Both the position numbers and the translations under genes were made by a program. A stretch of DNA of 64,000 bases. It comes from Nitrososphaerota archaeon. GTDB taxonomy: Archaea; Thermoproteota; Nitrososphaeria; Conexivisphaerales; DTJL01. The first letter of the stretch is position 1, and every line of letters begins with the position of its first letter. Shown here one piece after another: positions 1 through 64,000 of this stretch. The notes below the pieces were generated by a model. It was not told the DNA's origin, did not search any database, and worked only from the letters and a program-made list of their open reading frames with translations. The stretch spans positions 1 through 64,000 of the forward strand of contig JAJPJS010000016.1 of the NCBI GenBank assembly GCA_021324115.1, given 5' to 3'.

Positions 1-2
1 AG

Positions 3-490
3 AACACCACATTCCACAGATGCAGGGTAACCGCATTCCTGGTGGATGAGACGTACGTCAGGGCAGGTGAATATGACGCATAGGTGTGGGTTGCCATAGA
101 ACAAATACACAGGTACATAATCGGTATGTACCTGTCTGTCAAGGCAGAGGAACATCATGGTTGCAGGGTTATTTCTGGATAGCCTTGAGAAGATGTACGG
201 AAGACATGTGGTATACACCGATGAAGGAGTGTGGTATCCGGACGCATGTAATTCGTTGGGGTTGGAGCACAGGACACATACATTCTTCCTATGAGAAGAG
301 TCTCATAGAAAGGGTGAGCCAACACATACATCAAGGACAGGACCGAAGGTTTCGACGATCACTATCCCTGCAGAAGACAGGGATGTAGTAGACTGTCACA
401 CATCAAAGGATGGTTGAATCTGTTCTGTTTCATGTACAGCGACAAGAAAAAGAAGATCAGATTCAATGGACTACTGAACATGGTGGAGGT
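3..490 (+). pseudogene. decayed DDE transposase (IS6/IS240-like), 5' end outside window
   Basis: Joining reading frames recovers a transposase catalytic core. It opens with RVTAFLVDETYVRAG (first Asp). It then has VYTDEGVWYPDACNSLGLEH (second Asp) and an ERVSQHI-KDRTEGFDDHYPC segment (catalytic Glu). The tail near 400-490 resembles GWLNLFCFMYSDKKKK. Several in-frame stops and at least two frameshifts break it, so it cannot be functional. The DET, TDEG and ERV...FDDHYPC pattern is typical of IS6/IS240-like DDE elements common in archaea; the exact family is inferred. No terminal inverted repeat could be placed because the left end is cut off. Confidence 0.75.
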
Positions 491-505
491 GAGACCCCAA
501 GTTAA

Positions 506-682
506 TGGCGCCCTCCAGATAATCGCTCAATTTTTAACGTACTTTATACATCCTCGCACCCAAGACCAATTGGTATCACTCATTCATCCAATCAATTCCG
601 GGCAGACGAAGTAAGATGGGTAGGAATCAAAGAAACTCCGGCTGGCGTTGCCGAATGGATTACGCGTAGGCTTGATCGATAG
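506..682 (+). other. open C-terminal fragment of an unidentified protein
   Basis: This is a 58-codon open frame without an obvious start, directly after a stop codon, ending with TAG. It reads natural in composition (for example DEVRWVGIKETPAGVAEW) and ends RRLDR. It could be the 3' remnant of a gene truncated by the adjacent decayed insertion sequence. I do not recognise the family, and it may be chance. Confidence 0.2.
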
Positions 683-687
683 TATGA

Positions 688-978
688 CTACTGGTTCACC
701 AGCCACGCTAGGACGATCAACGCCGATATCTCAAGAAGGCCGATCCCCATTAGAGGTATAGCCACGTCAGCCGCATATTTTTGGGCTAGGTTAAGAAAAA
801 CGAATATTGACAGTATATTTTGAGCAAACAGTATACCAGAAAATGCGCTGAGCCCAAGGGTAAACCTAGACCTGACTTCTCTGATTTTTCTAACATAAAA
901 TACCAGGAGCAACAATGCTACGAATGAGCCTATCAATGAAAGCACAATGTCGATTCCCCACAACGTTCCTATCGGCAC
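688..978 (-). CDS. small three-helix membrane protein paired with a winged-helix regulator
   Basis: A 96-residue protein with three hydrophobic segments (about residues 8-28, 40-62 and 72-93), separated by a basic loop (VRKIREVRSR). It has no signal peptide or catalytic motif. It begins 7 bp after the stop of the winged-helix gene on the same strand, so the two are almost certainly co-transcribed. Small membrane proteins next to an ArsR-like HTH protein are common in archaea and may form a signalling pair; that role is inferred. Function unknown. Confidence 0.7.
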   Translation of the reverse strand: MPIGTLWGIDIVLSLIGSFVALLLLVFYVRKIREVRSRFTLGLSAFSGILFAQNILSIFVFLNLAQKYAADVAIPLMGIGLLEISALIVLAWLVNQ

Positions 979-985
979 TATTGGA

Positions 986-1291
986 TCAGTCCTCCGCTGC
1001 TCCTATATTCAACCCCGTAACCTTCCTGTATATTTGTAGATTTTCCATTAGAAGCGCAGTCGGAAAGTAAACTTTGCCGTACTTTGGTCCCTCGCCTTGA
1101 ACGATTCTATTCTCTTCCAAAAGCTCCAAATGGTGCAAAATCGTCCGGTAATTCAGTGAAAGGGTCTTTGTGAGCTGGTAAGCATTAGCTGGGTTATCCA
1201 ACAAAGAGTTCACAATGGTCATTCTGGTCCTTCCGCCCCTGGAGCCAACGAATACCCACCAAAGCATATGCTCGAAGGAATCGAATGACAA
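986..1291 (-). CDS. ArsR-type winged-helix transcriptional regulator
   Basis: A 101-residue single-domain DNA-binding protein. Residues about 20-85 form a winged helix: GGRTRMTIVNSLLDNPANAYQ is the first helix region, LTKTLSLNYRTILHHLELL is the helix-turn-helix, and IVQGEGPKYGKVYFPT is the beta wing. No metal-binding cysteine pair is visible, so a metal sensor of the classical ArsR type is unlikely. It is first in a two-gene operon with the membrane protein at 688-978, and probably regulates that operon or a neighbour. Confidence 0.8.
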   Translation of the reverse strand: MSFDSFEHMLWWVFVGSRGGRTRMTIVNSLLDNPANAYQLTKTLSLNYRTILHHLELLEENRIVQGEGPKYGKVYFPTALLMENLQIYRKVTGLNIGAAED

Positions 1292-1373
1292 TGGAATCCA
1301 GTCTGTACTTTGGGTGAACGTGCATAAATAAAACTGTGTTTGTTTCCTTTCTTCATTTCAGATTGCAACTTTG

Positions 1374-1955
1374 TCATGTTGACAGGATGCCCAGTGTAGC
1401 AGTACCAGGGTCACTGGGGAGTCCCCACCACTCGGCCGTCAGTAGCCATGAATTGTTCTGATACTCGTAATTGAGCTCGTATGGAAGCTTGAGTGTGACC
1501 TTGCCACCTCCAAGCACATACCAGAGGGTGGCTTTCACCACTGCTGTGTTACCGGCTATGGATACCGACATATTGTACACCGTGTAATATGTTGTTGGCG
1601 TGCTTGCGAAGAATTTCGTCCATGTGGTTTGTATCGCACTCATACCATTGTACGTTCCATTAAGTGCACCAGTGGGGGCAACAACCCAGTACAGAACAGC
1701 ACTCAGACTATACTGAGACATGGTGGCTGTTAGATTTTTCGTTCCAATGGCAGACCAGTGCTGGAGTGCGAGCGACTCAACCTGCGCAATATTGAGTTGC
1801 GATTGCAGGTTCGATACCTGGGTTCGAAGGGAGGATACATTACTCTGAGTTGAAGAAATTGAATAATAAGAATATCCAGCAACTGCTATTAGAACGATCA
1901 CAAGAATAACAGTGATTCCATAGAACGCATTCCTGGAGACAGTTTTGTTGCTCAT
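1374..1955 (-). CDS. secreted or anchored NTF2/SnoaL-like protein
   Basis: A 193-residue protein. Residues about 11-33 form one hydrophobic helix (signal anchor). Next comes a Ser/Gln-rich heptad stretch (about 34-60, STQSNVSSLRTQVSNLQSQL), likely a short coiled coil. The rest is a domain of about 125 residues with the NTF2/SnoaL pattern: an ALQHWSAIGTKNLTATMSQY helix, then strands ending in LNYEYQNNSWLLTAEWWG. The domain probably faces outside the cell and binds a small ligand; no catalytic residues can be assigned. GAGG lies about 6 nt upstream of the ATG. Confidence 0.65.
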   Translation of the reverse strand: MSNKTVSRNAFYGITVILVIVLIAVAGYSYYSISSTQSNVSSLRTQVSNLQSQLNIAQVESLALQHWSAIGTKNLTATMSQYSLSAVLYWVVAPTGALNGTYNGMSAIQTTWTKFFASTPTTYYTVYNMSVSIAGNTAVVKATLWYVLGGGKVTLKLPYELNYEYQNNSWLLTAEWWGLPSDPGTATLGILST

Positions 1956-2057
1956 GTGATTCCTCTATCAATCGAAGGCATTTAACCGATTTCCGAAATT
2001 ATATGCAAATTAGACAAGAATGTCCCATCATTCGATACAGCAGAAAGCTCAAGAGTA

Positions 2058-2069
2058 ACGCACGTGCGT
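2058..2069. repeat. 12-bp perfect palindrome ACGCACGTGCGT
   Basis: A self-complementary 12-mer between the secreted NTF2-like gene and hsp20. It lies about 100 bp upstream of the NTF2-like start on the minus strand. It could be an operator, but I found no second copy. Confidence 0.4.
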
Positions 2070-2137
2070 GAGCGTGAGGGGGGATTTACAAAACGAACGA
2101 CTTGGTTAAAGTGGCATCAAATCGGTACACGGCTTTT

Positions 2138-2162
2138 AGTCAGTCAGTCTGTCAGTGAGTGA
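2138..2162. repeat. period-4 GTCA/GTGA microsatellite-like tract
   Basis: Six imperfect tandem units (GTCA, GTCA, GTCT, GTCA, GTGA, GTGA) in the intergenic space downstream of hsp20. Short tandem tracts are prone to slippage; no function is assigned. Confidence 0.5.
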
Positions 2163-2248
2163 AGGAGCTCTCTCTTTCACCCGCTTTAGAACCATCAGCG
2201 AGTAATATTGTTGATCAAGTTCATTTGGAGTATGTGTGCTTGCCGAAG

Positions 2249-2665
2249 TTATCCTATATCTACCGCTCTTCCTTCTTCTTTGACCGGCAATCTGATCGTC
2301 AGTATTCCTTTCCTGAATTTAGCACTCGCCCGGTTCGGATCGACATGTCGGGACAATTTGATCCTCTTCGAAAAACGTTCAAACTCAATTCTCTTTTGCG
2401 ATGAACCACCCACTCTGAGCATGACCGGTTTTTTCATCCTTGCCTCTACAAAGATCGACTCTTCGGTGGATGTGAGCTTTATATCATCTCTGCTGGCAAC
2501 ACAGGGAAGGTCGAGCGTCACAATCAACTCCTCGTCGGTCACCCGCTCCCTGTGCAGTGGCTTCAGACACTTCGAGTTGGTGTCAAAGAGGCTATCCACT
2601 TCTCCAATAAAATAACGCATCATCCTGTCCATCTCATCAAATGGATCCGGTTCGCTTCCAAACAT
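2249..2665 (-). CDS. Hsp20/alpha-crystallin small heat-shock protein
   Basis: A 138-residue small heat-shock protein that should act as an ATP-independent holdase for unfolding proteins. Residues about 40-130 form the alpha-crystallin domain, from LHRERVTDEELIVTLDLP to ASAKFRKGILTIRLPV. The latter contains the family's A-x-x-x-x-G-x-L signature. The N-terminal arm is short (MFGSEPDPFDEMDRMMRYF). A clear C-terminal IxI motif is not obvious. It starts 9 bp after the PAC2-family gene, forming a proteostasis operon. Confidence 0.9.
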   Translation of the reverse strand: MFGSEPDPFDEMDRMMRYFIGEVDSLFDTNSKCLKPLHRERVTDEELIVTLDLPCVASRDDIKLTSTEESIFVEARMKKPVMLRVGGSSQKRIEFERFSKRIKLSRHVDPNRASAKFRKGILTIRLPVKEEGRAVDIG

Positions 2666-2674
2666 CTAATTCAC

Positions 2675-3430
2675 CTACGCATACGCACTCGGTGGCGAAC
2701 CCACCTGAGACGCTGTCATCTGGGTTCTCCTCATCATGTCCCTCATCTTGAGCCTAATTTCTTCTGATTCTTCGATCAAGGGTTTGAGGTCCAGTTTAAT
2801 GCCAAGCATGGAGTTGAGGACACCCACAACTGAGGCTGCAGCGGATGGGTCTGGGAACTCGGGGTATGATTCTGCGAGCAGTAAAAGATTGTTAACGCCA
2901 AGAAGCCTTCCCTTATTGATGAGCGTGGCGTACGTTCCGGTAATCATCCCTTCTTCAAAGGGCTGAACCCCATATTTCCCTACTTCCTTGATCATCAAGT
3001 CGTTGTTGGAAATTCCGAAAACCTTCGGCTTGGAATCCGAATCCGATTCCAACCTTTCGCTGGATGGCAACCCTGAGAGTCCAATTACCGCCTCTGCACT
3101 CTTGTCCAGCGCCCAAGATTCCAGCTCGCTGGCCACCTCATACGACGATCTCGGCGGAAGTGGTATCTCAGACAACAATATGACAAGTTTGCCGTCTCCT
3201 GAAGCGTATAATCTAACGGGGGGCAATGGAACCGAACCATGTACCATAACGACCTGCGGTAGTGATTCTGATTCCACATAGCCCACCTCTTGCATATTCG
3301 CATGTTCGATCATGAATGATGAAGCAATCAGACCAACCAGGCCCACGTCGGGAACACCAACCACGACGTACGGCTTTGTGAGCTTGATGCCACGATTCTC
3401 GATAATTTTAGCCTGAGATCGGCCTTCCAA
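2675..3430 (-). CDS. PAC2-family proteasome-assembly-chaperone-like protein
   Basis: A 251-residue PAC2-family protein. The N-terminal half has the hallmark VVGVPDVGLVGLIASSFMI segment (about residues 23-42) and KLVILLSEIPLPP. The second half has MITGTYATLINKGRLLGVNNLLLLAE, also typical of archaeal PAC2/PbaB-like proteins. The C-terminus is SAYA, a weak match to the hydrophobic-Tyr-X tail used to dock on proteasome alpha rings. PbaA/PbaB in other archaea assist proteasome assembly; that role is inferred. It lies 9 bp upstream of hsp20 in the same operon, downstream of thioredoxin. Confidence 0.85.
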   Translation of the reverse strand: MEGRSQAKIIENRGIKLTKPYVVVGVPDVGLVGLIASSFMIEHANMQEVGYVESESLPQVVMVHGSVPLPPVRLYASGDGKLVILLSEIPLPPRSSYEVASELESWALDKSAEAVIGLSGLPSSERLESDSDSKPKVFGISNNDLMIKEVGKYGVQPFEEGMITGTYATLINKGRLLGVNNLLLLAESYPEFPDPSAAASVVGVLNSMLGIKLDLKPLIEESEEIRLKMRDMMRRTQMTASQVGSPPSAYA

Positions 3431-3698
3431 TCTCTTTCACTCCGGGTCATAAGGTGGGCACGCTTATACTTTATCATAATATTCGGTGTCGGTCAAAGAA
3501 AAAAGACCCAAGCCATGCAGGATGGCTCATCGTTGGCGGTAGATTTGTGTTTTTCAATGCCCTGCCGGCCCTTATCATTGTTTGTATTTCGTTCAAAATA
3601 TCGCGGTCGCCCTTCTGGTCTTTATTGGTCGAGCAAAAGCCGCTTAGATGATGCGTGGAGAATGCTTACCTATAAGTTGTGGGCTTCGCTTTATAGAA

Positions 3699-4151
3699 TC
3701 AAGCGTAGGGAGCCGCCGTGCCTCCTAGATGGATCTTGATTCTCGAATCTATCACGGCTCTGGGTACTGCACCAACTATGGAATCGACCACATTACCGTG
3801 GCTGAAGAACATTATCGTGGGTATCCCCTGAATCTGATATGAATATGAGACGGCAGGATTTTCATCCACATTGAGTTTTCCGAACGCTACGCGTCCTCTG
3901 TATTCCTCAGACAGCTGTTCGATGATTGGAGACACAAATCTGCAGGGACCACACCATGGAGCCCAGAAATCGACCACTGTTAGCTTATATCTCTTGATCG
4001 TGTCACTGAACGTTCCATCCGTAAGTGTAACAATACCAGATGGAATCTGCGCATCCACTCCTCTGTCCTGAGCTGTGGAATCACGCTTCCTCATCATATC
4101 GAGGAGTTTTCTTCTTTGTATCTTCTCTATCTCATCATCATCGAGACTCAC
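3699..4151 (-). CDS. thioredoxin with charged N-terminal extension
   Basis: A 150-residue thioredoxin, a cytosolic dithiol-disulfide oxidoreductase. The active site is WCGPC (Cys67, Cys70), followed by NVDENPAVSYSYQIQGIPTIMFF with the cis-Pro. It is about 40 residues longer than a minimal thioredoxin, because of a charged N-terminal helix (DDDEIEKIQRRKLLDMMRKR). The C-terminus is APYA, the same Tyr-Ala ending as the PAC2 protein next door. It lies in a same-strand series with the disulfide oxidoreductase upstream and PAC2/hsp20 downstream. Confidence 0.92.
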   Translation of the reverse strand: MSLDDDEIEKIQRRKLLDMMRKRDSTAQDRGVDAQIPSGIVTLTDGTFSDTIKRYKLTVVDFWAPWCGPCRFVSPIIEQLSEEYRGRVAFGKLNVDENPAVSYSYQIQGIPTIMFFSHGNVVDSIVGAVPRAVIDSRIKIHLGGTAAPYA

Positions 4152-4310
4152 AAAGCATCACTCCTAGATCTCTATAAAATGAAGCGCCTATGTTTACAGT
4201 AAAATACATCGGGAATATCCACTCTGTTGCCTGTTTCTGGTGCTGTAAGCAATTAAAGATTTCTTGAATATCCTGCCTTGCGATTCCATACAGACTACCC
4301 CTGTGAACTT

Positions 4311-5030
4311 TCAATTTTCCTGGGAAAACTCATCTAATCGATCAGTCGTGGACTGACCATTCTTCAGTGCTTCTTTTACCTTGTAAAGGAACACTTGTTC
4401 AGGAAGTGCGCCTTCGAACTCAACCCGGTCGTTTATGACAACTTTGGGAACTGCCATAACACCATATTTTTCTGCCAGTTCGGGGAATTCCATCGATTCG
4501 ATCATTTCTGCGTCTATCTTTTCGGGATTCGCCAGAGAAAACTGGTGAGCCATTCTTACAGCACGTGGGCAGTATGGGCAGGTTGGTGTGACGAATACCT
4601 GGAGGTGAATCGGCTCGGGCACCTTCCTCAAAACATCGAGCGTGCTCTGGTTAAGTTTCGGCGAAGAGCCACTTGCGGCGTCTACGACATCGTCCAGTAG
4701 CGCCATGAATTCGTAGCCCGAAGGTAGACCATAGAACTTCATTGCCAGAACTCCCTTCTCGTCTGTAACTACAGTGGCGGGCACTCTCCTTACCCTGAAT
4801 TTCCTCACCATTTCCGTAGCATCTTCAAAGAAGTGGTTTTCCGAGATTATGCTTCCTTTGGCTATCTCGGCCAGCTCCTGAGCAAGCTGCCGGACCTGCT
4901 CACAACCTTCACAGAGGGCTCCGTCTTCTTTCGTTGTGAACGTTAGAATTTTTGCTATTTTTCCTGGCACGAGCTTTCCTCGCAGATACTCTTCAACATC
5001 CTTCCTCGCATCATCTTCTATCAGAACCAA
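4311..5030 (-). CDS. protein disulfide oxidoreductase (PDO, two glutaredoxin-like domains)
   Basis: A cytosolic disulfide oxidoreductase with two thioredoxin folds, about 239 residues from the TTG at 5030. The N-terminal domain carries CEGC (Cys40/Cys43), and the C-terminal domain carries CPYC (Cys151/Cys154). Each half has its cis-Pro (RRVPATVV and MAVPKVVI). The frame stays open upstream to 5186, but those 52 codons overlap the DUF4242-like gene and do not look like a PDO. The TTG, 19 bp after that gene's stop, gives the usual PDO length (Pyrococcus PDO is about 226). Archaeal PDOs make intracellular disulfides. It is co-transcribed with the DUF4242-like gene. Confidence 0.9.
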   Translation of the reverse strand: MVLIEDDARKDVEEYLRGKLVPGKIAKILTFTTKEDGALCEGCEQVRQLAQELAEIAKGSIISENHFFEDATEMVRKFRVRRVPATVVTDEKGVLAMKFYGLPSGYEFMALLDDVVDAASGSSPKLNQSTLDVLRKVPEPIHLQVFVTPTCPYCPRAVRMAHQFSLANPEKIDAEMIESMEFPELAEKYGVMAVPKVVINDRVEFEGALPEQVFLYKVKEALKNGQSTTDRLDEFSQEN

Positions 5031-5049
5031 GATGCCCCACGCTCCTATC

Positions 5050-5337
5050 TCAAACTGCCTTGACGATCTTTTCCAGACCGTACAGTATCTGAACTTCGCT
5101 GATGGAGTGAATCGTCGGAAGCTCCAGGTGTGAAAGGTGTTCTTCCAGTTCCTTCCGGCTTGGAGATTCCCATATGCATTCAGCACAGCTGTCGTCTCTG
5201 TTCACCAGGACGTTCAGCAGTTGAAATCTGGAGGATGGCGTCTCGGAAGATACCCTGTCTATCAGTTTCGACAGTACCTTCCTGACGCTTCGCTCTGAAC
5301 CTTCTTTCCATCTGTGTTCGACAAGGTAAGTAGGCAT
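5050..5337 (-). CDS. DUF4242-like small ferredoxin-fold protein
   Basis: A 95-residue protein starting MPTYLVEHRW and ending SISEVQILYGLEKIV. This resembles the DUF4242 pattern (MPxYLVER..., then an ISEV strand), although overall similarity is limited. It contains two cysteines in DDSCAECIW. The best-known DUF4242 member, SCO4226 of Streptomyces, is a nickel-responsive protein. That would suit the palindrome shared with the neighbouring nickel/cobalt-type transporter, but the link is inferred. It is first in the operon with PDO. Confidence 0.55.
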   Translation of the reverse strand: MPTYLVEHRWKEGSERSVRKVLSKLIDRVSSETPSSRFQLLNVLVNRDDSCAECIWESPSRKELEEHLSHLELPTIHSISEVQILYGLEKIVKAV

Positions 5338-5372
5338 GCGTTAATTCTGATTCTCGAGGTGGAAAAGCATTG

Positions 5373-5390
5373 TGCCGGCAGCCGCCGGCA
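5373..5390. promoter_or_regulatory. operator-like palindrome TGCCGGC-N4-GCCGGCA, copy 1
   Basis: A perfect inverted repeat with 7-bp arms and a 4-bp AGCC spacer, 36-53 bp upstream of the DUF4242/PDO operon start. Read toward the gene it is followed by CACAATGCTTTT. That closely matches the segment after copy 2 upstream of the transporter (CACAACCCTTTT). Confidence 0.65.
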
Positions 5391-5512
5391 TACCCTTTCG
5401 GGATACCTAACAAGCCGGACCTATGAATATTATTATCCAAGTCAGGTTCAAAGCTACAGGATCAGTCGAACAGTCCAGCCGATTCATTTGGTATGCGTTT
5501 TCAGCATTTTCA

Positions 5513-6463
5513 TCACTCTTTCATTTGAGCAGCCTTGTGGGATGGTCCGGGCTTGCAGTATTCACCACTGTCTATGCTTTTCAGGGTGCCCACACCTTTT
5601 ACAAGGCTCCCTATTCCGATCACGCCCACCACTGCTAGAACGAGAGCGGTGGCCACCCCCACAGCATCAAGGTTGGGAATCGCGATGCCCGTCGGTATGG
5701 CTAGACTATCAAGTGTCGGCACAAGTATGATAAAGATGCCCACAAGTGAAAAGAGCAGGCCGCCATAGTAAAGCGTCCTGCCAGCGGTGTACCTTCCCAG
5801 GAAACACAGGTCGCTCTCAGTGAGTTTCTTTATGCGAGCAAAGCTGGCGAAAACGGCGCCGAATATTACCTGCATCACCATGGTTCCAAGGCCGAAGAAC
5901 AGCCCGGGAAGTGGCGCATAGATCAGTCCGGGTACCTGAGGAGCCAGAATGAATGTTATGATGGTCGCGTATGCGCCGAATCCGAAGCCTGCTATCAGCC
6001 CGTGCATGGTGGCCATTCTGAGAGATACCCCCTGCATGTGAGCTTCGTGCAGGGGGATTCTTTCAGCAGATTCCGTGTGATGACTTTTTCCATGCAGAAG
6101 AGAGTCAAACGGAAGGTGGATGTATCTCCCACGGAGAACGTACGAACCTGCGATGAACATAACCGCACCCACCACTATATAGACGGGTCCATCCAGGTTG
6201 AACTCTTTGTATATGGCAGCAAGGCCCAAGAACCCCAATGTCGTTAAAATCGCCCTTTGGGCCGTGAATCCCAACGAAAACATGAAGCCTGCCTTCATTC
6301 CCTTCCTCGTGCTGTAGCTTCCCACCGAATAGCTGAAGGTTATGGGCCATGTGTGCTCGTCGGGGGTGGCTCCGTGAAACAAACCCAATATGAAGGATAT
6401 TCCCAGAATCATAGATAATGTAAGACCTTGTGGCGGATTCAGTAATGTGCTCAGGTCGATCAT
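5513..6463 (-). CDS. nickel/cobalt-type transporter (NiCoT/UreH-like membrane protein)
   Basis: A 316-residue integral membrane protein with about seven to eight hydrophobic helices. The first helix carries LGLFHGATPDEHTWPITF, a variant of the metal-binding HxxxxDH motif of NiCoT/UreH nickel permeases. The loop before the next cluster is His-rich (HGKSHHTESAERIPLHEAH). A second GLIAGFGFGAYATI segment matches the repeat half. It most likely imports Ni2+ or Co2+; a cation efflux role cannot be excluded. A shared palindrome suggests co-regulation with the DUF4242/PDO operon. Confidence 0.75.
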   Translation of the reverse strand: MIDLSTLLNPPQGLTLSMILGISFILGLFHGATPDEHTWPITFSYSVGSYSTRKGMKAGFMFSLGFTAQRAILTTLGFLGLAAIYKEFNLDGPVYIVVGAVMFIAGSYVLRGRYIHLPFDSLLHGKSHHTESAERIPLHEAHMQGVSLRMATMHGLIAGFGFGAYATIITFILAPQVPGLIYAPLPGLFFGLGTMVMQVIFGAVFASFARIKKLTESDLCFLGRYTAGRTLYYGGLLFSLVGIFIILVPTLDSLAIPTGIAIPNLDAVGVATALVLAVVGVIGIGSLVKGVGTLKSIDSGEYCKPGPSHKAAQMKE

Positions 6464-6507
6464 TTTTGTTCAGCCTTCTTCCAGTTTTGCTTTTCCCAAA
6501 AGGGTTG

Positions 6508-6525
6508 TGCCGGCATACGCCGGTA
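6508..6525. promoter_or_regulatory. operator-like palindrome TGCCGGC-N4-GCCGGTA, copy 2
   Basis: An inverted repeat with one mismatch and an ATAC spacer, 45-62 bp upstream of the transporter start. It is the same element and orientation context as copy 1. Confidence 0.6.
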
Positions 6526-6553
6526 TCCTCTTCCAGTATACCCGTGAGCCTCC

Positions 6554-6571
6554 TGCCGGCCTGTGCCGGCA
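6554..6571. promoter_or_regulatory. operator-like palindrome TGCCGGC-N4-GCCGGCA, copy 3
   Basis: A perfect inverted repeat (spacer CTGT) in the divergent region between the transporter and the DUF1059 gene. A TATA-like TCTTATTATC follows immediately (about 6574-6583), so a bound protein would sit on the upstream edge of the DUF1059 promoter. Confidence 0.6.
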
Positions 6572-6618
6572 GAATCTTATTATCGACACCGTCGCAGCTG
6601 TAATGCGGTGAAAAACAA

Positions 6619-6798
6619 TTGGGAAACTATTCATTCAAGTGTAAGGACATCGGAATGCAATGTGGTTTCGAAGTGAAGGGTGGATCTTCAAAGGATGAAG
6701 TGTTGCAGATAGCGGCCGTACATGCAAAGGCTGCTCACGGCATGCAAACGATTCCATCCGATGTCGCAGCGAAAGTTAACGCCGCGATAAAGAGCTAG
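6619..6798 (+). CDS. DUF1059 family small protein
   Basis: A 59-residue protein with the full DUF1059 pattern: a SFKCKDIGMQCGFEVKGGS core with two Cys (residues 8 and 15), then VHAKAAHGMQTIPSDV and a C-terminal AAIKS helix. The start is TTG, preceded by GGTGA 8 nt upstream (6606-6610). Nothing upstream in frame fits better. The family's function is unknown. It is divergent from the nickel-type transporter, with two palindromes between them, so it may belong to the same regulon. Confidence 0.85.
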   Translation: MGNYSFKCKDIGMQCGFEVKGGSSKDEVLQIAAVHAKAAHGMQTIPSDVAAKVNAAIKS

Positions 6799-6867
6799 GA
6801 ACTCAGGCTACGGCAAGCCGAATCTGACCAGAGGTTTTTATTTTAGTGAAAGGATGCAACAGACAGT

Positions 6868-7572
6868 ATGTACCAGTTAACAGTGAAGCTTGACCATGAC
6901 ATGCCATTTTCCAACATTTCGAAAAGGTTCCCACAGGTGAATCTGTCCAGGTGGTGTAACCTTGAGGTGGACATCCTTGAGGCAGAATCGCCACACAAAG
7001 AGAAGATAGAGAGTTTTCAGCAGGGACTCCAATCGGAGCTTGAGCAGATGTCGGCAAGCCTGATTCACGTCCACAGATATTCAGAATCGGCTCTGGAAGC
7101 AGTCATAAGGTGTAAATGTTCTATGAGCAATTCTTCGATAGCTATAGTCGAAGCCTCAAACTGCATACCAGTAATGCCAATCACATACAGGGAAGGCTTC
7201 GAATATGTCAGGTTGCTTGCATTTGACAAGGAGAATAGAAAGGCTGTCTTGGATAACCTTGGTTCGGTGGCGAAGCTTGCGGTGGTGAGCAGCGGACAGG
7301 TGGAGAGCCATGTTGCCAGGTCTGCCATGACAATATCCGTAGATGACTTTCTTGGCTCTCTTACATCAAAGCAACTTCTTGCGCTCATCGAGGCCATTGA
7401 AGATGGATACTATTCCACACCCAAGAGTGCCACAGTCGAAGAGTTGGCTGAAAGGCTTGGCATGCCCAGGTCAACGTTCGAGGAGCACCTGAGGAAGGCC
7501 GAGATAAAGGTGATGAGGGCGATGCGGCCTTATGTTCGTATGGCATACCAGTCCAGTCGCGGAATGCGCTAA
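6868..7572 (+). CDS. HTH_10 (bacterio-opsin-activator-like) transcriptional regulator
   Basis: A 234-residue archaeal regulator. The C-terminal 60 residues are an HTH_10 domain: LTSKQLLALIEAIEDGYYSTP, then ATVEELAERLGMPRSTFEEHL as the helix-turn-helix, then RKAEIKVMRAMRPY. The N-terminal 165 residues resemble the sensor half seen with this HTH in Thermoplasma and haloarchaea, of unknown ligand. It contains two nearby cysteines (residues about 75-83, RCKCSMSN). TTTTTATTTTAG upstream may serve as an A/T-rich promoter. Confidence 0.85.
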   Translation: MYQLTVKLDHDMPFSNISKRFPQVNLSRWCNLEVDILEAESPHKEKIESFQQGLQSELEQMSASLIHVHRYSESALEAVIRCKCSMSNSSIAIVEASNCIPVMPITYREGFEYVRLLAFDKENRKAVLDNLGSVAKLAVVSSGQVESHVARSAMTISVDDFLGSLTSKQLLALIEAIEDGYYSTPKSATVEELAERLGMPRSTFEEHLRKAEIKVMRAMRPYVRMAYQSSRGMR

Positions 7573-7621
7573 AAAATAGATCACACTTTTGCATCCGGAG
7601 TAGCCGGTCGGAAGGGATTCC

Positions 7622-7834
7622 TCATGTGTCGATGTTGATGTACACAATGTTCGGTCTTATCCACCAAAGCGAACGCGGCTTGCATATGAAGCAGTACCAG
7701 TTGGAAGGGTCTAGGTCTGGTTCCATCGTTTTCCAGATGTGGCCGCACCCCACGCATCTGACCTTTTTCCAGGGGAATTCAGACACTGAACTGAACTCCT
7801 CCATCAGGGCCTCACCCTCCAATCTGGTTGTCAT
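7622..7834 (-). CDS. small zinc-ribbon protein
   Basis: A 70-residue protein with two Cys-x2-Cys knuckles: RCVGCGHIWKT and WYCFICKP, separated by about 19 residues, which make a single zinc ribbon. The N-terminus is an acidic helix. It starts 2 bp after the stop of the exonuclease gene on the same strand, so it is translationally linked to that nuclease and may be its nucleic-acid-binding partner (inferred). Confidence 0.7.
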   Translation of the reverse strand: MTTRLEGEALMEEFSSVSEFPWKKVRCVGCGHIWKTMEPDLDPSNWYCFICKPRSLWWIRPNIVYINIDT

Positions 7835-7836
7835 AT

Positions 7837-8403
7837 TCAGGTCAGCAATATCCTCTTCCTGAGAGACTGCAGCTCGCTGTAAAATACCTCCTTCTTGATT
7901 GCATTGTGAACAATTTCATATCCCTCCATTTCATCCCTTATGTACTCGATTATCGTTCCATATTTCCCCTGCTTGAACAGTTCGGGAATCTGTTCGTTCG
8001 TTGTTGTAACGCTTCCTCCCGCAAGACCCGTCTTCCATTTGCGAAATTTCCCAAATTCGTCCCCGAGAAACTGATAAAGGTCGAACCAGTTTAGTTCGTG
8101 GAAGATTCTAGTCCATATCTCATGCGTAAGCATGCCTAGATTTATCATTCGGCCTATCAAAAACGGCAGGTCAAACTTCAGCACGTTGTAGCCGATTAAC
8201 CTTGAATTGTATCTGTCGATTGCATCTGTAAAGGATATGAATTTTTTGATTACACTTTTCTCTCCATCTTGGGCTTCGAGCCAAACAGGCCATATCTTTG
8301 TCTCCACTTTGGTCCTGACCTGAATGGTGATCAGTTGCGAGTTAAAAGGGTCCAAGCCTGTCGTCTCAATATCGACATATATGTCGTTCCATTCTATGCT
8401 CAT
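7837..8403 (-). CDS. predicted DEDD-family 3'-5' exonuclease (RNase H-like)
   Basis: A 188-residue protein with the three exonuclease motifs. Exo I is IYVDIETTGLDP (Asp11, Glu13). Exo II is IGYNVLKFDLPFL (Asp78, with the N-x3-F-D pattern). Exo III is near IIEYIRDEME (Asp157). This resembles the stand-alone DNA-polymerase-B-exonuclease-like family, which trims 3' ends of DNA or RNA. No polymerase domain is present. The zinc ribbon gene follows after 2 bp. Confidence 0.75.
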   Translation of the reverse strand: MSIEWNDIYVDIETTGLDPFNSQLITIQVRTKVETKIWPVWLEAQDGEKSVIKKFISFTDAIDRYNSRLIGYNVLKFDLPFLIGRMINLGMLTHEIWTRIFHELNWFDLYQFLGDEFGKFRKWKTGLAGGSVTTTNEQIPELFKQGKYGTIIEYIRDEMEGYEIVHNAIKKEVFYSELQSLRKRILLT

Positions 8404-8790
8404 ATATTCCTTACATCATGCCGCGGAATCGGTGATTCTTATCATCTTTCCCTTTTTCAAGCTACATTTAGCAGATTCCGAGCAAAAGCCTGGATCCTCA
8501 AGCCTTGGGTCAGGAAGATTAATGTTGTCATGTATACGAACCTGATAACTATGTTGGACTGAAACAAGCCTACGGGACCTGTAAGCCCTGATGGGAATGT
8601 ATGGATAGGATGTACAAAACCAGATCCCGAACAAGACTCTTGCCTTGATGATACGGGAAGGGATAAACTCGGGAGAGCAAAGGCAGAAAAACCAAACATG
8701 AACAAAGGTAGCGGTAATACCTGCAAGGGTTAGCGAAAGAAGTCAGTTATTTTCCAGCAATTGAGATTCTGTAGCCTTGAATTCGTTGTT
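8404..8790. other. intergenic stretch, no convincing gene
   Basis: Open frames exist on both strands (for example minus 8457-8726), but none resembles a known family or has a convincing start. A plus-strand frame around 8590-8735 reads PDPEQDSCLDDTGRD and could be a decayed gene end; I could not identify it. No tRNA-like T-loop was seen. Confidence 0.4.
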
Positions 8791-9837
8791 TTAATTGAAT
8801 TCCGGAAAGACCTCTTTTTCGAACAGTTCAATGCTCTCAACCACCCTTTCGTGAGGGGTATCACCGAAATCCATGTAAGGAATGAAATAGTTTGCACCGG
8901 TCAGACTGATGGCCTTCTTTATCTTGGAAGCAACGGTCCTCGGTGAACCCGCTATAGCGATTTCCTGTTTTATCAATGAATCAGGATCTTCGAATCTAAA
9001 TAGGTCAAATGGCTCATAACCTTTCCTTTCACTTGCATACTTTTTCTTGCTAGCGTTGAAGAGATACCTTTCATCTCTCCCGTAGTTTACAAGGGCAGGC
9101 CTGATGAGTTTCAATGCCTCTTCATCAGTTTTAGCCACCAGCAGATGCCTGACTATTCCTACCTTCGGTTTTCTCTCATTTGAAGTGAAGGATTTCCAGT
9201 AATTATCGAAAGCCGATTTTATCGTTCCATACGAATCGAACATCCATGCCGTATTCAGCGCTTCCTTTCCTAACCATTTCATTGTTTCCTTGTTTCTGGA
9301 GGGAACCCATACAGGAGGATGCGGTGTCTGTACCGGTCTCACTATCCTTGGTACCTCAGAATAACGATAGAAGCTCCCTTCAAAGCTGAAAGTTGGAGAA
9401 TCCGAGCGAAAGTACTGAATAAGAAGTTCGAAGGCTTCCCTGCTCATCGCCCTCGCACTTTCAGGTTCGAGGCCAAAGAACTTCATCTCAAGTTCCGATA
9501 TTCCGCTACCAAAACCGACTTCCAATCTCCCGTCAGTTATGTGATCAAGCATCGAAATCTCTTCTGCAAGCACAAGTGGATTCCTGAGTGGGAGCACATA
9601 AACAAGAGCACCAAGTCTCATCCTCGAAGTTATTTGTGAAAGCGCCGCAAGAAGAACGCTCTGAGACAAGTTAACCGAGAGTCGGGTGAAATGTCGTTCA
9701 GTGCTGAAAAAAGTATCAAAGCACCCTAGTCTATCCGCAATCCTGACCACTTCTAACTTTTCTTTGAGGAGTGTTCGGTAATCCTTTCCCTCCGGCAACT
9801 CCAACTGATCAAAAAGACCGAATCCAACATTGATCAT
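8791..9837 (-). CDS. LLM-class flavin-dependent oxidoreductase (luciferase-like monooxygenase)
   Basis: A 348-residue TIM-barrel flavoenzyme using reduced FMN or F420. Typical features are DRLGCFDTFFSTERHF (residues about 36-51), RMRLGALVYVLPLRNPLVLAEEISMLD and HITDGRLEVGFGSG. The C-terminal half has AGSPRTVASKIKKAIS. The substrate cannot be read from the sequence. It lies 38 bp downstream of the diiron haem-oxygenase-like gene in one transcription unit, divergent from an MFS carrier. This suggests two oxygenases acting on one imported or exported small molecule. Confidence 0.9.
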   Translation of the reverse strand: MINVGFGLFDQLELPEGKDYRTLLKEKLEVVRIADRLGCFDTFFSTERHFTRLSVNLSQSVLLAALSQITSRMRLGALVYVLPLRNPLVLAEEISMLDHITDGRLEVGFGSGISELEMKFFGLEPESARAMSREAFELLIQYFRSDSPTFSFEGSFYRYSEVPRIVRPVQTPHPPVWVPSRNKETMKWLGKEALNTAWMFDSYGTIKSAFDNYWKSFTSNERKPKVGIVRHLLVAKTDEEALKLIRPALVNYGRDERYLFNASKKKYASERKGYEPFDLFRFEDPDSLIKQEIAIAGSPRTVASKIKKAISLTGANYFIPYMDFGDTPHERVVESIELFEKEVFPEFN

Positions 9838-9875
9838 GCAGTTCGACCCAAAAGGCTTGCGGATGTACTATTCAT

Positions 9876-10631
9876 CTATCTTTTGCTCCGATTTACAAAC
9901 GCCTTGTAAGCTCCATCCATCATAAGCACGTTCGTCTTGCAGATTGTCTCTGCGCAATAAACCATTCCGTATCCTGGTCTTTCCTCAGCCAAGCCAAGGT
10001 CGATCAGCCTGCTTAGCACGTGGGCGTTAACTTTTACATGCTCTTTGTCCGCGGGACCATGCTCGACATAGTATGAAGCATTTTTCTCGCTTAGCCCATA
10101 CATCTTCATAATTAACGGGGCAATGGCAGAGGACACCGAGCTTAGGCAACCTTCATTGGCAAATGAGCTTGACCTAATTTCCGCAAAGGTCCCCTGGTAT
10201 GACAGCTTAATGACCCAGTTGAGATAAGCCTGCATTTCAGGTATGATCCTGCATTCAACTACGTCGTCATAGTTGATTCCGAGAGCCTTGGCGGTTATCA
10301 TGTACACACCTTCTTTATCCTGGTGAGATAGCTCTTCCACCATGTGGGAGGCGACCAATTTTTGGATATCAGGGTATTTTAGTAGTATGCTGTTGAACCT
10401 GCTTAAGGTGTTCGAGTATAAAGTAAGGATTAGCTCTCCTATTACCTTGCCGAACTGGGTGTAAAATTCCTTGAATTGAGTTACTGATAGATCTCCATCC
10501 GCTATGGATCGTATAAACGGATGCTTCGGCAGACCATCCCAGTAAGGCTGACATATTTTTGTCAGCTCGGAGATCTTTTGCCTGGCCTTCTGTGATTGTT
10601 CATAAACAGTCATTCCATCACTCATAGTCAT
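9876..10631 (-). CDS. haem-oxygenase-like dimetal oxidase (HDO; TenA/PqqC fold)
   Basis: A 251-residue all-helical TenA/PqqC/haem-oxygenase-fold protein. Candidate metal ligands are Glu100 and His103 (EELSHQDKE), Glu160 (FANEG) and His191-x3-Asp195-x2-His198 (EHGPADKEH). This set and its spacing match diiron HDO enzymes such as CADD and UndA better than thiaminase-type TenA. HDOs use O2 for C-C, C-N or N oxidation. A TATA-like TAAATTA near 10646-10652 favours a start at the ATG at 10622 or 10613 over 10631. Co-transcribed with the LLM oxidoreductase. Confidence 0.8.
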   Translation of the reverse strand: MTMSDGMTVYEQSQKARQKISELTKICQPYWDGLPKHPFIRSIADGDLSVTQFKEFYTQFGKVIGELILTLYSNTLSRFNSILLKYPDIQKLVASHMVEELSHQDKEGVYMITAKALGINYDDVVECRIIPEMQAYLNWVIKLSYQGTFAEIRSSSFANEGCLSSVSSAIAPLIMKMYGLSEKNASYYVEHGPADKEHVKVNAHVLSRLIDLGLAEERPGYGMVYCAETICKTNVLMMDGAYKAFVNRSKR

Positions 10632-10659
10632 CTTTTTACTGATGCTAATTTAGATGTTT

Positions 10660-10677
10660 GTACACATTTGCATACAG
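10660..10677. promoter_or_regulatory. operator-like repeat GTACACATTTGCATACAG, copy 1
   Basis: This 18-mer is a direct copy of the one at 10736, with consensus GTAYACATTTGYAKACA. Each copy is also a partial inverted repeat around ATTT. It lies just upstream of the HDO gene's promoter. Confidence 0.55.
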
Positions 10678-10735
10678 CCATCGGAGCCGGTACGCGAACC
10701 TCCAGGTCAGGTATCAACGAAATTACTCTCAGTAC

Positions 10736-10753
10736 GTATACATTTGTAGACAA
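10736..10753. promoter_or_regulatory. operator-like repeat GTATACATTTGTAGACAA, copy 2
   Basis: Matches copy 1 at 14 of 18 positions and abuts the TATA box of the MFS gene. The two copies flank the divergent promoters, as expected for one local regulator. Confidence 0.55.
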
Positions 10754-10756
10754 TTG

Positions 10757-10764
10757 TTTATATC
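10757..10764 (+). promoter_or_regulatory. TATA box of the MFS gene
   Basis: TTTATATC centred about 30 nt upstream of the TTG start, so the transcript should be leaderless or nearly so. Confidence 0.65.
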
Positions 10765-10789
10765 GAGTCTGGTGATTGTTTAACGGAAA

Positions 10790-12085
10790 TTGGATTCTTC
10801 TCAGGAAACTATAACATACACTTCAGTTGAAAAGAGAAGGATACTGCTGAGTGTCTTCCTCGGTTATCTTTTCGACGGCTATGATCTCCAAATAATCAGC
10901 TATGTTCTTCCGCAGATGAGTATGAGCCTAAATTCCAGTATTTCAGCCATAGCACTGGGTATAACCTACTCCTTGTGGGGTTCGGTGGTAGGAGGCTTTG
11001 TGTTCGGTTGGTTGGCCGACATCTACGGAAGGAAAAGGGTACTCCTTCTTACAATATTCACCTTTGGAATATTTACATTGCTTACCGGCTTTGTAACTGA
11101 TGTCAGCCAGGTTTACCTTTTACGGTTTCTTGCGGGCTTGGGAATAGGAGGGGAATGGGGGATCGGCTTTTCATTGCTTAACGAGGCCTGGTCGGAGAAG
11201 TCGAGGGGGAAGGCGGGTTCTGTCCTGTTCAGCATGTACCCTTATGGTATACTCGCTGCCACACTTACTTCTGGTGTTTTGCTCGCGCGTTTCGGCAGTA
11301 CCCTAGGTTGGAGATATTCGTTCATCGTTGTAGGCATACTATCTCTTTCGCTTCTCTCACTGAGGTTTATTCTTCCGGAGTCAAAGCTCTGGATGGCCTA
11401 TAACGAAAAGAAACGAAACGGCTTGCTGCCGAAGGACTACGATACTAGAACACCTGTACTTCAGATATTTTCAAAAAAGATGAGGGTGACAACAATCCTG
11501 ATTTCTTTCTTCAGCGCTTTTGCCCTGTTCGGTGGTTACTCGATGATAGTTTTCACGCCCACGTATTTTGCAAAGGGACTGCATATTCCCGTAGTAGATT
11601 ATACTTTAATCATCGCACTGGCTCTCCTAATTGGCACTCCAGGATACTTTGTAGATGGATTTTTGGCTGATAAGCTAGGTAGAAAGAGGGCTATTCAGAT
11701 CTTCGTTCCGGGAATAATCATAACACTCATGGCGTTCTACCTTCAAGTTTTGAACCACCCAAGTTATACGAATATACTGACCTTCCCACTTTTCTATGCT
11801 TTGATAGCATTCAACTTCTTTCAGGGTTATTTCGGCCATCTAGGCGTTTGGTTTGGTGAACTCTACCCCACGAAGGTAAGGGCAACAGCCTCCAATTTCG
11901 CATTCGTCGTAATAGGAAGGGGACTTGGTGCAGCTTCCGCCCCCATTATTATTCCAATTTTTGTAACGTATATCCAGAATCTGGGACTTGCGATGACGGT
12001 AGGAGGCATTGTAGGAGCGGTGGGTGCAATCCTTATTTCCTTCTTCGTCAAAGAAACAAAAGGAACAATTCTTACACCACTTTGA
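10790..12085 (+). CDS. MFS transporter, aromatic-acid/sugar porter type
   Basis: A 431-residue major facilitator with 12 predicted helices. Helix 1 has FLGYLFDGYDLQIISYVLPQM, an acid-rich pattern of the aromatic acid:H+ symporter group. Loop 2-3 is GWLADIYGRKRVLL, and loop 8-9 repeats it (GFLADKLGRKRAIQ). The pair LAGLGIGGEWGIG in helix 4-5 is also typical of that group. The start is TTG, chosen because of the TATA box 30 nt upstream. It is divergent from the HDO/LLM pair, suggesting it carries their substrate or product. Confidence 0.88.
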   Translation: MDSSQETITYTSVEKRRILLSVFLGYLFDGYDLQIISYVLPQMSMSLNSSISAIALGITYSLWGSVVGGFVFGWLADIYGRKRVLLLTIFTFGIFTLLTGFVTDVSQVYLLRFLAGLGIGGEWGIGFSLLNEAWSEKSRGKAGSVLFSMYPYGILAATLTSGVLLARFGSTLGWRYSFIVVGILSLSLLSLRFILPESKLWMAYNEKKRNGLLPKDYDTRTPVLQIFSKKMRVTTILISFFSAFALFGGYSMIVFTPTYFAKGLHIPVVDYTLIIALALLIGTPGYFVDGFLADKLGRKRAIQIFVPGIIITLMAFYLQVLNHPSYTNILTFPLFYALIAFNFFQGYFGHLGVWFGELYPTKVRATASNFAFVVIGRGLGAASAPIIIPIFVTYIQNLGLAMTVGGIVGAVGAILISFFVKETKGTILTPL

Positions 12086-12613
12086 CAACGCCACGTTCAG
12101 AAAATCCCCTAGGACTGAACACGGGTTTCCCCAACCTGTAAAGTGCCCATATATCACCTTCACGAGAATAAATCGTTCCGAATTAATAGAGGCAGGCTCT
12201 CGTAAGGCCTGATGTGTCAAGTTAACCCAATGCAGTTCGTTTTCATGATTCGGTCCAAAGAGTAATTTGAAAATCAGAAGCCTCGTCGTCATGGCCGTTA
12301 ATGATTTCCATCACCCAATCACTGCAGTGACCAGAAGCATATGTGACCAAAACATAACTCTTCATATCATTGTTCCGCTGGCGATTCCGGGTAACGCATT
12401 TGTATTGCGCTGAACAAAGAAATTTAAACCGAAGCCGCGGAAGACCTTATGCTCAAAGCAAGTCTTTCGATCATCTGTGTTCATAGCTTGAATCATATTT
12501 GATCCTCCGTTATTTCATACTCACCCGTCATATTTGTGCGGATCATACCTTGCGAAGATGATCGAAAATTCAATCTGCTTATAAACCGGCCGTAGACAGC
12601 CGATGAAGATAAT
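12086..12613. other. intergenic region with a promoter near its right end
   Basis: No gene could be supported. A minus-strand frame overlapping the 3' end of the MFS gene is a shadow. The only clear signal is a TATA-like CTTATAAAC at 12579-12587, serving the following gene. Confidence 0.5.
12579..12587 (+). promoter_or_regulatory. TATA box of the cytochrome b-Rieske fusion gene
   Basis: CTTATAAAC about 30 nt upstream of the TTG start at 12614, consistent with a near-leaderless transcript. Confidence 0.6.
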
Positions 12614-14086
12614 TTGTCGGCCCCTTCACCGATTCCAGTCCTGCCTTCGTTGGTTCTGGTTCTAGGCTTTTTGACGGTCTTTGCTCTGCATTATTACCGG
12701 CGAAGGAACTCCAGCCCATCTTCAGCATTGCCGGAAAAGGAATGGTCGACAACCACAGTTATCGCTTTCACTGGCCTTCAGAGAGCCGTTCACTGGTCAC
12801 TAGCGCTTATTCTGGGCTTGCTTGCTATCTCTGGTTATGAGGTCTTCTTTCTTCCAAATGTATCGGAGCATCCTTTCACGCTTTCCTTTCTGCTGATGCA
12901 TGAGGATGTTTCTGTGTTCCTTCTGCTGGTTCTGGTGATTCACTCTGTCATAGACACTCTGAGCGCCAGGTCTGATGGCTTTCGTAGTATGACAATGCAT
13001 CCTCGCTCCGACCTGAAGAAGATTATGGGAAGGTTAAGGGTGTCTCTTGGCTTGGACCAAGAAACTTCAAAAGAAGGCAAATACGATGTTCTCATGAGGG
13101 GTTATCACTGGACACTGCTCGCACTCTTGGTTGTACTTGGTGTTACTGGCATCTATTTCTGGGACCCGTACAATCTGATACCGGCTAACGGTCTCCCACC
13201 CTCCCTCTTCAGCACTTTTCTGAACCTTCACGTCTATTCGTCGGACCTTCTTGTTGGCCTTGCTATCGGTCACATCTACTTTTCCCTGCTTCCTGTCAAC
13301 AGGCCCCTCCTGTCGTCAATGGTAAGTGGCGAGATGGATCCCGAGTACTACAACAGACACTACGATTCGGACCTTTGGAGGCCGAATTTTGTTTTTGTTA
13401 AATCGGAGAACCTGGCCAAGTTAACATCACAACTGAGCCCGGCCGCATTTATGAAGATCACAGGATTCGAAAAGGAATCGCTGAAGTCACTCAAAAGGGT
13501 CAAGGTTCCTTTCAGCGCTGTCCAGAAGACGTGCGGTAACTTGTACGTGAAGGATAATTTAGCAAGGTGCAGGGCAAAGCATGGGGATCCATGCCTATCA
13601 AACCGCTGCCCCGTACTGGGCAGCTACGTTCCCGATTACGTTAGGATCAACAGAAGAAGATTCATCAGGAACATTGCATTTTCAGCAGCAGCGATAGGCC
13701 TTCTAGCTGCTGGCATTGGCTCCGCGGGTTTGCAAAAGCCACGATCTCCTGGCGGTGGAACCACGCCTCCGCCAACCCAACAGGTAGTGATTGCGAATTC
13801 AAACACGATGCCCCCCAACTCCTGGAAATATTTCGCATATGCGGGGGGTTACCAGGGGATACTGATCAGGCTTTCTTCAGGGCAGTTTGAAGCATACAGT
13901 TCGGTATGCACACATCAGGGATGCACGGTTCAGTACGTTCCCTCGTATGGTGAAATAGCCTGTCCATGTCATGGTGCAGTTTTCGACCCGGCGACAGGAA
14001 GCGTGGTCCAGGGGCCGGCCTTCTATCCGCTTCCTAGGATACAGGTCACCTACGACGAATCAACCGGAAACGTGTACCTTAGCTGA
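12614..14086 (+). CDS. fused di-haem cytochrome b / four-Cys segment / Rieske [2Fe-2S] protein
   Basis: A 490-residue membrane redox protein. Residues 50-235 hold helices resembling formate-dehydrogenase gamma/cytochrome b561, with candidate haem ligands His60, His110, His165, His206 and His220. Residues 307-332 contain C-x11-C-x7-C-x4-C, a possible extra metal site. Residues 346-375 are a Tat-like anchor (RRRFIRN then a hydrophobic stretch). The C-terminal domain is Rieske: CTHQGC (Cys432, His434, Cys437) and CPCH (Cys450, Cys452, His453). It probably passes quinol electrons outside the membrane. Rieske and haem parts are usually separate proteins. The start is TTG. Confidence 0.85.
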   Translation: MSAPSPIPVLPSLVLVLGFLTVFALHYYRRRNSSPSSALPEKEWSTTTVIAFTGLQRAVHWSLALILGLLAISGYEVFFLPNVSEHPFTLSFLLMHEDVSVFLLLVLVIHSVIDTLSARSDGFRSMTMHPRSDLKKIMGRLRVSLGLDQETSKEGKYDVLMRGYHWTLLALLVVLGVTGIYFWDPYNLIPANGLPPSLFSTFLNLHVYSSDLLVGLAIGHIYFSLLPVNRPLLSSMVSGEMDPEYYNRHYDSDLWRPNFVFVKSENLAKLTSQLSPAAFMKITGFEKESLKSLKRVKVPFSAVQKTCGNLYVKDNLARCRAKHGDPCLSNRCPVLGSYVPDYVRINRRRFIRNIAFSAAAIGLLAAGIGSAGLQKPRSPGGGTTPPPTQQVVIANSNTMPPNSWKYFAYAGGYQGILIRLSSGQFEAYSSVCTHQGCTVQYVPSYGEIACPCHGAVFDPATGSVVQGPAFYPLPRIQVTYDESTGNVYLS

Positions 14087-14193
14087 GCGCAGCCCCTATT
14101 CCGTCTTCGCAGGAGACGCGGAAAGCATCCTATTCAAGTTCCATGTCGGAATCCCGGCCACACGTATATACCATTGATGTGTAGTTTTCACCG

Positions 14194-14646
14194 TTGGCCC
14201 AGACTATAAAAGTGCTTGCAGGAGCATATTGGGATTACTGGCTTGCCGAAGATGGGATATACAGAATCCAGATTGTCTCTACGACGCTAACTTTTGCCAT
14301 GACTGTGGCCGTTTTCCTGTTTGTGTTCTTCTTTCTCGACCCGAGCATCATTGGTGCGTTAACAGGAACGATACTTGGATACCTACTCGGGAACTGGTTA
14401 TCTGGCAGGAGAGCTTCAAAAAAGCGTGCCGTAATTCATACTTATGAGCCTAACAGGCTGTCGGAATCTGGAGCAAGGTTCTCCAAACTCCGCTGGGATG
14501 AGATCAGTTCTGCCGAACTCAAGGGCAGGTCTTTACATTTAGTGGTAGATAACAGGAAGACGAAGGTCCCGGTGCCCACCTCAATTTCAGAACCTGTCAG
14601 GAGACTCGCTGTATCTAAGCTTGGTTCCAAATTTATCCAAAGCTGA
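14194..14646 (+). CDS. two-helix membrane protein of unknown function
   Basis: A 150-residue protein. Two hydrophobic helices (about residues 27-46 and 50-68) are followed by a basic turn (SGRRASKKRA) and a soluble domain of about 75 residues with alternating strands, PH-like in look. The TTG start follows a TATA-like CGTATATACC near 14163. It is separated from the Rieske fusion by about 100 bp. I do not recognise a family. Confidence 0.65.
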   Translation: MAQTIKVLAGAYWDYWLAEDGIYRIQIVSTTLTFAMTVAVFLFVFFFLDPSIIGALTGTILGYLLGNWLSGRRASKKRAVIHTYEPNRLSESGARFSKLRWDEISSAELKGRSLHLVVDNRKTKVPVPTSISEPVRRLAVSKLGSKFIQS

Positions 14647-14738
14647 AAAATACTGCCACTAGATCAGCAAATAAGTTTACTTTCTTTTTGGTGTTGAATG
14701 GGTTTAAGTATTTGCGAACACTACGGGCTTCAGTAAAA

Positions 14739-15242
14739 ATGTCCACCATCGTCCGGGCCAAGAATACGACTCCGCTAGCTGATGAAATCGAGCAGCTTTT
14801 CAAGGAACTCAAACAGATTCCTACCGACCTGATGGAGCGCGGCAGGTTCGTCCCAATGAACATGGATGATGACCCCGATATCATGACATCATATAACCAG
14901 ATCAAAGAACTGAATAATGCTCTGGACGCCTCTTTCGAAGATCCTCTTCGTGCGTTCGCTGCTGCGAACAACGTATTCAATGCTTATGGCTCGCTCTTTC
15001 AGAATTTTACAGCTGCGCTACACAGCGTGAAGGGAGCACTCGGTCTGCTGACATCCCGTGTCGTCACGAAACTTCAGGGAATGATCGTGCGCTTTTCCAC
15101 CCTGGTTCACAAATTGGTATCGAACGCAATTTCTATGATCAAGCATTTTTCAAAGGAGTTAGGTATATCCAACTTCTCTGTGAGCTTGAACTCCTCTCCT
15201 CCAGGAGTTTCCGTGAGCTTCACCTACAAGGCGTCGAAATGA
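14739..15242 (+). CDS. helical protein of unknown function
   Basis: A 167-residue protein from the ATG at 14739. The frame opens further upstream, but a TATA-like TTTAAGTA at 14703-14710 sits about 30 nt before this ATG and would cut the longer form. Long amphipathic helices dominate (about residues 10-70 and 75-145). The protein ends in a strand-rich tail (NFSVSLNSSPPGVSVSFTY). It has no signal peptide and no known domain. Confidence 0.6.
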   Translation: MSTIVRAKNTTPLADEIEQLFKELKQIPTDLMERGRFVPMNMDDDPDIMTSYNQIKELNNALDASFEDPLRAFAAANNVFNAYGSLFQNFTAALHSVKGALGLLTSRVVTKLQGMIVRFSTLVHKLVSNAISMIKHFSKELGISNFSVSLNSSPPGVSVSFTYKASK

Positions 15243-15348
15243 GCCATCTGAACATCGACTTAAGCCGCTATGCTCCAGTCTGAAACGCCCACATCGATTC
15301 TAAATGGTTGGGCTGGTGATCAGGTAATGGAATACCTCTGCAGAGGAG

Positions 15349-17196
15349 TCATTTGTCGGCTGCTCGCTCCAGTATAGCCTTTTTCTTAGCCATCATTATC
15401 TCTCTGGCGGCTGTTATCAATCCCATATGGCTGAAGGCTTGAGGGAAGTTTCCGAGCAATTCCCCCGTATCGGGGTCCAACTCTTCAGCGAACAACCCAA
15501 GGGGGCTTCCAAGTGAAACCAGCTTGTCCATCAGTTGTTCAGCTTCGCGGATTCGGCCCTGCCTTGCCAGAACTGCAACCAGCCAGAAGTTGCAGACGGT
15601 GAACGAGCCTTCCTTTCCTTCAAGGCCATCATCGACTTTGTATCTGTACAATAGTCCATTTCTTGAGAGTTTCTTTCTGATCGCATCGACCGTATGCTTC
15701 ATTGCATCGTCATCGACCGAAACGAAACCAATGAGTGGTAGCAGCAAAAGCGAAGCATCCAGTTCCCTCGACCCGTATCGCATCTTATAGTATCCTTGTT
15801 CCGCGTCAACACCCTTTGACCTGACCTCTCTTTTTATTTCGTTTAACACTTTATTCCATCTGGCGGTATCTTCATGGTGTCCCGTTAAATCGGCTATCTT
15901 ACACGCCCTCTGGAGCCCCACACAACACCAGGCTTTCGTGTACACGTAATGTTCACGCCTGCCCCTTATCTCCCAGATTCCGTTACCCTTTTTCATCCAG
16001 TTGTCACATAAGTATACGGCTATGGGCTTCACGAACCTGTAATACATTTCCTCGGATATTCCCATTCCGTACCTGGATGAAAAATACAGGGCGTCCAGGA
16101 TGCATCCATGCGCATCCAGCTGGAGCTGCATGGAAGCGGCATTGCCCACCCTTACTGGAGCCGAAGACTTGTAGCCCTCAAGGTGATTGAGTTCATGCTC
16201 GGTCAGTCGTGTTGTTCCGTCCACTGTGTACATCAGGTGGAGGTCCTTGTCAAGCGCCGGGTTGTTGTTTATCAGCCAGTGTATGTAGTGTTCAGCTTCG
16301 CTGAATGAGCCAAGCACATGGAATGCCCAGAGTGAAAAAGCGGAATCTCTGATCCAGGAGTACCTGTAGTCCCAATTTCTTCCGTATCCGACCGCTTCAG
16401 GCAGAGAAGTCGTGGCCGCAGCAACTATTGCGCCTGTCGGGGAGTAAACCAGAAGTCTGAGGGCGAGTGCAGACCTCACCACGTTTTCCTTCCACTTTCC
16501 TCTGTACCTGAGCCTGGAAGCCCATCCCCTCCAGTACTTGACTGTGCGACGTAACTGCATCTCTGTAAAGTACTCCTTTGCACTTCTTGGAGAGGATTCG
16601 CCGTAACTCAGGATAAGCAACACCCTGTCCCCCTTCCTTACGCTCAGGACACCCCTGACGGCTCCATCATCCTTCGTAAAGGATCCGGCAGAGGCGCTGA
16701 AAACAAGTTCTTCCTTTGAATTCCGAAACGTATAGCCATTATCATCAGAATCTATCTTTGCAGTTGCTCTACCATAGTCGAATCTCGGTTCCAGCCACAC
16801 CTCCAGATCCATTTTTCCAGAGACACACTTGACGATTCTGTGAATTTCAGGGGGGCTGGACCAGACACTTCCTTTGTGGCAGGGCATAAAATCAATCAGT
16901 TCGACCGAACCAGAATTGCTTTCAAAATATGTCTTCAACACATTCGTGTCTTTGACGTAGCCCTGATGTGAAATGGCTGCTCCGGTGGGGGTTATGGCCC
17001 ACCTTCCGCCACGTTCCCTGTCAAGAATCGATGCGAACGTGCTGGGGGAATCAAACTTCGGGAAGCAACACCAGTCAATAGAACCGTCGTATCCGACAAG
17101 CGCACACGTTCTGGTGTTTCCTATGACTCCATATCCTGATATAGGCTTGTATCTGCCTCGAAAAGGCAGCTTGTAAGTAACTATCTTCCTGCTCAT
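15349..17196 (-). CDS. GH15 glucoamylase/trehalase-type glycosidase
   Basis: A 615-residue GH15 enzyme. The N-terminal beta domain begins YGVIGNTRTCALVGYDGSID. The (alpha/alpha)6 barrel carries GRNWDYRYSWIRDSAFSLWAF and SSAPVRVGNAASMQLQLDAHG, and near the C-terminus FPQAFSHMGLITAA. All are signatures of archaeal GH15 proteins, some of which (in Thermoplasma) are trehalases. It should invert and hydrolyse alpha-glucosidic bonds. Its ATG overlaps the GT4 stop by 4 bp (ATGA), so translation is coupled. The neighbours favour a trehalose-type substrate (inferred). Confidence 0.9.
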   Translation of the reverse strand: MSRKIVTYKLPFRGRYKPISGYGVIGNTRTCALVGYDGSIDWCCFPKFDSPSTFASILDRERGGRWAITPTGAAISHQGYVKDTNVLKTYFESNSGSVELIDFMPCHKGSVWSSPPEIHRIVKCVSGKMDLEVWLEPRFDYGRATAKIDSDDNGYTFRNSKEELVFSASAGSFTKDDGAVRGVLSVRKGDRVLLILSYGESSPRSAKEYFTEMQLRRTVKYWRGWASRLRYRGKWKENVVRSALALRLLVYSPTGAIVAAATTSLPEAVGYGRNWDYRYSWIRDSAFSLWAFHVLGSFSEAEHYIHWLINNNPALDKDLHLMYTVDGTTRLTEHELNHLEGYKSSAPVRVGNAASMQLQLDAHGCILDALYFSSRYGMGISEEMYYRFVKPIAVYLCDNWMKKGNGIWEIRGRREHYVYTKAWCCVGLQRACKIADLTGHHEDTARWNKVLNEIKREVRSKGVDAEQGYYKMRYGSRELDASLLLLPLIGFVSVDDDAMKHTVDAIRKKLSRNGLLYRYKVDDGLEGKEGSFTVCNFWLVAVLARQGRIREAEQLMDKLVSLGSPLGLFAEELDPDTGELLGNFPQAFSHMGLITAAREIMMAKKKAILERAADK

Positions 17197-18611
17197 TCCC
17201 TCAGTCTGAATGCCTTGCTCGCCTCCTCGAGTATCTCCTTCTCCCTCTTTATCGCCACGTCAATGTGGCATTGTTTCGATGTTTCGTAGCCGTAATCTCC
17301 CAGTTTGTCCGCGTCTGCACCCAGGGCTTTCATCAGGGCTTCGGCCGCCGAGTCCGCATCACCAGAGGGAAAGGTGTATCCGTTGGACCCATTCACGACG
17401 AGCTCACTCACGCCGGCTCCTGTGCTTACTACAACAGGCTTCCTGTGCATCCATCCTTCTAGAACCGTTATTCCGAACCCCTCAAGCCTGGAAGTAAGCA
17501 AAACCACAGAAGAAAGGTTGTACGCAGCCTTGAGCTCTTCCCTGCTGGCATGACCGAGAAAGGTAACACTTTCCTCAAGTTTGAGGTCTCTTACCATTTG
17601 TTCAAGCTCCGCCCTCCATGACGCACCCTTACCATGACCCAGCCCTCCCCTCTTGGACGAGGAAAAGCTACCATTCCCTATCAGGACAAGTTTGACCTTC
17701 CTTCTTTTTAGCACCTCTGCAGTGGCTCTTATCGCGACATCCTGCGATTTTATCCTGTCCATCCTGGCAACAACGAGAACAAGATCCTCATCCTTTTTCA
17801 GCTTCACGTTTTCGACCAATCTGTCGGTAGCATCCGAGCCCGGTTGCTGCGCCCAGTCATCCGGGTCGATGTATGGATATAACTGGTACGCCTTCCCCCT
17901 GTATTCGGACCTTATCAGTCCCTCCAGATCCCTTCTTGTGCTCACCACAACCACGTCAAATCCTTCCATGGTTCTGACCACAAACCTCCTGGTGAAGGGC
18001 CCCATGTTGTCGGGGGAGTAGGGTATGTGCCATCGTAAAACGGCTGGAGCGGGCGGTCCTATCAGACTCCCGGTAAGAAGTTGCTGGAAATCCTGTACGT
18101 AGAAGACGTCTGTGTCCGAAATATGGTCGAACATTCTCTCAGCATTGGCCCAGTTGTACCTGGCATATGCTCTGAAGCCGTTCAGCGTGAAGCCAGGGTT
18201 ACCTAGGCCGTGTATCTCGGACCAGAGCCCCTCCTTGAATGTCGTGTACTCTCTGAGGTCTCTTTCGCCTATTTCGACATGGGAAATCAGGATTCCGTCC
18301 GTGATCACCCTTGGAGGGTAGTTCACGCCAAGGCTGACCCAAACAACGTTTGTCAGAAAACCCTGTTGCATCAGCTTCTTCACAGATGGGTAAATGGTTG
18401 CGGTTACGCCACCAGGTGAATAATCGTAGTCCACCCCCTCTTCGAGCTCCTTAATGTTGATGGGGTCAGAAAGCGATCCATACTTTTCGAGCAGTTCGTC
18501 GTACCTCAGCTTGAATCTGATGAAAGGGGTTTGGCTGTTAACGCAAATTTTCATATCTTTCCTACCGGATACCGCACCACTTAAAACCTTGGCGCCCTTG
18601 TTCAGGCTCAC
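17193..18611 (-). CDS. GT4-family glycosyltransferase (candidate trehalose or trehalose-phosphate synthase)
   Basis: A 472-residue two-Rossmann-fold retaining glycosyltransferase. The C-terminal half shows VLVVARMDRIKSQDVAIRA (nucleotide-sugar loop) and the E-x7-E motif in EGFGITVLEGWMHRKPVVVS. The GTG start overlaps the TAG of the HAD phosphatase by one base, and its stop overlaps the GH15 start. A synthase/phosphatase/hydrolase order is that of a disaccharide cycle such as trehalose. Mannosylglycerate or another glucoside remains possible. Confidence 0.85.
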   Translation of the reverse strand: MSLNKGAKVLSGAVSGRKDMKICVNSQTPFIRFKLRYDELLEKYGSLSDPINIKELEEGVDYDYSPGGVTATIYPSVKKLMQQGFLTNVVWVSLGVNYPPRVITDGILISHVEIGERDLREYTTFKEGLWSEIHGLGNPGFTLNGFRAYARYNWANAERMFDHISDTDVFYVQDFQQLLTGSLIGPPAPAVLRWHIPYSPDNMGPFTRRFVVRTMEGFDVVVVSTRRDLEGLIRSEYRGKAYQLYPYIDPDDWAQQPGSDATDRLVENVKLKKDEDLVLVVARMDRIKSQDVAIRATAEVLKRRKVKLVLIGNGSFSSSKRGGLGHGKGASWRAELEQMVRDLKLEESVTFLGHASREELKAAYNLSSVVLLTSRLEGFGITVLEGWMHRKPVVVSTGAGVSELVVNGSNGYTFPSGDADSAAEALMKALGADADKLGDYGYETSKQCHIDVAIKREKEILEEASKAFRLRE

Positions 18612-19315
18612 TATGTGCCAGGAAATAATCGCCTTGTCAACTCGGTCCAGCCCAATCCGTCTTCGAGCTGGGCAGTCATCTGTGCCGTTGCCCTGAGCTC
18701 CTGTACTGCATTGGCCACCGCAAGCCCGATATCGCCGGTCAGAAGCAAATCGACATCATTTTCACCATCTCCTATGCAGGCGATGCACCTCCCTTCCCAG
18801 CCCAGCTCCTTCAGAGCAAGTCTCAAACCCCTTCCCTTATCCACCCCGGGAGGCAGGACCATCACCCTGTCCCTGTTGTACATCAATTTCACAGGAGCGC
18901 CAAAATCAAAGTCTTCGAGGCTGGGTCCGTACTCACGTGGCAAGGATACTATCACCTCCTCGCAACCAAGCGTAAACTGGTTTCCAACTCTTGACCTCAC
19001 ATCCGCCCACCAGGGTACGGAAATAACGACCCGCTTGGCCGACTTCGTCGTTTCTATCACTGCGCCATTTTCAAGAACAACCGCGTCAAACTCGGACCGA
19101 TCGATCACTTCCTGCTGCTCCTTCGCACACCGTCCTGTCACAAGGATCAAACCCACGCCGATTTTCTTCAACCTCGAAACCTCACGCAGTACTTCCTGAC
19201 TTATCGGTTCCCCCTTTTTCTTCATCGTACCGTCAAGGTCGGTCGCCAGGACGCTATGTATGGGAGACCAGTTTCCATTCTTGGGGCAGTTCTTTGTCCT
19301 ATTGCTGGGAATCAT
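18611..19315 (-). CDS. HAD-IIB sugar phosphatase (candidate trehalose-6-phosphatase type)
   Basis: A 234-residue HAD phosphatase. Motif I is ATDLDGTMK (Asp nucleophile), motif II lies in ILVTGRCAKE, and motif IV is CIGDGENDVDLLLTGDIGLAVANA. The cap is the alpha/beta C2B type of sucrose-, mannosyl-3-phosphoglycerate- and trehalose-phosphatases, and also of the Thermoplasma phosphoglycolate phosphatase TA0175. Operon position before a GT4 synthase supports a sugar-phosphate substrate. The true start may be a few codons internal. Confidence 0.85.
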   Translation of the reverse strand: MIPSNRTKNCPKNGNWSPIHSVLATDLDGTMKKKGEPISQEVLREVSRLKKIGVGLILVTGRCAKEQQEVIDRSEFDAVVLENGAVIETTKSAKRVVISVPWWADVRSRVGNQFTLGCEEVIVSLPREYGPSLEDFDFGAPVKLMYNRDRVMVLPPGVDKGRGLRLALKELGWEGRCIACIGDGENDVDLLLTGDIGLAVANAVQELRATAQMTAQLEDGLGWTELTRRLFPGT

Positions 19316-19523
19316 AGGTGGAATTCACTTTCACCCACAGAAGTAAATTCTGCAGCGATGCAAGAATGACACGCTGGTGGCACAGCAATCGCACCAGAAC
19401 GTGAAATCTTGATTAGAAAAGGTTTGCACTATCGTCGGCTAAATGTTCACCTACCATTTGATTTAAATTACAAGCAGAATCATGCATAAAGCAAATTATA
19501 ACATATTGCAGTGTTACACGAGT

Positions 19524-21299
19524 TCATCGAACCAGTGCGGTTCTCCTAAGTACGGACGTGTCCACCACTATGTTGGCCACCAGTAAGAGAGAAAGCAAGG
19601 GCAGAAGTATCAATAATGTTGTGTACGGGTCCGTCTGCCCGATCGGTAGCCATGTGATCGTCGCCGAAACAGGAAGTAATTTGAAGGTAAGGGCGCTGAG
19701 TGCCAGAAAACAGACCAGATTGAATATGGAAAGAAACAGTTCCGTTCCAAGTACACCAAGTTCAAGCATATCGAATATCAGATAGGCAAACACCACTGTG
19801 GCGGAGCCAAACACTATCACCGTCGCCCCCAGAAAGTATATTGCCCCGCCTGCCACGAAGCAGCTCACACCCACGACGAATGGAAGCACATCCTTGCTGC
19901 CCCATCCTTCATTTCTATGCCTTCTCATCCAGATTTCCGATAGGCTGATCAGTCCAAGACTCACAAGAACCATGAAATCTGTGACGTTTATCAGGAAGTT
20001 CTGATTGCTCACCGCCAGAAGGAAGATCGAGGCAAGCGTGAATAGCCATGAAAGTTTGGCAAGGGACCGTGGCATGTACCCATCCTCTCCAAGTGCTGCC
20101 AGGTGTCTCGAAGCCGCAAGGAAGGCCGGTACAAACGTAGTCGCCGTGGCTATCAGGAAGGCGGCCGATACTACAAGTCCCTGCACAGGTCCCAGGTAGG
20201 TGCTTGCCAGGTACAGGGCTGGTATCTGCGCCGAATTCACGGCGGCGATGTCAGGGTGGACGGAGTAAACAGCAAGAGCATACAGTATATTCAGAACCGC
20301 CGCGATGACAACGCTTCCAACCATGGCCATTCCCAGGTAGGATGTTTTTTCGACTCTGTACCCCCTGTTGATCCAGGACACAACTGGGATCGGGGAAGTG
20401 TCTACTGCTTCCCTTTCAAGTGATTGAATTTCCTGGAAGCCGAAGAAGAGAAGGTAAAGATACCCCGTATTAATCACAAGTGCAGCAATCCAATTCTCCT
20501 GCAGGTTGATGTGAAAAAGACCTGACAGGTTCCAGGAGCCAATCGACCCCAACGCCTGTATGTGGTAGAGAAGAAGAGCAATCATACCGAAGGTAAGTAC
20601 AATCTGCAGGAGCCCCGTCAGCTTCAGATATCTCTGCTCGAAGATCACATTAAGTATGGTCCAACCGATGAAAAAGAGGGCAAGTCCCCAGACGATAATT
20701 GAAGTATCTGCCCCCTGTACACCGAGCCTAGCGAGGACAGGAGGCATAATTTCGAAGTCGAATATGATGAATATGATTTTGGAGTATGCAGCCAGGGCTG
20801 TGTTGGCCACCCACATCGAGAGTCTGGAAATGAAATACCGTGCGCTTCTGGTTCCGCAGGCAAGCTTCGTAAACGATGGCCCTCCCAGACCGCCCAGTCC
20901 GAGTCTCTTTGATTCCTTGTACATGTTGACGTATACTTTGGCCATGGCAACGGAGAGGGCCGTGGCTATCAGCAGCGAAAGGAGTGAGATGGATTCGTAC
21001 TGCATGATGTTCTGCGGGATCAAGACAAAGAGAGGAGACCCGAGTGTTGCCCCCAGCCCTATGCTCAACATCGTGCCAAAGCCGTAGACCGGCCTGGTCC
21101 TCACCACTGCGGGTAACCTGCCGAGTCGCACGACCAGTGATTCAGGAAGGGAAGCTACGAGAGCCAGTCCGGAGACAGCGGCAGCAATTGAGGAGAGAAT
21201 CAGAATCGCGTCCGAGGGAACTATACTGCCCGTCGACGTGAAGTACAGCAGTTCATCATACAGATAGACAAGGGCATAAACAAGGGCAACCAGGCCCAC
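19524..21299 (-). CDS. APC-superfamily amino-acid permease-like transporter
   Basis: A 591-residue protein with about 12-14 hydrophobic helices. The conserved APC helix-1 motif is visible as YGFGTMLSIGLGATLGSPLFVLIPQN. The helix-6 region is YLYLLFFGFQEIQSLEREAVD. A further pair of helices at the start extends the usual fold. The GTG at 21299 is the only good start. The open frame extends to 21365 without another, so an N-terminal variation is possible. The substrate is unknown. Confidence 0.8.
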   Translation of the reverse strand: MGLVALVYALVYLYDELLYFTSTGSIVPSDAILILSSIAAAVSGLALVASLPESLVVRLGRLPAVVRTRPVYGFGTMLSIGLGATLGSPLFVLIPQNIMQYESISLLSLLIATALSVAMAKVYVNMYKESKRLGLGGLGGPSFTKLACGTRSARYFISRLSMWVANTALAAYSKIIFIIFDFEIMPPVLARLGVQGADTSIIVWGLALFFIGWTILNVIFEQRYLKLTGLLQIVLTFGMIALLLYHIQALGSIGSWNLSGLFHINLQENWIAALVINTGYLYLLFFGFQEIQSLEREAVDTSPIPVVSWINRGYRVEKTSYLGMAMVGSVVIAAVLNILYALAVYSVHPDIAAVNSAQIPALYLASTYLGPVQGLVVSAAFLIATATTFVPAFLAASRHLAALGEDGYMPRSLAKLSWLFTLASIFLLAVSNQNFLINVTDFMVLVSLGLISLSEIWMRRHRNEGWGSKDVLPFVVGVSCFVAGGAIYFLGATVIVFGSATVVFAYLIFDMLELGVLGTELFLSIFNLVCFLALSALTFKLLPVSATITWLPIGQTDPYTTLLILLPLLSLLLVANIVVDTSVLRRTALVR

Positions 21300-21414
21300 C
21301 GCGACTCCAACGGATTTTGTAAGCAGTCCCGCGGACCTGCTGACTGACGATGGCCTGTCCGTGGTTCATACCCTCCCAATGTCCTTCGGCAAGGCATTAA
21401 GGAAAGACACGGTT

Positions 21415-21894
21415 TCACCCTGATGGCTCTATCGTGAGTCCTGCTTCCTTCATTGCCAGTGATGCCTGTCTGAGTGTGAGAACCGCGGAGAGCAAAAGCA
21501 CAACGGCGAAGACGAATTCCAGTACCTTCGTAAGCAGAAAGAGCGGCCCCCCGCCGTTTATGTAGGCCAGCACATGCACAAAGTAATCATAAACAGCCGC
21601 TGGAACATCGAGGCCCGCGACGGCTGGAGCGAAGAGAACAAGTCCTCCGATGATGAGCAGTGCCGACAGGATCATCTCTCCAACGGCGATCAGCACATAC
21701 CCCCGTCTGGAGAAGCTCCTTCCCTTCCTTACCAGCTCTATGAATCTGTTCACGTTCTCGTCGTGAGCCTCTCGAACCATACGATCCAGCACAAGCTTGG
21801 CCTGTGAGTCTGACTGCTGCATTATCATGAAACCCTTTATATCCAGCAGGAGCTGATTGACCATAGTTTCCGTTACATCGTCGCTTTTGGTCAC
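21415..21894 (-). CDS. membrane protein of unknown function
   Basis: About 159 residues from a GTG at 21894 (21864 ATG also possible). The frame is open to 22053, but that extension would overlap the divergent gene at 22006 and looks non-native. Residues about 35-60 form a charged helix, followed by a hydrophobic hairpin (GYVLIAVGEMILSALLIIGG) and a third and fourth helix near the C-terminus. It precedes the APC permease on the same strand. Confidence 0.6.
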   Translation of the reverse strand: MTKSDDVTETMVNQLLLDIKGFMIMQQSDSQAKLVLDRMVREAHDENVNRFIELVRKGRSFSRRGYVLIAVGEMILSALLIIGGLVLFAPAVAGLDVPAAVYDYFVHVLAYINGGGPLFLLTKVLEFVFAVVLLLSAVLTLRQASLAMKEAGLTIEPSG

Positions 21895-22005
21895 TTCGGG
21901 AGCGGAATCCTGACCTCCATGATATAGGCATTTTGACCTCTTTTTCTGTAAGTATCGGTTCGAACATACGTCTTTAATAATTACCACGTTTCTACGTACT
22001 GGGGA

Positions 22006-23157
22006 ATGAGTACCAAAACGAGCGGGACGCAGGAGAGAGATGCCTCGGGACACCTGAAATCGGTGCTCATGGACCTGATAGATTCTGTCAGGTTTGCCCA
22101 GAATGTAAAGGATGCAGAGGCAAAAACCAGGTCATCCCAGGAAAGGCTCGAAAGGCAGATGGAGGAGCTTGAGGTGTTGAAAACCAGTATATTCGATTCA
22201 CTCTCTGATGTAAAGTGGCTCGACGAAACGTACAAAACCGAGCTCGGCAAGAACATAACGAGTTTTGTGAATGCTGCTGTTGACCAGGTTCGTGTTCGTC
22301 TCAAAGCCAGGCTGAAGCAGGATCAGGACGATTACAAAAACGCGACCGAATCGGAAAGGGTCAAGGCTGTCAAGAGTCTTGAAGCATTTCTTGCCTCGTC
22401 CCCCCTTCCCATCGTTGACAGCGTCATAGCCCTGAAGCATGATGAAGGATCATACGCCGCCCGGGCCAGGTACAAGGCAGAAGGGGGAATTCAGTATGAA
22501 TTTTCACTTAACTCGGCACAGTCAAAACTGTTTCAGAATGATTTCTCACTTGGTATGCTTGGAAAGGAGATCAAGCTCCCGGTCAGGCTGAGCAAGACCT
22601 GGCTGAAGAAGGAACCAACTGCAGGATTTGAGAGATTCGACCAGTATGTACTCGACAAGGCGGAAGCATCCGGTAATCATATTGTTGCGAGCTTCATGAG
22701 CAGTGAATCGGAATCCACAGTGGATGTCGTATTCTCGAAATCGGATCAGGATTCCTTCGTTACCGTTGAATATCATGACGCCAAGGGAAGAGTAGATGTG
22801 ACCGGGGAACCCTCCCTCAGCAAATACCTGGATATGCAGACGCTAAAATCTTCGATGGCGCAACTTCTTGCTGCAATAGGGGAGTTGGAAAGGTCCAAGC
22901 TTGCCCTTACCAGACTTAAGGTGGGTGAGGAGGATATCCTGGAATCGCTCGATTGCTACGGTTTCATGCTGAAGGTGATCGAAGTTCTGAAACCCGAATT
23001 CGAGTCCTGGAAGGGTGCACCTGTGGACAACGCTCTTCTCAAAGAAAGGTTAAGGTTGCTCGGGGAAAAGGCCAGACCCGTAGTCAGGGCTCTGGGGCTA
23101 TCTGAAGCGATACTCGCGGAAGCAAAGTGGCAGAAGGAAGGTCTCGAAGGTGCATAG
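22006..23157 (+). CDS. conserved-looking coiled-coil protein of unknown function
   Basis: A 383-residue soluble protein. Residues about 15-110 are strongly helical and charged (for example SSQERLERQMEELEVLKTSI), likely a coiled coil. A mixed alpha/beta core follows (about 140-280), and the last 100 residues are helical again. No signal peptide or membrane segment is present. It is divergent from the membrane protein at 21415-21894. I do not recognise a family. Confidence 0.7.
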   Translation: MSTKTSGTQERDASGHLKSVLMDLIDSVRFAQNVKDAEAKTRSSQERLERQMEELEVLKTSIFDSLSDVKWLDETYKTELGKNITSFVNAAVDQVRVRLKARLKQDQDDYKNATESERVKAVKSLEAFLASSPLPIVDSVIALKHDEGSYAARARYKAEGGIQYEFSLNSAQSKLFQNDFSLGMLGKEIKLPVRLSKTWLKKEPTAGFERFDQYVLDKAEASGNHIVASFMSSESESTVDVVFSKSDQDSFVTVEYHDAKGRVDVTGEPSLSKYLDMQTLKSSMAQLLAAIGELERSKLALTRLKVGEEDILESLDCYGFMLKVIEVLKPEFESWKGAPVDNALLKERLRLLGEKARPVVRALGLSEAILAEAKWQKEGLEGA

Positions 23158-23262
23158 GATTGGCCCGTATAGGCATGTTGCTTGGCTGAACAGAAGAGAA
23201 CCCACCGTGATAAATATTACACGCTGAAATTCTTTTTCCCATACTCAGAACCGGTATCTTTT

Positions 23263-23661
23263 CTAAGCCATCCTGCTGATGTCGTCAGTAATGGACTTGC
23301 GAGATGTGAAACCTTCGTCCTTTCCATGCCAGTACATGACTCTGGGTTCACCCAGCCTCCAGCACAACCAAACCTCCCTGTCGAACATTTTCGCCGGGAA
23401 ATCCACAAGACAGGTGTCAATATCCTTGATTACACACCCCAGCTCTTCGATTTCTTCAATCTGCCTGTACAGGTCTGAAACTACTCTATTCAGTCTTCTT
23501 TTCTGTCTCGAAAATTCGACTATCGAGAGCTCCCCGGATATATTCAGCGACTCCTGAATCTGATCCAGCGCTTCCTTAAGCTGCGTGAGATGTTTCAGCG
23601 CGTCGACGAGCTTCGGGAGCATCAAATCTGCATCCTGTGGAGTGAAATATCCTTCTGCCAT
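23263..23661 (-). CDS. DUF2203 family protein
   Basis: A 132-residue protein with the DUF2203 pattern: an N-terminal YFTPQDADLMLPKL motif, a long helical hairpin, then IEELGCVIKDIDTCLVDFPA and EVWLCWRLGEPRVMYWHGKDEGF. The family is widespread in bacteria and archaea and its function is unknown. It lies alone, convergent with the coiled-coil gene. Confidence 0.88.
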   Translation of the reverse strand: MAEGYFTPQDADLMLPKLVDALKHLTQLKEALDQIQESLNISGELSIVEFSRQKRRLNRVVSDLYRQIEEIEELGCVIKDIDTCLVDFPAKMFDREVWLCWRLGEPRVMYWHGKDEGFTSRKSITDDISRMA

Positions 23662-23876
23662 ACAACCACGGTCTTTCCATTGTCCCTCCTATAAACTTGA
23701 GAACCTAAATTATTTACCTGAGCACGTATAGACGTGTCAAACTCCTGAGTTACCGGCTTTCCGGTCGGTGTTTCAATCGGCTTGCGTCGATCGAAGCCCG
23801 CCTCTCTTTTGATAGTTCAACGCTTCCTGGCTAAATATCAGCCAAAGACATATTAGCGCCCACTTTTCGCAGGCAT

Positions 23877-25676
23877 GTGACACAAATGGAAAACGATGAG
23901 ACGAAGGGTGCCGAAGTCACGATAAGGCTCGGAGCAGCCGCAGGTGATGGCATTCAGAGTGCCGGAGAGATGATGATGAAGGTGCTCGCGAGGAGCGGCC
24001 TGTACATTTCAACATACAACGGAAACCAGTCACTCATCAGGGGTGGACACGTGTGGTTCCATATCCATGCAGGAACCAGGAAGGTTTACTCACTCGGTTA
24101 CGGGATCGACTTCCTCGTGCCCCTCACGCAGCTCGCCTTTGACCAGCACTTCGAATCTGTTAACACCGGAGGTGCCGTAATTTATGACCCTTCCATAGTA
24201 AAGCCTCACGACCTTCAGCAGGGTGTAAGGGGAATCCCTGTTCCACTCGGGGAGATTGCACTGAAGTATGATAAACGCCCCATCATGAAGAACACGGTTG
24301 CGCTGGGGGCATTGACTTCGAACCTTGGTGTTAAATTCGAAGTTCTTGCCGACGCCATTACAGATCAGTTTGGGCGTAAAAATCCTGGAGTTGCCGAGAG
24401 TAACATAAAGGCGGCACGTGAAGGCTACGACCTGGTCAAAAACCTGGGTGCTCAATCATTTGAGCTGAAGTATGATTATTCATGCACCAAACCTGTGCTT
24501 ACGGCAGATTATGCCTTTGCGCTGGGGGCGGTAAACGCTGGATGCAGATTTTATGCCGCCTACCCCATGTCTCCGGCAAGTCCGATAGTCCACTGGATGG
24601 CTTCCCATGCAAAGCAGCTCGGATTGACGGTTTTCCTTGGTGAGGATGAGATATCTGTGATAAATGCCACGATAGGCGCTTCCTATGCAGGTGCGAGAGC
24701 CATGTGTGGAACAAGCGGCGGCGGCTTCGCACTGATGCAGGAGGCCGTCGGCGAGGCCGCCATGACCGAAACCCCGGTCGTCGTAGTGGATGTGATGAGG
24801 GCCGGCCCTTCAACAGGCCTTCCAACAAAAACCTCACAGGGTGACCTGAACATGATGCTCGGCATATCCCAGGATGACTTTCCGAGGATAATACTGGCAC
24901 CGAGGGACTCGGCAGACTCATTCTACACGGCTGGAAGGGCTTTCAACCTCGCGGAGCGATACCAGGTTCCAGCGATAATCCTGCTCGATTTTGCGATTGG
25001 CGACGGCGGCTATTCCACTGTCGAGGGTCTTGACCCTTCATTCACGGTGGACAGGGGAAAGGTGGTTTCCGTACCTTCTCCTGGCGCGGTTTCCGGAGGA
25101 TGGTTCAGGAGATTCGCGCTCACAGACGATAACATCTCGCCACGCTCGTTCCCAGGAACACCGGACCTCATGTTTGTCGCAAAGACGGACGAACATGACG
25201 AGTGGGGGCACGACCTGAGCGACGTAAATTCGGGTCTTAAGGAATTCCTCCCCCTTCGGGTCAAGATGCATGAAAAGAGGATGAAGAAGCTGGAATCGAT
25301 TAAGAAGGAGCTCAGGCTACCTGAAATTTTCGGACCAACGGGTGCCGACATCACGATAGTGACGTGGGGATCTTCGGCGAATCCTGCCAGAGAAGCCGTC
25401 CAGAGACTCAGAATGCAGGGTGTAAGCGTGAACTCGCTTGAATTCACAGACCTCTATCCGCTTAACGAATCCGAAATCAAGAGGATTCTTCAGGTCCCCG
25501 GAAAGAAGGTAGCACTCGAAGCCAATTACACGGGCCAGTTTGAAACTCTTCTCAAAAGGGAGACCGGCATCATCATGGACGCCCACATAAGGAAGTATGA
25601 TGGGGAACCGATTTATCCCTCTGAGGTCGAAAAGGGTGTGCTGAGCCTCAGGAAGGAGGTGCATGCGGTTGTCTGA
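23877..25676 (+). CDS. korA: 2-oxoacid:ferredoxin oxidoreductase, fused gamma-alpha subunit
   Basis: A 599-residue catalytic-partner subunit that oxidatively decarboxylates 2-oxoacids with CoA and ferredoxin. Residues 15-190 form the gamma domain (RLGAAAGDGIQSAGEMMMKV, then NQSLIRGGHVWFHI). Residues 200-590 form the alpha part, with YPMSPASPIVHWMA and TGLPTKTSQGDLNMML. The GTG start at 23877 is followed by an ATG at 23886 that could also serve. The beta subunit overlaps by 14 bp. 2-Oxoglutarate or branched-chain acids are likelier substrates than pyruvate, but specificity is not readable. Confidence 0.93.
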   Translation: MTQMENDETKGAEVTIRLGAAAGDGIQSAGEMMMKVLARSGLYISTYNGNQSLIRGGHVWFHIHAGTRKVYSLGYGIDFLVPLTQLAFDQHFESVNTGGAVIYDPSIVKPHDLQQGVRGIPVPLGEIALKYDKRPIMKNTVALGALTSNLGVKFEVLADAITDQFGRKNPGVAESNIKAAREGYDLVKNLGAQSFELKYDYSCTKPVLTADYAFALGAVNAGCRFYAAYPMSPASPIVHWMASHAKQLGLTVFLGEDEISVINATIGASYAGARAMCGTSGGGFALMQEAVGEAAMTETPVVVVDVMRAGPSTGLPTKTSQGDLNMMLGISQDDFPRIILAPRDSADSFYTAGRAFNLAERYQVPAIILLDFAIGDGGYSTVEGLDPSFTVDRGKVVSVPSPGAVSGGWFRRFALTDDNISPRSFPGTPDLMFVAKTDEHDEWGHDLSDVNSGLKEFLPLRVKMHEKRMKKLESIKKELRLPEIFGPTGADITIVTWGSSANPAREAVQRLRMQGVSVNSLEFTDLYPLNESEIKRILQVPGKKVALEANYTGQFETLLKRETGIIMDAHIRKYDGEPIYPSEVEKGVLSLRKEVHAVV

Positions 25677-26529
25677 CCTGAAGGAATTCGAAAGCGACAC
25701 CCGGCCCGACTGGTGCCCGGGATGCGGAGATTTTGGCGTGTTGGCCGCACTAAAGGATGCTCTTGTAAAGTCCGGCAAGAAGCCGCACGAGGTGGCCGTT
25801 GTATCGGGAATAGGCTGCTCCTCGAACCTTCCGGGTTACATAAGGACCTATGGCTTCCATGGACTGCATGGCAGGCCTGTTCCGGTGGCGGTCGGGATCA
25901 AGAACGCGAATCCTTCACTTACAGTCATAGCGACCGCTGGTGATGGCGACGAATATGGGATAGGCTTCAATCATGTTGTTCACGCCGCAAGGCGCAACGA
26001 CGACATCAAGCTGATAGTCATGAATAACGAGATTTATGGCCTTACGACAGGTCAGCTTTCCCCCACATCAAAACTCGGACAGAAAACCAAAACATCGCCC
26101 GACGGCAGCATAATCTACCCCCTTCAGCCCCTTCCTACGATTCTGGGGGCAGGTGGAACGTTCATCGCAAGGACATTTTCAGGGGACCCCAAGCACATGT
26201 CATGGGTCATTCAGGAAGCGATCAAGCACAGGGGTTTTGCACTTATCGATGCCATCAGCCCCTGTGTGACATGGTACAACATTTACGACGAGGTCAAGAA
26301 GCTTTTCTACAGAATCGAGGATAGAGGGTATAAGATCACGGACCAGCAGGCCGCCTTCAACGCCATGAACGACCCGCAGGGAATCCCAACGGGCATATTT
26401 TACAGGACGGAGGAAAAGCAGTCATTCCAAGAGAAACTCGCAGAAATAAACGGAGGCAAGGCGCCGGCGGAGTCCGTCCAGACGCTCGACAGGAACGTAG
26501 CACTCCAACTCATACAGGAATTCGCATAG
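25663..26529 (+). CDS. korB: 2-oxoacid:ferredoxin oxidoreductase, beta subunit
   Basis: A 288-residue thiamine-diphosphate-binding subunit. RPDWCPGCGDFG carries the first cluster cysteines. TAGDGDEYGIGFNHVVHAARRN followed by VMNNEIYGLTTGQLSPTS is the TPP/Mg motif. Further Cys residues (GIGCSSNLPG, SPCVTWYN) complete the [4Fe-4S] ligand set. It starts inside the end of korA and is translated with it. Confidence 0.94.
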   Translation: MRLSDLKEFESDTRPDWCPGCGDFGVLAALKDALVKSGKKPHEVAVVSGIGCSSNLPGYIRTYGFHGLHGRPVPVAVGIKNANPSLTVIATAGDGDEYGIGFNHVVHAARRNDDIKLIVMNNEIYGLTTGQLSPTSKLGQKTKTSPDGSIIYPLQPLPTILGAGGTFIARTFSGDPKHMSWVIQEAIKHRGFALIDAISPCVTWYNIYDEVKKLFYRIEDRGYKITDQQAAFNAMNDPQGIPTGIFYRTEEKQSFQEKLAEINGGKAPAESVQTLDRNVALQLIQEFA

Positions 26530-26538
26530 GCGTCAGGC

Positions 26539-26829
26539 ATGTCACTCCGGGTACCATACGGAGAATTCATTTCGTATATGAACCAGCGGAGGGACAGTTA
26601 TTCGGTCAGCGAGTCAGGTAAACTGATAACCATAACCTTCAGCGGTTCATCCCCGATGGTGGTCGAAAAATTAGGCAAACCTGTGACCGTCACAATAACC
26701 GCGGAAAGGGAGGACGCCGATGTGATATTCAAGGCCATGCGGGTTGTCGTGGGAGAAGATTCATACGACGCCAGTCCCTCGTCTCTGGAGAGCTGGTTGA
26801 TCGAGGTCACAGGAAGGCTGCCGCAGTAA
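26539..26829 (+). CDS. small alpha/beta protein following korAB, unknown
   Basis: A 96-residue protein starting 9 bp after korB, so it is in the same operon. It has strands KLITITFSGSS and PVTVTITAERED followed by a C-terminal helix. It has no cysteines, so it is not a ferredoxin. I do not recognise a family; it may be an accessory to the oxidoreductase or an unrelated passenger. Confidence 0.6.
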   Translation: MSLRVPYGEFISYMNQRRDSYSVSESGKLITITFSGSSPMVVEKLGKPVTVTITAEREDADVIFKAMRVVVGEDSYDASPSSLESWLIEVTGRLPQ

Positions 26830-26835
26830 TATCAC

Positions 26836-27171
26836 CTAGGCAGCAGCTGCTCCTCTGTACGCATTTTCATCTTCGCTCGCTGACGCGGATTCTGTAAGGT
26901 CCTCCAGGAACTCTTCTGTAAGCACTCTCAGGTTCGCAACCTGGGCACCTATCTGCTTTCTGGTTTCCGCGGAACGTTCTGGGTCTTGCAGGCATCTCCT
27001 TGCCATCGCTATCACACCGTTGCACCTGGTTATGAGGTCGTGCAGCCTGGGCGCAAGCTCCGGTCTTACGGCGTACACGTCACCCAGCATGCCTTCAAGC
27101 ACCTCTTTGTACCTGCCTATGTCAGCCGCCACTTCTCTTGCGAATTCCTCCGAACCTTCCATGCCTGCCAT
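26836..27171 (-). CDS. small all-helical protein, unknown
   Basis: A 111-residue, mostly alpha-helical protein (GRYKEVLEGMLGDVYAVRPELA, then a second helix with two Cys), ending in an Ala-rich tail (YRGAAAA). It is convergent with the korAB operon, with 6 bp between stops. No family recognised. Confidence 0.6.
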   Translation of the reverse strand: MAGMEGSEEFAREVAADIGRYKEVLEGMLGDVYAVRPELAPRLHDLITRCNGVIAMARRCLQDPERSAETRKQIGAQVANLRVLTEEFLEDLTESASASEDENAYRGAAAA

Positions 27172-27293
27172 TTTATGCCGCCGTTCCTTAAACGTTCCAT
27201 CGTTTCAATATTTTGACCTTCGTGTAAACAACGCTAGATGAAGTAAATATGTTGGCCGCAGGTCCGCCGTCACGTAAAACGTCATCCGTACTG

Positions 27294-27785
27294 TCATTCA
27301 CCTTTGAGGAATTCACCATGCTCCCACGGAAAAATGACCCAAGCGTCCGTGGTCCCCATAAAATAATCCGGAATTACCTTGCTCCAGGGCTTCTTGTATA
27401 AAACAGCGGTCCTGAGCCTGACAGGACTGTACCTTTCGTGAAGATACTCCATAAGCTTCGAAATGGTTTCGCCCTCGTCCACAAGGTCGTCTACCAGGAG
27501 AACATCTTTGTTCTTGGCATCAGAAGTGAGGGTTGAGAGTATCCTCACTTCGGACCTTTTGCCCTGTTCCACGTATGACTTCACATTGATGAAATCCACC
27601 GGCAGCCTGAGCCTGTCGGCCACAACCATGGAGAGGGGGACCCCGCCCCTCGCAACGCCCACAACAAGGTCAAAGTGAACACCATCCTTCTTTATCCGGT
27701 TGGCAAGGTCCTCGGCGAGCGAACCAAATTCCTCCCATCCAACTATGACTTTTAGTGTACCTGCTGACTTTTTCGACGGTTTCAA
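27294..27785 (-). CDS. xanthine/hypoxanthine phosphoribosyltransferase-like protein
   Basis: A 163-residue type I phosphoribosyltransferase for purine salvage. The PRPP-binding motif is VLLVDDLVDEGETISKL. Upstream is the pyrophosphate-loop VVGVARGGVPLSMVVADRL. The C-terminal hood contains WVIFPWEHGEFLKG, typical of archaeal/bacterial Gpt-like enzymes. The start is TTG at 27785; an A/T-rich AGTTAAAACT about 30-35 nt upstream is a plausible TATA. Confidence 0.88.
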   Translation of the reverse strand: MKPSKKSAGTLKVIVGWEEFGSLAEDLANRIKKDGVHFDLVVGVARGGVPLSMVVADRLRLPVDFINVKSYVEQGKRSEVRILSTLTSDAKNKDVLLVDDLVDEGETISKLMEYLHERYSPVRLRTAVLYKKPWSKVIPDYFMGTTDAWVIFPWEHGEFLKGE

Positions 27786-28269
27786 AATAAAGCACTACCG
27801 TATGTGCGCTCAAGTTTTAACTATCGTGTACTAATCCTTTTTGTGTACTCCCACATGGTTGACCATGCACCTAGCACAAGCCAGGGTGATTCAGCCTTGG
27901 GTTAGCGGGGCTTGAATATAAGCTACAGCGACCTTTTCCTGAGGTTATATTATCTTACCTTCCTTCTACGATCAAAATGTTGTAATTCAACTTCAATAAG
28001 CCTTTTTGCTGGGCGCCCCGGGATGATAACCATTTGTTCCTAAGATCGTGAATTCAAAAGAGAGATACAATATAAACATACAATACATGCGAAAGCTTGA
28101 ACGGAAGACAATCATTGAAAAGACGGTCAGGTACCGTGAAAGCAGCAGAGTCCAAATGTTGATACAATAATAGTATCAACTGTTCCTGTACAATCTCAAA
28201 CTAGGTTTCCTTGTTTGAAGTAAACCTACACTACAAATAACGGTTAAAAAAATACCCGACCAAGCTGGT
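27786..28269. other. divergent intergenic region with promoters and a palindrome
   Basis: No gene supported. It holds the promoter of the phosphoribosyltransferase (left end), the palindrome at 28158-28180, and an A/T-rich GGTTAAAAAAATAC at about 28242-28255 that likely drives the CopD-like gene as a leaderless transcript. Confidence 0.5.
28158..28180. promoter_or_regulatory. palindrome GTTGATAC-N7-GTATCAAC
   Basis: Perfect 8-bp arms around AATAATA, about 90 bp upstream of the CopD-like start and 65-85 bp before its TATA-like box. Either a regulator site or a transcript hairpin; no T-run follows, so a terminator is less likely. Confidence 0.55.
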
Positions 28270-28770
28270 ATGTCTGGCGAATTACTCATTATACTGGGAT
28301 GGCTTCACGTATTCTTTGCAGTGTGCTGGATAGGTGGAGCTGTACTCGTAGCTTTTGTGATTGAGCCTGCATCCAGAAGATTATCTCCCCAATCATTAGC
28401 AGAATTTGCAAAAAGGTACATTCCTTTGGTTGGCAAGTTCATGGGAATAATTACTTCCCTGACCATTCTATTCGGGGCACTCTTCTACTATTCGATTACG
28501 GATGGCAGAATACTTACAGATCCCGCCGGGCAATGGAACCTCATTATGTATGCAGGAGCATCACTTGGCCTCATAACATACGTCTTCGGAATGGTCGTAA
28601 TGCTTCCTCTCGCAAAAAGAATAGAGAGGGTATCCCAAAATATGGGGAGTAACCCTTCTGGTGGTGGGAGAATGGAAGAACTTATGGTAAGGATGAGCAG
28701 GACATCGTTGGTAGACCTTATCCTGCTGATCGCTGTTTATACGCTGATGGAGATTGCAACGTACTACTGA
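28270..28770 (+). CDS. CopD-like four-helix membrane protein
   Basis: A 166-residue membrane protein with four hydrophobic helices. Helix 1 has ILGWLHVFFAVCWIGGAVLV, the His/Trp-Gly-Gly pattern of CopD/DUF2269-type proteins. These proteins bind haem or copper-related cofactors or serve in respiratory complexes. The loop between helices 3 and 4 is cytosolic (RIERVSQNMGSNPSGGG). Function unproven. Confidence 0.7.
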   Translation: MSGELLIILGWLHVFFAVCWIGGAVLVAFVIEPASRRLSPQSLAEFAKRYIPLVGKFMGIITSLTILFGALFYYSITDGRILTDPAGQWNLIMYAGASLGLITYVFGMVVMLPLAKRIERVSQNMGSNPSGGGRMEELMVRMSRTSLVDLILLIAVYTLMEIATYY

Positions 28771-28854
28771 CACCATTCATTCCCGTAATCTCTGACATTG
28801 AGAGGCATTCAAACTCGGCTTTTTCAACGGATACCTCCCGTAACAAGAAACGAC

Positions 28855-29763
28855 TCAGACGAGTACGAGGTTGAGTTTGATCCCATCGGGATCCGTGGTT
28901 TGGACTTCGCGCTCGTGCTGTATGTTCAACGAAGCAAATTTATTTCTAATTCGCTTGTCAACCAGAACAGTGAAATGATCCAATCCCAGGAAGCCATCTT
29001 CCCTCTTTTGCCCTCCCAGACTTTCCCAGGTGTTCAGTCCTACGTGATGATGATATCCGTTGTACGAAAGGAATGCCGCCGAATGAATCTGCTGCATTAC
29101 ATCCATTCCAAGTACACCTGCGTAAAACTCGATGGATCGCTTGAGGTTTGTAACCTTAAGGTGGACATGCCCTATCCTAGTGCCCTCCGGCATGGTTTGG
29201 TTTTCCCTATTCTTGTCCCCTTGTTCCAATCCTCTAAGCAAGGAGTCAATATCAAGAGGTTCCGTGCCCATATTTATCCTACCATTGCCATCTCTCTGCC
29301 AGGTTTCCTTTGGCCTATCCGAGTAGATTTCAATACCGTTACCCTCAAGATCGGAAAGGTACAGCGCTTCGCTTACTCCATGGTCTGCAAACCCTTCAAA
29401 TGGTATGCTGCTCAGCCTTATTCTTTGGTAAACTTCCCCAAGCGCTTTTCTTTCAGGAAGCCGAATCGCGATATGGTAGAGCCCGGCCATTGTGCGAGCA
29501 GGTTTCAACGCATTCTTGCTCTCCACTAGTTTCAGCATGGTAATGGAAGATGTTCCCAATTCGATGCTTTTGGATCCGTTCTCTTGTGCATCCTTTCTTA
29601 TCTTCAAACCAAGGTCTCTATAAAAGCCGGCTTCTGCTTGAACATCTGCTACTATCAGGCCCACCGCGCCGATGCCCGCTCCATTATCTGTCTTGTTGTC
29701 TGAACCCATCATTCTCGCCTTAACCTTCTTATGGAAACGTTTGGTCCAGAAGGATTTGGCCAT
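28855..29763 (-). CDS. two-domain VOC protein, catechol-2,3-dioxygenase (CatE)-like
   Basis: A 302-residue protein with two vicinal-oxygen-chelate modules. Module 1 runs from IGAVGLIVADVQAEAGFYRDLG to SDLEGNGIEIYSDRP. Module 2 runs from IGHVHLKVTNLKRSIEFYAGVLGMD to QTTDPDGIKLNLVLV. Candidate metal ligands include His205-region GHVHL, HHHVGLNTW and the usual Glu positions. This is the CatE/YfiE arrangement of extradiol dioxygenases. The true start is probably the Met pair at 29712/29709, as the first 17 residues are basic and atypical. Confidence 0.85.
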   Translation of the reverse strand: MAKSFWTKRFHKKVKARMMGSDNKTDNGAGIGAVGLIVADVQAEAGFYRDLGLKIRKDAQENGSKSIELGTSSITMLKLVESKNALKPARTMAGLYHIAIRLPERKALGEVYQRIRLSSIPFEGFADHGVSEALYLSDLEGNGIEIYSDRPKETWQRDGNGRINMGTEPLDIDSLLRGLEQGDKNRENQTMPEGTRIGHVHLKVTNLKRSIEFYAGVLGMDVMQQIHSAAFLSYNGYHHHVGLNTWESLGGQKREDGFLGLDHFTVLVDKRIRNKFASLNIQHEREVQTTDPDGIKLNLVLV

Positions 29764-30672
29764 CTTGAGGAAACCGAAAAATCATCACGGGACCCCAATG
29801 TGCAGACTGCTCCGGTGTTAGGTAGCATACAGTAACCAAGTAACCTTTTGTAAGTTAATAATGGTTTCTACTAATTTCGAGGATACCAAATTTTGTTCGC
29901 ATCCTGAATAATGATGATGCCGAGTAGCAAATAGTTGGTCTACTGGGACACGAAGTCAAATGGACGGGTCCTGGACTGGAAAAAGTGCATGTAAGATCTT
30001 GGTCGGTGGATGCAGCACGATGCCAATCAAAAGTTAAGAGGAATGGATGATGTGTGCGAGAGCGAAGGGTCACACTTTTGGATGATGCGGTAATCTCTGT
30101 TAGGCGCGCGCTGCCTTGTGGGCACTTTTGCTAAAAACGACATTTTGACATGTCGAACGCTTTTTCGTGTGGGCTCATTCTTATTTCGTGATATCTAACT
30201 TGGGTACATTTGGGCAAAATCGCTTCTATTACCGGTGTTCTAGACGGCCAGCCCTAGAGGTTTCCTTCCTCAACCAGTTTGCTGCATAACCTGGTTTAAC
30301 AGTCCAAGTTCCTGTTTTCCACAACAGTCAGGTGCTTAGCTTCAACAGCCATGCCTATACCGATGGGCATGCCATGGCTTGACTGCAACAGAGCACTGAG
30401 ACAGGAGAACAAGGATAATGGATTTTTCATTCCTCGAGCCCTAGAATAGAAAACTGGAGGAGATGAATAGGGTGAAAAAGGGAGGAGGTTCATCTCCCCT
30501 AACTCACATATCGGATTCCTTGCCTACCTTTTGTGCGACTCCATTGAGATTGGGGGCATCAAGTTCCAACACGAAGTCTATACAAGTCATTGGCTGTTTG
30601 CACAGGATATGAACGGCAAGAAATTGTAAACCTGAAGTTTGGAGCACAGCAAATCATATTAGTGCGGCTTCC
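29764..30672. other. 0.9-kb stretch without a recognised gene
   Basis: Contains only short open frames. The minus-strand frame 30296-30493 ends AVEAKHLTVVENRNLDC, which vaguely recalls the C-terminal tail of IS605-type TnpB proteins; it may be a decayed element end (low confidence). No tRNA, CRISPR or rRNA signal was seen. Confidence 0.4.
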
Positions 30673-31299
30673 ATGGTTCATTCCGTGTCTCAACCCGACA
30701 CCATCGAAGAGCAGATTCCTCATGGTCAGAGGTACATTAGGAACTTCATCTATTATGCTGCTCTCGGCATGCCTCAGGTTGACCTGAACAGCTATAAATT
30801 TCAGGTAACAGGAAACGTGAAGAATTGCCTTTCCTTTACGTATCAGGAGCTGTTGAATCTGAAGCATACCAAAGTTGCGAAGGATTTCCACTGTGTAACG
30901 AGCTGGAGCATAAAGGGTACTGTGTGGGAAGGCATTTCCATGTCATATCTGTTCGAGTTAGCGGGTGCCCTTCCGGACACAAAATGGGTTATGTTCAAAA
31001 GTCTTGACGGTTACACGACCCCTGTTCCGTTTGAAGATGCCTGCGATCCCCAGGGCATTATCGCAACCAAGCTGAATGGAAGACCGCTCGAGCCGGAGAT
31101 GGGCTTTCCTGCGAGACCTTTCATCCCACACCTTTATGGCTGGAAGTCCGCCAAATGGCTGACCGAAGTAGAACTACTGACACAATACAAGGACGGATAC
31201 TGGGAGGAGAGGGGTTATAACGAAAGAGGAAACGTGTGGAAGGAGGAGCGGTTCAAGAGCTGGGGAAAGCATCTCAGAAGAACTGTAATCGGTCGCTGA
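30673..31299 (+). CDS. sulfite-oxidase-fold molybdopterin oxidoreductase
   Basis: A 208-residue SUOX-fold protein binding Mo-molybdopterin. The Mo-ligating cysteine lies in [19 protein letters not shown]. Other hallmarks are [13 protein letters not shown] and [26 protein letters not shown]. It lacks a signal peptide and the C-terminal dimerisation domain of full sulfite oxidases, as in YedY/archaeal single-domain forms. A GTG at 30682 lies a better distance from the TATA-like CATATTA near 30655 than the ATG at 30673. The substrate is unknown. Confidence 0.9.
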
Positions 31300-31335
31300 G
31301 CTTTCGCCCCATGCGGCGCCAGCCGATTCGGGATC

Positions 31336-31839
31336 CTATGAAGGTTCTTTATCCTTAACCGGCAGGTCAAAGAACCTGTCCGGGTAAAGCCTTTCGAGTT
31401 GCACTGGTTCGAACCTGAGGAGATGCCTTTCAGATCCGCCACCAGCGAAGGCAATCTTCTTGGTCAAAACCCTCCTATCGACAAAAACTTCTGTTCCAGG
31501 TCTGATGCCAATCGGTGGCACTCCTCCCACCGGGTAACCTGTGTATTTTATGACTTCGTCTCTCGTTGCGAGCCTCACCCTTTTTCTTTTAGAGAGTCTC
31601 GCAAAAGCACTCTGCTGCAGCCTGTGCTCTCCCCCCATGATGACAAGCATCGGCCTGTTATTTTCATCCATGAAGAGAACGGATTTCACAATCGAACCCA
31701 GGGAGGAGTCCAGCGACTTGGCAGCCGCATCTGATGTGGCACCAGCCCCCACCTCTACCACTTCTGCCCTTATCCCGCTTCTGCGGATATACCCTTCAAG
31801 ATCGCTTGGCCCGAGGATTTCCAAGTCTCCGCTTGGCAC
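31336..31839 (-). CDS. YbaK/ProX-type aminoacyl-tRNA deacylase
   Basis: A 167-residue editing-type protein that hydrolyses mischarged aminoacyl-tRNA. The core shows SLGSIVKSVLFMDENNRPMLV, with the conserved Lys, and YTGYPVGGVPPIGI. The frame is open to 31923, but the GTG at 31839 lies one base after the rad50 stop and gives the normal length, so I take it as the start. It is the last gene of the mre11-rad50 operon. Confidence 0.87.
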   Translation of the reverse strand: MPSGDLEILGPSDLEGYIRRSGIRAEVVEVGAGATSDAAAKSLDSSLGSIVKSVLFMDENNRPMLVIMGGEHRLQQSAFARLSKRKRVRLATRDEVIKYTGYPVGGVPPIGIRPGTEVFVDRRVLTKKIAFAGGGSERHLLRFEPVQLERLYPDRFFDLPVKDKEPS

Positions 31840-31840
31840 G

Positions 31841-33883
31841 TCAAACCAGCCCCTTCTGTCTCGAAACCCTGGAACCGCCCTCCCCCTTATCAACTCTAAA
31901 GATGTGATCCGCCATCGCCTCAAGTTCCCTTTCGTGTGACACGAGTATTACTTGCTTGGAATTCAACGCCTTCAGTATATCTCTCATTTTTGAAAGCTGC
32001 TCCTTGCTGAAACCATCTGTCGGCTCATCCAGTATGAGGAGGTCTCCCGCCCCCGTTGTGGCCTCCTGCTGAACTACCACATTCAGCGCTAGTCTGTATG
32101 CAAGCGCAATGCTCGTTCTTTCGCCGCCCGAAAGTGCATCGTATTCCTGCTCGAAGCTCTGCCTCTCGAAAATCGGTGTAAATTCTTCGTTTACACGGAC
32201 GCTGACCTCTGGGTCGTCCACAAGAGCAGAAAAGAATCTCTGGAACTCCTGGTTGAATCTGGCGTTCATCTCAAGCATCACCTGCCTCTCGATCAACTCC
32301 ACCGTCGGCCTGAAGTATTCGGAGAGCCAAATTTCATACTCCTTCATCATGTTCACCCTTTCCCTCGCCTGTTTCATCCTTACTATTTCTGAACGGAGTT
32401 CGTCAACACGTCTCGTCTTTTCGTCTCGTTGGGTCATCGTCTTCGTAAGGTTATCTCTTGATTGCTTCCAAAGTGTCTGCGCCTCCGATAGTTCCTGATC
32501 CACTTGAGAGATCTGTGTCTGAATCGCCTCGAATTTTGATGCCTCCTCGAGTGAGTCTGCCAGGCTTTTGCGAGCGAGGTCCAGTTCATTCAAGTAATCT
32601 CGCAAACGTTTCGCTGAATTTTCCAGTCTCTCCCTGATCTCCTTGCACTCCTCTTCAAGCCTCTGCATGCTCCTCTTTTCCTCCTCGTAAGTCCTTGTCT
32701 CCTTGAGGGTATCCATAGCGGTCTTCAGTTCCTTTTCAAGCGATTTCACCTCCTCGTCAAGCTTGGAAATATCCTGACGTACATGTTCCGCTCGGCCTCC
32801 AAACGCTGAGGGATCTATCGGTTGACCACAAGTTGGACAGAGTCCTTCCTGGATAAGTTTGGTGGTATCCCGAAGCTGCTGTTCAAGCCTTCCCCTGTCT
32901 TCCTTCTTCTGCGCGATGGTCCTCCTTAGTTCTTCCACCCTTTCTTCCATTTCTGCCGATGTGAGCTCTTCTGGTTTCTTCTGCATCCTGAATGAGGCGA
33001 TAGCCGACTCCTTCTCTCTCAGTCGCAGGGTTTCCTTCTCCTCTGACTCCTGCTCTGTCTGAACCAGCTTCTCGAGTCTGCCCACCCTGGCCCTGAGTTC
33101 AGGTATCTTTGTTGATATCTCCTGTATCCTCGCCCTGTCGCTCTGCAACCCCCTTTGTCGTTCATTCAGTTCCTCCACCTTCCGGCCGGATTCGCGTTCT
33201 GCCCTTTCGAGGGTCGGGAGTTTTCTCTCAAGACCCCGTATTTCCTCCTCAACTTGCTGCAGCTCGGCTTCCTTCTCTTCCAGCTGAGCACTCTCGCCCA
33301 GCAGCCGACTGACCTGATTCTTGACCGAATTTCTCAGAAGGTCGGAGTTATCAGCCGCGACCTTGTATTCTTCTACACCGAACACCCTTCGAAGGGTTTG
33401 CAGCCTCTCCTCTACTCTTCTCTGGACTATTTCCTTCATCTGTTCCTGAGGCGTAAATATTGCGAAACGAAATATCAGACTCTCCGCCCGTGGATTTGAA
33501 GGTTCGTTGAACTTCAGTATATCGATAACCCTGGATTTCAGGTCGGATGGGGACAGTGCCTCCTTTTCACCCCCGACAATTATGTAGCAGTCTTCCTGAG
33601 CCACCCCACTCTTCCTTCTTTTGAGTCCCCTGTGCACCTCGAACGAGTTGCCCTGCTCAAGGAATCTCAGCGATACGAAACCCTGGTCCTTCCCCTCCGT
33701 AAGTAGATATGAGCCGGACATGTCTCCGAACCCAAACAGTGCGAATTCCACAGCATAAAGCAGAGTGGATTTGCCTGACCCTACATCTCCCTCAAACAGT
33801 ACTGTACCAAGAGGGAATTCGACGATGGTCTCGCCATCATGGTAGCTTCGGATGTTATTCAGCCTAAGGCTTTCAAGAATCAT
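31841..33883 (-). CDS. rad50: Rad50 ATPase (DNA double-strand-break repair)
   Basis: A 680-residue SMC-like ATPase that clamps broken DNA with Mre11. Walker A is EGDVGSGKS (residues 31-39), and the Q-loop is in FTPQEQM. A long heptad coiled coil runs about 190-340. The zinc hook is CPTC (Cys349, Cys352), and a second coiled coil follows to about 540. The signature is LSGGERTSIALAYRLAL, followed by Walker B LLILDEPTDGFS. It is shorter than most archaeal Rad50 (about 850-900), through short coils. It starts directly after the mre11 stop. Confidence 0.94.
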   Translation of the reverse strand: MILESLRLNNIRSYHDGETIVEFPLGTVLFEGDVGSGKSTLLYAVEFALFGFGDMSGSYLLTEGKDQGFVSLRFLEQGNSFEVHRGLKRRKSGVAQEDCYIIVGGEKEALSPSDLKSRVIDILKFNEPSNPRAESLIFRFAIFTPQEQMKEIVQRRVEERLQTLRRVFGVEEYKVAADNSDLLRNSVKNQVSRLLGESAQLEEKEAELQQVEEEIRGLERKLPTLERAERESGRKVEELNERQRGLQSDRARIQEISTKIPELRARVGRLEKLVQTEQESEEKETLRLREKESAIASFRMQKKPEELTSAEMEERVEELRRTIAQKKEDRGRLEQQLRDTTKLIQEGLCPTCGQPIDPSAFGGRAEHVRQDISKLDEEVKSLEKELKTAMDTLKETRTYEEEKRSMQRLEEECKEIRERLENSAKRLRDYLNELDLARKSLADSLEEASKFEAIQTQISQVDQELSEAQTLWKQSRDNLTKTMTQRDEKTRRVDELRSEIVRMKQARERVNMMKEYEIWLSEYFRPTVELIERQVMLEMNARFNQEFQRFFSALVDDPEVSVRVNEEFTPIFERQSFEQEYDALSGGERTSIALAYRLALNVVVQQEATTGAGDLLILDEPTDGFSKEQLSKMRDILKALNSKQVILVSHERELEAMADHIFRVDKGEGGSRVSRQKGLV

Positions 33884-35134
33884 TTATTTTTGTTCAACCT
33901 CCAGTTTCAGCACACCAGAGCCAGCTTTCAGAATTCTGTCCTCATAATCTCCCTTGGTTTCATTCTCCTTCCTTCCCTCCCGGAGACTTCTCAGAAGGTC
34001 AAGCGAGAGTTTCACTCCCTTTTCTCCCTTAAGTGACGGTTCAGAAACCTTTACCGTAGTGATCTGCTTACCGAAAAGTTCGGCCTCTGTTTCGGCCTTG
34101 GTGCGTCTGACTTCCACAACCATGGTTTCCCTCGACATGAGCTGACCCGAATTTACCAGTACGTATTTGGCCCCCCGACCGACCAGTTCTTTTTTCACCG
34201 TAGCAATATCAACCTCTGTCGTCCTGCCGCCGGAGAGCTGTCCGTAAACACGAAGCAGTATTATTCTATCCTTCACCTCCCAAGTGTTGGCGATCTCATG
34301 CAGCTTTCTGCTGGCTTCCACCGGATTCATTCCACCTGCGTCAAAGGAAAACTCCGCTATTTCGCAGGGCTCAATCGGGATAAAGTCTATTCTGTTCACA
34401 CCCTTTCCAAAATCGACAATATACATGCCCCTCTTTTCCCCTCTCGCTACAGGCTCCAGGTCTCTGTAGTCCCCCCCGAAGAGCGGCCCCGGATATGCGA
34501 TGTTCGGCCTGCCTGGCAATGACGTCAGCGAACGGTTGTGCACATGGCCGCCAGCATAGTAGTCGAAACCCTCTGGCAAGAGGTCGGCGGGCATGGCCTC
34601 CATTTCCCCCAGCCCCGAGGGCTTCAGCTCCTCAATCGCTCCATGAAACACAAATATCTTGAACCCCACCTCAGATGTCAGCTCGGACGAGTCGAGGGAT
34701 TCATAGTCAAACCTATCGAGGGAGAGTCTCTTTCCGGAAATGCCGCAGAGCTTTGCTCCGCTTGGGTCTACGATAAATTTTAGATGAATCCTTCCGTCGA
34801 TTTTCTCTGCTACCTCGACCTTCTTGAACAATCCGGCGCTTTCAAGCACGTCGACTATAGAGGCGTAGTTTGGGCTGAAATCGTGGCTTCCATACACAAC
34901 GTAGAAGCGTATACCGTTTTGTGCAGCCTCTCTAACCTTTGATGCCGCTCTTCTGACCGACTGAAGGTCCGGTATGTTCGAGTCAAATATGTCTCCCGCC
35001 ATGATCACGAAGTCAACTTCCTTTTGCATACAGATGTCGATAGCCGTCTCGAACGCCTTCATCAGCGGCTCTTTCAATTCTTCCTGCCTGAAAGCCCCGA
35101 TGTGAATGTCCGACATGTGAGCAAACTTTGGCAA
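33884..35134 (-). CDS. mre11: Mre11 nuclease
   Basis: A 416-residue Mn-dependent phosphoesterase nuclease. The metal motifs are MSDIHIGAF, VIMAGDIFDSN, YGSHD and GGHVHNRS. The C-terminal part (about 280-416) is the capping and Rad50-binding region. It is the first gene of mre11-rad50-ybaK. The HerA/NurA partners, often next to this pair in archaea, are not in the window. Confidence 0.94.
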   Translation of the reverse strand: MPKFAHMSDIHIGAFRQEELKEPLMKAFETAIDICMQKEVDFVIMAGDIFDSNIPDLQSVRRAASKVREAAQNGIRFYVVYGSHDFSPNYASIVDVLESAGLFKKVEVAEKIDGRIHLKFIVDPSGAKLCGISGKRLSLDRFDYESLDSSELTSEVGFKIFVFHGAIEELKPSGLGEMEAMPADLLPEGFDYYAGGHVHNRSLTSLPGRPNIAYPGPLFGGDYRDLEPVARGEKRGMYIVDFGKGVNRIDFIPIEPCEIAEFSFDAGGMNPVEASRKLHEIANTWEVKDRIILLRVYGQLSGGRTTEVDIATVKKELVGRGAKYVLVNSGQLMSRETMVVEVRRTKAETEAELFGKQITTVKVSEPSLKGEKGVKLSLDLLRSLREGRKENETKGDYEDRILKAGSGVLKLEVEQK

Positions 35135-35192
35135 TGCGGACTTGCCATGATGACTTTATCTCTTAAACATCTCGGGAGCATAAACATCAAAG

Positions 35193-36323
35193 TTGAAAAG
35201 AGAGGGGCAGAACACGTCGTATGTGCCGGCCTTGGGCGATATCGAAGTCTTCTGCTCGGTCTGTGGCAATCCTCGCGAGAGTGAAAGTTTGTTCAGGTGC
35301 TCATGCGGCGCGCCGTTTGACCTGAGACTCAACTTTCCGTTTTCCATGCCAAACTCGGAGAGCACAACACTGAGCCGATACGTAGCCAACTTCCCATATA
35401 TCCGCAAGGACAGAATCGTTTCGCTCGGCGAGCAAATGACACCACTTGTCAACTTCAAAGACAGGGTGATGTTCAAACTGGAATATATTTCGCCAACCTT
35501 CTCCTTCAAAGACAGGGGTTCGTCTGCCCTGATCTCCTCCTTGGCCTCCTCATCGTCTCCTCCGCCTGAGCTGAGAGAGGACTCCTCCGGCAATGCAGGC
35601 GCCAGTATCGCCGCATACTGCGCTAGGGCGGGCATAAGGTGCAGGATATTCGTACCAATAACAGTGTCCGGGCCCAAGGCTCAGCAAATATCTTCTTATG
35701 GAGCGGAGATGGTCAAAGTCCCGGGAACAAGGGCGAAGGTCGCGGAAGAGGCGATGAAGGAATCTTATAATGGGATTTATGCCGGACACGCATGGCACCC
35801 GTATTTCAGAGACGGAATAAGGACGCTCGCATACGAAATATGTGAACAGCTGGACTGGAACTCACCTGACTTCGTTTTCATACCGGTATCTGCCGGTACC
35901 CTGCTTCTTGGACTTCTTTCCGGACTGCAGCATCTGATAGCTTCCGACGTAATTCAGAGGATGCCAAAGGTTGTTTGCGCACAGACGGAGGCCGTATCAC
36001 CACTCCACCACAGGCTTACCGGTGAGAAATACACTCCTCCGCCCACACTGAACTCTGTTGCCGACGCCCTCGTGTCCGTAAACCCACCTTTGCTGGAAAT
36101 CATGGTCAAGGAGTCGAATGACGCTAGGGTTTCAAGCGAAGTTATCTCAGAAGAAGAGATTGTCAGCTCATGGACAGAACTCTCACATTCGGGTTTCTTT
36201 GTAGAGCCTTCCTCCGCCGTGGCTTTCGCGGCACAGAAACGTTACCAGGACAAGGGGATGCTTGACGACAAGAATTCGGTCGTGGTACTCACTGGCGCGG
36301 GATTAAAACGGCCCGGGATCTGA
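35193..36323 (+). CDS. threonine-synthase-like PLP enzyme
   Basis: A 376-residue fold-type II PLP protein. An N-terminal zinc-ribbon-like segment (FCSVCGNPRE...FRCSCG) resembles archaeal threonine synthases. The PLP lysine is in FKLEYISPTFSFKDRG. EDSSGNAGASIAAY holds the cofactor ring and carboxylate. VSAGTLLLGLLSG is the phosphate-binding loop. The likely reaction is O-phosphohomoserine to threonine. The start is TTG at 35193, divergent from mre11 with 58 bp between; TTATCTCTTAAAC upstream may hold the TATA. Confidence 0.83.
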   Translation: MKREGQNTSYVPALGDIEVFCSVCGNPRESESLFRCSCGAPFDLRLNFPFSMPNSESTTLSRYVANFPYIRKDRIVSLGEQMTPLVNFKDRVMFKLEYISPTFSFKDRGSSALISSLASSSSPPPELREDSSGNAGASIAAYCARAGIRCRIFVPITVSGPKAQQISSYGAEMVKVPGTRAKVAEEAMKESYNGIYAGHAWHPYFRDGIRTLAYEICEQLDWNSPDFVFIPVSAGTLLLGLLSGLQHLIASDVIQRMPKVVCAQTEAVSPLHHRLTGEKYTPPPTLNSVADALVSVNPPLLEIMVKESNDARVSSEVISEEEIVSSWTELSHSGFFVEPSSAVAFAAQKRYQDKGMLDDKNSVVVLTGAGLKRPGI

Positions 36324-36788
36324 AGTCTAGAGATGTCTTTCGCCCCTTTTTGCCTCAGCTTACTAACTTCCCTGTCCGGTCGTAAAATTCGACGAAGATT
36401 CAACTGACCCAGTATGGACCGCATGCAAATCAGGTTCTCGATTGAAAAAGGCACTTCGACCAAAATGATCTAGCCACCGACAGTTCATTTCTAACAAATC
36501 ATGAGCACCTCCTGCATTTGTCAGGGAAGATTTCAGGGATTTCTGCTCCGCTGCGAGTAGAATGACTATGTGTCTCAATACCGACATATTTTGAACTTAA
36601 GTAAGAAAAATAACGATGACTCAAAGAATTTTGTGGACTCTGCAGGTTCCTAATTCAGCCTCAGAATCATTAAATACCCACGGAAACCCATCCTTTCCAG
36701 AAGGTAGGGGGCCGATTCAGAATCCCGTTTCCAGCGCATTAACTTCGTGATCAGAGCCTGCGTGGCGGTCCAAACGAGGTTGATTGGT
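36324..36788. other. intergenic region with rtcB promoter
   Basis: No gene supported. The TATA-like ATTAAATACC lies at 36669-36678, and GAGGT at 36776-36780 serves as ribosome site for the rtcB GTG at 36789. The rest shows nothing recognisable. Confidence 0.5.
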
Positions 36789-38237
36789 GTGTCAATTCCG
36801 CTGGAAAGGGTTGAAGAAAGCATATGGGAGATTCCGAAGTCCTACAGTCCTGTAATGAAGGTTCCCGCAAGGATATTCGCGGACGAACTTCTTTTAAAGA
36901 AAATGAAAGAAGACAGGACTCTGCTTCAGGCCGTCAATGTCGCCTCCCTGCCTGGCCTTCACAAATATTCCATTGCGCTTCCCGACGCCCATGAGGGTTA
37001 CGGTTTCCCGATAGGTGGTGTCGCGGCAGAAGATTCCGAGAGTGGTGTGATCTCACCGGGAGGCGTGGGATACGACATAAACTGCGGTGTGCGCCTCATA
37101 AGAACTAACCTTACAGTTTCTGATGTAAGACCGGTTCTGGGCGAGCTACTTGAAGAGCTGTACAGAGGCATCCCTTCAGGCGTTGGCAGTGAAGGAAAGC
37201 TTCACTTCACTCCAGAGGGTCTCGACCCCGTAGCTCAGGACGGTGCACATTGGGTCGTATCAAAAGGATATGGGTGGGAGGAGGATACCGAGCACGCAGA
37301 GGAAGGGGGAAGGCTGGACTGGGCGGACCCATCAAAGCTCACGCAGACGGCACGCAAGAGGGGAAGCAACCAGCTGGGCACACTTGGAAGCGGAAATCAT
37401 TTTGCCGAGGTGGAGGTGGCAGACCAGATATTCGATGAAGCAGCGGCCAAGGCTATGGGGATAACTCAGAAGGGTCAGGTGCTCGTACTTGTGCACACCG
37501 GCTCGCGGGGTTTCGGTCATCAAACTTGCAGTGACTACCTTCGTGTGATGGAAGACCTTATGAGACGTGTGAATCTGGTGCTTCCTGACAGGGAGCTCGC
37601 AGCTGGACCTGTCACAGCGAAGGAGACTGAGAACTATCTGGGGGCGATGGCAAGTGCAGCCAACTTTGCCTGGGCCAACAGACAGGTTATAACCCACAGA
37701 ATCAGGCAGGCATTTTCAAAGGTCTTCAAGCAGGACCCTGAAAAGCTTGACATGCACCTTGTGTACGACGTCTGCCACAACATAGTCAAAAGAGAAGAGC
37801 ATGACGTCAACGGTCACCGTCGGGTGGTTTACGTCCACAGAAAGGGAGCCACGCGCTCCTTCCCACCAGGTTCACAGCAGGTACCGGACGACTACCGAAA
37901 CATCGGCCAGCCTGTACTGATTCCGGGAAGCATGGGTACGGCGTCCTGGGTGCTCAAGGGCGGACAGAGAAGCATGCAGCTGACGTTCGGCAGCGCTGCT
38001 CATGGAGCTGGCAGGTTCATGTCCCGATCTGCCGCAAGAAGAAAGCATGAATACAATGAGCTGGTGGGGGGACTCAGGGGAAGGGGAATACTCGTCAGGG
38101 CATCGAGCAGGGATACGGTGGTGGAGGAATCCCCGGATGCCTACAAGGACGTGGACAAGGTGGTCGAGGTCACGCACAACCTGGGCCTTGCTTTCAAGGT
38201 TGTCAGGATGGTCCCTATTGGAGTCGTCAAAGGTTAA
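36789..38237 (+). CDS. rtcB: RtcB tRNA-splicing ligase
   Basis: A 482-residue RNA 3'-phosphate/5'-OH ligase that uses GTP and Mn2+. It has PDAHEGYGFPIGGVA, GVGYDINCGVRLI with the metal Cys, GTLGSGNHFAEVE, and the guanylylated His in VYVHRKGATRSFPPGS. The frame is open from 36747, but GTG 36789 has GAGGT 8 nt upstream and gives the standard length (Pyrococcus RtcB is about 481). It has no intein, although some archaeal rtcB genes carry one. It is followed by endA. Confidence 0.95.
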   Translation: MSIPLERVEESIWEIPKSYSPVMKVPARIFADELLLKKMKEDRTLLQAVNVASLPGLHKYSIALPDAHEGYGFPIGGVAAEDSESGVISPGGVGYDINCGVRLIRTNLTVSDVRPVLGELLEELYRGIPSGVGSEGKLHFTPEGLDPVAQDGAHWVVSKGYGWEEDTEHAEEGGRLDWADPSKLTQTARKRGSNQLGTLGSGNHFAEVEVADQIFDEAAAKAMGITQKGQVLVLVHTGSRGFGHQTCSDYLRVMEDLMRRVNLVLPDRELAAGPVTAKETENYLGAMASAANFAWANRQVITHRIRQAFSKVFKQDPEKLDMHLVYDVCHNIVKREEHDVNGHRRVVYVHRKGATRSFPPGSQQVPDDYRNIGQPVLIPGSMGTASWVLKGGQRSMQLTFGSAAHGAGRFMSRSAARRKHEYNELVGGLRGRGILVRASSRDTVVEESPDAYKDVDKVVEVTHNLGLAFKVVRMVPIGVVKG

Positions 38238-38243
38238 GGCTCA

Positions 38244-38253
38244 TTTTTATAAA
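38244..38253 (+). promoter_or_regulatory. TATA box of endA
   Basis: TTTTTATAAA about 30 nt upstream of the endA TTG start, so endA has its own near-leaderless promoter besides possible read-through from rtcB. Confidence 0.6.
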
Positions 38254-38282
38254 CGCCCCGACTGACCGGGGAACGAAGGTCT

Positions 38283-38861
38283 TTGTCTGAACCTCTTGAA
38301 GGGCTTCCACAGGAGCAGCTCGAAGGCCCCCCAGGTGTAACATTCAAGGGAACGCTGGCCGGCTATAGGGTTTCCGTGAAGAAGGATGACTCTGTCGGGG
38401 AGTTATTGAAACGTGGGCTCGGAGACGAGGAGGGGGACGTGGTAGCCCTCAGACTTTACGAAGCTATGTTCATGGTGCGTCAGAGTTGGCTCCTGGTAAA
38501 TGATTCTCAGGGAAACCCTGTGTCGTTTGAACAGCTCGTCAGCAGGAGCCTGTCAGAAGATAAAAGGGGATGGACAAAATTCCTCGTCTACAGGGACCTT
38601 AGGTCGAGGGGCTATATCGTCCGGGAGGGATACGGAATCCGTTCAGACCTGAGGGTGTACTCAAGGGGCGACTACCCCGGGTCCGCGGCCAAATACACGA
38701 TTTTACCGATAAATGAAGGTGAAAAGATAGCACTCTCGGAAATGATAAGAATGGTAGAGACGGTATACCGCATGGGTAAGGAGCCTATCGTGGCAGTAGT
38801 CGAGAGGCGCGGCGAGATAATATACTACAGGGCATCGAAGATGAACTTCGCAGAGAACTGA
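38283..38861 (+). CDS. endA: tRNA-splicing endonuclease EndA-like, catalytic His missing
   Basis: A 192-residue protein with an N-terminal domain (about 20-85) and a C-terminal nuclease domain of EndA type (about 95-185, WTKFLVYRDLRSRGYIVREGYG...LRVYSRGD). In EndA, Tyr, His and Lys form the catalytic triad. Here Tyr126 and Lys166 align, but the His position, ten residues after the Tyr, is Ala136 (in YPGSAAKYTIL). The whole protein contains no histidine. It may be a structural subunit, need a partner, or cut differently. The start is TTG. It sits between rtcB and ubiA. Confidence 0.85.
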   Translation: MSEPLEGLPQEQLEGPPGVTFKGTLAGYRVSVKKDDSVGELLKRGLGDEEGDVVALRLYEAMFMVRQSWLLVNDSQGNPVSFEQLVSRSLSEDKRGWTKFLVYRDLRSRGYIVREGYGIRSDLRVYSRGDYPGSAAKYTILPINEGEKIALSEMIRMVETVYRMGKEPIVAVVERRGEIIYYRASKMNFAEN

Positions 38862-38868
38862 AAAATCC

Positions 38869-39714
38869 ATGAGTGCGCTCTCCTATCTGAGGTTGATACG
38901 ACCGCCGAATTCCTTGATGATAGGATTTGCCGTCCTTGTCGGCGAGGCGGTGGCTTCATCCACCCTTCCGCTCACAGGATACACGCTTGCCGGCTATCTG
39001 ACCGGCTTTTTCATAACTGCATATTCAATGGTGATTAATGATATATTCGACGTGGAGGTGGACAGGGCAAACGGCGCAAAGAGACCACTCGCAACCGGTG
39101 AAATGGGGGTAGGAAGGGCGAAGGTTTTTGCGGTCATCCTGCTTGCAGCCGGTCTGATCTTTTCAGGCCTTACCGGGATCTCGACTCTTGCCATAGCACT
39201 GGTTTTTGCAGGCCTGTCCGCACTGTACAACTGGAAACTGAAGGAGAGCGGGTTGCCGGGTAATGCAGCGGTCGCACTTTCCATGACTATACCTTTCATC
39301 TATGGCGGATTGCTGGTTGGGAAGTACTTCGAGCCCCTTCTGGATGCCATGGCGCTTACCGCCTTTCTTGCCGGGGTTGGAAGGGAAGTTGTTAAAGGAA
39401 TAACGGACGTGGAAGGAGATGCACTGAGGAACGTCAGAACAATTGCGAGGTCGAAGGGGGCAAAGGCCGCTTCGAGGGTGGGCGCGATCTTCTTCCTTTT
39501 TGCCGTGGTGACCAGTCTTGTACCCGTCTTCGTTGGCCAGGTTGGCTACGTCTACAAGGTCCTGATAGGCATCACGGATATAATCTTCATCTTTCTCTCC
39601 GCCAGGATATTGAGGGACGTCTCGAAGGAATCAGCAAGAGGAGTGAAGACGGGGGCCCTGCTTGGCATGCTTCTCGGGTTACTCGGATTCATTCTCCAGG
39701 GTTTGCTGGGGTGA
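38869..39714 (+). CDS. UbiA prenyltransferase, probable digeranylgeranylglyceryl phosphate synthase
   Basis: A 281-residue membrane enzyme with about eight to nine helices. The two Asp-rich sites are NDIFDVEVDRANG (with KRPLATG following) and GITDVEGDALRNVRTI, which bind the prenyl diphosphate. In archaea this group attaches the second geranylgeranyl chain to GGGP for membrane ether lipids. It starts 7 bp after the endA stop and lies 1 bp before rfcL, in one operon. Confidence 0.92.
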   Translation: MSALSYLRLIRPPNSLMIGFAVLVGEAVASSTLPLTGYTLAGYLTGFFITAYSMVINDIFDVEVDRANGAKRPLATGEMGVGRAKVFAVILLAAGLIFSGLTGISTLAIALVFAGLSALYNWKLKESGLPGNAAVALSMTIPFIYGGLLVGKYFEPLLDAMALTAFLAGVGREVVKGITDVEGDALRNVRTIARSKGAKAASRVGAIFFLFAVVTSLVPVFVGQVGYVYKVLIGITDIIFIFLSARILRDVSKESARGVKTGALLGMLLGLLGFILQGLLG

Positions 39715-39715
39715 A

Positions 39716-40921
39716 ATGGGAGTGATGTGGTCGGAGAAGTACAGGCCGAAAAGGCTCGAAGAGATGGTGGGCAACGAAGACGCTCGTGCAATGATATTCG
39801 ACTGGCTGCTCAACTGGAAGAGGGGGATGAAACCCCTGCTGCTCGTGGGTCCTCCGGGTGTTGGCAAGACAACCATGGCTTACGCCGCTGCGGGACAGCT
39901 TGGTTACTCTGTTGTAGAACTCAATGCCAGCGACCAGAGAACAAAGGGCGAACTGTCGAAATCATTCACCTCCGTTCTTTCGACCAGCCTGCTCGAAGAA
40001 AACCGGCTTCTACTGCTCGACGAGGTTGATGGCCTGTACGGAAGGGCGGACTTTGGAGGCCTCGAGTATCTTGCGGAGCACCTGGAAGACCTTCCGGTTC
40101 CGGCGATACTTTGCGCGAACGACCCAGAATCCGATCAGGTGAAGAAGCTTTCAAAACGTGCACGTCTCGTAAGAATAAAGACCGTTCCGTCGAGACTCGC
40201 AGAGCTTTACCTTAGGCTTGTCCTCGAGAAGGAAGGAGTCACGCTTTCAGACGAGAACATTGCGAGAATAGTTACCTCCGCTGCAGGCGATATGAGGGCT
40301 GTACTGAATACGGCACAGTCATTTGTGCCGACCGGCACTTTAACCACACTTTATTCGAAGAACCCCAATTATTCGCTGGCTGAGGCCATAAACGAAGCCT
40401 GCCGGGCAGGTACGGCCGAGGATGCCCTTAGATACCTTCAGGCGTGCGACGCGGACCAGGACGAAAAGGTGATGGGCTGTTACAACACAATCGTTTCTGC
40501 CTCATCCCTGCAACCGGCCGTCAGGCTTCGTGCGCTGCGCGGTGTGGCAGGTGCCGCTCTCTTGATTCGCAGGATAAAATCCACCCAGCAGTGGAGGCTG
40601 CTCAGATACCTCGACAGAATGCTGGCGGATGCGATGCATGGACTGGGAATACCTTACGCGGGCGATCCCCTACCCTTCACAGCGAAGGTGAGAATCTGGA
40701 ACGATTCCAAGTCCATAAAGGCCTTCTGCAACCAGCTTGCCAGGGAAACCAACATATCTTCACGAGAATTCACGGCCAAACACCTGAGCCCCACCCTCCT
40801 GATCATTTCGAGGTCTGAAGGCGGTTTGGAAACATGGTGTGCTTTACACAATCTGGACCAGCCTGTGTTGAATGCCCTGCAGAGGGAGCTCAAGTCTATT
40901 ATAGCGAGCATTGGTAAGTGA
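39716..40921 (+). CDS. rfcL: replication factor C large subunit
   Basis: A clamp-loader subunit of about 401 residues. It has MWSEKYRPKRLEEMVGNEDA, Walker A GPPGVGKTTMAYA, and Walker B LLLLDEVDGLYG with the AAA+ sensor region. It is followed by a helical collar (about 230-400). The ATG at 39716 lies one base after the ubiA stop. The more upstream in-frame ATG overlaps ubiA, and ATG 39725 is an alternative. The C-terminus lacks an obvious PIP box. Confidence 0.94.
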   Translation: MGVMWSEKYRPKRLEEMVGNEDARAMIFDWLLNWKRGMKPLLLVGPPGVGKTTMAYAAAGQLGYSVVELNASDQRTKGELSKSFTSVLSTSLLEENRLLLLDEVDGLYGRADFGGLEYLAEHLEDLPVPAILCANDPESDQVKKLSKRARLVRIKTVPSRLAELYLRLVLEKEGVTLSDENIARIVTSAAGDMRAVLNTAQSFVPTGTLTTLYSKNPNYSLAEAINEACRAGTAEDALRYLQACDADQDEKVMGCYNTIVSASSLQPAVRLRALRGVAGAALLIRRIKSTQQWRLLRYLDRMLADAMHGLGIPYAGDPLPFTAKVRIWNDSKSIKAFCNQLARETNISSREFTAKHLSPTLLIISRSEGGLETWCALHNLDQPVLNALQRELKSIIASIGK

Positions 40922-41631
40922 ACGCCATGTCTGACGACAGGGTTGTAATCGTGTGCGATGAAAGGGAAAGGGCCGGGGGCGTCCCACAGGAACTGGCTCA
41001 ACTCGGAGTTATCACCCGTTTTACCGTACTCCCGCTGGGGGATTACGTCGTGGCTCCCAGCACAGCGGTTGAAAGGAAGAGTGTGAGGGACTTCATATCG
41101 TCGCTGTATGACGGAAGGCTTTTTCGCCAGATAAATGAGCTCAAGAATACATACACAAACCACGTTCTCATCGTGGAGGGCGATCCCGCAGAGATATCAA
41201 GCATAGCGTACAACATAAAAAGTTACTACGGGGCGCTCTCTTCCGTAATACTCGACTTCAACACAAAAACCATCTTCACCCCCTCGCAGAGGGAGACCGC
41301 GCTCGCGCTGGACGCTATGGCCAGAAGGCTGACAAAAGTCAGGAGAGAAAAATGGACGACGATGTACCAGTCAAGGCCAAAATCTCATTCTCTGACCGGT
41401 CAGCAGGTTGACATAGTTTCTTCGCTGCCCGGTATCGGTCCAAACCTCGCAAAAAGGCTTCTCACCGCCTTCGGCTCGGTCAGGAACATCTTCACCGCTA
41501 CAAATACCCAGCTTGGAGGGGTGCCGGGTGTGGGAAACGCCAGGGCCGAAAGAATCATTCGGATTCTGACCTCTTCATACAAGGAAGGGGAGGAAGGCAC
41601 CCAGCTCAACCTGGAGCATGACGCAGACTGA
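40918..41631 (+). CDS. XPF/Hef-type structure-specific endonuclease without helicase
   Basis: A 237-residue nuclease. Residues 5-140 form the ERCC4 domain with VCDERERAG, LPLGDYVV and VERKSVRDF (the GDx-ERKxxxD catalytic motif). Residues 160-225 form a tandem helix-hairpin-helix (LPGIGPNLAKRLLTAFGS and VPGVGNARAERII). It is the short form, as in crenarchaeal XPF; the Hef helicase is missing. The GTG start overlaps the rfcL stop by 4 bp, and an ATG at 40927 is also possible. The tail QLNLEHD is not a good PIP box. Confidence 0.9.
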   Translation: MNAMSDDRVVIVCDERERAGGVPQELAQLGVITRFTVLPLGDYVVAPSTAVERKSVRDFISSLYDGRLFRQINELKNTYTNHVLIVEGDPAEISSIAYNIKSYYGALSSVILDFNTKTIFTPSQRETALALDAMARRLTKVRREKWTTMYQSRPKSHSLTGQQVDIVSSLPGIGPNLAKRLLTAFGSVRNIFTATNTQLGGVPGVGNARAERIIRILTSSYKEGEEGTQLNLEHDAD

Positions 41632-42796
41632 TCTCCTTTCGGAGAAGCTTCTCCAGACCGCTGCTGTACTGGAAGGCCCTCTTCGGGGCAAGTGCGAGCT
41701 GACGGGGCAACCCCAGCTCCATGGCTGTTTCCCTCAGCGGAGCTTTCCTGTAACCACCTACCACCCTTTCTTCCGGGGGGATCGAGTTCGCCGCGTTCAC
41801 CACCAGCCTGTCCAGGTATGGGAAAGAAGGCTCGCAACCTCCATCCCTTATGGCTTCGGCATCCCTTGCGAGCCCCTGGTAAAGGTGCTCGAAGTCATAC
41901 TCCATTGCGCGTGCCACCAGATCGGGTCTGGTGGCGATTTTTTCATACTTTGCATATCCCCCGAATAGCTCATCTGCGCCCTGACCGGCGATAAGCAACT
42001 CACATCCCTTTGAATATGCGGCCCGGGAAGCTAGCACGAAGCCCACACCTAGGGAGACATCCATCGGGGTGCGCCAGATCCTTGCCCCCTTTGAATATCT
42101 GATTACATCGGCGCAGATCCTCCGGTCTGCCGCAACTTCGACCAACTCTGCATCCAGCATCTCGGCGGCCTTTCTGGCTTCCGAGGGCTCACCATAACCT
42201 TCTGCAAATACAGTCACCAGCAATAGTTTAACTTCATCTTTCGAAACTTTCTTCGATAGAAAAGCCAGAAGCGAGCTATCAAGTCCACCGGAAAATGTCA
42301 CCCCCACCCTGCTCCTGCCTTTGATCCTTCTCTGTACGGCCAGCTCGAGACTATTGGCTAGGGAAGGTCTTTCCGCACTGTCGGGTTCATCTGGAGATGC
42401 GAGACGAAAGCTCGAGATACCTTTTTCACCGAGGCGCAGCGCCGTGTCCCCCGGTACGGCTTCGGTTGTTTGTATCCCATGAGTCTCCTGAATCCTGTTC
42501 GAAATCACATAATCATCACCATCGTGTCCGACAAAGAGTGGTCTGCTACCGGCGCAGTCCGTAAAAACAGCCAGTCCGCGGTCCTCATATCCGGCGGCAA
42601 CATAGTCGCCCACACCAGTTTCTTCGAGAAGGCGTCTTACTTCAAGCAGTGATGAAACGTTAGTTTTAATGCATTCACCCGAAGTGGAGTCATGCACCCA
42701 GATGCAATCTGTCGCAGGTTCGGTTTCAAAGCTCCATTTCCCGCCCAGAACACGGGAGAGTCTGATTGTTTTCGCGCGTGACGCACAGGGGACCAA
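41606..42796 (-). CDS. asparagine-synthase-like protein with degenerate glutaminase half
   Basis: A 396-residue protein. The C-terminal half has the ATP-pyrophosphatase loop VTFSGGLDSSLLAFL and LIAGQGADELFGGY, typical of AsnB/asparagine-synthase domains. The N-terminal half has the beta architecture of a class II glutaminase, but there is no Cys at position 2 (MVPC start), so glutamine hydrolysis is unlikely. It is also shorter than AsnB (about 500-600). It may use ammonia or perform another amidation. Its 3' end overlaps the convergent XPF gene by 26 bp. Confidence 0.8.
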   Translation of the reverse strand: MVPCASRAKTIRLSRVLGGKWSFETEPATDCIWVHDSTSGECIKTNVSSLLEVRRLLEETGVGDYVAAGYEDRGLAVFTDCAGSRPLFVGHDGDDYVISNRIQETHGIQTTEAVPGDTALRLGEKGISSFRLASPDEPDSAERPSLANSLELAVQRRIKGRSRVGVTFSGGLDSSLLAFLSKKVSKDEVKLLLVTVFAEGYGEPSEARKAAEMLDAELVEVAADRRICADVIRYSKGARIWRTPMDVSLGVGFVLASRAAYSKGCELLIAGQGADELFGGYAKYEKIATRPDLVARAMEYDFEHLYQGLARDAEAIRDGGCEPSFPYLDRLVVNAANSIPPEERVVGGYRKAPLRETAMELGLPRQLALAPKRAFQYSSGLEKLLRKEISLRHAPG

Positions 42797-42867
42797 TTAC
42801 ATTACTCAGCTCTCGCTTTGCGAGTGCGCGGTGTAGCCCTTCAGGAGGATTAAAATCGAATCGTATT

Positions 42868-45039
42868 TCAATCCAGTCTTTCCTGCTCCGTTGCCACACG
42901 GGATGTGAGCTCCTCGGCCTGCTTCTTGATCCTGTTGGCCACCACTTCCCCTATTCTCTGCACTCTGGCGAGGTCTCCTACACGTGCATTGGCTATTGCC
43001 GAGATGCTCTTGAAACCCGCATTGAACAGATTCCTTGCCCTGACCCTCCCCACGCCTTCCAGACTCACAAGAGGAATCAGCTCCGGTTTGACCCCCATCG
43101 CCACTCTTAGCCTCAGGAGGTCAATGACGCGCGAAGTTCTCTTCATTCCTTCGAGTTTTGCGAGTTCCCTGAAGCTATAACAGAGCCACTCCGCCATCTC
43201 GACGCTCCTGTGCAGGTCTCCTGGTTCTACCCCGTATAGTTCGAATATGACTCCATCAGAAGTTTCATTCATCCATGCACTGAGCACCATCAGGCTCCTT
43301 GCCCAGTCCTCCTCCATAGGCAGAAGTAGCCTGCTACCATGCGCCTCTTCGAAGGCCTCGTACTCGGGCTGGTCCTTTGCCCTCAGCTGCATCTTTGGAC
43401 CGAAATCAGGCGAAGCTATGACCGCTTCGAGGTAGCCCAGGGAAAGGTCTTCATCTGTGTCACCGGTTTTACCCAACAGCTTCGTAAAGAAGAGACCCGT
43501 CTCGGGGTCGATGTAGAGTGTCGCGATTCTCTTTCCCAGCCGCGTTGGTTTCAGGACGCCCCCTTCATCTGACACCAGCAGATTCTTCAGCAGATATTCA
43601 AGGGAAGCTTCAAGCTTTTCTGCCACAGATTCTTCGCCTGTCTGCTTCGCAAGAAGCGTGTTCATGAAGAAGTCCCTCAACTCTCTTTCTGTCGTTTTTG
43701 AGGATGTTGCGATCACACCAAGTGTGTGTTTTCTGAACGTAGATGAGGCGTAAAGCTGGGAGCGTATGGCTTCTGGAACTCCCTTGACATAAACATCGAA
43801 GAACGCCCTCATCTCATCTTCATCATGGGCAAGAAGGACGGCTTCTCCATAGCTGTCGTATTTCGGCCTACCGGCTCTTCCGGACATCTGCTTGTAGTCC
43901 ATTACCTCGATGGGCCGGTTCATCCCCAGGTTCGAGTCGTACCTGTTAACGCTTGCGAGAATCACCCTCCTGGCTGGAAGGTTCACGCCTGCAGACACGG
44001 TGGGTGTCGCGAAGAGTATCTTGACCCTGCCCTCCTTGAATTCCTTCTCCACTATCCGTCTGTGGGCTGCGGCGAGGCCAGCATGGTGAAATGCAACGCC
44101 GCTGACCACGCAATCTCTAAGCATCCTGCTTATTGCAGTCTCTTCCGCCCCCGATAGTATCTCCGAACCTGCTTCCCTTAGCCGGGCAAGTTCGTCAAAA
44201 CTGAGCAACCGACTCACCAGCTTCGTAGCGCCGAGTGCGAGAGCAACAGCCCTCTTCCTGGTTTCTGCAAACACCAGCGATTGACCACCATTTCTTACCG
44301 CATCCAGGGCTATCCCGGTTGGGGTCAGACCTTCCCCCGCCGGCACCTCAAAGTAGCTACCATCGGAGAAGTAGATCTTGCCCTGGTAGGCGACGCCCTC
44401 CTTCAGCGGTACCGGCCTCCAGTTCAGACTCACATGACTTGCCCCCAGCCATTCTGCAATCTGAGCCCCGTTCTGAACCGTGGCCGATAGGGCAAGAATC
44501 TGGGCATTGGGATTCATCGTCTTTACCTTCGCTACGACTATTTCAAGCGTGGCCCCCCTTTCCTTGTCACCCAGCAGGTGCACTTCATCTATTATGAAAA
44601 GACTGAACCTCCTCACCCACTCCGGCTTCTGCCTTGTAAGAGAGTCGAATTTCTCATTCGTGAGTATCAGGACGTCTGCCGACAGCAGGCTCTCACCGGC
44701 TGAATCGAAATCGCCTGTCGAAACCATTATTCTTGGCCTCTTTCCGTTCGGTCTGGTTGCCTCCTCGAGTACCTGAAACTCTTCAAATTTTTCATAAGCG
44801 AGTGCTCTGAGGGGGGCCAGGTAAGCTACCCTTCCAGATGATTCACCAAGCACCTTTCCTGCAGCAAGCATGGCAACAAGCGTCTTTCCGCTGGCCGTCG
44901 GAGTAGACAGAAGCAGGTTCTTTCCTTCGAGCAGCCCGGCCCTCACGGCCTCTTCCTGAGTGGGATACAGCTCTCTGTAACCCTGCTCGGTCAACTTTTC
45001 CTTGAGTGTCCTTGGTACGGCCAGCTCGAATATTTGCAT
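42868..45039 (-). CDS. hel308: Hel308-type Ski2 DNA helicase
   Basis: A 723-residue superfamily 2 helicase acting on stalled forks with 3'-5' polarity. Q/motif I is LYPTQEEAVRAGLLEGKNLLLSTPTASGKT, motif II is FIIDEVHLLG, and motif III is ALSATVQN. Motif IV-VI are FATPTVSAGVNLPARRVIL and QMSGRAGRPKYDSYGEAVLLA. A winged helix and the ratchet domain follow. The C-terminal HhH-like region is LVSLEGVGRVRARNLFNAGF. Stand-alone gene. Confidence 0.94.
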   Translation of the reverse strand: MQIFELAVPRTLKEKLTEQGYRELYPTQEEAVRAGLLEGKNLLLSTPTASGKTLVAMLAAGKVLGESSGRVAYLAPLRALAYEKFEEFQVLEEATRPNGKRPRIMVSTGDFDSAGESLLSADVLILTNEKFDSLTRQKPEWVRRFSLFIIDEVHLLGDKERGATLEIVVAKVKTMNPNAQILALSATVQNGAQIAEWLGASHVSLNWRPVPLKEGVAYQGKIYFSDGSYFEVPAGEGLTPTGIALDAVRNGGQSLVFAETRKRAVALALGATKLVSRLLSFDELARLREAGSEILSGAEETAISRMLRDCVVSGVAFHHAGLAAAHRRIVEKEFKEGRVKILFATPTVSAGVNLPARRVILASVNRYDSNLGMNRPIEVMDYKQMSGRAGRPKYDSYGEAVLLAHDEDEMRAFFDVYVKGVPEAIRSQLYASSTFRKHTLGVIATSSKTTERELRDFFMNTLLAKQTGEESVAEKLEASLEYLLKNLLVSDEGGVLKPTRLGKRIATLYIDPETGLFFTKLLGKTGDTDEDLSLGYLEAVIASPDFGPKMQLRAKDQPEYEAFEEAHGSRLLLPMEEDWARSLMVLSAWMNETSDGVIFELYGVEPGDLHRSVEMAEWLCYSFRELAKLEGMKRTSRVIDLLRLRVAMGVKPELIPLVSLEGVGRVRARNLFNAGFKSISAIANARVGDLARVQRIGEVVANRIKKQAEELTSRVATEQERLD

Positions 45040-45157
45040 GATGTCAGCCGTCAGGAGTCGGGGTATCCACCTTTAAACTCGACTCGCAAGCCGTGAAACC
45101 AGTTGCTGGAGCCGCACAGGAGCTACCTTTTTTTACTCAGGTGGTAGAAGTCCCGAC

Positions 45158-45733
45158 ATGGATGAGAACGAATGGGCAGATCGCCTCATGTCTCAAGAAA
45201 GGCGGGAATGGCAGAATCCGGACGCGATAATTTCTAGGCTCGGCATGAGGAAGGGAAACATCATAGCTGACCTGGGTTGTGGTCCAGGCTTCTTCACGAT
45301 ACCGATAGCAAAGGCCGTGTGTCCGGAGGGTCACGTCTACGCGGTCGATTCGAGCAGCACTATGCTTGAACACCTGCGCAGAAATGTAAGGAAGGGCAGC
45401 CATGCCCCCATAAGCTGCCTGACACTTGTGCAGAGGGATGTCACGGACACCGGCATACCGGATGAACGGGTGAATTTTTCTTTCTTCGCCAACGTACTCC
45501 ACGATGTGGAGAACAGGCATTCGTTCTGGAACGAGGTGAGGAGAATAACTGTGAGCGGAGGCTTTGTGGTGAATATAGACTGGAAAAAGGAGGAAATGGA
45601 GGGAGGCCCGCCGATATCGATTCGCCTCGAGAAAGGCGAAGTGATCAAGGAGGCAGCAACGGAGCATCTGGAATTTTTGAAGGATTTCGAATGTGGGAAG
45701 ATGCACTATGGGCTTCTCTTCAGAAAATCCTGA
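45158..45733 (+). CDS. class I SAM-dependent methyltransferase
   Basis: A 191-residue methyltransferase. Motif I is IIADLGCGPGFFTIPIAKAV, the acidic end of strand 2 is VYAVDSSSTMLEHL, and motif IV is VNFSFFANVLHDV. The fold resembles the UbiE/ArsM-type small-molecule group, but the three Cys of ArsM are absent. The substrate is unknown. An AGGTGG lies upstream of the ATG. A run of seven Ts after hel308 separates the two genes. Confidence 0.88.
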   Translation: MDENEWADRLMSQERREWQNPDAIISRLGMRKGNIIADLGCGPGFFTIPIAKAVCPEGHVYAVDSSSTMLEHLRRNVRKGSHAPISCLTLVQRDVTDTGIPDERVNFSFFANVLHDVENRHSFWNEVRRITVSGGFVVNIDWKKEEMEGGPPISIRLEKGEVIKEAATEHLEFLKDFECGKMHYGLLFRKS

Positions 45734-45769
45734 AATATTAAATCGAACAGATTCGTTTTTCCGTTCGAC

Positions 45770-46039
45770 TTAGAATCCGAGAACGACCAGGATGATCACG
45801 ATTATCAGCACAGAAGCGAGCAGGTACGCCACCAGGCGTTTCCCCGACCCTCTGCGCTGCTCCGGGTGCGTGCCTTTCTCGTGGTAGCCGCTGTGGTAGT
45901 CGCCCCAGTAAAACGATGGAGTTGCAGAGGGGGCAGAAAGAGGAGCAGCCTCCTGCTTGTGAGATTCGCCACACCTGCGAAGATGTCTTTCAAACTTCCT
46001 GTCGCTTATCTCCTTGTGGCACTTCGGACAAATGGGCAT
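45770..46039 (-). CDS. tail-anchored zinc-finger membrane protein
   Basis: An 89-residue protein. The N-terminus is a C2HC-type zinc finger (MPICPKCHKEISDRKFERHLRRC). A Pro/Ser/His-rich linker (about 30-60) follows, then one C-terminal transmembrane helix (VAYLLASVLIIVIILVVLGF) ending the protein. The finger is predicted to face the cytosol. It is convergent with the methyltransferase and downstream of the proton ATPase, pointing away. No function known. Confidence 0.7.
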   Translation of the reverse strand: MPICPKCHKEISDRKFERHLRRCGESHKQEAAPLSAPSATPSFYWGDYHSGYHEKGTHPEQRRGSGKRLVAYLLASVLIIVIILVVLGF

Positions 46040-46141
46040 TTCAAGGTCGATAGAGCCCCGGCAGCATTATTATTCCTTTCCTCAGATTCGGCGCACGAGA
46101 AACACCATCGTAGATACATTCCGACTGGTCTTTGGCGGGTG

Positions 46142-48601
46142 CTATTTTGTTAACCCATACTTCTTCATAAGCGTGACTTTGAAGAAATTGTTGATCATCA
46201 ATGTGAAAAGCAGCATGAAGACGACCGTGAGCAGCAGTTGTTCCACTTCGATGGGCGGAAATCCAGGGAAGCCGAATAGAACGAGCGCTCCGACAGCAAT
46301 CATGTCCAGACCCATCGAGAGAAGCAGTATTTTGCTGGGTCTGGACCTCCAGAAATTCCCCCTTTCCCTTACGATAAGGACGGTAAAGATGCCCTGGTAG
46401 AACAGAGCCGCGAACATGAGTGTGTTCAGTCTACCTATATCACCAGTAAGACCGAAAACCTTCAGGGCGATAAATAACATTCCAAACATCTCGAGCACGG
46501 ACAATACACCCAGCCAAATGCCTACTTTGGCCAGCGAGGAAACCTTCCACCTGTCGGGCTGACCGGACCACCTTACCGTGTCGGTGGCTATTGATATCGT
46601 TACAAAATCAATGGAGAAGAGGAGCAGGACGACGTCAAGTGCTGAAACCACATAGACGCCGGTTATCAAGAACGCAACGGCGATAAAGACTGCGACTTGA
46701 AACGTTTTTACGATCTTGTTAATCGTCCATGTCACTATCCTCTGATATATCATGCGACCTATTCTTACCAGGTCCACGATACCGGAAAGTCCCTCTTCCG
46801 TCAGCACCACGCTGGCCGCCCCCTTGGCCACATCTGTAGCCGTGCTGACGGCTATTCCAACCTCTGCCTGCTTCAGTGCGGCCGCATCGTTTATGCCATC
46901 GCCGGTCATCCCCGTGATATGGCCAGCCGTCTGCAAACTCTTCACAATCATGTATTTGTCCTCGGGGTAGATTTCTGCGAAACCCGAAGAACTGGCGGCC
47001 AGCCTGGCAGCCGCCTTTTCGTCCCCCTGAAACCTGGTTCTCAGGTCCGATGCACGCAGGATAGAGTCGCCGAGCCCGACCTCTTTGCCAACCTCGCGCG
47101 CGACGGGAAGGGCATCACCCGTCAACATCTTTACAGATATGCCTAGCTCCTTAAGCTTGGATATTAGGCTCTTTGAATCTGGACGAGGCATATCGTAAAG
47201 GCCAACGAGGCCGCAGAGTCTGTACCCGCTGTCATTTGTTCCCAGGATAGCCACCGCAATAGCCCTGTAACCCTTCGCTGCAAGGGAGTCCATATCACCC
47301 TGCACCAGTGTCCGGTCCATCCCTTCGCACGACTGTAAAACTGTCTCAACCGAACCCTTCACCACCCTGAACCTATCTCCAGTCTGCGAAACCACCACGG
47401 CCTCCGTCTTTCTTGTGCTCGGGTCAAATGGAACGAACTCCTCCTGCCTGTAAGTCTTTATTGGCAGCCCTCTTTCTCTGGCAGCGGATACAAATGCTTC
47501 ATCAATCGGGTCTTTGTTTGCCTCCTGTGAAGCAGTGGCACCGAAGATGATAACATCTTCCTCCCGGAATCCGTTGTAGGCCACCACCTGCGCGACCGAA
47601 ACCCTGTTCATTGTTATTGTACCTGTCTTGTCCGCGCACAGAACATCCATTGATGCGGCATCTTCTGAAGCACTCAATCTTGTCACAAGCACACCCTTTT
47701 TCGAAAGCTCGAGCGAGCCGTACGCCATACTCACGGTGAACATGGCGGGAAGCGCGACGGGTACGGCAAATACGATCAGCACAAGAATCAGGGGAACGAC
47801 TTGAAGGATGTACTCCCCTCTGATGTATGAGACAAAAAGAACAGCCACGGCCATGGTTCCGACCATCGCAAGCAACCATTCGACCACCCGGGAGGTCACT
47901 TCCTCCATGTGGAGCTTTGGTCGAGCAGTCTGGACAAGTTGCGTGGTTCTCCCATAGAGGGTACTTACACCTGTGGCGACCACCACGCCTGTCGCCTCTC
48001 CTCTTCTCACCACACTGCCCGAATAGATAACCGCATTCAGTCCCTTCTCTGAATCCATTGATTCGCCTGTGAGGGCGGATTCATCAACACTCAGATTCTG
48101 GTCAACAATAAGCTTGACATCCGCCGGCACGTAGTCCCCCGCCCTCACCCTGACTATGTCCCCGGGTACCACGTCATGTGCTCTTACACTTGTCCAGCGC
48201 CCATTCCTTTTCACTCTGGCCGTCACTTCGAGCCTGCTCTTCAGCATCTCGACCGCCTTCGATGCCCTCTGCTCCTGGACCAGACCTATTATCGAATTAA
48301 GCACCAGAAGGGCTGCGATCACATAGACATCGACGTACCTGTGCAAAAGGTAAGATACCACGATGGTCAGTTCCAACATCCAAGCAGTCAATCCCCAGAA
48401 CTTTTTACCAAAGGTACGGATGATGCTTTCCTTCTTCTCGGGGATGTCATTACTCCCATACCTCCGCACCCTTTCCTTTACCTCGGCGTCACTTAGACCA
48501 AATTCGGGGTCCACCTGGAGCATCTTGAGCACCTCTTCGTAGGAGTTCTTGACATATGTTTTTACGGCTGGTCCACTGCTCCGGCGTCCTTCCGATCCCA
48601 C
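46142..48601 (-). CDS. P-type (P3A) proton-pumping ATPase
   Basis: An 819-residue P-type ATPase with ten helices. TGES is the actuator motif (178-181). The phosphorylated Asp is Asp324 in DKTGT. TGDG (MTGDGINDAAALK) is the hinge motif. AVPVALPAMFTV in helix 4 is the PVALPA signature of P3A proton pumps. The helix-6 segment LLLFSIDFVTISIATD contains the proton-linked Asp. Such pumps, found in Thermoplasma and Methanocaldococcus, expel H+ to hold a near-neutral cytosol. The start is GTG. No subunit partner is adjacent. Confidence 0.93.
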   Translation of the reverse strand: MGSEGRRSSGPAVKTYVKNSYEEVLKMLQVDPEFGLSDAEVKERVRRYGSNDIPEKKESIIRTFGKKFWGLTAWMLELTIVVSYLLHRYVDVYVIAALLVLNSIIGLVQEQRASKAVEMLKSRLEVTARVKRNGRWTSVRAHDVVPGDIVRVRAGDYVPADVKLIVDQNLSVDESALTGESMDSEKGLNAVIYSGSVVRRGEATGVVVATGVSTLYGRTTQLVQTARPKLHMEEVTSRVVEWLLAMVGTMAVAVLFVSYIRGEYILQVVPLILVLIVFAVPVALPAMFTVSMAYGSLELSKKGVLVTRLSASEDAASMDVLCADKTGTITMNRVSVAQVVAYNGFREEDVIIFGATASQEANKDPIDEAFVSAARERGLPIKTYRQEEFVPFDPSTRKTEAVVVSQTGDRFRVVKGSVETVLQSCEGMDRTLVQGDMDSLAAKGYRAIAVAILGTNDSGYRLCGLVGLYDMPRPDSKSLISKLKELGISVKMLTGDALPVAREVGKEVGLGDSILRASDLRTRFQGDEKAAARLAASSSGFAEIYPEDKYMIVKSLQTAGHITGMTGDGINDAAALKQAEVGIAVSTATDVAKGAASVVLTEEGLSGIVDLVRIGRMIYQRIVTWTINKIVKTFQVAVFIAVAFLITGVYVVSALDVVLLLFSIDFVTISIATDTVRWSGQPDRWKVSSLAKVGIWLGVLSVLEMFGMLFIALKVFGLTGDIGRLNTLMFAALFYQGIFTVLIVRERGNFWRSRPSKILLLSMGLDMIAVGALVLFGFPGFPPIEVEQLLLTVVFMLLFTLMINNFFKVTLMKKYGLTK

Positions 48602-48828
48602 TTTGCCTATCCCGCCGGGAGCTCTGCATCAACTCGTTTATACGCACAGGGAGGTTAGCAGGAAAAACTTCAACCCGCCGAAACCTATGAATGATTGGAA
48701 TAAAGAATCTGTTGGGATATGCCAAGCATCGAATTTCCATGCAGTGCTAGACGATTAATTTGGGCAGACATTCCAATCAATAAAGCAAACAATTTTTTCT
48801 GTTGGCCCTAATAAGATCATGTCTGAAA

Positions 48829-51800
48829 TCAGGATATCCGGCTGTAGTGGTTCGGCCTAACTTCGTATATCTGGCCCAGCTTGTAGAGGCTGTTTATCAT
48901 CTTTCTTGCATCCTCAACCTTGGCGTACTTCCCGGTCTTCATCAAGGCTTCTATGAATTTTTCCAGCGACACGGCCACCCTGTCGGGTCCCTGCAGCTCC
49001 TTGAAGATACTCATCGCCTGTTCCATAAGATTTCTTTCCGTGGACGACCTGCCTGCGAGAACTCCAGAATCAACTTTTCCACTTTTCACATCCACACCCA
49101 CTGTACCAAGCATTCTCCTTATCAGTGCAATCGCGGCAAGCGCATCTTCCTCAAGCACCCTGTCCCTCAGAAGCACCCGGGCCCTGGAGGTGGCAAGCCT
49201 GATCATGGACTCTAACTGCCTGGGGGTGACGGCTATCATGTTGTCCTGGGCACCCATCGTCCTCATTTCGAGGTAGAACTCGAGAAGTTTCGATTCCGCC
49301 TCCGCGGTCAACACCGGTTCGATCTTTTTGCAGTAAACAATGTACTTCCTTAAGAGCTCGAAGTCTATCGGCGGGGGTGTGACGAACTGCCGGGACCTGT
49401 GGGTTTGCAGGATGTGAGAGGCGAGTCTCTCATCGACCTGTCTGTCTGGCATGTCCTTCTCGATGAAGATTATATCGAATCTTGAGAGTAACGGTATTGG
49501 CAGGTTGACGTTCTCATAGATATTCTTGTAAGCGTCGTACCTTCCAAGCACAGGGTTTGCAGCAGCGACTATCGAAGTTCTTGCGTTCAGAGTAGCAACT
49601 ATCCCCCCTTTTGCTACAGATACAGTGTTGTGGAGAATGAGGTCATCTGACACAAAGTTGTGGAAAGGCTCGACGGTGATATCGTATACCCAGTCCGTCC
49701 TGAGAGGGCCGTCATTCCTTACAATTTCTATATCCTGGACTTCGACCAGTCCTAGTGAATCACCAGCTTCATCGACCCGGTCCACCAAATCGCTGCCGAG
49801 GAAACCGCCTTCTTTGTGCTCAATCGAAACTGTAATCGCCCGGAGCCTGTAAGCCTTTGGGCCTGCTTGTGGGGAAGCAAGGCATGGGGCGAGTTCTCCC
49901 CTGATGACCCGCTCAGCTGGAACGGTAGACACGCGCCCATTCCTGAATACGAACACAGGATGCTCCGGGGTTACAATAATGTCAATCCCGTTGTTGTACT
50001 TGATCCTGACGAACCTGTTGGGCGCTTCATGTCTGCTTACTCTGTCGATTTTCACAACAACTTCCTTTAAGCTGGAAAAATCATACGTGAGAACTTCCTC
50101 ACCTGACTGCAATGGAAGAATCTGGCATCTTATCCCCTCCACCACGTTCAACGGGAAGTTCCTGAATTTCTCCTCGACAAACTCACCTATGCTAATCCTC
50201 TGCCCCGACGCCAGACGTACTTTGGTCGACGGATGGTACGACTGTTGTTCCATCACTTCGTGCAAGACACTTCTGTCCTCAGGCCTCATCTTATCAAATT
50301 CATCTATGCAGGCTATTCCCAGGTCAGCCAGAACAACAGCTCCGGCTTCAAGCATCATTAGACCGGATTTGTCCTTGACCACTGCAGCAGTGTTATGAAC
50401 AAGGAAGCCTTCAGCCATGAAAGAGTGTCCACCCTCGATGGTCAGGTCGTAAACCGTCGACCCCTCCTCCTCTGTTACAGACTCAATTTCATCAACGATA
50501 AAGTTGGGACCAACCATCACATACTCTTGCATGTCTCTGTTCATGCCGGATTCAATTAGCCGAGTGAGCTTCTCTCTCTTTTTCGGGCTGCTGAACCCTA
50601 TTTTTTCAGCGAAGGTCGAAAGAGACGTCCTGTCCCGGATTCGCACCTTCGGCTTGGCATTTTCCTCAGAACTATCGGAGGCGGCGCGGAGTTCTGAAAC
50701 AATGCCGAATCTCTGCAGTGCGAGGATCAACTGGCGGGCGAATGTTCTGTTGGGGGCGCTGTATTCTATACCCCCACCAAAGGAGATTTCAGCTCCGCCA
50801 TCATACAGACCGCGGAGAAAGCTTCCAAGCTGATGCTCGGGGGCTGATACGATGCCCCCGTCCAGTTCCAGTTCATCGTTGGACTGTTTCCCGCCAGTTA
50901 TCACAGACAGTAACCTTTTCGCCAATGAACCGGGAATGTCAATCAAAAACTCTCTAGGGCGGGTCAGTTTTGTCCCTGGCTCTAATCCGAAAGATTCCTT
51001 GAACATCAGCCTGTATCTTCCGCATTCCTCTGCATCCTTTGTTCGTATCAAGAAACGTTCGTCCGAAGCCTCAAGCCTCTCTTTTTCGAACCAGGAATTG
51101 CAGACCAGACCAGATAGGTAGAGCAGAGAATCCGGTTCAGAAGGTACTTCAAACACTCGCCGGGTTTTGCCTGTATTGTACCGTACCTTTTTCACACAAG
51201 CCCATGGCTCGGCAAAGTCTTCCAACCCACACCCCTTCCAGGCTGACTTCAACTCCTTGTATGACATTTTCCGTTTCCTGTGCCCAAAAACAGCAGTTGC
51301 ATCATCATTGACAAGCGGGTTCTTCTCCGCACCTCTTAGGGCAGGCTTTAGAATCCTGAGCAGCTCCACCTGCTTCTTCAATTCCACTTCATCCTCATCT
51401 CTGAAGAACCTTTCAAGACTGAAAGGAAGTTCTGCTCCAGGTATGTAACGTGCAATCAAGGGACGGTCGCCTGGTCGAATTTCGCTCCCCCTCTTCCAGT
51501 AGAGGCAACCGTCGGCTGGACGATAAAACCCGAGTTTTGTTTCGGGGGTAATAGCCAACTCCCTGCCGAGCCTGGTTCTAACTCTCACCAGGCGTTCGGC
51601 CTGGAGGCGGTAGTACTGCTTCGCATGCCCATACACAAGGGCTTCAGGCTTCAGCAGGCCGGTCGAGACTAGCCCAGCGTTTTCGCCGACCAGTATTTGC
51701 ACTTCTTTAAGGGCAGGGCTCACGACTTCGGAGGTCTGGGGGTGCAAAGCTACCACTTCCCCTCCCTCCAGCCTTTTCTCATCATTTGCAAGATTGCGCT

Positions 51801-54069
51801 CGACAAGGTCGCCTATCGTACGCAACCCCGTAGGGGTAACAACAAAGGATTCTGGAGATACGCAGAGCCCCGCGCTCGTGCTTCCCCTGCCGCTTGTGTA
51901 GAGGCCCCTCGGTGCAAGCCTCGAAATATATTTCAGGAGTTCACTCTTGCCCGTGTTGTGAACAACTATACCGTTCGCGACAAATCTATGACCCTCGGGT
52001 ACCTCGATATCATAAACATCGGCCCTTTCCCCTCTTTTGACGATTCTCACCACTCTTTCGAATCGGCGGCGAGGTTCATTCCTATCGTCCCAAAATCGAG
52101 AAATGAACTTCAAAAACCTTGATCTCTTTGATTCAGACACAAAACCTATCCTTCTCCGGAATCTGTCCAGGTTGCGTGTACCGCCGATTACGAGTTCATC
52201 AGCATTTACATTTGAGGAAATGCCGAATCTGAGAAGCAGTATCTGAACGTCTCTTAGAAGCTCGATGTTGCCAATCCTGAGTACAACACCCTTTTCCTCA
52301 ATGTCGACGTCGGCGATCGCTTCGAACAGAAATCTCAGAAATCGTGCAACAACCTTGTTTCCTGATGCAAGTATCTCATCTGGAACCCTTCTTTCAAGCA
52401 AAAATCGAAAGGCCACCTCAACGATATCACTCCTGACCTCGACAGTAATCTTTGTGTATGGATGACCTTCAACTCGTTTTACCAGTACCTCTCCTTTTGA
52501 AAGTTTGAACAGCCTCTTCATGTTAGAGGTCAGTTTTCGAAGCACATCTTCAGAACCTCCCGGCACGATGATCTCTAGTCTGTCGGGTTTCTCGAGCGTT
52601 CCGTTCCCAATAACGTAACCGGCAACACCGGCTAAGGCTGGCGAGTAGAATTCGGGCAGAGCGTGCCCATGTTGCATAGATTTACCTGTGCCACAAGCGA
52701 ATCCTGTCGGCACCAACTCTTCGATGCTGCTGGGAATCCTTGTTACGACTCTCACAAGGTCGCCCACCTGCACCCTGTCAAGCCTCTTCCAGCTGGTTCT
52801 TGTGCGGTGACGGAGTTTAGTTGCAACCAGCACGGGATGGTTGTATGTTCCCTTGATGCTCCTGCCGGATTCCGTTATGATCTCCATCACCGGCTGATTT
52901 CTGTATAAGTGGAATGTCGAGGCCCTGGCATTTTCCCCTCTGCTTTCCCCGGTCAACACAGGCAGCTCAATTTTTTGAAGGTGTGAATTTCCGATTTTGC
53001 CTATCTTCACGATTGCCCCGTTTCCCAGTGTCACCCTTTCATCAAACACAAGGCAACCCGGGTCTCCCACCAGAAGCATATTTTCATCCCCTCTAATCAC
53101 CGTCCCGTCAGGGAGCACCCGCTGCGGTGCGCCGGCGGCAAGCAGAAGGGCGGCTTCCTTCTCGGGCTCCATGCCGAAAATGGAAGGTGAAATAGATCTG
53201 ATCAGGTCATCATAACCACGGGGTGATTCGGCTATCCGCCTTATCGCGGCTTCGTCCTCTGGCGTGATCTGGATCTGCTCGAGCTCCTTTCCCCTGACAT
53301 CGACGTAGTTTGCGTCGAGGCTGGTCCTGAATGTGGTCTGCCTGCCGGCGCCGAACCCGCTTTCCGGTTCCGCCCTCACTATGCCTGTTATAATTATCCT
53401 GTCCCCGGGCCTGGCCTTGTTCACCAGGTCGCCAAGAAGTTCAGCATCTATGGATTGAGGTAGCTGCCCGGGCGGCAGCTCTTCTGGCAGCTCCTGAAGT
53501 CTCAACACCTGATAATCCGTGAACCTGCTGAGCTTTGTATCCAGCTTGAATTCTTTGGTTTCGGTGCAATCCGCGCATCGGTCTGGCTTCTTCAGGCTGT
53601 TCGTCTCCTGTTCGATAAAGGTTACATGTTCCTTAGGGCATATGAAAGCGGCAATCAGGGCCCTGGGCTTTATTTCTGACGTCCTGACAACCATACCGTT
53701 TATCGATACGAGCTTGTCCAGATGCTTTGCGGACACACCTCTGAGGGGTAGTTTGTCCGTAACACCTGCAACCCGTACCCTCAGTTCCCTTTCGATACTC
53801 TCGGCATATGACACATTTTCCGTCCGAACCACCTGCAGCGCAGCATCCTTGAACAGCTTGAGAACCCTGTCCGGATTTTCCCTGAGTTCTGTTGCAAGCG
53901 GCTCATCGAAGGAAAGAAGGTCTTCGTAATCGACCACCACAGAGGTTTGTCCGTCCGCTATCATCCTGTCTATCCTTGAGATGTACTTGTATGTGCCGTC
54001 GGGGGACTTGAAGCTTCGCAGAAACAGGTCGAACTGCTCTGTAATGGAACCAGCAGACTGACCGGCCAA
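48829..54069 (-). CDS. mcm: MCM replicative helicase interrupted by three inteins
   Basis: A 1746-residue precursor; removing the inteins leaves about 683 residues, the normal MCM length. The N-terminal domain (1-270) has an OB fold and zinc ligands Cys144, Cys165, Cys168 with His148. The AAA+ core includes LLVGDPG/TGKSELL (Walker A, split by intein 1), YTSGRGSTSAGL/TAAVVKD (split by intein 2), IACIDEFDKM (Walker B), and MEQQ/TVSVAKGGIVATLNART (split by intein 3, sensor region). A C-terminal winged helix ends the protein. It follows gins with a 7-bp gap. The precursor should be inactive until splicing. Confidence 0.96.
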   Translation of the reverse strand: MAGQSAGSITEQFDLFLRSFKSPDGTYKYISRIDRMIADGQTSVVVDYEDLLSFDEPLATELRENPDRVLKLFKDAALQVVRTENVSYAESIERELRVRVAGVTDKLPLRGVSAKHLDKLVSINGMVVRTSEIKPRALIAAFICPKEHVTFIEQETNSLKKPDRCADCTETKEFKLDTKLSRFTDYQVLRLQELPEELPPGQLPQSIDAELLGDLVNKARPGDRIIITGIVRAEPESGFGAGRQTTFRTSLDANYVDVRGKELEQIQITPEDEAAIRRIAESPRGYDDLIRSISPSIFGMEPEKEAALLLAAGAPQRVLPDGTVIRGDENMLLVGDPGCLVFDERVTLGNGAIVKIGKIGNSHLQKIELPVLTGESRGENARASTFHLYRNQPVMEIITESGRSIKGTYNHPVLVATKLRHRTRTSWKRLDRVQVGDLVRVVTRIPSSIEELVPTGFACGTGKSMQHGHALPEFYSPALAGVAGYVIGNGTLEKPDRLEIIVPGGSEDVLRKLTSNMKRLFKLSKGEVLVKRVEGHPYTKITVEVRSDIVEVAFRFLLERRVPDEILASGNKVVARFLRFLFEAIADVDIEEKGVVLRIGNIELLRDVQILLLRFGISSNVNADELVIGGTRNLDRFRRRIGFVSESKRSRFLKFISRFWDDRNEPRRRFERVVRIVKRGERADVYDIEVPEGHRFVANGIVVHNTGKSELLKYISRLAPRGLYTSGRGSTSAGLCVSPESFVVTPTGLRTIGDLVERNLANDEKRLEGGEVVALHPQTSEVVSPALKEVQILVGENAGLVSTGLLKPEALVYGHAKQYYRLQAERLVRVRTRLGRELAITPETKLGFYRPADGCLYWKRGSEIRPGDRPLIARYIPGAELPFSLERFFRDEDEVELKKQVELLRILKPALRGAEKNPLVNDDATAVFGHRKRKMSYKELKSAWKGCGLEDFAEPWACVKKVRYNTGKTRRVFEVPSEPDSLLYLSGLVCNSWFEKERLEASDERFLIRTKDAEECGRYRLMFKESFGLEPGTKLTRPREFLIDIPGSLAKRLLSVITGGKQSNDELELDGGIVSAPEHQLGSFLRGLYDGGAEISFGGGIEYSAPNRTFARQLILALQRFGIVSELRAASDSSEENAKPKVRIRDRTSLSTFAEKIGFSSPKKREKLTRLIESGMNRDMQEYVMVGPNFIVDEIESVTEEEGSTVYDLTIEGGHSFMAEGFLVHNTAAVVKDKSGLMMLEAGAVVLADLGIACIDEFDKMRPEDRSVLHEVMEQQSYHPSTKVRLASGQRISIGEFVEEKFRNFPLNVVEGIRCQILPLQSGEEVLTYDFSSLKEVVVKIDRVSRHEAPNRFVRIKYNNGIDIIVTPEHPVFVFRNGRVSTVPAERVIRGELAPCLASPQAGPKAYRLRAITVSIEHKEGGFLGSDLVDRVDEAGDSLGLVEVQDIEIVRNDGPLRTDWVYDITVEPFHNFVSDDLILHNTVSVAKGGIVATLNARTSIVAAANPVLGRYDAYKNIYENVNLPIPLLSRFDIIFIEKDMPDRQVDERLASHILQTHRSRQFVTPPPIDFELLRKYIVYCKKIEPVLTAEAESKLLEFYLEMRTMGAQDNMIAVTPRQLESMIRLATSRARVLLRDRVLEEDALAAIALIRRMLGTVGVDVKSGKVDSGVLAGRSSTERNLMEQAMSIFKELQGPDRVAVSLEKFIEALMKTGKYAKVEDARKMINSLYKLGQIYEVRPNHYSRIS
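49627..50241 (-). other. intein 3 of MCM (MEQQ/TVSVAK site), mini-intein with Ser1
   Basis: Residues 1277-1481, 205 residues. It opens SYHPSTKVRLASGQRISIGE (Ser1 instead of Cys), has block B IDIIVTPEHPVFVF, and ends WVYDITVEPFHNFVSDDLILHN with Thr next. The space between blocks B and F is too small for an endonuclease, so it is a natural mini-intein. Confidence 0.92.
50392..51864 (-). other. intein 2 of MCM (SAGL/TAAVV site), block B His replaced
   Basis: Residues 736-1226, 491 residues. It opens CVSPESFVVTPTGLRTIGDL and ends SFMAEGFLVHN, before Thr. In block B the usual T-x-x-H is TPET, so the His is gone. Endonuclease motifs are weak (YLSGLVCNSWFE, FLRGLYDGGAEI). Splicing is still expected because Cys1, the terminal His-Asn and the +1 Thr are present. 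Confidence 0.92.
51955..53055 (-). other. intein 1 of MCM (Walker A site), with decayed endonuclease
   Basis: Residues 339-705 of the precursor, 367 residues. It opens CLVFDERVTLGNG (Cys1), carries GTYNHPVLVA in block B, and closes VYDIEVPEGHRFVANGIVVHN, followed by Thr. Two LAGLIDADG-like segments (LAGVAGYVIGNGTLE and FLFEAIADVDIEE) are degenerate, so the homing endonuclease is probably inactive. It sits between GDPG and TGKS of the P-loop. Confidence 0.93.
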
Positions 54070-54076
54070 ACCTCGG

Positions 54077-54625
54077 TCACTCCTCTCCGAGTACGGAGTC
54101 CCTCCACGTCTGGACGAGGGTCTTGATCTCCCTGAATAGAGACAGCTCTTCTGGTGAAAGCAGAGAGTGAGGTTCAGGCTGTGAAGTGTACCCCGCCAGC
54201 GTGACCATCTTGACCAGCCTCATCGTAAGAAGCCCATTGGATGCCGCTAGCACCTTCTGGTAGTGCAGGTCGTCCACCCCCTTTTTTCTCAGCATCTTCA
54301 GGTACCTTCTGAGCTTAAGATAGAAATCACCCTTGATCGGTGAAAGCTGGGTGGAGCCCTGCAACTTCTCCCTCTGGACGGCCCTGTAGAGTTCGGCCTC
54401 TATGCTTTCTTCGGATTTCTCGACAAGACCCTCCTCTTCCAGTATCTCTGCCACCCATCTTGGGACGTCCATGGAGGCACCTTCCTTTAACTCAGGAAGT
54501 GTAAATGTGGACAGTCGCGCCTCGGGGACCAGCTTCTTGGCCACCACCTTGACCGGGGAGAGCAGAAAAGAAGCTTCCCTGTCCCTCATGTACGCATTGA
54601 ACATATCCAGGTTTTCCTTTGGCAT
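54077..54625 (-). CDS. GINS-family replication subunit
   Basis: A GINS protein of about 182 residues from the ATG at 54625. The frame extends to 54694, but a TATA-like TTTATTATT at about 54660-54670 fits the shorter form. The helical A domain (about 60-150) carries ELKEGASMDVPRWVAEILEEEGLVE at its start, typical of archaeal Gins15-like subunits. It activates MCM in the CMG helicase. mcm follows after 7 bp, as in many archaea. Confidence 0.85.
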   Translation of the reverse strand: MPKENLDMFNAYMRDREASFLLSPVKVVAKKLVPEARLSTFTLPELKEGASMDVPRWVAEILEEEGLVEKSEESIEAELYRAVQREKLQGSTQLSPIKGDFYLKLRRYLKMLRKKGVDDLHYQKVLAASNGLLTMRLVKMVTLAGYTSQPEPHSLLSPEELSLFREIKTLVQTWRDSVLGEE

Positions 54626-55009
54626 TCCGACCTTCTGTCCTGATAACCGCGATAGGTGAATAATAAATGTCTTTTCGGTTAATGTGAGATGCACAACGAG
54701 CGTGGTTCACCAGATTATTTCTGGTGTTATTCTGCGCCGGGCAGGATTGAAAGAAAGGATGGGAGCCAGCTTGGGGGGCATTATACGTCTATTCCGTAGA
54801 TGCTCTTTGATTGTCCAGTCATGCAAGACAGGCGCTCACACCCGTAGTGGGTACTCTATTGCAGGGGCAACCTTACCGCAGGAACCGCACCGCTCCCGCT
54901 ACGAATGTCAGGAGTTAAGCTACTCAATGAGATCTTTGAAACAGCTGGAAAGGTCCGCTGACTGTTCCGCTCGGAAGACGTCACTCCCATTGTTTACGAC
55001 TAGCCTGAA

Positions 55010-55240
55010 GTGAATGTCCCGAAGCTTGCATCGGAGAGGGAACTCGTCTGGCGAGGCTGCTGCATCGGTGGAAACGAACCACACAGGCAGTGCATGGCGT
55101 GCCGCAAGAAATGGGATGAAGCCATACGTAGAAGGGACAAGCAACAACAACTTCTGTGGTCAACAAAGCAGTTCCAACCGGTCTGGTGTTTGGTGATTGC
55201 GAACCACGCACATGGGGGGACGTCGCATAATCCTTGCTGA
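55010..55240 (+). CDS. possible small zinc-ribbon protein
   Basis: A 76-codon frame from a GTG. Residues 14-40 read WRGCCIGGNEPHRQCMACRKKWD, a Cys-rich pattern resembling small bacterial zinc-ribbon proteins (GCC-x-GG-x-P...C-x2-C). The rest is basic and low-complexity (RRDKQQQLL). An in-frame stop 9 nt upstream rules out a longer start. It could be a fragment of an older gene. Confidence 0.35.
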   Translation: MNVPKLASERELVWRGCCIGGNEPHRQCMACRKKWDEAIRRRDKQQQLLWSTKQFQPVWCLVIANHAHGGTSHNPC

Positions 55241-55301
55241 AACTTTCAAGACACCTGGAAAAAGTGCGATGGGATCATGCATTTCGGCGGTCGGTGAGAA
55301 A

Positions 55302-55310
55302 ATTAATATA
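55302..55310 (+). promoter_or_regulatory. TATA box of the SRPBCC gene
   Basis: ATTAATATA centred about 38 nt upstream of the TTG at 55344. It decides that start over the more upstream frame opening at 55197. Confidence 0.55.
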
Positions 55311-55343
55311 GCGATAGCCTCGAAATTCTGTGGAAACGTAAAG

Positions 55344-55778
55344 TTGACCCACGTCGAAGTTTCTGATACGATCGACATTCCCAAGGACAGGTTGTTTTCG
55401 CTAATGTCCGATTACAACAACTGGCCGAAGCTCTTTCCGAACAGCTGCACAAGCGTGAAACTGATCAGAAAGGAAGGCGATATGGAATACATTGAAATGG
55501 GCGACAGACGGTACGGTAAGGTCACCGAAATGCACAGAGTTATACCGCCAGATGAAATATATATCGAAGAGTACACACCAAACTGGACAGGCATATTCGT
55601 GAACCTGTTCGAAAGCCTTCCAGATGGTCGTACACGTCTCACTCTAAAGGTCGATATCAAAGGAAACAACCTGCTTTTCAGACTGATCGACCCATTCAGC
55701 AAAAGCTACGTTCGTAATCGTGTCAGAAATCAGATTCATGAAGAAATCAAGGCCTCCTTGAAATCGATTACCGGCTAA
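55344..55778 (+). CDS. SRPBCC/polyketide-cyclase-like protein
   Basis: A 144-residue lipid- or polyketide-binding fold. It starts THVEVSDTIDIPKDRLFSLMSDYNNWPKLFPN (Coq10/START-type N-terminal helix-grip). Strands MEYIEMGDRRYGKVTEMHRVIP and RTRLTLKVDIKG follow. The long C-terminal helix is KSYVRNRVRNQIHEEIKASL. The ligand is unknown; ubiquinone-binding-like Coq10 relatives are one possibility. Confidence 0.8.
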   Translation: MTHVEVSDTIDIPKDRLFSLMSDYNNWPKLFPNSCTSVKLIRKEGDMEYIEMGDRRYGKVTEMHRVIPPDEIYIEEYTPNWTGIFVNLFESLPDGRTRLTLKVDIKGNNLLFRLIDPFSKSYVRNRVRNQIHEEIKASLKSITG

Positions 55779-56077
55779 TCGTCCTCGCACCCAGGTGGCC
55801 TTCTTCGACAGCTGGTCCTGATTAATATAGGAAGTATCACTACGATTCCCTGCTTCATATTCAGGGCATGCGTTTTTGACAAATGCGATGCAAACCGTGT
55901 ATGCTCAGTTTTTCGGCGACCAGATAATATGCTTTGACGGTGTTGATCTCCCAGTGAAGACTACGTTGAGAAAATCACAGCATCCAAGTTAAGTGTATAC
56001 TAGCATCGGGATGCCATTGGTGGAAGCAAACCTAGTCTGTCAAATTCGGGGATAGCTATCGTTGAATTCGATATCAT

Positions 56078-56830
56078 TTATGCTTCTCTCCATCTTGCCT
56101 TCTTAACGGCTATTAGAAAGAGGACCATAGTTACTGAAAGCAGCACTGCCCAGTCAAGCGCAGCCGTGTGCGCAGAAATTGGAAGGTACCCAAGAGCGTT
56201 CTGAGCTATCTGAGCGGCATAAGTTGTCGGGGAAAGATAGGCAAGGTACTGGAACGGATGTGGAATCAGGGTGATTGGATAGTAAACAGGGGGAAGGGTC
56301 GAAAAAAGCGTTGAAATCAGTCTCGAAAATGCAAAGCTCTGCACAATATCACTGGACATCGTCGCAAGGGTGAAACCAAGTGCTATCGAAGTTAGAAACA
56401 TTGTTGCGAGCACACCGCAGAAAAGGAGACCCTGTATCAGAGTGCCATGCAGATACAAAATTGCGAGTGCCACAAGCACTGCAAGGGCTGGGGATGAATA
56501 TATCAGCTCAGAAATCGCCATACCCGTTACATAGGCTCCCGCCGAAGCTGGTGAGCTCACAACCATTTCCTGGAGCTTGAAGTCATTCTTGAGATGGGAT
56601 AGGTCCCCCTGAAGTGCAATACCGTTCGAGAACATACTCATTATGAATCCGCCCACGATGGCGTCTCCAAGCAGCGACCCCCGGCTTACGAAAACGATGA
56701 GAATGAGGAACGACAGAGGTGAAAGCACGGTATTGATTAGCACTATGGGGTAGTTCTTCATCTCATAGATAGAATTAACCAGTATACCCGCAATTATCTG
56801 GTTCAGCGTCCTTTTCACTTGAACCATCAT
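56078..56830 (-). CDS. ABC-2 type transporter permease
   Basis: A 250-residue membrane protein with six helices in the ABC-2 pattern: an N-terminal helix INSIYEMKNYPIVLINTVLSP, and a C-terminal MVLFLIAVKKARW after the last helix. It pairs with the ATPase gene upstream, whose stop overlaps its start by 4 bp. The system resembles archaeal drug or lipid exporters; the substrate is unknown. Confidence 0.88.
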   Translation of the reverse strand: MMVQVKRTLNQIIAGILVNSIYEMKNYPIVLINTVLSPLSFLILIVFVSRGSLLGDAIVGGFIMSMFSNGIALQGDLSHLKNDFKLQEMVVSSPASAGAYVTGMAISELIYSSPALAVLVALAILYLHGTLIQGLLFCGVLATMFLTSIALGFTLATMSSDIVQSFAFSRLISTLFSTLPPVYYPITLIPHPFQYLAYLSPTTYAAQIAQNALGYLPISAHTAALDWAVLLSVTMVLFLIAVKKARWREA

Positions 56831-57747
56831 GGTTGAGGCTCATCCTCCCTGTTTGCAAGGTGGAAGAATATATCGTCGAGTGTCACCGGAGATATTGAGA
56901 ATCTGTACCCCTTCTCAAAGAGATCCTTTGAAAGTCTGAATGCTTCGTCTTCGGTCGTGAGTAACTGAACTGAACCGTCTCTTGCTTTCGCAAGTTCACC
57001 GTTCGCCGTAACCAGAAGCTGGGTTTCCTGCTGCAGTCTAATACTGTACCGGTACTTTACCAGGCTTCGTAGCTCTTCAAGTGTACCGGTGCCGACGAGC
57101 CGGCCCCTGTCAAGGATGCTTATCCTGTCCGCGAGTTGCTCAGCTTCTTCAAGATAATGGGTTGTCAGTATGGTGAATCTCTCCCTACCCAGATTAGAAA
57201 GGTAATTCCACAGGTCCCTCCGCGAGATCGGGTCCAGTCCGGTCGTCGGCTCGTCGAGGAAGACGATGTCAGCCTCAGAGGCAAGCACCGTGGCAACGAG
57301 CACCTTCCTCTTTGTTCCACCCGAGAGCGTACGGTTGAGCTTGTCACGATACTGGTCTATGCCCACCCTTGCAAGTGCTTCCACCGCCATCTCCTTTGCT
57401 TCTGAGTAATCGAAGCCTCGCCACATCAGGTATGAAAGTACCGTCTGCTTTGGCGACATCCAGGCAACCGTTCTCGCCTCCTGAGGAACTATCGCTATTC
57501 TCTTGCGAAGTTCCCTCGCATCAAGCATGACATCGAGCCCGTCGATGGTGGCCGAACCCGAAGTCGGTTCAAGTTGGGTGGCCAGTATTCTGACGAGTGT
57601 CGTTTTTCCGGCGCCGTTCCTTCCTATGAAGGCAAGAATCCCGTGGGTAGGCATATCCATGGTGATCTGGTCTATTGCCCTTCTGCTTCCACTGCCAGAG
57701 TAGACCTTGGTCAGCCCTCGAGTAATCAGCCTGCCGTCTGAATTCAT
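56827..57747 (-). CDS. ABC transporter ATPase subunit
   Basis: An ATPase of about 306 residues, starting at the ATG at 57747 (a longer start at 57765 is less likely, since a TATA-like TTCTTAAACC lies about 27 nt upstream of 57747). Walker A is FIGRNGAGKTTLV, the signature is TLSGGTKRKV, Walker B is IVFLDEPTTGLDP, and the H-loop is TTHYLEEAEQLAD. The C-terminal extension resembles DrrA-type ATPases. It is an exporter with the downstream permease. Confidence 0.9.
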   Translation of the reverse strand: MNSDGRLITRGLTKVYSGSGSRRAIDQITMDMPTHGILAFIGRNGAGKTTLVRILATQLEPTSGSATIDGLDVMLDARELRKRIAIVPQEARTVAWMSPKQTVLSYLMWRGFDYSEAKEMAVEALARVGIDQYRDKLNRTLSGGTKRKVLVATVLASEADIVFLDEPTTGLDPISRRDLWNYLSNLGRERFTILTTHYLEEAEQLADRISILDRGRLVGTGTLEELRSLVKYRYSIRLQQETQLLVTANGELAKARDGSVQLLTTEDEAFRLSKDLFEKGYRFSISPVTLDDIFFHLANREDEPQP

Positions 57748-57857
57748 ACGAAGGGTTCCACGCATTCAGGGTTTAAGAATTTATCACGAATCAGAACAAT
57801 CAGGGGTCCGTGGCTAGCATTCGTTTGAGAGTGTCATCAAAAGCTGTCACTGGGAAA

Positions 57858-57873
57858 GGATGCTTGTGCATCC
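57858..57873. other. short hairpin GGATGC-TTGT-GCATCC
   Basis: Perfect 6-bp arms with a 4-bp loop in the gap between the ABC operon and the HTH-ferritin gene, downstream of the latter. It lacks a T-run, so it is not a clear terminator; it may be a transcript structure. Confidence 0.3.
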
Positions 57874-58016
57874 CCTGCGGCCCCTGATTAAAAGGCAGGT
57901 GGTGCGGAACCTGAAGGCTCTGTTCTTACGTATACGTTGCATGTCAACGAAAGACCATAACAGATTGAATCGACCGGTCAGACTTGATAGCAGGTAATAC
58001 ACAAGAATCTCCCACT

Positions 58017-58823
58017 CTATTCCCTCGGAACACTCTCATGATGGGCGAGCAGCTTCCTCAGAAGTATTCTGTGTTTCCGTTCGTCGAGTTCGATAGATTC
58101 AAGAAGAACTTTGAGGTCTGGACTGATTCCTGGTATCTTTATCATTTCCTCATCCGCCTTTTCCTCCTCGGCAAGCATTGCCTGTATATCATGGTCCAAG
58201 CTGGATTCAGGCTTCGCAGAGTGGCCGCCCGCTGCCACCTGTCCGACACTCGTGACCTTCCCGATTATCATCGAAATAAGGTCCGCATGCCGTATGCTGT
58301 CCGTGGCTATCTGTCTGAAGACGGCTCTCGTCACTTCATCCTGCGCACTCGCGGCAAGAACCAGGCTGCGACGGGCAGCCCTTTGCTCTTCTTCAAGTCT
58401 TGACTCAAGAGACTTTACCCAACGACCCTTCCCAACTGGTGCAGTTACAGGTATACCTGCTTTTCCGCGAGGTGGGATATTCCGAGCCCCCTGTACATCC
58501 TTCCCTCCACTGTTGATCGCCCTTATCACTTTATACGCCGCATCCAGGATCAGCGGAAAGACGTCTATCGAACCGCCCTTGCGGAGGGTTTCTGAAATGG
58601 AGTTTGTGAGCTCGGAGATTATGGAAGACGTGCCCGGAGCCTTTCTTATCGTCTCTGCAAACGCCTTCCCCCTGCTCCCCTTGGTGTAGAGCGTGACCGC
58701 GGACGGGGATATGCCGAGCGTCTCGGCCACAACCGTTCGTGGCCAACCCATACCGGTCAGGTTCCGGGCGAGGACCACCCTCAGACCGGTCAGAGCCCCT
58801 TCTATGGCTGATAGTTTCTGCAT
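58017..58823 (-). CDS. HTH regulator fused to a ferritin-like domain
   Basis: A 268-residue fusion. Residues about 25-55 hold a helix-turn-helix (WPRTVVAETLGISPSAVTLYTKGSRG), as in archaeal XRE-like regulators. A helical linker follows (about 60-110). Residues about 135-265 form a ferritin-like four-helix region with Glu144-146 (LEEEQR), DSIRH179, EEEKADEE (219-226) and DERKH251, which could bind two irons. It may sense iron or oxygen stress and repress its own promoter (TATA CGTTATATC near 58844-58852, leaderless ATG). Confidence 0.8.
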   Translation of the reverse strand: MQKLSAIEGALTGLRVVLARNLTGMGWPRTVVAETLGISPSAVTLYTKGSRGKAFAETIRKAPGTSSIISELTNSISETLRKGGSIDVFPLILDAAYKVIRAINSGGKDVQGARNIPPRGKAGIPVTAPVGKGRWVKSLESRLEEEQRAARRSLVLAASAQDEVTRAVFRQIATDSIRHADLISMIIGKVTSVGQVAAGGHSAKPESSLDHDIQAMLAEEEKADEEMIKIPGISPDLKVLLESIELDERKHRILLRKLLAHHESVPRE

Positions 58824-58975
58824 TTTATCGGTTCGTCCTGATGATATAACGTGGGAGTATATTTGCTTAGGGCAAGGGGGGGCGGATACTGTTCAAATAG
58901 CAATTTTTTAGCGTAGATTCTGATCATCTTTATTATGATGTTTGAATGGCCAAGAGAATCTCTATTTGATCTAAA

Positions 58976-59690
58976 ATGGGAGCATATAACATGCTTCTCA
59001 ATGCTGTTCAGGATGACATTATATTTGAGCGTAATAAGATACCTTTGGAGACCGGGGACCTAGCTGCTGGTTTGTTCTATATTTCCATCCGGATCGCCTT
59101 ATGGGAGGACGACATAACAAACAATGATCATACATGCATGCATTTGGTCAGTGCGTTTACTGGGTTCAGAAGTTTAGAAGAATAACATCCAGAGCTCAGA
59201 AGAAAGAGATACAGGAGGATAGTTACGATAGATGGGACCAGGCTCAAGGTGAATGGTATTCAGCTAATCGTATTGGCTGCTATAGATTCAGATACTAAGG
59301 AGCTGTTAGCGATGTACTCATCTTTCTTACCAAGGGTCATCGATCAATGCGATGTTATTCGTGAGAATGATTCTTTCTGAACGCATGCACGAATAAACCT
59401 GTAGTACCGGTTGTTGATAGCTATGGTTGATACCATAGGCTATTGAAAGATATGGGTAGAAGTGGCTTGATATTGCATTCGGAGAGAGGAACTCGATAGA
59501 AAGATGCTTCAGCGCGTTAAAGGAAAGAACAAGGAGATTCTGCAATAGCTTCAATGTCAGTGTTAATGAAGTAAAATCACTCACCATATTCCTGAACCTA
59601 TCCATGCCGTACTATAATCATATGAGGTGGCATCAGAAGATAAAGTCTGTTCCAGGAGGCGAGCTTATTGTAACTGTATCAATGGACTGA
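58976..59690 (+). pseudogene. decayed DDE transposase (IS6-like)
   Basis: Frames over this stretch give a broken IS6-like DDE transposase. The N-terminal part is open to 59185 (HTH-region remnant, ERNKIPLETGDLAAGLFYIS). Next come TVTIDGTRLKVNGIQLIVL (first Asp) and VDSYGWYHRLLKDMGRSG (second Asp). The third acidic block reads SALKERTRRFCNSFNVSV, followed by TIFLNLSMPYYNHMRWHQ. Stops and frameshifts interrupt each link. It is nearer to elements known in Thermoplasmatales than to the copy at 3-490. Confidence 0.75.
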
Positions 59691-59926
59691 CAAGAAACTT
59701 TAATTCATTTTATGAGAAACGTCCCATTATAAATTCAAAATAGAGAGAGAAGGCTTGCAGTTAAAGAATCATTCAAAAGAGTGCTCTTAATGAATCGTCA
59801 TCTACTCGGTATAAGAGTCCCAGATGCGAATTGAACTCTTTATGCTCAATGCCTATCACCAAACAAAAAATTAACACTGTTGACCGCAATTTCATCCAAC
59901 TGTGCGTTTATCATTTCGGTGCAGCA

Positions 59927-61927
59927 CTAAAAGCGTTCTAGAGTTTCCAGCCTAAAAGGAGAATTAGGTTCAACAGTAAAATTGCAATCTGTTTTAATCT
60001 TTCCCCCGACCCTTTTTACCTGAACATCGAGTCTTCCGCCGAGGATATGTAGCCCTTTTATGGCGAGTTCATTCATCCACTCCGGCAATATGGGCGAAAC
60101 TGTTACTTTGTATGGATCGCCATGCTGAACATCAAGCCCAAGCATCGAATGAAGTATCCCCAGTATCCCCGCATCACACCAAGCTATAGGAAAGCCTCCC
60201 ATTGGTACTATTTTTCTTACCTTTTCTCTCCTCTCTCCAGAAAAGAGTTCGGGTAAACCTGTGAGACCTAGCTCAGAGTATGCATCGAGCAGTTCAAGAA
60301 GAAGTTCAGAGAATTCTTCTCTCAGATTATATCTGGCTAGACCACTGAGAATTATCATGTTATCATGCGGCCAGACAGAGCCGTTATGATACGCAAGAGG
60401 ATTATGCCTTACCTCCCCATATGCAAGCGTCTTCACCCCGTACCCAGAATTCAATTTACTTCTATCGACTAATAATTGAGCGACCTTTTCTGCGGACCCA
60501 TTTGTTATTGCATTCATCCATAAGAGATGGCCAGGGTTTGATGTTAAAATCTCTGTTAACCTGCCTTCTCCGTCGATCGCTTCACCGAAGTAGCTTATCT
60601 TCTGCGACCAATACCTTCCCTTTATGCTACGATATAGATGCTCTGCCAGATGGATTAGTTCTCTTATCTCCTGCTTATCATCTAGGAGTTCAGCCCCTCC
60701 TTCCAATGCTTTTGCGGCATACCCCTGCACTTCAATAAGGAATAGAGGGTGAGGCGGGATGCTTCCATCCTTATGAGAAACAGAATCCCAAGAATCCTTC
60801 CACGCCTGATTACTCAGCATACTTTTTCCGCTGTAACCTAGAAGCCCGTCTGACTTCACCCTTTTTTTTATCCATCGGAGTGCTTGCAATACCTCGCCTT
60901 CAAATTTCTTGACAGAATCATCCTGAGGATGATACTTCAGATAACCAAGATATGTCAAAACATAGAGAGGAGTCGCATCTACTGATCCATAATAGCCGCT
61001 CAAAACCCTGTCTCTACCGCTAACTTCACCAAAGCGTTTTTCGTGGATTATCTTTCCTGGCTCTTCTTCTGTCACCAAGTCATGCTTTCTGCCTATAAGT
61101 TCGCCTAGTTTTACTATCGTGCTCTTTGCTATTAAGGGGTTGAACATCATGCTATGGATTGATGTTATCGTTGAATCTCTTCCAAATACTGTGTGGAACC
61201 AAGGAATTGCACTTAATGGGAAGAAAGATCCATCAAAGGGTGATTCGAGCGTATTTGACAGGTTCGTAATGGATTGATCATAGAGTGATTCAAACCTTCT
61301 GTCATCTGTCTTTATCTTCGGGAAGGCTTTGTACACAAAGTTCGGAGTCGACCTTCTTGGGCTAACCCGCTTGAACAGCATTCTTATTAATGAAAGGTCT
61401 TTGCCGGCTTTGAGAAGGATTTTATCCTTTTTTCTCTGTATCTCTTTCGCCTCAAATACCATCCTTCTATATCCGTCAAATTGGATTTCAACACTCTGCC
61501 GCTTCACATTAAAGCGAGGAGATAATCTCTTCAGCCATCTGTTAGCTTCGGAAGACCCGGTCAAAAAGCTTCTGACGTAAAAGATGTCTCTGTAGTCCGG
61601 ATGGAGTTCAAAATGCATATTCTCTGCATGAGGACCTTGGATCTTTTCCTCGATTCCTTCATAGAAGAGACTGGTTGTTCGAGTTATCTTTCCATCAACA
61701 GTTACATATTCATACTTGATCTGTCTGTTGCTCCTCTCTACTGTTTGGGGAGATATAATAGAGTTCTTGTATTTCAGGGCATAATAATCTATGTACCTGT
61801 TATCGCTATAATATACTCCGGTGTAAGGAATCCCTTCCCCTGCCTCCCCCATAAACAATATAACAAACAACTTCCCGAGAACGAGTGATTCCGTCCTATC
61901 CGCCGAAACTATTTGATAGTCAAGCAT
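59927..61927 (-). CDS. amylo-alpha-1,6-glucosidase / glycogen-debranching-type enzyme
   Basis: A 666-residue protein. Residues 1-210 look like the GDE N-terminal (bis) beta domain, and residues about 225-610 like the (alpha/alpha)6 GDE C-terminal barrel. The hallmark WFHTVFGRDSTITSIHSM contains a catalytic-type Asp. YHNGSVWPHDNMIIL and GGFPIAWCDAGIL are further GDE signatures. Archaeal GDEs debranch glycogen-type glucans with alpha-1,6-glucosidase activity. It lies near the solute-binding protein gene at the right end, so it may be part of sugar uptake and use. Confidence 0.82.
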   Translation of the reverse strand: MLDYQIVSADRTESLVLGKLFVILFMGEAGEGIPYTGVYYSDNRYIDYYALKYKNSIISPQTVERSNRQIKYEYVTVDGKITRTTSLFYEGIEEKIQGPHAENMHFELHPDYRDIFYVRSFLTGSSEANRWLKRLSPRFNVKRQSVEIQFDGYRRMVFEAKEIQRKKDKILLKAGKDLSLIRMLFKRVSPRRSTPNFVYKAFPKIKTDDRRFESLYDQSITNLSNTLESPFDGSFFPLSAIPWFHTVFGRDSTITSIHSMMFNPLIAKSTIVKLGELIGRKHDLVTEEEPGKIIHEKRFGEVSGRDRVLSGYYGSVDATPLYVLTYLGYLKYHPQDDSVKKFEGEVLQALRWIKKRVKSDGLLGYSGKSMLSNQAWKDSWDSVSHKDGSIPPHPLFLIEVQGYAAKALEGGAELLDDKQEIRELIHLAEHLYRSIKGRYWSQKISYFGEAIDGEGRLTEILTSNPGHLLWMNAITNGSAEKVAQLLVDRSKLNSGYGVKTLAYGEVRHNPLAYHNGSVWPHDNMIILSGLARYNLREEFSELLLELLDAYSELGLTGLPELFSGERREKVRKIVPMGGFPIAWCDAGILGILHSMLGLDVQHGDPYKVTVSPILPEWMNELAIKGLHILGGRLDVQVKRVGGKIKTDCNFTVEPNSPFRLETLERF

Positions 61928-62215
61928 TTTTCAAATCCTCAAATCATCTGGTAAAATAGAGGTTCAGCGTCCGGATGGCTTTCTCGATGGTACGGTAACG
62001 GTATAGCATAATAATCTCACCACATGTACATGGTCTCGATCAACCAAGCCAATTCTAGAGTTTCTTGATTCCGCAAGCATTGCAAAGATGTTCAACTTTA
62101 CAAGATTTCCTGATTATGTTAGCATATAAATCTTACAGGCCCATATGCAGAGCTGCTACACATAGAGAAAGGACAAATCCTAGGCTGCTGAGAAAAGAAA
62201 AAAGACTTACGAATC

Positions 62216-62830
62216 GTTTGTTGCCTTGATGTTTCTAATGAAGCATCGTGCGCAATGATTTGTAACTTGTATAGGGAGTACCCAGGGCCATAATGAATTG
62301 AATTCGTTATCACGTGACAGTTTATCGCTCCTTTCTTTGATAGGCATTGTCTTATCATGGAAAATTTGCGATTGCAAATAGGTATCTTCTCCAGTTGTTC
62401 AGGATACTATGCCCGATTGAAGAACATCTTGGGCTTGTGTGAGTACTTGATACTTGAAAACTTCAGAGTAAATACGATTCGGAGAAAAGTCTGGTCGAAC
62501 CTAATGGGAGTACAGAGTCTTTTGAGGACTGCTCGCACCGAGGAAAAGTATGTTATGCTGAAATTAGTACACACCTTAGCAGGATTAAAACCAGGTGGGT
62601 AAGGAACAAAGGTGACAGATAATATGTCTACATGGAGCCGGACCCCGTCAAGAGATAATACTGTAAGATGCCGGGGGCAGGGAGTGGCACGGCACAGGAG
62701 GCAGAAGTGGCTGCTGCAAGGAAGCTGGACTGCATCGTCTGGCAGGTCCTGTCTTCTAAACAAAGTTACGTGGAGGAGGACAGATATCTCACGGCAAAGA
62801 AGATAAAGAGTGTAAGGTACAAGGCGAAGA
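62216..62830 (+). pseudogene. decayed IS110-type transposase pieces
   Basis: The frame at 62216 reads VCCLDVSNEASCAMICNLY, matching the N-terminal DEDD motif of IS110 transposases, and stops early. The next pieces are SGYYARLKN near 62400 and AEVAAARKLDCIVWQVLSSKQSYVEEDRYLTAKK near 62690-62800, matching the IS110 C-terminal tail. The spacing between pieces is longer than in intact elements, so it is a mosaic of remnants. Confidence 0.7.
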
Positions 62831-62980
62831 GGAGTCTGCCTTGCAGCGACGAGGACAGGACTTCTGTATCGAGCTTGCTGAAGGATGTTTCTTCATATGC
62901 TGACATCATTCTGATTTATTCTTCTGACATGAAAGGCTTATCTGGCGATGAAGCGGGACACCTAGTATGGTAATGGTACA

Positions 62981-63220
62981 GCTATTACAACTCATCGATT
63001 TTCACGGAAGACCAATGGTAATGTTGGAAAGTTATTTGATGAATTCGAGAAGAAGGTCAAATTCTTCTCATCTTTGGATGAGTGGGTGAATTGGTACAAC
63101 GTCATCAGGCCACACGGCGCACCCGATTTCAATACGCCATATAGGATGTATTATCAGAAGATGGCGGGAACAGATATATTGGCAGACCCGTCCATGCTGA
63201 CCATGGAGGTTGGATCATAG
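62981..63220 (+). pseudogene. C-terminal remnant of an IS481-type integrase-core transposase
   Basis: An 80-codon open stretch, AITTHRFSRKTNGNVGKLF, followed by FEKKVKFFSSLDEWVNWYNVIRPHGAPDFNTPYRMYYQKM. This is the C-terminal DDE tail of IS481/IS3-like transposases; the E-box region reads TNGNVGKLF instead of TNGKVERF, so the catalytic Glu is lost. It ends with TAG. The upstream part of the gene is missing. Confidence 0.75.
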
Positions 63221-63266
63221 ATGCGAAATAATTTCTCGATAAAACACAGCCCTCCTTGAGAACGCA

Positions 63267-63278
63267 AAAGATAAATAC
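63267..63278 (+). promoter_or_regulatory. TATA box of the solute-binding protein gene
   Basis: AAAGATAAATAC lies about 30 nt upstream of the ATG at 63303, so the transcript has almost no leader. Confidence 0.6.
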
Positions 63279-63302
63279 AACAATACAGTACAATGTTATG
63301 AT

Positions 63303-64000
63303 ATGGGCGGAAAACATTTTAGAAAATTACATGCAATAAGCAGAATATCAACTATAATAATCATTGTGATCCTGGTCGCTGTAGCTGCGGCAGCCGGAGT
63401 ATACTACACTTCTAGACCATCGAAGGTAACAGTTAACTTTTACGAGAGTCTAGCACCATCAGAAGCTACCTTTGTCAATACAGTTCTAATACCTCAATTC
63501 GAAAGTCAGAACCCGAACATAATAGTCAAACTAGTCAATCTGCCAACAGGCCAAGTGCCTACAGAGGTGGAAGCTCTCGTCAAGGGCGGTAACGTCGGGG
63601 CATCACTCGTTGGGGTGGACAACCTAGTCGTCGGAGAGCTGCTTTATGGAAATGACCTGATGAATCTGACTTCTATAGTGTCGACGATGGAGCCTCCCGG
63701 TCTGATACCTAGCGCTGTTAACATGATAAACTATGAGAAACAGGTGTTTGGCGGGACATACTTTATCCCTTTCAGGTCTAATGTACCTCTTGTATTTTAC
63801 AGCAAGCAGGCTCTGGCACATGCGGGAATCTCTGCTCCTCCTGCAGCTTACTCTGAGTTGCTTAACGATGCAGCTAAGCTGAGCGCGGCTGGCTACTCCG
63901 GGCCTCTTATGTTCCAAGGCCACGGAGGTGCAAGTACAGCTACTGAACTTTACCAGTGGATGGTTCAGTTCGGAGGTAATCCTTTCCTGCTCAATGATAC
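63303..64000 (+). CDS. ABC-type extracellular solute-binding protein, 3' part outside window
   Basis: The first 232 codons are open to the window edge. Residues about 15-34 are an uncleaved hydrophobic anchor (STIIIIVILVAVAAAAGVYY), after a basic N-terminus. From residue 40 the sequence follows the family-1 solute-binding pattern: VTVNFYESLAPSEATFVNTV, LIPQFESQNPNIIVKLVN, then FGGTYFIPFRSNVPLVFYSKQAL and GISAPPAAYSELLNDAAKL. It likely captures sugars for an ABC importer, whose permeases would lie beyond the window. Confidence 0.85.
   Translation, partial: MGGKHFRKLHAISRISTIIIIVILVAVAAAAGVYYTSRPSKVTVNFYESLAPSEATFVNTVLIPQFESQNPNIIVKLVNLPTGQVPTEVEALVKGGNVGASLVGVDNLVVGELLYGNDLMNLTSIVSTMEPPGLIPSAVNMINYEKQVFGGTYFIPFRSNVPLVFYSKQALAHAGISAPPAAYSELLNDAAKLSAAGYSGPLMFQGHGGASTATELYQWMVQFGGNPFLLND

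Follow-up and report, generated by a model that had tools for sequence, protein, structure and literature searches.

A single gene in the window (the whole stretch of 64,000 nucleotides of archaeal DNA that was analysed) encodes one polypeptide in which an FdnI-type cytochrome b module is joined to a Rieske domain. Rieske proteins and their haem-b partners are usually separate subunits. The fusion is genuine and rare, and it seems to be new to the open-licence literature that was searched. With a probability of roughly 60%, we consider the protein to be a single-chain, quinone-linked membrane electron-transfer adapter that carries a tethered Rieske head on the outer face. The domains, the conserved ligands, a topology that fits the positive-inside rule and the occurrence of the fusion in a second lineage can all be read from the sequence itself. 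The gene and its parts are as follows.

12614..14086, + strand: whole open reading frame (490 aa, TTG start) for a cytochrome b561/FdnI-type module, an insert and a Rieske domain; the fusion is also present in four other genomes
12578..12585 (about), + strand: TATA-like CTTATAAA, 29-36 nt 5' of the TTG, recognised by sequence and suggestive only
12638..12706, + strand: extra N-terminal transmembrane helix, residues 9-31 (AF2 helix 9-32; alignments), common to relatives
12767..13330, + strand: cytochrome b561 (Ni_hydr_CYTB) four-helix module, residues 52-239 (Pfam; FdnI alignment; 41-sequence table; 1kqf_C fold match)
13370..13639, + strand: insert, residues 253-342, coding, predicted to be cytoplasmic and missing in the four other fused proteins
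13532..13609, + strand: four-cysteine segment C307-x11-C319-x7-C327-x4-C332, with H323 inside; AF2 confidence mostly <50
13640..13726, + strand: twin-arginine-like RINRRRFIRN and a single anchor helix, residues 343-371 (AF2 helix 346-370); RR-x-F is conserved in the fused proteins
13727..13783, + strand: flexible Gly/Pro/Thr-rich tether, residues 372-390 (AF2 pLDDT <50 at 367-386)
13784..14083, + strand: Rieske [2Fe-2S] domain, residues 391-490 (Pfam, alignment, fold match), containing CPCHGAVFD

The frame has zero internal stops, and the fusion gene is present as a single copy in its own genome. A Pfam search of the 490-aa protein returned Ni_hydr_CYTB (PF01292) at residues 52-239 (1.2e-19; 71.3 bits against a curated cut-off of 30.1) and a Rieske match at residues 391-474 (2.1e-12), and nothing beyond these two families. 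The open reading frame and the Pfam matches thus bear out the proposal, made in the initial annotation, that one TTG-initiated gene encodes both an FdhI-type cytochrome b and a Rieske domain. Translation from the TTG is plausible because CTTATAAA lies upstream and because the N-terminal helix is kept in relatives. An AF2 model of the protein has a mean pLDDT of 77, with the Cys segment and the tether poorly predicted, and it resembles FdnI (1kqf_C; TMt 0.72) and Rieske heads such as PetC3 (5cxm; TMt 0.88). Two other genes of the window are recorded here as separate observations: an Oxidored_molyb protein of 208 aa (30673-31299), and a 1746-aa MCM-like open reading frame (48829-54069) that by eye seems to be interrupted by inteins.

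One of the closest known systems is FdnI (cytochrome b556) of E. coli formate dehydrogenase-N, which belongs to PF01292 and has the four-helix fold and all four haem ligand positions in common with the window protein. In the alignment, the FdnI ligands H18, H57, H155 and H169 correspond to H60, H96, H206 and H220 of the window protein, and each of the 41 cytochrome b sequences aligned has His at all four positions. We infer from the conserved ligands that the module carries haem b. The ligand list in the initial annotation was therefore right for H60, H206 and H220, but it omitted H96 and included H110 and H165, which are absent from FdnI. FdnI connects quinone with an iron-sulfur module on the outer side, as is proposed for the window module. 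However, it is a separate subunit without a Rieske domain, the extra N-terminal helix or the H110/H165 pair, all of which the window protein has in one chain.

The H110/H165 pair has a distribution of its own. Both positions are His in 14 of the 41 sequences, namely the five fused proteins and nine proteins from Nitrososphaeria, and both aligned columns are non-His in the other 27. Because the 14 carriers are related, the pair may represent one evolutionary event. Transmembrane helices 1-2 and 3-4 look like two copies of one repeat (hhalign E 7e-10). The H110/H165 pair would then be the counterpart of H60/H220, and this equivalence makes a third haem a reasonable idea. Thus, H110/H165 may be a candidate site for a third haem b on the cytoplasmic side. 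The highest-scoring matches to the window module, at about 36-39% identity, are standalone Gagatemarchaeum-like cytochromes b (L038, L039), which have the same six His but no Rieske domain. Genes for a Tat-type [2Fe-2S] protein, a Mo hydroxylase and a flavoprotein lie upstream of one of these (L038, 120-4356), and a MobA-like gene follows it. Next to another standalone cytochrome b, a DUF1775 gene is located directly 3' (L045, 6800-7435).

In the Rieske domain, the cluster ligands are C432, H434, C450 and H453 (CxH...CxxH), with C437 and C452 as the disulfide pair, and this set is kept in all five fused proteins. Three of the four ligands named earlier (C432, H434 and H453) stand, whereas C452 pairs with C437 and the fourth ligand is C450. 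Occupancy by a [2Fe-2S] cluster is probable, given these residues. The window domain has the motif GAVF and the other fused proteins have GAEF, with Ala and Phe in place of Ser and Tyr, and the genome's other Rieske protein has GSTY. Ser and Tyr at these positions raise the potential of a Rieske cluster, and their absence lowers it. In some other Rieske proteins from Nitrososphaeria (L006, L007, L012 and similar), the chain starts with several membrane helices of unknown family, which are followed by an RR-type anchor.

The charge distribution of the loops provides the orientation. Lys and Arg number 9 in loop 117-159 and 21 in loop 227-349, and there are none in loops 80-90 and 184-202. By the positive-inside rule, the two charged loops would be inside and the Rieske head outside, and the four-Cys insert is predicted to be cytoplasmic. 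The RRRFIRN stretch that was initially described as a Tat-like anchor is indeed present, but it comes before the anchor helix in the chain and is predicted to be on the cytoplasmic face.

In the adapter that we propose, the FdnI-type cytochrome b would hold two or more haems b, span the membrane and trade electrons with the quinone pool. The Rieske [2Fe-2S] head, held at the outer face by the C-terminal anchor helix and the flexible tether, would swing from the outer haem (H96/H206) to a partner that is either soluble or at the surface, and back. The most likely route for electrons would start with a donor outside the cytoplasm that reduces the Rieske head, and would then lead through the outer haem to the inner haem (H60/H220) and on to quinone. 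This direction is preferred because the missing Ser/Tyr pair should lower the Rieske potential, although the flow may instead run from quinol to an acceptor. The four-Cys insert would share the cytoplasmic side with a third haem, should H110/H165 bind one there. A point against the adapter is that no obvious redox partner gene lies beside the fusion gene, which is preceded by an MFS transporter and followed by small proteins.

The role of an adapter to the quinone pool is supported by the fact that the same cytochrome b module occurs with varied outer redox partners in Thermoproteota. In four such proteins (L103, L106, L108, L111), the PF01292 module is followed by an RR-type anchor (read in L103) and then an outer redox domain, as in the window protein. 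Unlike the window protein, these four have CARDB and FMN-binding (FMN_bind) domains instead of a Rieske domain, and they lack the H110/H165 pair. A further protein (L100) has a cytochrome b561 fused to a molybdopterin domain (Oxidored_molyb), and the redox genes next to the standalone cytochrome b of L038 represent a third kind of partner.

The initial annotation had suggested that the protein might be a minimal quinol-oxidising unit. In the sense of a bc1 complex, an outer site would oxidise quinol and split its two electrons, with one passing to the Rieske centre and on to an outer acceptor and the other crossing the membrane through the haems b. The general arrangement is consistent with this possibility, given that in bc1 and b6f complexes, too, the outer Rieske head is anchored in the membrane by a tether and sits next to a cytochrome b with two haems. 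The Rieske head of the window protein would also be near a haem b on the outer face and on a mobile tether as in bc1, and the genome is of an aerobic type with two COX1 genes. However, the window protein is a single chain, its cytochrome b falls in PF01292 with no match to PF00033 or PF13631, and neither it nor the other fused proteins contain a PEWY-type Qo motif (P[EDP]W[YFW]). Furthermore, the fused Rieske domains are without the Ser/Tyr pair, and the same genome has a separate, conventional locus that encodes a cytochrome b (PF13631/PF00033, with a PPWF motif), a Ser/Tyr-type Rieske protein and an EB_dh-type protein. These differences argue against a bc1-like unit, which we consider unlikely.

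It is also conceivable that the protein forms a trans-membrane wire from a cytoplasmic four-Cys metal site through three haems b to the Rieske head outside, in which case quinone would not be its main partner. As initially reported, C307, C319, C327 and C332 lie outside both known modules. They are the sole Cys residues outside the Rieske domain and fall within 26 residues on the predicted cytoplasmic side, which is also the side predicted for the H110/H165 pair; by a rough hand estimate, four positions drawn at random would cluster this tightly with a chance of about 5e-4. Nevertheless, the insert with the four Cys is missing from all four of the other fused proteins, so the fusion itself does not depend on it, and it has so far been seen in this one genome only. 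AF2 gives no confident fold for the segment, and we know of no FeS motif with this spacing. We therefore regard the wire as improbable.

A search with the four-Cys segment alone yielded no homologue in 300 genomes of the class, where one weak match was full of stops, and none in the PDB. The segment is thus an orphan insert, and with no homologues in which to follow conservation, an FeS or zinc site there is only a possibility. A complete one-chain wire, comprising a mobile outer Rieske head, three haems b (the third on H110/H165) and a new, lineage-specific cytoplasmic four-Cys metal site, is distinctly improbable.

The remaining alternative, a sequencing or assembly fusion of two genes, might be entertained for an assembly of 27 contigs that is 95% complete, but it is exceedingly improbable, and indeed already contradicted, because the frame is continuous and its codon usage is coding-like in all three parts (cytochrome b, insert and Rieske), and because four other genomes have the same fusion as one open frame; three of these genomes are single-contig chromosomes. 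Taken alone, the 36-codon Cys stretch gives a weak coding signal (-0.135 bits/codon in frame versus -0.093 in the best other frame). The four other genomes emerged from a phylum-level search of 398 genomes and all belong to genus g106, which is presumably Metallosphaera. In a family search, four of the six g106 genomes had the fusion, whereas the family's other 25 genomes all lacked it, and an order search of 147 genomes returned the same four with no further full-length case. The five fused proteins share one domain order, keep all six His and every Rieske ligand, and align end to end with one large gap that corresponds to window residues ~253-342. Short pilin-like and secretion-ATPase-like open reading frames, judged by sequence appearance only, lie near the g106 fusion gene (L072, 8105-11579; L075, 120-3528).

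Other samples returned no additional fusion. It was found in none of 400 genomes of the class except the window's own, nor in the remainder of that genome's order or in 46 genomes of the Gagatemarchaeum family, and in these class, order and Gagatemarchaeum samples the cytochrome b and Rieske halves outside the fused cases are separate genes. All of these searches are overlapping samples from within the window's own phylum, about 800 genomes in total. A contig scan with one of the alignments gave only cytochrome b relatives that fitted its two patterns and missed the g106 fusions, so it sets no bound on distribution, and a plasmid search gave two Rieske matches only. The domain-architecture search that had been recommended at the outset thus reveals an architecture that is rare rather than common among the sampled genomes, and no description of it was found in the open-licence literature searched.

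The fusion may have had one origin or two. The window protein falls among Nitrososphaeria rather than with g106 when the cytochrome b part is used for the tree, and a topology in which the fused proteins are held together has a p-AU of 0.03. In the Rieske tree, the grouping of the fused proteins is not rejected (p-AU 0.26), and the g106 proteins are nearest by path. Two separate fusion events would explain the cytochrome b tree, as would a long-branch artefact in it.

The cytochromes b that carry the H110/H165 pair can be set apart as a subfamily, which may bind a third haem. A one-chain version of a Rieske-haem b pair would be a compact system for studying electron transfer between the two cofactors. 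Moreover, the fused protein, apparently present in Metallosphaera, would be an unassigned part of acidophilic archaeal electron transport.
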